In this document: in pieces, positions 1 to 19,414 of the stretch
Position numbering within the stretch: position 1 is the stretch's first letter
Layout: every line of letters starts with the position of its first letter
From: Candidatus Schekmanbacteria bacterium
Lineage (GTDB): Bacteria > CSSED10-310 > JACPHN01
Assembly: GCA_016188575.1 (NCBI GenBank)
Contig: JACPHN010000211.1
Location: 1 to 19,414, forward strand
DNA: 19,414 bases
Direction of reading: 5' to 3'
Notes under the pieces: generated by a model
Told to the model about the DNA's origin: nothing
The model's input: only the letters and a program-made list of their open reading frames with translations
Databases searched by the model: none
Program-made: the position numbers and the translations under genes

Positions 1-140
1 TCCATGATGGCAAATGCCGTGCGCTCGTCGCAGCCGACCTGGTACATGAATGACGTTTCATCCGCCTGGCCGAAAGTCATTGTTCCGAGGCAGAGGCTGG
101 AGACTTCGAGGCCCGTGCGGCCGAGTCGACGATAGCTCAT
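1..140 (-). CDS. Aldo/keto reductase, N-terminal part (runs off the left edge)
   Basis: Forty-six codons are visible, read leftwards from the ATG at 140. The peptide starts MSYRRLGRTGLEVSSLCLGT and continues MTFG. This is the classic N-terminus of the aldo/keto reductase superfamily, whose first strand leads into the (beta/alpha)8 barrel that binds NADPH and reduces carbonyl substrates in the cytoplasm. The catalytic Asp, Tyr, Lys and His lie beyond the window, so activity and substrate cannot be judged. A GAGGAGA ribosome-binding site sits about 7 bases before the ATG. The gene begins only 21 bases after the stop of the acyl-CoA synthetase on the same strand, which suggests a two-gene operon. 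The family call is firm from the N-terminal motif; the subfamily is unknown. Confidence 0.8.
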   Translation of the reverse strand, partial: MSYRRLGRTGLEVSSLCLGTMTFGQADETSFMYQVGCDERTAFAIM

Positions 141-161
141 GGTGTTTCTCCTCGCGCGCGA

Positions 162-2285
162 TCAGAGCAGAATGCGGGCGTCCACGACCGTGGCGCCGGA
201 GCCGACCGGACCGACGATCAGTGGGTTGATGTCCAGCTCGGTCACCTCCGGTAGCTCGATGGCGAGCTGTGACAGGCGCTGCAGACACGTCGCGATGGCA
301 GCGCGGTCCGCGGGCGGCGCGCCGCGCACACCTGCAAGCAGGTTGGCGGCACGGATGCCCGCCACCATACGTTCCGCGCCGTAGCGGCGCACGGGCGCCA
401 GGCGAAAAGTGACGTCGCGCAGCGTTTCCACCCAGATGCCGCCAAGGCCAAACATCAAGATCGGTCCAAAGTGAGGATCTCTGCGCAGTCCGATAATCGT
501 CTCGATTCCACCGCCGACCTGCCGCTGCACGAAGGCGCCGACCAGAGCGGCATGCGGCGCCGCGGCGCGCACGTCGCTCAGCAGTTGCTTCCAGGCCAGG
601 CGCATCCCTTCATCGTCCGCGATTCCCAGCCGCACACCGCCGACGTCCACCTTGTGCACGATGTCGGGGGACACAATCTTGGCCACGACGGGGTAACCGA
701 CCTCCCGGGCCGCCCGCACAGCGTCTTCTTCCGAGCACGCCAGAATGCCGGGGGCGAGCGGCAGTCCATAGGCGGCTACGACGGCGTGCGCTTCCGGCTC
801 GGGAAGGAATCGGCGCCCCGCGGCGCGGGCGGCGGCGATTACGGTCATCGCTTTTTCCCGATCGACGTCGGCGAAAACGGCAACCTCCGTGCGCGGCCGA
901 TGCCGCCACGCGGCGTAGCGGGCAAGCGCCGCGAATGCCCTCGACGCGTCCTCGGGAAACGGATACCGGGCGATCGCATGCTGGTCGAGCACGTCCAGGG
1001 AGTCTCCGACGTCGTCGAGCGCCATGAAGCAGGCGAAGCAGGGGATCCGCCGCGGCGCCGCCCCAACTTCACCGGCAACTGCGACCGCGATGCGCTCCAG
1101 GCTCGTCAACATTTGAGGCGTCGTGATCACGATCAGGCCATCGACGGCCTCGTCCCGCAGAACGCAATGCAGCGCCGCTCGGTACCGGTCCGCGTCGGCG
1201 TCGCCGACGAGGTCGACGGGATTGCGCACGCTGGCCGTGGGGGGCAACACGGCGCGCAGCCTTGTCCGGGTCTCCGCCCCGAGCGTCGCGAGATCCAGCC
1301 CACGCCGAATCGCCGCGTCCGTCGCCATGATCCCCGGCCCACCCGCGTTGGTAACGATGGCGACGCGATTTCCGTGCGGCAGCGGCTGAGTCGCGAAGGC
1401 GACGGCATACTCGAATAGCTCCTTGATCGAATCCACTCGGAGCACGCCACACTGCTCGAAGATGGACTGATACGCCTCATCGGATCGCGCCAGCGCGCCG
1501 GTATGCGAGGCCGCGGCCTCGGCCCCCGCGCGCGTCCGGCCCGACTTGATCGCGAGTATCGGCTTCTTTTCCGCGATCGTCCGCGCCAGCTCCACGAAGG
1601 TGCGGGGGTCCTCGAGGTCCTCGAGGTACAGCAGGATCACGTCGGTGTCGGGGTCTTCAGCGAGGGCGTCGAGCAGGTGGTTTTCGTTGACCAGCGCCTT
1701 GTTCCCGATGGAGATGAACTTGGAGAGGCCGATGTTCTCCGCGTGTGCGTGCTCGAGCGCGGCGGCGCCCACCGCGCCGCTCTGACTGATGAACGCGATG
1801 CGGCCCGGTCGCGCCGGAATGCGGGCGAAAGTCGCGTTGAGCGAAACCTCCGCGCTGGTGTTGATCACGCCCAGGCAGTTGGGGCCAATGACCGAAATCT
1901 GCCACTCCTTCGCCAGCTCGCGGACTTTTCGCTCGCGCTCCGCGCCCTCGGCGCCGATCTCCTTGAATCCGGCGCTGATGATGATTGCCCCGCTGACTTC
2001 CTTGCGACCGCAAGCTTCCAGCACGGGAGCCACCTGGTCGGCCGGCACGATGATTACGGCCACGTCCACCTCGTCGGGCACGTGGGCGATCGTGCGATAC
2101 GCGCGCACTCCCATGATGCTCCGCGACTGTGGATTTACCGGGTAGACGATACCGCGATAGCCGCCGAGGAGAATGTTCGCAAAAATGGCGCGGCCGAGCG
2201 AGTCGGTCCGATTCGAGGCGCCAATGACAGCAACCGAACGGGGGGAAAGCACCCGCGACAGATCAGAGCGTGGGGAGATGGTCAT
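162..2285 (-). CDS. NDP-forming acyl-CoA synthetase (acetate--CoA ligase family), fused alpha and beta subunits
   Basis: The protein has 707 residues if it starts at the ATG at 2285, which has an AAGAAGG site about 7 bases upstream. The open frame continues upstream but there it crosses a dispersed repeat and the end of the next gene. Residues 10-140 form a CoA-binding Rossmann domain (SVAVIGAS at 17-24, VNPQ at 50-53). Residues 140-460 are the succinyl-CoA-ligase-like flavodoxin domains, with GPNCLG at 134-139, ISQSGAVG at 166-173 and SHTGA around His261, the position of the phospho-histidine in this family. The C-terminal 220 residues are an ATP-grasp domain (VVAKIVSPDIVHKVDVGGV, then ELDINPL near the end). 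Known members interconvert acyl-CoA plus NDP and phosphate with acid plus NTP. The acyl substrate cannot be read from the sequence. No GNAT acetyltransferase domain is present, so it is not a Pat-type fusion. Confidence 0.9.
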   Translation of the reverse strand: MTISPRSDLSRVLSPRSVAVIGASNRTDSLGRAIFANILLGGYRGIVYPVNPQSRSIMGVRAYRTIAHVPDEVDVAVIIVPADQVAPVLEACGRKEVSGAIIISAGFKEIGAEGAERERKVRELAKEWQISVIGPNCLGVINTSAEVSLNATFARIPARPGRIAFISQSGAVGAAALEHAHAENIGLSKFISIGNKALVNENHLLDALAEDPDTDVILLYLEDLEDPRTFVELARTIAEKKPILAIKSGRTRAGAEAAASHTGALARSDEAYQSIFEQCGVLRVDSIKELFEYAVAFATQPLPHGNRVAIVTNAGGPGIMATDAAIRRGLDLATLGAETRTRLRAVLPPTASVRNPVDLVGDADADRYRAALHCVLRDEAVDGLIVITTPQMLTSLERIAVAVAGEVGAAPRRIPCFACFMALDDVGDSLDVLDQHAIARYPFPEDASRAFAALARYAAWRHRPRTEVAVFADVDREKAMTVIAAARAAGRRFLPEPEAHAVVAAYGLPLAPGILACSEEDAVRAAREVGYPVVAKIVSPDIVHKVDVGGVRLGIADDEGMRLAWKQLLSDVRAAAPHAALVGAFVQRQVGGGIETIIGLRRDPHFGPILMFGLGGIWVETLRDVTFRLAPVRRYGAERMVAGIRAANLLAGVRGAPPADRAAIATCLQRLSQLAIELPEVTELDINPLIVGPVGSGATVVDARILL

Positions 2286-2334
2286 GGCGGCCCTTCTTAG
2301 TGCGGAACGGGGTGGGCGGCAAGCGGCGCGGATT

Positions 2335-2400
2335 GCGCATCGTGAAGACCCCCCACCGCACCTCTCACCGCGGGCGGGGGGCGGGACGGAGAGGGCCACC
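2335..2400. repeat. Dispersed repeat, copy A
   Basis: The stretch begins GCGCATCGTGAAGACCCCCC followed by ACCGCACCT and a G-rich half. Copy B at 5369 matches the first 29 bases with about two differences (GCGCATCATGAAGACCCCCC then ATCGCACCT). It overlaps the last codons and stop of the strictosidine-synthase-like gene, so that protein's C-terminal GGPLRPAPRPR is partly repeat-encoded. Such C-rich to G-rich palindromic repeats between genes are common in high-GC proteobacteria; any function here is unknown. Confidence 0.6.
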
Positions 2401-3519
2401 CGCCGCGGCGCGCAGGTCCGCGGGCAAGGGCATGCGCGCGATGCCGTGATCGTGCAGGCTCGCCAGGTACAGGAAGTCGCCGTGCTCGACCGCGTTGGTG
2501 ATGGGTGCATAGGCGCTCGACGTCGCGGCGTGCAGGCTGGTCACGGTGCGTCCGTCCAGGTCCAATTTCAGCGCGAGCCCGTAGTGATCCGGTTCGGGAG
2601 TAAGAGCCGCGGGCAGGCGAAGCAACACCTTGCGCAGGGCGGGATGTGGTAGAAGCGCGTCCAGAGTGGCGTTGCGGCGGGTGAATAACGCCACCCAAAA
2701 GCCGTCGCGACCGTTGAACGAGACGCCGTCCGGAAAGCCCGGGAGGTTATCGGCAAACACTTCCAGCTCGCCGGCGCGGGCTCCTTTCAGCCAGCGACGC
2801 AGCAGGCGGTAGCGGGTCGTCTCGGCAACCAGCACAAAGGTATCGCCGGGACCGAGCGCGACACCGTTCGCAAAGTACAGCGAACGTTCCACGACGCGCA
2901 GGACTCGATCGCGAGGGTCGTACGACAGCAGTCTGCCGTTTGCTCGGCTTTCGAGAATGTCGAGCTCGTACTCCTTTTGGTGGTACTTGAAGGACGCGTC
3001 GGAAAAGTAGACGGTGCCGTCCCGGGCGATGTCCAGGTCATCCGTAAATCCGAATTTCTGGCCGTCGGCCGCGGTGGCCAGCACAGTCAGCTCGCCGGTG
3101 TCCGGGAGAATGCGCAAGAGACCGCGGTAGGCGTCGGCTACCAGGAGAGCACCCGTCGGGTCCAGGGCGAGTCCGAGGGGACGTCCGCCCGTCCGCGCGA
3201 TCGTGCGCTCGCCCCCTTCGCCGCCGCCGCCTCGGGCGCGGGAGTCAACGCGGACGATGCGGCCGTCGGCGGTGCCCGCGAACAGGTCGCCCGCCGCGGT
3301 AACCGCGACGTCCTCGGACCCCGGGCACCGCGCCTCGCACAGGCGCGCGAGACCCGCAAACCCGCGGTGCGGCGCGAGCGCGCCGGTCCATGATGGCGCC
3401 GGGGGCGGTGACCAGGCCACCGGGTCGATCGGCACGGGCCAGAATGCGACGTAGCTTCCAGCAGCGGCGATGGCAACAGCAATGGCGATCAGCGGATAAC
3501 GGCGGTGCGGGCTTCTCAC
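2365..3519 (-). CDS. SMP-30/strictosidine synthase-like beta-propeller protein, membrane-anchored
   Basis: The protein has 384 residues and starts at a GTG with AGGAAAG about 5 bases upstream. Residues 9-27 are a hydrophobic signal anchor, so the propeller is probably outside the inner membrane. The strictosidine-synthase conserved region is clear: TDDLDIARDGTVYFSD at 159-174, LYFANGVAL at 214-222, VAETTRYRLLRRWL at 231-244 and DNLPGFPDGVSF at 257-268. These are hallmarks of the APMAP/strictosidine-synthase/SMP-30 propellers, whose bacterial members are mostly presumed lactonases or esterases. The plant strictosidine reaction should not be assumed. The gene lies between rmuC (88-base gap) and the acyl-CoA synthetase on the same strand. 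Its extreme C-terminus runs into a dispersed repeat, so the native end may once have been different. Confidence 0.85.
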   Translation of the reverse strand: MRSPHRRYPLIAIAVAIAAAGSYVAFWPVPIDPVAWSPPPAPSWTGALAPHRGFAGLARLCEARCPGSEDVAVTAAGDLFAGTADGRIVRVDSRARGGGGEGGERTIARTGGRPLGLALDPTGALLVADAYRGLLRILPDTGELTVLATAADGQKFGFTDDLDIARDGTVYFSDASFKYHQKEYELDILESRANGRLLSYDPRDRVLRVVERSLYFANGVALGPGDTFVLVAETTRYRLLRRWLKGARAGELEVFADNLPGFPDGVSFNGRDGFWVALFTRRNATLDALLPHPALRKVLLRLPAALTPEPDHYGLALKLDLDGRTVTSLHAATSSAYAPITNAVEHGDFLYLASLHDHGIARMPLPADLRAAAGGPLRPAPRPR

Positions 3520-3550
3520 GTCGACTTTCCTGGTGTCTGGGAACGCGGTG

Positions 3551-3576
3551 CCGGCGGATGCCTGTCGGTCCGCCGG
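3551..3576 (-). terminator. Perfect 8-bp inverted repeat after rmuC, possible terminator
   Basis: CCGGCGGA at 3551-3558 pairs perfectly with TCCGCCGG at 3569-3576 around a 10-base loop. It lies 32 bases past the rmuC stop and 31 bases before the next start on the same strand. No T run follows on the minus strand, so intrinsic termination is uncertain; it could instead stabilise an mRNA end. Confidence 0.35.
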
Positions 3577-3607
3577 AAGATGAGGCTATCGGCTAGCCGC
3601 GCGCCTG

Positions 3608-5203
3608 TCATGGAATCAAGTCTCCCGCGGAGGCAGGCGATGGGAGTGCTCGGCTGTCGCCCAAAGATCTGAGATGGCGGTCGTAGCTTTGGAGAATGGG
3701 GATATCGCCACCGGCGCCAGCTCCGAAGTCGTGAAGCCGCCGGGCCGCCGGAAGCACGCGATGCTCGAGCGAGCCGACGGCCGCGTTGTACGCATCCGCG
3801 GCGGATTCCAGGCCTTTTCGCAGCGCCGTGAAGTGCTCCGTGAGCGCGCGGACACGTTCGTGGAGCTCTTTTCCGAGGAGGCAGATGGCGCTCGCGTTTT
3901 CCTGCGTGCGCTCCTGGCGCCATGCGTACGCCACCGCGCGCAGCAAGGCGATGAGCGTCGTCGGCGTTGCGATGAGGACGTGGTCGTTGACTCCAAGCTC
4001 GATCAGGCCCGGGTCCTGCTCGAGGGCGGCGGCGAAGAAGCTCTCTCCCGGCAGGAACATGACGACGAACTCCGGGGTATGGCGGAGGGAACGCCAGTAG
4101 GCCTTGCTGCCAAGCGCGTGCAGATGGGTGCGAAGCTGGCGCGCGTGGTCGGCGAGCCGGCCCGCGCGGACGGCGTCGTCCCGCGTCTCGTGCGCTTCCA
4201 GGTAGGCTTGCAGGGGCGCCTTTGCATCCACAACCACGCAGCGCTCACCCGGCAGACGCACGACAAGGTCCGGGCGAATCGTCCGGTCGGCGGTGGTGAT
4301 CGTCGGTTGGGTGACGAAGTCGCAGTGCTCGACCAGACCCGCGAGCTCGACGACGCGGCGCAGTTGCATTTCTCCCCAGCGACCGCGGATCTGCGGGGTG
4401 CGCAACGCCGCCGCCAGGTTCGATGTTTCCGCCCGCAGTCGCTCCTGGGTTTCACCTACCTGCCGCAGCTCCTGGATGAGCCCGCCGTAGGCCTCCCGGC
4501 GGGTCTGCTCGACCGCGGCAATCTTGGCGTCGACTTTTTGGGGCGTCGCGCGCAGCGGGGCCATCAGGCCGTCCAGGGATCGGCGGCGCATTTCGAGCTC
4601 GGCGGTCGCGGCGAGCTGCTGCTTGTCCAGGACCGCGCGCGCGAGGTCGAGGAAAGTCCCGGCGTGTTGCTGAAGCGCGTCGGAGGCCAGCGACTTGAAC
4701 GTGTCGGTGAGCCGGGCGCGCGCCTCCTGGAGGAGCACGAGTTTTTCCGCGGCCGCGTTGCGCTCGGCAGTGAGCTCGGCGGTGCTTTTCGCGACCGCTG
4801 CTCGGAGCTCTCCGGTTTCCGCATGTAGCGCTTCGAGCTGCTCGGCCCGCGTGCGGACCAGGGCCTCAAGCTCGGGGAGTTGGCGACAGCGCTCGAGTGC
4901 CGCGGCGCGCGCCTCGCACTCGGAGCGAAGGCGATCCGACAGCGCCGTCACCGCGGCCTCTAGCGTGCTGATCCGGGCGGTGCGTTCACTGATTCGCTCG
5001 GCGGACCGCATGCGCTCTTCTTCCGCGCCGCGCGACGCCGCCTCTGCCTGGCTGGTCAGGGTGTCAATCGACTGGAGTAGCTTTCGCATTCGCGACTGCA
5101 CGCCAAACCGAATCAGGGCTGCGGACAGCAGTACGCCGAGACTGAAGACCGCAAGGGCGGTCCAGGGATCGGCGCCAATGGCTTGGGCGAGACGTTCGAG
5201 CAA
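3608..5203 (-). CDS. rmuC: DNA recombination protein RmuC
   Basis: The protein has 531 residues from the chosen TTG at 5203; E. coli RmuC has about 475. Residues 13-33 are one membrane segment (PWTALAVFSLGVLLSAALIRF), followed by about 150 residues of Glu/Arg/Ala-rich coiled coil. The conserved RmuC domain follows: RGRWGEMQLRRVVELAG, then IRPDLVVRLPGERCVVVDAKAPL around residue 325, then VMFLPGESFFAAAL and IATPTTLIALLRAVAYAW. The family limits DNA inversion and rearrangement at repeats, is predicted to have a nuclease-like fold, and is anchored to the membrane. The longer open frame to 5542 was rejected because its extra N-terminus is basic, low-complexity, and crosses a hairpin and a dispersed repeat. 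No ATG lies between those and the membrane segment, so the start is inferred; the family call is firm. Confidence 0.9.
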   Translation of the reverse strand: MLERLAQAIGADPWTALAVFSLGVLLSAALIRFGVQSRMRKLLQSIDTLTSQAEAASRGAEEERMRSAERISERTARISTLEAAVTALSDRLRSECEARAAALERCRQLPELEALVRTRAEQLEALHAETGELRAAVAKSTAELTAERNAAAEKLVLLQEARARLTDTFKSLASDALQQHAGTFLDLARAVLDKQQLAATAELEMRRRSLDGLMAPLRATPQKVDAKIAAVEQTRREAYGGLIQELRQVGETQERLRAETSNLAAALRTPQIRGRWGEMQLRRVVELAGLVEHCDFVTQPTITTADRTIRPDLVVRLPGERCVVVDAKAPLQAYLEAHETRDDAVRAGRLADHARQLRTHLHALGSKAYWRSLRHTPEFVVMFLPGESFFAAALEQDPGLIELGVNDHVLIATPTTLIALLRAVAYAWRQERTQENASAICLLGKELHERVRALTEHFTALRKGLESAADAYNAAVGSLEHRVLPAARRLHDFGAGAGGDIPILQSYDRHLRSLGDSRALPSPASAGDLIP

Positions 5204-5287
5204 GGCGGTGCGGTTCCGACAGGAGGGATGAGTAGGCCTACGCCAGGCGCGATGCACTGGGGGCCATCGGGCGGGGATTGTACCGGC

Positions 5288-5318
5288 CCGCGGCCAGGCG
5301 GGCAATCGCCGGCCGCGG
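5288..5318. other. Strong 12-bp GC hairpin with one bulged base
   Basis: CCGCGGCC (5288-5295), a bulged A, and GGCG (5297-5300) pair with CGCC (5307-5310) and GGCCGCGG (5311-5318) around the loop GGCAAT. All twelve pairs are Watson-Crick. It sits about 85 bases upstream of the rmuC start and 200 bases upstream of the pseudokinase start. It could be a leader structure, protein site or repeat remnant. Confidence 0.45.
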
Positions 5319-5368
5319 CACCGGGCATGGGTAGTCCACCGCCGCTGCCACCGCTGGCTGCGCGTAAA

Positions 5369-5440
5369 GCGCATCATGAAGACCCCCCATCGCACCTTCC
5401 CCCGCACGCGGGGGGACGCACGGGAGCGGGGCGCGGTCGC
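5369..5440. repeat. Dispersed repeat, copy B, with a near-perfect hairpin
   Basis: It starts GCGCATCATGAAGACCCCCC and then ATCGCACCTT, matching copy A at 2335 with about two differences over 29 bases. It continues into the palindrome CCCCCGC-AC-GCGGGGG (about 5399-5414) and a G-rich tail. It lies in the divergent gap, about 75 bases before the pseudokinase start. Confidence 0.65.
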
Positions 5441-5516
5441 CTCGACTTCGCGGCGGATCCAGGTTACCATAGCGAAGGTCCGCGCTGGTTGGCGGAATCT
5501 CGAGTGGGGATCTCTC

Positions 5517-7607
5517 GTGGAAACTGATCTGCGCGAAGTCATCGCGGGGCGTTTCGAGGTACGCGAGCTGCTCGAGCGCGACGGGCTTGGAACCTGCTAC
5601 CGCGCGTTCGATCGGGAGCGCATGGCCGAGGTTCGCTTGCGCCGCCTCCATCCCCACCTCGCGCTCGACGCGGTGCTGCGGCGACGGTTCTTGCGCGAGC
5701 TTGCGATCCTGGCGCGCCTGCGTCATCCCGGTGTGCTGGCCGGCTACGAGGCGTTTGCAGCCGGGGCCGATGTTGGATATGCGACGGAGCTTGCCAGGGG
5801 GCCATCCCTTGCGAGCCTCATCGCACGGGGCACAGTTTCCACCGCTTCGGCCCTCGCCTGCATTCGCAACCTCCTCGACGTTCTCGACCACGTCCACGGC
5901 GAAGGGGTTGTTCATCGCGATCTTGCTCCCCGCCACGTCTACCTCGATGCGGAACAAGCTCGGGTCAGCGGTTTTGCGTCCGCACGCGTTGCGGACCTGG
6001 CAACGGTTACGCTTGGCAGCCAGGTCGTGGGATCGCCGCTCTATCTGGCACCCGAGCTATTTCACGGTGCCGCCGCGTCAGCCGCCAGCGACCTGTTCGC
6101 CGCGGGCGCCATCCTCTTTGAGCTGGTTGCGCGGCGCCCGCTGCGGGCTGAAGCGGCGATCGCCGCGCCGGCGGTCGTCGAGCCGCTCGATGTCGAGCGC
6201 TGGTGCGCGCGGCTCGGCTGGAGTGACCCGACGGTGATCGAACGTTCCATCGCAGTGTTGCTCGCGGGGCTCCTGCACCCCGAGCCCACGAGACGGTTTC
6301 AGAGCGGTGCCGAGGCGATCGCGGCAGTGAGCGAAGAAAGCGCCGAGATTGCGCAGGGCGGCGCGTCGCCTTCTTGCCCCGCCTGCGATGAACCGACGAT
6401 CGAACCAGACGGCCTCTGCATCGCTTGCGGCACGTCGGTCGCCGCTATCAAGCGTTGGGGACGTGGCCCTTATGCAGTCATCATGCACCCTTCGCGCCGT
6501 CCGAAGGGGCGGCGGCGCCGTGGCGGCCGAGCCGATTTCTCCGCCTTCGACCCGCGCCGGCGCAGTGTCGCCGTCGCGTTGCTCGAGCTCCTTTACGGCC
6601 CGCTGCCGCCGGGCGAGGCGAGGCGATTGCGCGGCCGCCTGGTCGTCGCGCGGCGCGTCGATCGGCAAACGGCCGAGCGCCTGCGCGCGCTCCTGGCCTG
6701 CCGCGGTTTCCATGCCGCCATCAGGTGGCACGGTGCCGCGGGCGATCTCGCGCTCCGCTTCGTTCTGCGCATGATTCGGGCTGTTCCAAGGCCGCTCGCC
6801 GCCCTCGGCTTGACGATCGGATTCACCGTCCCCGTGCTCGCCGCGATTGCCATGAGCCTGCTCCTCGCGCGCTTCGCACTGACGGGCATACCGCCAAGGA
6901 GCGGGCCCACGACGTTCCTGTCCCTGCTGGCCGGGATCTTCCTGGTGCCAACCCTGTTCTTTCGCTCCCTGCTGTTCACACGCGCCGTCAAAGATGACGC
7001 CCGCAGCGGCGAAGCCTTTCCGCAATCCGACAATCCCATTCTGGGGCTACCGGCGAAAAGCACCGTGGATCGCTATCGCCGCATCGCCGATTCCGATCTC
7101 CGCGGCACCGCGCGCCGGCTGCTCGGGGCCACGCGTGCCGTAGAAGCAGCCTTGCTCGTGGCTCCGGACAGTCCGCCCCGGCAGGCTGCTCGCGCACGGT
7201 TGAATGAGCTTCTGCAGGCGCTTTCGGAGCTGGCGCTCGAGCAGCTCGCAGCGCTGCCGGCGGTGGTGTCGGAACGTCAGGCCGAGCTGTTGCTTGAAGC
7301 CCAGGGCCTGGAGGTGCGACTCGCGGTCGCCCCCGACTCCGAACGTTCCGACCTCGAGCAAAGCCGTGTGGAGATTGACCGCGCGCTCGATCGCCTCAAC
7401 GAGGCCGCTCAGGCGCGCGTCAGCGTCGTTGCCCGCGTGGAGCGGTGCACCCTGGCGCTGCGGCGAACCAGAGCGACTCTCCACCAACAGGAACATCGCG
7501 TCCTTGCCGCGCGCCTCGATCTGCTCCTCGGCGAGCTTGCGGCGCCCGCGATGGGCAGCGCGCCGCAGCCTCATTCCCCAACCGCGACAGCGAGCTCGTG
7601 GACGTGA
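5517..7607 (+). CDS. Membrane pseudokinase with zinc ribbon (inactive sister of the next gene)
   Basis: The protein has 696 residues from the GTG at 5517 (TGGGGA about 6 bases upstream). This start gives VETDLREVIAGRFEV, matching the N-terminus of the next protein. Residues 11-265 are a Hanks-type kinase fold: RELAIL with the alphaC Glu61, HRD at 133-135, APE at 178-180, Asp192 and RRF near 259. Key residues are lost. The VAIK lysine aligns with Arg42, the HRDxKPxN lysine with Ala137 and its asparagine with His140, and DFG reads GFA at 152-154. Phosphotransfer is therefore unlikely. A zinc ribbon follows (C287-x2-C290, C301-x2-C304), then a basic stretch, a small alpha/beta segment (about 373-405), two membrane segments (about 426-451 and 465-487), and a long helical tail rich in Leu, Glu and Arg. 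The stop overlaps the GTG of its paralogue. A role as allosteric partner or scaffold of the sister kinase is inferred. Confidence 0.85.
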   Translation: METDLREVIAGRFEVRELLERDGLGTCYRAFDRERMAEVRLRRLHPHLALDAVLRRRFLRELAILARLRHPGVLAGYEAFAAGADVGYATELARGPSLASLIARGTVSTASALACIRNLLDVLDHVHGEGVVHRDLAPRHVYLDAEQARVSGFASARVADLATVTLGSQVVGSPLYLAPELFHGAAASAASDLFAAGAILFELVARRPLRAEAAIAAPAVVEPLDVERWCARLGWSDPTVIERSIAVLLAGLLHPEPTRRFQSGAEAIAAVSEESAEIAQGGASPSCPACDEPTIEPDGLCIACGTSVAAIKRWGRGPYAVIMHPSRRPKGRRRRGGRADFSAFDPRRRSVAVALLELLYGPLPPGEARRLRGRLVVARRVDRQTAERLRALLACRGFHAAIRWHGAAGDLALRFVLRMIRAVPRPLAALGLTIGFTVPVLAAIAMSLLLARFALTGIPPRSGPTTFLSLLAGIFLVPTLFFRSLLFTRAVKDDARSGEAFPQSDNPILGLPAKSTVDRYRRIADSDLRGTARRLLGATRAVEAALLVAPDSPPRQAARARLNELLQALSELALEQLAALPAVVSERQAELLLEAQGLEVRLAVAPDSERSDLEQSRVEIDRALDRLNEAAQARVSVVARVERCTLALRRTRATLHQQEHRVLAARLDLLLGELAAPAMGSAPQPHSPTATASSWT

Positions 7608-9673
7608 ACGACACCCGCATCGACGCGATCGCCGCCGGCCGCTTCGAGCTCGGCGATCTTCTCGGCGCCGGAGCCACAGGAACCGTATACCGCGGGTTCG
7701 ATCGCCAGACCGGCAACGATGTCGCCATCAAGCTGCTCCATCCCCACCTCGAAGCCGCCGAATCCCGGCACCGCCTACAGCGCGAAATCGCGCTCGTCGA
7801 AACGGTGCTCCACCCGAACATTGTGCGGCTCTACGAAGTGGTGTCCTTCCCGCCATCTATCGGTCTCGTGATGGAGCTTCTCGCCGGGGGAAGTCTCCGG
7901 CAGGCGCTGCAGCGCGGACCGTTGCCGTCCTTGCAACAATCGGTCGGTTGGCTCCGCGACATCGCCGCCGCGCTGGCGGCCGCGCATGGTCGTGTGCTCC
8001 TCCATCGCGACGTCAAGCCGCAAAACGTGCTTCTGACCGCGGATCACGCTGCGGCCAAGCTCGCCGACTTCGGCCTTGCCTTCAGTCTCGGCGAAGCGGC
8101 CGCGGGCGCGGAATCGACGCGCATCCACGCCGGCGAGCACGCGTTGCGCGGCACTCCTCTATACATGGCGCCCGAGGTCTTTCGCGGTGACTTCTACGAT
8201 CCGCGTTCAGACTTGTATTCTCTTGGCGTTGTCGCCTACGAGATGCTGACCGGCCGCCCACCCTTTCTGGCCGGCGGGGCCGTGGAAATCCAGTACCGCC
8301 ACAGGACGCAGGCCGCTCAGGCACCCAGCGCGCTGCGGGCCGACCTGCCGAAACGGCTCGACGAGCTGGTGCTCGCGTGCCTCGAAAAACGGCCCGAGGA
8401 TCGCGTCCAGACGGCGCAGGAGCTGGGGGAGGAGCTGGCCGCGATCGAGGCGATTGGCTGCTCGCCGGCGGCGCCTCGCGGAGTCGGCTTGCCGGGACGC
8501 CGGCGGGTTTCGGGGATCCGCGGCCGGCCGTGCCCGTCGTGTGGAGAGAGCATCCCGCCGCAGTTATCGGCCTGCCCCTGGTGCACCTCCCGCCCGTTCG
8601 CGAGCCTCGGTCGAGGACGCTATTGTGTGGTGTTGGAGCCGCCGATACCCGCCTCAGGATTGCGAACGGTGCTCGAAGGAATCGCCGGCGACCTCCCGGG
8701 GCTCTACCCGCTGCCGGTGAACGAGGCGATCCTCGAGGCTGTTGCCGTGGCGACGGGTCAGGCGGACCTGGACCGGGAAGAGGGACTCAGGCGCCTGCAC
8801 CTGCTTCCGTGCCTGCTCGTGGCGCGCCTGGACCGCGAAGACGCGGCGCACCTGGTCGCGCGGATCAGCGCCGTGGGCGGTCGCGCGAGAATCAGACGCT
8901 ACTTCAGGTATCTCGCATGGGGAGCGGCACTGCCCGGAATTCGGCACATCCGGGAAGCCGCTGCGCTGGGGCCGGCGGGAGTGGGCATTGGCGGCCTCAG
9001 CCTTGCCGCCGTGGCGATTGGCAAGGCAGGGTGGCGGCTCGCGATCGAGGGGTTGAGGCCCGAAGTCCTTACTGACCTCATCATCTGGTGCAAATTCGTG
9101 CCCGTTTTTGCAATGCTGCTCCTCTACGGAGTCTATCGCGCCGAGCTCCGGCTGCGGCGTCCGCTTGCGATCCTCGTGGATGGGGCCGGATCCCGGATCC
9201 GTGCAGCGCGGATGCCGCCCCCGCAGGCAGTGCTGCAGGCGGCCCGCTGCGTGTTGCCCACGCTCGAAGATCGCGGCATCCGCCGCATTACCGTCAGCGC
9301 CATGGCGATCGCCGCGCGCCTCAGGGAGCGCGCCCAGTCGGAGACCTGGGCGGCGATGGTCGACCGCGTTCTGGTTGGCGCGCTGGGTCTCGCCCTCGCC
9401 GCCCAGCAGGCCCGTGAGGAGCACCACCTTGCCGGTGGCGCGCAAGCGGAACGTGGCTTGCGCGCGTTTAGCCGGCTCGTGGGGTTGCGCGCGCGGCTCG
9501 ATCGACTGCTCGCGCTTGTCGAGCTTGGGGGCATGGACCAGAACCTTGCCGCGGGCGACCTCGACCGGCTCCTGCGCGAGGTCGAGCTCGAGGCCGAGCT
9601 CGTTGCGGAGGTTCGGGCCGCGGAGTCACCAGGCGAAAGCCCCCCAGAGATTGGCGCGGCGGCGCACGAATGA
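7604..9673 (+). CDS. Serine/threonine protein kinase with zinc ribbon and two membrane segments
   Basis: The protein has 689 residues from the GTG at 7604, which overlaps the upstream stop (GTGA); a GTG at 7598 is an alternative. All kinase landmarks are present: glycine loop GAGATG at 21-26, VAIK Lys43, alphaC Glu61, HRDVKPQN with Asp136, Lys138 and Asn141, DFG at 155-157, and GTPLYMAPE ending at 191. It should phosphorylate Ser or Thr in cytoplasmic targets, which are unknown. After the kinase come a zinc ribbon (C310-x2-C313, C324-x2-C327), a domain ending LLVARLDREDAAHLVARISAVGGRARI, two membrane segments (about 453-475 and 489-511) and a helical tail. There is no PASTA or other outer sensor domain, so input probably comes from the zinc ribbon, the tail or the pseudokinase. 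The same domain order in both genes shows tandem duplication. Confidence 0.9.
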   Translation: MNDTRIDAIAAGRFELGDLLGAGATGTVYRGFDRQTGNDVAIKLLHPHLEAAESRHRLQREIALVETVLHPNIVRLYEVVSFPPSIGLVMELLAGGSLRQALQRGPLPSLQQSVGWLRDIAAALAAAHGRVLLHRDVKPQNVLLTADHAAAKLADFGLAFSLGEAAAGAESTRIHAGEHALRGTPLYMAPEVFRGDFYDPRSDLYSLGVVAYEMLTGRPPFLAGGAVEIQYRHRTQAAQAPSALRADLPKRLDELVLACLEKRPEDRVQTAQELGEELAAIEAIGCSPAAPRGVGLPGRRRVSGIRGRPCPSCGESIPPQLSACPWCTSRPFASLGRGRYCVVLEPPIPASGLRTVLEGIAGDLPGLYPLPVNEAILEAVAVATGQADLDREEGLRRLHLLPCLLVARLDREDAAHLVARISAVGGRARIRRYFRYLAWGAALPGIRHIREAAALGPAGVGIGGLSLAAVAIGKAGWRLAIEGLRPEVLTDLIIWCKFVPVFAMLLLYGVYRAELRLRRPLAILVDGAGSRIRAARMPPPQAVLQAARCVLPTLEDRGIRRITVSAMAIAARLRERAQSETWAAMVDRVLVGALGLALAAQQAREEHHLAGGAQAERGLRAFSRLVGLRARLDRLLALVELGGMDQNLAAGDLDRLLREVELEAELVAEVRAAESPGESPPEIGAAAHE

Positions 9674-9721
9674 CCGCGCTGCCTGAATCCACCCCCTGTT
9701 TGGCGGCAAGCTGCCCGGAAA

Positions 9722-9770
9722 GTGCATCACAAAGCCTCCCCACCTCGCCGCCGGGACCGGGAGGGCGCTG
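9722..9770. repeat. Possible diverged copy C of the dispersed repeat
   Basis: GTGCATCACAAAGCCTCCCC followed by ACC resembles the start of copies A and B (GCGCATCRTGAAGACCCCCC then AYC) with about six differences. A C-rich then G-rich half follows (CCGCCGGGACCGGGAGGGCG). Like copy A it lies at a gene 3' end. Homology is suggestive only. Confidence 0.35.
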
Positions 9771-9886
9771 TCGTGTCGACGTCAAACCGGTGGTGGATTC
9801 AGGGCCGCACGCAAGCGGCTGCGTTTCCCATATGCCTACGCCGGCGGGTGGGGAAGGCCACAGGGAGGTCCTGGCCCAGCTCGGAC

Positions 9887-9915
9887 TTGCGCCCTTGCTC
9901 TGAATTCGATAAGAT
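9887..9915 (+). promoter_or_regulatory. Possible sigma70-type promoter for the ssp operon
   Basis: TTGCGC at 9887-9892 and TAAGAT at 9910-9915 are spaced by 17 bases, about 45 bases before the GTG of sspA. Each hexamer has four or fewer mismatch-free core positions, but the -10 patch is one of the few AT-rich spots in the region. This is motif matching only. Confidence 0.3.
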
Positions 9916-9961
9916 TTCGTTCGCGATTCGTGGCTCCCGCGTCCACTGAAATGACGAAGGC

Positions 9962-11153
9962 GTGAAGGAAGTCTACCTCGACAACAATGCGTCGGCACCG
10001 CCGCTCGAAGAGGTTTGTGTGGCGGTCCACACGGCTATGCGCGAGGGATTCGGCAACCCATCTTCCGCGCACGGGCGGGGGCGTGAGGCGCGGCGCGAGC
10101 TCGAGCTGGCCCGTGAGCGGGTTGCGGCGTTCCTGGGTGCAGAGACTCACCAGATCGTGTTCACATCGGGTGGCACCGAGGGCAATGCCACCGTCATGGG
10201 CGGGATGCTGCGGGGTGGCGTTGCCGGTCGGCTGGTGACCACGGTCGTGGAGCACGCTTCGATTCTGCGCCCCGCGGAGGCGCTGGCACGGACGGGTGTG
10301 GACGTGAGCTTCGTGCCGGTCGATGGCGACGGGCTGGTCGATTGCGACCAGGTCGAAGAAACCATCGGCGATTCACGAGCGTGTGTTTACACACACACAC
10401 ACACACACACCGCTCCTTTCTGTCCAGTGGGTCTGCGGTGAGACCGGCGTAGTCCAACCCCTCGCGCGTCTCGCCGCGATCGCGCACCGCAGCGGTGCCT
10501 CGCTGCATGTCGATGCCGCACAGGCAGTTGGCCGCCTGCCGATCGACCTGGCCGCGTTCCCGGGCATCGACTTCCTGACCTTCTCCGGGCACAAGCTCCA
10601 CGGCCCGCTCGGCACCGGCGTCCTGTATGCGCGCGAGCCGCGCTCACTGACACCGTTGCTGCTCGGTGGCGAACAGGAGCGCGGTGTCCGGTCCGGCACC
10701 GAGAACTTGCCCGGCATCGTCGGTCTGGCGCTGGCCTGCGAGCTGCGCCGGCGCGGTCTCCCCGAGGCCATCGCCCGCATGCGGCACCTCCGCGACCGGT
10801 TCGAGGCGCGGGTCATTGGCGAGGTCGTGGGCGCCGCCGTGAACGGGGCAGGTGCGCCCCGCGTCGGCAACACGAGCAACCTGCGATTTCTCGGCCTGGA
10901 CGGGCAGGCGCTACTCGCGCAGCTCGACCGCAGGGGAATTGCGTGCTCGCAAGGTTCTGCTTGCTCGAGCCGCCGGCCTCAGCCCTCGCACGTGCTGCGG
11001 GCGATGGGGCTATCCGAGGACGAAGCCTTCTCGAGCCTGCGCTTTTCGTTCTCTGTGCTCAACACCAACGAGGACGTCGAGCGGGCGGCGTGCGCCATAA
11101 AGGACGCAACCGCGCAGCTTCGGGCACTTCCGTCGCTCTTAGAGGCGCTGTGA
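9962..11153 (+). pseudogene. sspA: Cysteine desulfurase (SspA-like), split by a frameshift at an (AC)11 tract
   Basis: Two overlapping frames make one NifS/IscS-type enzyme of about 396 residues. The first frame (GTG 9962 to TGA 10441) gives YLDNNASAPP, NPSSAHGRG, FTSGGTEGN and VVEHASIL with the PLP-stacking His98. It then enters the AC tract as CVYTHTHTHT and stops 31 bases past it. The second frame, open to 11153, resumes at LLSVQWVCGETGVVQPL and keeps VDAAQAVGRLPID, the PLP lysine in TFSGHKLHG (codon 10593), GGEQERGVRSGTEN and the active cysteine in QGSACSS (codon 10962). Such enzymes pass persulfide sulfur to the PT machinery. Tracts of 9 or 12 AC units would join the frames; 10 or 11 do not. 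The usual ANNETG reads VCGETG here, so an Asn near PLP is missing. As written the gene is off; it could be phase-variable, decayed, or a sequencing error. Confidence 0.85.
10389..10410 (+). repeat. (AC)11 dinucleotide microsatellite inside sspA
   Basis: Eleven perfect AC units run from 10389 to 10410, preceded by GTGTGTTT, which can pair back on the tract. It is the only such simple repeat in the window and sits exactly where the desulfurase reading frame breaks. Dinucleotide tracts of this length are prone to slipped-strand mispairing. Confidence 0.95.
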
Positions 11154-11155
11154 CG

Positions 11156-12037
11156 ATGCGGTTTGCCGGTCATGAAACCTTTCCGATCCGCACCGGCTGG
11201 CTGAGCAAGGGGCTTCGACTCCTGGGACGGGCGGGCGGCGGGGCGTTCGACCGGCCCGACCTCGCCGACGAGCTGGGAGTCGGGAGGAACATGGCAAAAT
11301 CCATTCGCTTCTGGCTCGACGTGCTCGGCCTCGCCGGTCGCCGCGGGAAAGGCGACCCGCTCGAGCCAACGCCCCTCGGAAAGCTGGTGTGCGACCGCGA
11401 CCCCTATTTCCAGCACACGGCCACCTGGTGGGTGCTGCACGTCAACCTGGTCACCCACCGGGACGTGGCGGTGGCGTGGAGATGGTTCTTCAACGACTTC
11501 GCGCCCGAGCGATTCGATCGGCTGACTTGCTCAGAGGAGCTCGTCGCGGCACTGGAGCGCCAGGGCCAGCGCCTTCCCAGCCGCGAGACCGTCGCGCGAG
11601 AGGTGGCCTGCCTGCTGCAGAGCTACGCGACGCCCGTGCCAGCCGAACAGGAGGATCCGGAAGACGCCGCGGATTGCCCCCTTCGGCAACTCGGCCTGCT
11701 GTCGTGCCACCGGGACACCGGAGCCTACGATCGGCGGTTCGCGGCTCGGTGGGTTCCTCCAGAGCTGCTCGGTTACGTGCTGGCCCGCCGGTCCGGCGCC
11801 GGCCATGGCGGGACCGTGGAGCTTCCTTTCGCGGACTCCCTGGTCGCGGCCGAAGGGCCCGGGCGCGTTCTGGGACTCAACGCCGAGGGGCTGGCGGCGC
11901 TTGTCTCCCGGGCGGCGGAGGCGCTGGGTCCCGAGCAGGTGCGCTTCTTCCTGCTTGGCGGCGAGCGGATGATCGCTGTCGCCAATCGGTCGCCGGGGGC
12001 CTGGCTGGCGAGCTACTACGACCGCGTGGGAGTCTGA
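11156..12037 (+). CDS. sspB: DUF4007 protein, SspB-like phosphorothioation protein
   Basis: The protein has 293 residues from ATG 11156. A GTG at 11150 overlaps the sspA stop and would add two residues; AGAGG upstream could serve either. The N-terminus MRFAGHETFPIRTGWLSKGL is the DUF4007 signature (xFxGHETFxxRxxWLxKG). It is followed by a winged-helix-like part (DLADELGVGRNMAKSIRFWLDVLGL) and a middle segment with WWVLHVNLVTHRDVAVAWRWFFN. The C-terminal part is less distinct (LGLNAEGLAALVSRAAEALG, then RMIAVANRSPGAWLASYYDRVGV). In studied Ssp systems SspB is a DUF4007 protein reported to nick DNA during single-strand PT modification. Its place between the desulfurase and the large ATPase fits sspABCD order. 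The 1-base gap to the next start suggests coupling. The family is clear; the activity is by homology. Confidence 0.85.
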   Translation: MRFAGHETFPIRTGWLSKGLRLLGRAGGGAFDRPDLADELGVGRNMAKSIRFWLDVLGLAGRRGKGDPLEPTPLGKLVCDRDPYFQHTATWWVLHVNLVTHRDVAVAWRWFFNDFAPERFDRLTCSEELVAALERQGQRLPSRETVAREVACLLQSYATPVPAEQEDPEDAADCPLRQLGLLSCHRDTGAYDRRFAARWVPPELLGYVLARRSGAGHGGTVELPFADSLVAAEGPGRVLGLNAEGLAALVSRAAEALGPEQVRFFLLGGERMIAVANRSPGAWLASYYDRVGV

Positions 12038-12038
12038 G

Positions 12039-15000
12039 GTGGCGATCGGCACCGAGTTGCTGCGCTCCATCAACCTGCTCGCGGATCTTCGCGAACCGGC
12101 CCCCCTGGCGCGCTACCAACCGACGACCAAGGGCCTCAGGGTGGTGCAGGCAGTCCTGGAAGGGCGCCCCAGCCAGGCGACGCTGGTCATCGCTGCCTAC
12201 GGGAGCGGCAAATCTCTGGCGGCCGGGGTGGGTGGGCTACTCGTGGAGAGCTCCCACCAACACTCCAATCTGGTGTGGCCGCTGCTCCACCGCATTGAAG
12301 GCGTCGACGCGCCACTGGCGGAGCGCGCCCGCGAGCGCCTGCGGTCGCACCGCGGGGGACTGGTTCTGGTGCTCCACGGCCATGTGCCGAACGTGGCGGC
12401 GGAGATGTGGAAGCACGCGGAAAGCGAGCGTCATCTCCTCGAAAGCGGAGGTCCAGAGACGATGACTTCAGGTCTGGATTCTCGCTTCCGCGGGAATGGT
12501 GGCCGGAGCGGGAATCACGGAGGCGGTGGGAATGGCGACAACCGTGAGCTTCGCGAAGTGCTCGGCGCGCTGGTCGACAAGGCGAAGCGCGCCGGCGCGG
12601 ACCGGATCGCCGTGATCTGGGACGAATTCGGCCGCCACCTCGAGGGCCTGGTCGCCGACGGCCGCACGGCCGACCTGATGGCCGTTCAAGACCTCGCCGA
12701 ATGGGCCGCTCGCCAGTCGGCTCCCGCCGCGACCGTGACCCTGCTGCTGCACCAAAACCTCCTGAGCTACGCCAGTCGCCTGAATCAAGCCGCGCGCCAC
12801 GGGTGGCGGAAAATCGAAGGACGATTCGCCACGCTGCGCTTCGTCGAGGACAGCCGGGAGCTCTACGAGCTCATCGCCAGAGTCGTCGCCGCGGCGCGCC
12901 CTCAAGCGGCTCCGGCGTCGACGTCAGCACTTCTTGGCACGGCCGCCGCGCGGGCGTTGGAGCTCGGCTGGTATCGCGACCACGCCGACCCCGACTCACT
13001 CGCGAGCTTGCTCGCCGAGGCGTGGCCGTTGTCGCCAGCGGCACTGTACGCGCTACCACTGCTTTCGGCGCGAGTAGCCCAGAACGAGCGGACCACGTTT
13101 TCCTTCCTCGACCAGGCGGACCTCTCGCAGCCCGTCGGCCTCGAGCAGCTCTACGCCTATTTCAGCGAGGCCATGCGCGTCGACACCGGTCTCGGCGGCA
13201 CCCACCGCCGCTGGCTCGAAGCCGAGAGCGCACGCTCGCGCGCCGCGGACCTGGTTGAGCGCACCATCCTGGCGACCGCCTGTCTGCTGCAGCTCGGCAC
13301 AGGCGGGGAGCGGCGGCGGCTGCCACGCGCCGTGCTCGCCTACGCCGCATCCGCGGGCACCGGGCTCGCGGAGCCCGACGCCGAGGCGGGCATCGATCGG
13401 CTGCTCGGCCGCAAGCTGCTCCTGCATCGCCTCCGCAGCGACGACATCTCGATCTGGCACGGGGCGGACATCGACATTCGGAGCCGGCTCGACGAGGAAA
13501 AGGGGCGGCTGCAGGCCGACTTCCGCCTCCTGCCGTTTCTCGCGAAGGAGTGCCCCCCGCCGTTCTGCCGTCCCCTCGCCCACAACCTGGAACGCGGCAT
13601 CGGCCGCTACTTTGGAGGCCGCTACGTGCTGGCCAGCGACCTGCTGGCGCGCGGTGCCCGCCACCCTGCGCTCGCCCTGGCTCCGGGGGACGATGGCCGG
13701 CTCGTGTTCGCGATTGCCGAGACCCAGCAGCTCCGCGAAGCGGTGAGGGACTGCGCCGCGGGGTCCCTGACTGACGACCCTGGTATTGTACTGGTCGTTC
13801 CCGATCGTCCGCTCGAGGTTACCGAGGCTGCCCTGGAGCTGGCGGCGCTCGTCCAATTGCAAGGTAACGAGGAGCTGGTGGGGGCCGACCCGCTCGTGCT
13901 GCCAGAGCTGAAGGAGCTGACCGCCGTGGCCCGCGCCCACCTCCATCGTGTCCTGGCACAGCTCACGGACCCGGCGCGTCCGAGCGCGACGTTCTTCGCT
14001 CGCCAGCAAGCACATCGCATCGACGAAGCACACCCCGTCTCCTCGCTCCTGACCGCGCTCGCCGAAGCGCGTTTTCCGCATACCCCCCGTCTCGAAAGCG
14101 AGCTCGTCGTCCGCCATCGACTGACCCGCCCGATCGTCAACGCTCGCAAGAAGCTGATACTCGCGATCCTGGAGCGTACGGGATGGGCGAGCCTCGGGCT
14201 TGCGGGCATGACGACCCCAGACGCGTCCATTGCTCGCGCCGTGCTCGAGCGCCCCGGCCTTTACCGGGAGCGCGCGGGCCGCTGGTCGTGGGCGGTCCCG
14301 GAGGAAATCGCCGACGAAGGCTTGCGGCGCGTCTGGACGCGGCTACAGTCCTTCTTCGCACTGCCGGCGAGCGCGCCGAAACCCGTGGCCGCGCTGATCG
14401 ACGAGCTCCTGTCGCCACCCTACGGGCTGCGCCGCGGGGTCCTGCCCATCTTGTTTGCCGCGGCACTTCGCGCGTTCGGGCGCGCACTCGCGATTCGGGC
14501 CAATGGAGCCTATCTTCCCGACATCCTCGCCTCCGACGTCGAGGAAATCTGCAAGGACCCGGCGCGGTTCACGGTCGAGGTGCTGCCCCTCACCGCGGAT
14601 CTGAAAGCCTACCTCGAGGGCATCGTGGTCGAGCTTGGCGGTGGCGACGGCGCGGCGGTCGGCGACCAGGAGCTGGTGCGCGACGCCTTCGACGCCATCA
14701 ATGCGTGGAAGGCGCAACTACCGGCGGCCGCGCTCGCGGCGGAACACGTTGGTCCCAGGACTCGCGCCATGCAGCGGGCACTTCGGGGCTACCGCGACCC
14801 CGTGGAGCTGCTGTTCTGCCTGTTGCCCGCCGCTTCGGGCGCCCGGCGACCGAGCGCCGACGCCCTGGCCGGATTCCGCGAGGCGCGGCGCTCGCTCGAG
14901 AACGTGGTCGATGGCTATGCGGCCGAGGCGATCCAGGTCATCGGGGGCACGCTCAGGGTTGGTGCCAAGCCCGCAGACGACATCCTGCAGCGCGCCAGGG

Positions 15001-15383
15001 CCTGGGCCGATTGCTTTCGAGATGGCACCGTCGCCGCGGAAAAACTGGACCTGCCGAGCAGAAGTCTCCTCGCCGCCGCGCGCCAGGCCACCAGCAGTCG
15101 TCACACGGAGGTGTCGTTCGCACGTGCAGTCAGCACCCTGCTGCTGGGACGCGGATTCGAGAAGTGGGATGACCGCACCGCCGAACAGCTCGGTCAGGCG
15201 CTGCGAGCTCACGTCGACCGCATCGAGAGCGCCGCGATCGAGAATGATCGCGTTCCACCGAGCCTCGCGCCGATCCTGGAGGGACGGATCGAGAAGCTCG
15301 TGCTCCAGCTTCGCAATGCCATCGGCGCGGCAGCGACCGACCGCCTGTTGGAGCGGCTCAAGCACCAGGAAACGGCGCCGTGA
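12039..15383 (+). CDS. sspC: Large P-loop ATPase, SspC-like
   Basis: The protein has 1114 residues from the GTG at 12039, one base after the sspB stop, with GGGAG in the end of sspB as a likely ribosome site. Walker A is AAYGSGKS at 52-59 and Walker B is AVIWDEFG at 191-198. Between them, residues about 141-168 (GLDSRFRGN, then a Gly/Asn-rich run) are encoded by a REP-like element and look like an insertion. The rest is a long alpha-helical body with no further enzymatic motif that I recognise. In the Ssp scheme SspC is the ATPase that drives the modification complex with SspB and SspD. Position, size and the N-terminal NTPase support the name. The last bases overlap the sspD start as GTGA, implying translational coupling. 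The frame is intact, so the insertion may be tolerated in a loop. Confidence 0.8.
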   Translation: MAIGTELLRSINLLADLREPAPLARYQPTTKGLRVVQAVLEGRPSQATLVIAAYGSGKSLAAGVGGLLVESSHQHSNLVWPLLHRIEGVDAPLAERARERLRSHRGGLVLVLHGHVPNVAAEMWKHAESERHLLESGGPETMTSGLDSRFRGNGGRSGNHGGGGNGDNRELREVLGALVDKAKRAGADRIAVIWDEFGRHLEGLVADGRTADLMAVQDLAEWAARQSAPAATVTLLLHQNLLSYASRLNQAARHGWRKIEGRFATLRFVEDSRELYELIARVVAAARPQAAPASTSALLGTAAARALELGWYRDHADPDSLASLLAEAWPLSPAALYALPLLSARVAQNERTTFSFLDQADLSQPVGLEQLYAYFSEAMRVDTGLGGTHRRWLEAESARSRAADLVERTILATACLLQLGTGGERRRLPRAVLAYAASAGTGLAEPDAEAGIDRLLGRKLLLHRLRSDDISIWHGADIDIRSRLDEEKGRLQADFRLLPFLAKECPPPFCRPLAHNLERGIGRYFGGRYVLASDLLARGARHPALALAPGDDGRLVFAIAETQQLREAVRDCAAGSLTDDPGIVLVVPDRPLEVTEAALELAALVQLQGNEELVGADPLVLPELKELTAVARAHLHRVLAQLTDPARPSATFFARQQAHRIDEAHPVSSLLTALAEARFPHTPRLESELVVRHRLTRPIVNARKKLILAILERTGWASLGLAGMTTPDASIARAVLERPGLYRERAGRWSWAVPEEIADEGLRRVWTRLQSFFALPASAPKPVAALIDELLSPPYGLRRGVLPILFAAALRAFGRALAIRANGAYLPDILASDVEEICKDPARFTVEVLPLTADLKAYLEGIVVELGGGDGAAVGDQELVRDAFDAINAWKAQLPAAALAAEHVGPRTRAMQRALRGYRDPVELLFCLLPAASGARRPSADALAGFREARRSLENVVDGYAAEAIQVIGGTLRVGAKPADDILQRARAWADCFRDGTVAAEKLDLPSRSLLAAARQATSSRHTEVSFARAVSTLLLGRGFEKWDDRTAEQLGQALRAHVDRIESAAIENDRVPPSLAPILEGRIEKLVLQLRNAIGAAATDRLLERLKHQETAP
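12466..12535. repeat. REP-like palindromic element inserted in frame within sspC
   Basis: TCTGGATTCTCGCTTCCGCGGGAATG around 12473-12498 is a copy of the widespread proteobacterial palindrome GGATTCCCGCnnnnGCGGGAAT, with one stem mismatch. Two further GGGAAT units follow at about 12510 and 12528. It translates as LDSRFRGN plus a glycine-rich run, the well-known readthrough of this repeat. It keeps the sspC frame open. Confidence 0.7.
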
Positions 15384-16195
15384 CCTCGATCCCCACCACC
15401 GAGCAAGCCGTCCGCGATGGCGGCGCACGCCACATCTTGCCGCTCTCGGGGGGCAAGGACTCGACCGCGCTCGCCGTCTACATGCTTCGCCGTTTCCCCG
15501 ACACCCGGTTCGAATTGGTGTTCAGCGACACCGGCGCGGAGCTCCCGGAAACCTATCAGTATCTCGCGCGGTTCGAGGCGATCCTTGGTGTGCCGATTAT
15601 CAGGGTCACGGCCCTGGACCTGCTCGGCGTGCGCGCCAAAGCCGGGAGAACGCCATTCGATGTGGTGCTGCACGAGCACTACGGCGGCTTCCTGCCCAGC
15701 CCGCAGGCGCGCTGGTGCACGCGCATGCTGAAGATCAAGCCGTTTGAGCGCTACGTCGGCGCCGACCCGGCGTACTCCTACCTCGGCATCCGCGCCGACG
15801 AACGGCGCAGCGGTTATCTCCCCGGCAGAAAACCGGTACTGATCTCCGATCGCCCCAACATCCTGCCGGTGTACCCGTTCAAGGACGCGCGGATCGGGCT
15901 CGCCGAGGTCAAGGCGTTGCTCGAGGAGAGCGGCCTCGGGCTCCCTCCCTATTACGAATGGCGCACGAGGTCGGGGTGTTATTTCTGCTTCTATCAGCAA
16001 ATCGGTGAATGGCAGGGACTGAAGGAGCACCACCCCGAGCTGTTCGAGCGGGCGAAGGCCTACGAGAAGGCCGAAAACGGGCGCACCTACACCTGGGTGG
16101 ATGGGCGCTCCCTGACCGACGTCGAGAAGCTCGCGCGCCGCCACGAGATCCCGTCGGCCGAGGATCTCGACGGCTGTGCCATCTGTCACCTGTGA
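15380..16195 (+). CDS. sspD: PAPS reductase/ATP pyrophosphatase-like PT protein with cysteine cluster, SspD-like
   Basis: The protein has 271 residues and starts at the GTG at 15380, which overlaps the sspC stop. LPLSGGKDSTALAVYML holds the pyrophosphatase loop SGGKDS (23-28) that binds ATP or PAPS, and VFSDTGAELPETYQY at 47-61 is the following conserved element. Five cysteines stand out: C113 in RWCT, C200-x2-C203 in GCYFC, and C266-x2-C269 next to the C-terminus. DndC, the equivalent in Dnd systems, carries an iron-sulfur cluster on such cysteines. The likely role is activation of the DNA phosphate or transfer of sulfur received from the desulfurase. CysH itself has a different cysteine layout and the gene context is not sulfate assimilation. 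It closes the compact sspBCD block; the next gene starts 25 bases on with a separate AAAGGAGG site. Confidence 0.85.
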   Translation: MTSIPTTEQAVRDGGARHILPLSGGKDSTALAVYMLRRFPDTRFELVFSDTGAELPETYQYLARFEAILGVPIIRVTALDLLGVRAKAGRTPFDVVLHEHYGGFLPSPQARWCTRMLKIKPFERYVGADPAYSYLGIRADERRSGYLPGRKPVLISDRPNILPVYPFKDARIGLAEVKALLEESGLGLPPYYEWRTRSGCYFCFYQQIGEWQGLKEHHPELFERAKAYEKAENGRTYTWVDGRSLTDVEKLARRHEIPSAEDLDGCAICHL

Positions 16196-16202
16196 CGGAA
16201 CG

Positions 16203-16370
16203 AAAGGAGGATAGCGAGGAATGGCGCACACGAACCTCCCGGTCGACTTCCTCCGGCACTATGGCCCGATCGCCGTCACGGACAACCAGCACGACGAACG
16301 GATCGCCGACGCCGTCGCGCGAGACGGTGTCGAACCCATCATCGTGCCGCCGGCGAGGCCGGAGACGCGG
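16203..16370 (+). repeat. Direct repeat, copy 1 (start of the helicase fragment)
   Basis: From the ribosome-binding region through codon 50, this segment matches 17283-17451. From ATG to codon 50 I count about 15 differences in 150 bases, near 90% identity, at a spacing of 1081 bases. The peptides read MAHTNLPVDFLRHYGPIAVT and MPHTNPLVDFLRHYGPIAVK. Similarity stops abruptly after PARPETR. Confidence 0.85.
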
Positions 16371-17255
16371 ACACCGACTTGCGATCCGAATGCGGCGGCC
16401 CGTCCCGGGTTTGGAGTACCGGTGGACCTGCGATACGAGGACGGCCCGTTCGAGCACCAAGGCAGGGCCGTTTCGGCATGGTGTAACGCGGGCTATCGCG
16501 GCGTGCTGGAAATGGCCACCGGCTCCGGCAAGACCATCACCGCGATGATCGCGGCGCACCGGCTTTACCAGACGCGCAAGCCGCTGCTGATCGTCGTCAC
16601 CGCGCCCCATGTGCCGCTGATCCAGCAGTGGCACGAGGAAATGGCCGCGTTTGGGTTGGAGCCGATCAATCTGGCGGGTGCTGGCACCCCCGAAGAGCGC
16701 TTGCGCGTGCTCCAGCGTTTGCAGCGGCGGCTGAGAACCGGACTCTCCGATGTAGAGGCCATCGTGCTCAGTCATGACATGCTGTGCACGCCGCAGTTCC
16801 TGGACGCCGTCGAAGGCTTAGCTTGCTCCCGCCTGCTGATTGCGGACGAAGCGCACAATCTGGGCCGCCCATCATTCATTGGGGCGCCGCCGGAATGCGT
16901 CGAGCATCGGCTCGGCCTCTCCGCTACTCCGACCCGCCAGTACGACTCCGAGGGCACGGACGCCTTGTTCGCCTTTTTCGGGCCCGTGGTTTTTCGGTTC
17001 GGGCTCGAGGAGGCGATTGGCCGGTGCCTGGTGGGATACCACTACCATGTCCATCCGGTAAGCCTCACCGCAGGCGAATTGGATGAGTGGTTCGAGAACG
17101 GCCTGGCCGTCGCCGGCCTGCCGAGAGTGGTCGAGATGCTGAAGACGGGAGATGCAGAGCCAATCTGGAACCTCTCGGATGCCATCGATGAGATGCTGCA
17201 GAAACCCGTGTCGGGCGAGCAGGCGGGCGAATGGCGCGAGAGCGCCCGGAAATGA
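16221..17255 (+). CDS. Chimeric, truncated DEAH-box SF2 helicase/ATPase fragment
   Basis: The protein has 344 residues from ATG 16221 with AAAGGAGG about 10 bases upstream. Residues 1-50 copy the start of the downstream ATPase. From residue 68 it is an SF2 helicase N-terminal RecA domain: PFEHQGRAV, Walker A MATGSGKT at 98-105, VTAPHVPLIQQW (motif Ia), IADEAH at 207-212 (motif II) and LSATPT at 233-238 (motif III). It reaches GYHYHVHPVSLTAGELDEW, where a full helicase would enter its second RecA domain, but motifs IV-VI are absent. The last 53 residues resemble nothing I know. Without the second domain it should not translocate on DNA, though nucleotide binding is possible. Best reading: a helicase gene of the restriction module, shortened at its 3' end and fused at its 5' end to a duplicated leader. 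A working single-domain protein cannot be excluded. Confidence 0.7.
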   Translation: MAHTNLPVDFLRHYGPIAVTDNQHDERIADAVARDGVEPIIVPPARPETRTPTCDPNAAARPGFGVPVDLRYEDGPFEHQGRAVSAWCNAGYRGVLEMATGSGKTITAMIAAHRLYQTRKPLLIVVTAPHVPLIQQWHEEMAAFGLEPINLAGAGTPEERLRVLQRLQRRLRTGLSDVEAIVLSHDMLCTPQFLDAVEGLACSRLLIADEAHNLGRPSFIGAPPECVEHRLGLSATPTRQYDSEGTDALFAFFGPVVFRFGLEEAIGRCLVGYHYHVHPVSLTAGELDEWFENGLAVAGLPRVVEMLKTGDAEPIWNLSDAIDEMLQKPVSGEQAGEWRESARK

Positions 17256-17282
17256 AAGCAAGGTTCGGCGAGGTCGAGCACT

Positions 17283-17451
17283 AAAGAAGGAACAGCGAGG
17301 AATGCCGCACACGAACCCCCTGGTCGACTTCCTCCGGCACTACGGTCCGATCGCCGTCAAGGACAACCAGTACGACGAGCGGATCGGTGACGCCGTCGCG
17401 CAATACGGTGTCGAACCCATCATCGTGCCGTCGGCGAGGCTGGAGACGCTG
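17283..17451 (+). repeat. Direct repeat, copy 2 (start of the P-loop ATPase gene)
   Basis: This is the partner of 16203-16370, including AAAGAAGGA and AGCGAGGAATG upstream of the start codon. Here the sequence continues smoothly into the P-loop ATPase (RLETLLRNFRD, then the Walker A), so this copy is probably the original and copy 1 the transplanted one. Confidence 0.85.
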
Positions 17452-19152
17452 CTGCGCAACTTCCGCGACCCGTGTCCGAAAAACGTGATCCTGACGGGAA
17501 CCGCGGGCGATGGCAAGACCTTTTGCTGCCGTCAGGTCTTCGAGCAGCTCGGCGGCAACAGCGCGGATTGGGCACGGGGAGACAAGACCATTTCGGTTGT
17601 CTTGCCGGCAAGGGCCGCCGAGCTCGTCATCATCAAGGATCTCAGCGGGCTCACGGATGCCGACAAGCAGGTGCATATTCCGGAAGTCGCACGGGCGTTC
17701 CGGGGAGAACAGAGCTCCCGCTGCTATCTCATTGCCGCCAATGACGGACAACTGCTGGCCACATGGCGACGGGGCCCCGATCAACCGCTCTTCCGCGAGA
17801 TCGAGTCCATGCTGGTCGACGAGCGCGAGGAGCACGGCTCGCTGAGCCTGCGCATGTACAACTTGAGTCGCGGGGACGACGCCGGCCTTTTCGAGGCGCT
17901 GGTGGAAAAAATCATTTCGCATCCCGACTGGCGCCGCTGTGACGCTTGCCCGGCAGCGACCGGCGATGATCGCCAACCGAGCTGCCCCATCCTGGTCAAT
18001 CGCCAGCGCCTCGACACCGGTGGCCCCTGGCAGCTCCGATCGCGGCTGCGAGAGCTGATCGAGCTGGTCGCCGCAAACGACCAGCATCTCCCCATTCGAC
18101 AGCTTCTCCTGCTTGTGGTCAACGTGCTTCTGGGCGATGCCACGCTTCCGAATCCCGTGCTCAATTGCAATCGCGCGCGGCGGCGGGCCGCCGAGTCACG
18201 GTACGAAGCCACCAACCCGTACGGGAACGTGTTCGGCGGCAACCTGAACGAACGCGAGCGCGCTCAGCATCTCGTGTTTGCCGTGCTGCTGGACCTGGGC
18301 GTTGGGCGAGAGACCGAAAGCGAGGTGGACGACCTGCTCGTCTTCGGCGAGTACGAGGCCCCGGAGCGGTTCCGCCGACTGGTAAAGGAAGATGAGCGCT
18401 TCGGTGATGCCACCTACGCGCGGGAGCGCGAACGGTATCTCAACGGCGAGCGCCGCCAGGTGAGCGGGTTTTTGCGCGCCCTCGAGGCGCAGCGCCGCCG
18501 GCTGTTCTTCGAGGCCTCCGACGGGCCGCAGGATCAGGACCGCGTCAACCGCTGGCGCCTCACGGCGTTCAGGCATGCCGGGGAGTATCTGCAATTTCGG
18601 AAGTCGCTCCGCGGACCTGCCGGTGGTGGCGAGCGGTGGAGTGGGCTGCTAACCCGTGGCCTCAATCGGACATTCTCGGGCATGATGATCGATACGACTT
18701 CGGAGCTGTACCTGGCGGCCGCCGGTGGTGATGGCCGCGGCAGAGTAGCTCGGTTTCTCGCCCGGGAGGAGGTTCCGGTCGGCAGGCCGGACCGCCGGCC
18801 GTTCCTGCTCGTCGAGTGGCGCGAAGGCCGCCCGCACCCGCAACTCACCGTGCTGGATGACCCGCGTGCACGGCGGATCATCGCGGAGATCGAGCTTCGA
18901 CTAACCCATTTCGAGTATCTCATGCGCGTCGCGTCGGGGAGCCTCCCCGCGAGCTTTTCCAGGCAGTGTTACGAGGATCTCCAGGGATTCAAGCTCCGCC
19001 TCGTCGAGGCGCTCGAGCGGCTCGACGAGGAGCTTGGCCTGAAGACCGGCCGGGATGAAAGCTGCGTCGAGCTCCTCGCCCTCGAGATCAATCCCTCGGG
19101 CAGCGTAGAAAAACCGAAAGTCATCATTCGAGTGCCACGCGATGACCAGTGA
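17302..19152 (+). CDS. P-loop ATPase of the PT-associated restriction module (DptF-like/SspF candidate)
   Basis: The protein has 616 residues from ATG 17302 (AAGAAGGA upstream). The start is chosen because it matches the duplicated copy at 16221; the frame is open further upstream but non-conserved there. Walker A is GTAGDGKT at 66-73. LVIIKDLSGL (108-117) may be Walker B and CYLIAANDG (141-149) resembles a sensor-1 strand. A small cysteine set, C213-x2-C216 and C228, could bind zinc. The rest is helical, with NPYGNVFGGNLNERERAQHLVFAVL a distinctive block. In Dnd and Ssp loci an ATPase of this kind belongs to the F/G/H group that restricts non-PT DNA, which is the proposed role. I cannot assign it firmly to one named family. 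Its end overlaps the next start by 11 bases. Confidence 0.7.
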   Translation: MPHTNPLVDFLRHYGPIAVKDNQYDERIGDAVAQYGVEPIIVPSARLETLLRNFRDPCPKNVILTGTAGDGKTFCCRQVFEQLGGNSADWARGDKTISVVLPARAAELVIIKDLSGLTDADKQVHIPEVARAFRGEQSSRCYLIAANDGQLLATWRRGPDQPLFREIESMLVDEREEHGSLSLRMYNLSRGDDAGLFEALVEKIISHPDWRRCDACPAATGDDRQPSCPILVNRQRLDTGGPWQLRSRLRELIELVAANDQHLPIRQLLLLVVNVLLGDATLPNPVLNCNRARRRAAESRYEATNPYGNVFGGNLNERERAQHLVFAVLLDLGVGRETESEVDDLLVFGEYEAPERFRRLVKEDERFGDATYARERERYLNGERRQVSGFLRALEAQRRRLFFEASDGPQDQDRVNRWRLTAFRHAGEYLQFRKSLRGPAGGGERWSGLLTRGLNRTFSGMMIDTTSELYLAAAGGDGRGRVARFLAREEVPVGRPDRRPFLLVEWREGRPHPQLTVLDDPRARRIIAEIELRLTHFEYLMRVASGSLPASFSRQCYEDLQGFKLRLVEALERLDEELGLKTGRDESCVELLALEINPSGSVEKPKVIIRVPRDDQ

Positions 19153-19288
19153 GCCCCGGCTGCCGAACGACCATGTGGACCTGCAGGGTGCGAATATCCG
19201 GCTCTGGGCCGAAGAGGCCATTTGGGGCCATCGCTTCTACGACAACCAGACCCCCTGGCTTCTGGTGCTCGAGCTCCATCAACCCTGA
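19142..19288 (+). CDS. Short 48-codon frame, possibly the 5' remnant of a restriction-module gene
   Basis: The frame runs from ATG 19142, overlapping the ATPase stop by 11 bases, to TGA 19286-19288. The peptide includes LWAEEAIWGHRFYDNQTPWLLVLEL, dense in Trp and aromatic residues and with the look of a conserved protein start. All three forward frames stop by about 19315, so one frameshift would not restore a long protein. It is either a truncated gene or a genuine very small protein. I do not recognise it securely; a G-type component of an Ssp/Dnd restriction set is a guess from position. Confidence 0.4.
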   Translation: MTSEPRLPNDHVDLQGANIRLWAEEAIWGHRFYDNQTPWLLVLELHQP

Positions 19289-19386
19289 TCTGACCGATCC
19301 CTCGTAGTCCGACCCGGCATCCTGCGGCGGCATGTACCACGTTCTTTTGGCTACGATCCGCGTTGCGGATGTCGTAACCAAGGAGG

Positions 19387-19414
19387 ATGCCGTGGGACGT
19401 GAACGAGGAAGACA
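19387..19414 (+). CDS. Possible start of a further gene at the right edge
   Basis: A full anti-Shine-Dalgarno match, AAGGAGG at 19380-19386, lies at the very end. The ATG at 19387 (MPWDVNEED) abuts it too closely, while the GTG at 19392 (VGRERGR) is 5 bases away and better placed. Only about nine codons are visible, so neither the frame nor the product can be fixed. Confidence 0.3.

Follow-up and report, generated by a model that had tools for sequence, protein, structure and literature searches.

A frame-setting AC repeat in sspA, with tracts in related operons, suggests phase switching of Ssp-type phosphorothioation

Why should the desulfurase gene of a phosphorothioation operon that is otherwise in canonical order be divided between two reading frames, with the break lying on a run of eleven AC units? 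The window analysed here is the entire contig C58, 19,414 bp long, from a 9.2-Mb assembly of Candidatus Schekmanbacteria (275 contigs, a ~94% complete MAG consensus). The phylum of the host is sparsely sampled, and a search of eight of its genomes found the Ssp locus in no relative. An SspB scan of genome contigs for close relatives of the window locus likewise gave no matches. Mis-binning of the contig was rejected on its tetranucleotide composition, which fits the bin at a distance of 0.103, where 20-kb pieces of other contigs lie at 0.05-0.19. From position 9962 onward the contig carries a phosphorothioation operon that lies wholly on the forward strand. Its sspA is spread over two frames; sspB, sspC and sspD follow, then the chimeric remnant of a helicase, sspF and the start of sspG:

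9962 to 10441, forward strand: sspA, N-terminal part, 159 codons from a GTG start; PADLOC SspA (PDLC02759) at 1.5e-36 and 124 bits, profile positions 1-138 of 374; Pfam Aminotran_5
10381 to 10386, forward strand: GTGTGT, adjoining the tract and complementary to it; a weak hairpin is predicted
10389 to 10410, forward strand: the (AC)11 tract, encoding THTHTH in the SspA loop that follows a helix and precedes the strand LLSVQW
10411 to 11153, forward strand: sspA, C-terminal part, in the +1 frame; PADLOC SspA at 8.3e-75 and 250 bits, profile positions 131-374 of 374
11156 to 12037, forward strand: sspB (DUF4007 nickase); PADLOC SspB at 1e-100; PF13182
12039 to 15383, forward strand: sspC (ATPase), frame open; PADLOC SspC at 4e-133
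15380 to 16195, forward strand: sspD (PAPS-reductase-like, DndC-like); PADLOC SspD at 1e-88; 57-68% identity to relatives
16221 to 17256, forward strand: chimera of an SspF start (36 aa) and a PbeA/dnd_restrict_1 helicase fragment; PADLOC PbeA positions 253-469 of 672 and SspF positions 1-36 of 600; TIGR04095
17302 to 19152, forward strand: sspF, full length; PADLOC SspF at 3e-184, positions 1-600 of 600; 616 aa against 603-626 in relatives
19142 to 19288, forward strand: sspG, first 44-48 codons only, matching the start of SspG proteins of ~510-560 aa
19274 to 19414, forward strand: terminal part of a repeated element by which sspG is interrupted; contigs C54, C47 and C75 carry an identical 140 bp at their ends

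The genes sspA, sspB, sspC and sspD are neighbours in the canonical order, their PADLOC matches span the full profiles (for sspA by way of its two frames), and the pairs sspA/B, B/C, C/D and F/G overlap or nearly touch. In gene set and order the locus resembles SspABCD-SspFGH, a single-strand DNA phosphorothioate (PT) defence described from Vibrio anguillarum FF-93 (PMC8092258), and every protein matches by PADLOC profile. It differs from that system in that sspA is broken at a simple repeat, sspG is cut short, and a helicase remnant stands between sspD and sspF. A 24-nt inverted repeat (88%) with a 74-nt spacer lies directly upstream of sspA (9682-9705 and 9780-9803), and is possibly a small mobile element or a terminator.

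The frame that opens at the GTG at 9962 runs into a premature TGA at 10439-10441, and the remainder of sspA lies in the +1 frame to 11153. Around the break the upstream frame reads ...RACVYTHTHTHTAPFCPVGLR-stop, and the other frame reads ...THTPLLSVQWVCGETGVVQP and is open through to 11153. The first-pass annotation had placed the microsatellite at 10381-10412; there is a tract there, with the (AC)11 proper confined to 10389-10410 and the rest of that interval being GTGTGTTT before it and two bases after it. Its claim that the desulfurase frame breaks exactly at the eleven units agrees with the frames and the stop as we read them. So does its arithmetic that 9 or 12 units would restore one continuous frame and 10 or 11 would not: when the units were replaced computationally, 6, 9, 12 or 15 of them gave a single open frame and 7, 8, 10, 11, 13 or 14 a broken one, the open frame at counts divisible by three being ~394-400 codons long. 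No AC run of eight or more units arose in 200 dinucleotide shuffles of the window, the tract is the sole AC tract of at least 10 units in the 9.2-Mb genome, and a 400-kb genome sample held no dinucleotide repeats of at least 5 units besides CG/GC. The (AC)11 tract is not expected by chance, and it sets the frame of sspA. The weak hairpin predicted with the adjoining GTGTGT might play some part in slippage. The genome as a whole holds 86 G or C runs of at least 9 in its 9.2 Mb, and other genes in it may host slippery tracts.

Both halves of sspA had also been described as conserved, including the PLP lysine and the catalytic cysteine, and this is borne out by the profile scores given above and by the residues themselves, with the lysine present in SGHK (10593-10595) and the cysteine in GSAC (10962-10964). 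In intact SspAs a short loop joins a helix and the strand (L/I)(V/I)S.QWAN; in the window the tract lengthens this loop by ~10 residues. An AlphaFold model of the SspA of a related locus, L047 (mean pLDDT 93), places its own tract residues, 136-138, between a helix at 123-135 and a strand at 142-147. Because the tract falls in this loop between helix and strand, the model suggests that changes in loop length should be tolerated. One residue of the window protein does depart from its relatives: it has Cys (WVCGETG) where the Asn before ETG (N150) stands in 31 of 31 rows of alignment A4. This substitution may or may not matter. We rejected CGETG as proof of decay and keep the change from Asn to Cys as a caveat only, since the position that follows varies freely (N/S/G) and the SspA of Azospirillum (L014) has Ser at the near-invariant Asn position.

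Repeats of this kind recur in related Ssp loci. Loci were gathered by SspD and SspB similarity, blind to repeats, and 120 of them were surveyed for runs, with G or C runs of at least 9 inside sspA or sspC entering the tally:

L043, 5191 to 5200: G10 in sspA, frame broken; same loop as the AC tract of the window
L047, 5193 to 5201: G9 in sspA, frame open; same loop as the AC tract of the window
L056: C9 in sspA, frame open, made of Pro codons
L055, 8122 to 8132: G11 (coding strand) in sspC, frame broken
L159 (genome G411), 9049 to 9061: C13 (coding strand) in sspC, frame broken
L160 (genome G410), 9064 to 9073: G10 (coding strand) in sspC, frame open
L169 (genome G115), 7657 to 7668: G12 (coding strand) in sspC of a distant system, frame open

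The comparison of tracts in relatives that the first-pass annotation had proposed thus finds them in orthologous sspA and sspC genes, in open and broken states, in other species and in a different phylum from that of the window. L055, L159 and L160 are Rhodobacterales Ssp operons, and their sspC tracts are, from their sequences, candidate switches in a second gene of the system. The two halves of the L055 SspC are 59% and 52% identical to the SspC of Falsirhodobacter, and the frame-breaking sspC tracts of relatives bring an early stop at about residue 690-745. In the window the frame of sspC, the gene that holds tracts in several of these relatives, is open. None of the 120 loci has a G or C run of at least 9 in sspB, sspD, sspF or sspG. 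In the system of L169, sspA is divergently oriented (L129).

Some candidates were set aside. The C9 of L056 was rejected as support for a switch, being an open frame of Pro codons, and was scored against the clade comparison given below. The sspC break of L049 (2985-3060) lies at a GC palindrome that resembles a terminator, with six T's after it and no plain simple repeat, and was left out of the count; G9 runs on the Falsirhodobacter plasmid lie outside its ssp operon. Scans of the Rhodobacteraceae, of the genus Roseovarius, of the whole class and of viral sequences gave few or no further members of the tract-bearing clade. Ssp-type genes do occur on contigs of the IMG/VR viral class (L012, L013, L029 and L137-L149).

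The tracts are more frequent than codon usage would produce. Five G or C runs of at least 10 were observed in sspA and sspC against 0.61 expected from codon shuffles (P ~4e-4), and three of at least 11 against 0.15 (P ~5e-4). The modification genes hold 7 of the 9 G or C runs of at least 9 in all locus DNA while making up 28% of it (P = 0.003), and genome-wide numbers of such runs in the tract-bearing hosts are modest, from 10 to 72 per genome. On the SspD tree the window falls within an 11-row group (support 97/92) together with Azospirillum L014, Latescibacterota L041 and eight Rhodobacterales systems. Tract carriers make up 6 of the 11 rows of this clade and 1 of the 53 others; the Fisher values (4e-5, or 2e-4 without the window) serve as a guide only, because related rows are not independent draws. 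The letters of the tracts vary (AC, G or C), and so do their places, with a single site in sspA and two in sspC; this suggests that the tracts arose several times and were not inherited from one ancestral tract.

We therefore propose, with a probability of roughly 0.57, that (AC)11 acts, or acted until recently, as a contingency switch of the slipped-strand type in an Ssp operon, and that the assembly shows it in its OFF state. A repeat-controlled phase switch is the best reading of these sequences. What began as a lone suspicion has become a supported hypothesis because related systems share tracts, in sspA and, unexpectedly, in sspC, and these independent tracts occur in both states. For the wider group, we lean narrowly towards the view that the clade formed by the Rhodobacterales relatives and the bacterium of the window has repeatedly evolved simple-repeat switches in one or other of sspA and sspC. 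Single-strand PT would then go ON and OFF stochastically, taking along defence and any epigenome based on PT.

Under the switch reading the tract would gain or lose AC units during replication. Counts divisible by three would yield a complete SspA whose surface loop varies in length, and other counts would stop translation just after residue 150, leaving a 159-residue fragment. The genes sspA-B-C-D-F-G stand head to tail, and since they overlap or nearly touch, an early stop in sspA would probably cut downstream expression by polarity; the stops near residue 690-745 of sspC in relatives would probably act likewise on the genes that follow. A single tract could in this way make the modification and the PT-dependent nuclease fall together. 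The step taken by the first-pass annotation, from slippage in sspA to a toggle of the whole modification, is conjectural. Switching off the modification alone would be costly, because SspFGH is described as harmful to cells without PT (PMC8092258), and a joint fall of modification and nuclease would avoid such self-damage. Slippage in cells, polarity and phenotype are what we infer from this arrangement.

The serious rival is a decaying locus, in which a loop repeat expanded by chance and inactivated sspA, the gene has been drifting since, and any switching belongs to the past. The restriction side of the window locus indeed looks broken. The sspG reading stops after 48 aa, where the repeated element shared with three other contig ends begins at 19274, and sspH is absent from the contig; sspF is complete. 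A 156-bp duplication (91%) of the sspF start (16213-16368 and 17294-17449) flanks the PbeA-type helicase fragment, and the duplicated start and the helicase piece together form the chimeric ORF between sspD and sspF. With the restriction side broken, an sspA that is permanently off would be harmless, as losing the SspFGH nuclease would remove the toxicity that is described for cells without PT (PMC8092258). The Cys at the near-invariant Asn of SspA, the absence of an Ssp locus from every relative in the host phylum, and a consensus that offers one allele also weigh against the switch reading, and it may be that the switch of this particular genome is locked in its OFF state as the locus decays. 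Other observations speak against decay. The lesions are the sspA frame and the sspG truncation; the tract aside, both sspA halves, sspB, sspC, sspD and sspF are open and full length, with normal GC by codon position. The same type of tract recurs in the same genes, at the same place and in both states, in intact SspABCD-FGH relatives, and decay does not predict the clustering of tracts on the SspD tree. We regard it as unlikely, though well worth keeping in mind.

An artefact of assembly or sequencing would mean that sspA is intact, its true tract having 9 or 12 units. Short repeats are open to miscounting, the MAG gives one consensus, and the homopolymer counts of the relatives (G10, G11, C13) are of an error-prone kind, so some of the tract states that we invoke for a switch could themselves be sequencing errors. 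Yet a 22-bp tract lies well inside the length of a short read, dinucleotide miscounts are rarer than homopolymer miscounts, and the tract is real whatever its exact count, as are the open-frame tracts of L047, L160 and L169. We consider such an artefact improbable.

The break could also be neutral for PT if sulfur came from elsewhere. The genome encodes three further full-length desulfurases of the IscS/NifS type (41-45% identity, open frames), which might supply sulfur and let PT persist, since housekeeping IscS is described as able to replace SspA (PMC8092258) and can replace DndA (PMC10853773). However, sspA adjoins sspB in about 50 relatives, which suggests a dedicated sulfur donor. The tracts in sspC would be left unexplained, and we know of no substitute for sspC; we give this account very little weight. 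Translational recoding, in which ribosomes slipping within the ACA/CAC repeat would connect the frames in some of the products, can be dismissed for practical purposes: stepping back two bases on ACACA would bring a ribosome into the +1 frame, but a known slippery heptamer or stimulator is absent, and the relatives use G or C tracts of open and broken lengths alike.

The hallmarks of SspABCD-SspFGH are PT at CCA in genomic DNA and PT-dependent phage restriction. Phase variation is not mentioned in those parts of the V. anguillarum account on which we draw (PMC8092258). The closely comparable DndABCDE-FGH system has equivalent desulfurases (DndA for SspA) and an equivalent of SspD in DndC, and IscS can replace its DndA; it differs in placing PT on both strands with other proteins, SspC standing in place of DndD, and DndC profiles match the sspD of the window weakly. 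The nearest parallel in behaviour is Pgl/BREX-2 of Streptomyces coelicolor, a phage defence described as switched by a G tract in pglX (PMC4365076, citing Sumby and Smith 2003). Like the putative Ssp switch it is a modification-based phage defence with a tract inside a modification gene, and its slippage is described as reversible and as possibly avoiding toxicity; unlike it, Pgl involves a methyltransferase, a G tract and measured switching, whereas here the system is Ssp PT with (AC)n, G or C tracts in sspA or sspC, and its switching is proposed from sequence. The phase-variable type I and III restriction-modification systems, or phasevarions (reviewed in PMC12707154), also carry a simple repeat in a modification gene that turns ON or OFF by frame, but theirs is base methylation, and here the target is a backbone sulfur donor or the ATPase SspC. 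The first-pass annotation knew of no such case for an Ssp desulfurase; in the literature searched (papers outside subscription) we found no account of phase-variable phosphorothioation of either the Ssp or the Dnd kind.

In defences based on methylation, such as type I and III restriction-modification and Pgl, phase variation is well established. Read together, the sequences suggest that random ON/OFF switching is common in defence of the Ssp type. If this is true, these operons would be a sulfur-based counterpart of the phasevarion, in which the PT state is predicted to follow from tract length. Annotation pipelines would label such switchable systems broken. Switching of this kind would help to account for the uneven occurrence of PT among related strains, and it would offer a way to test how cells survive the loss of PT while carrying a nuclease against unmodified DNA.
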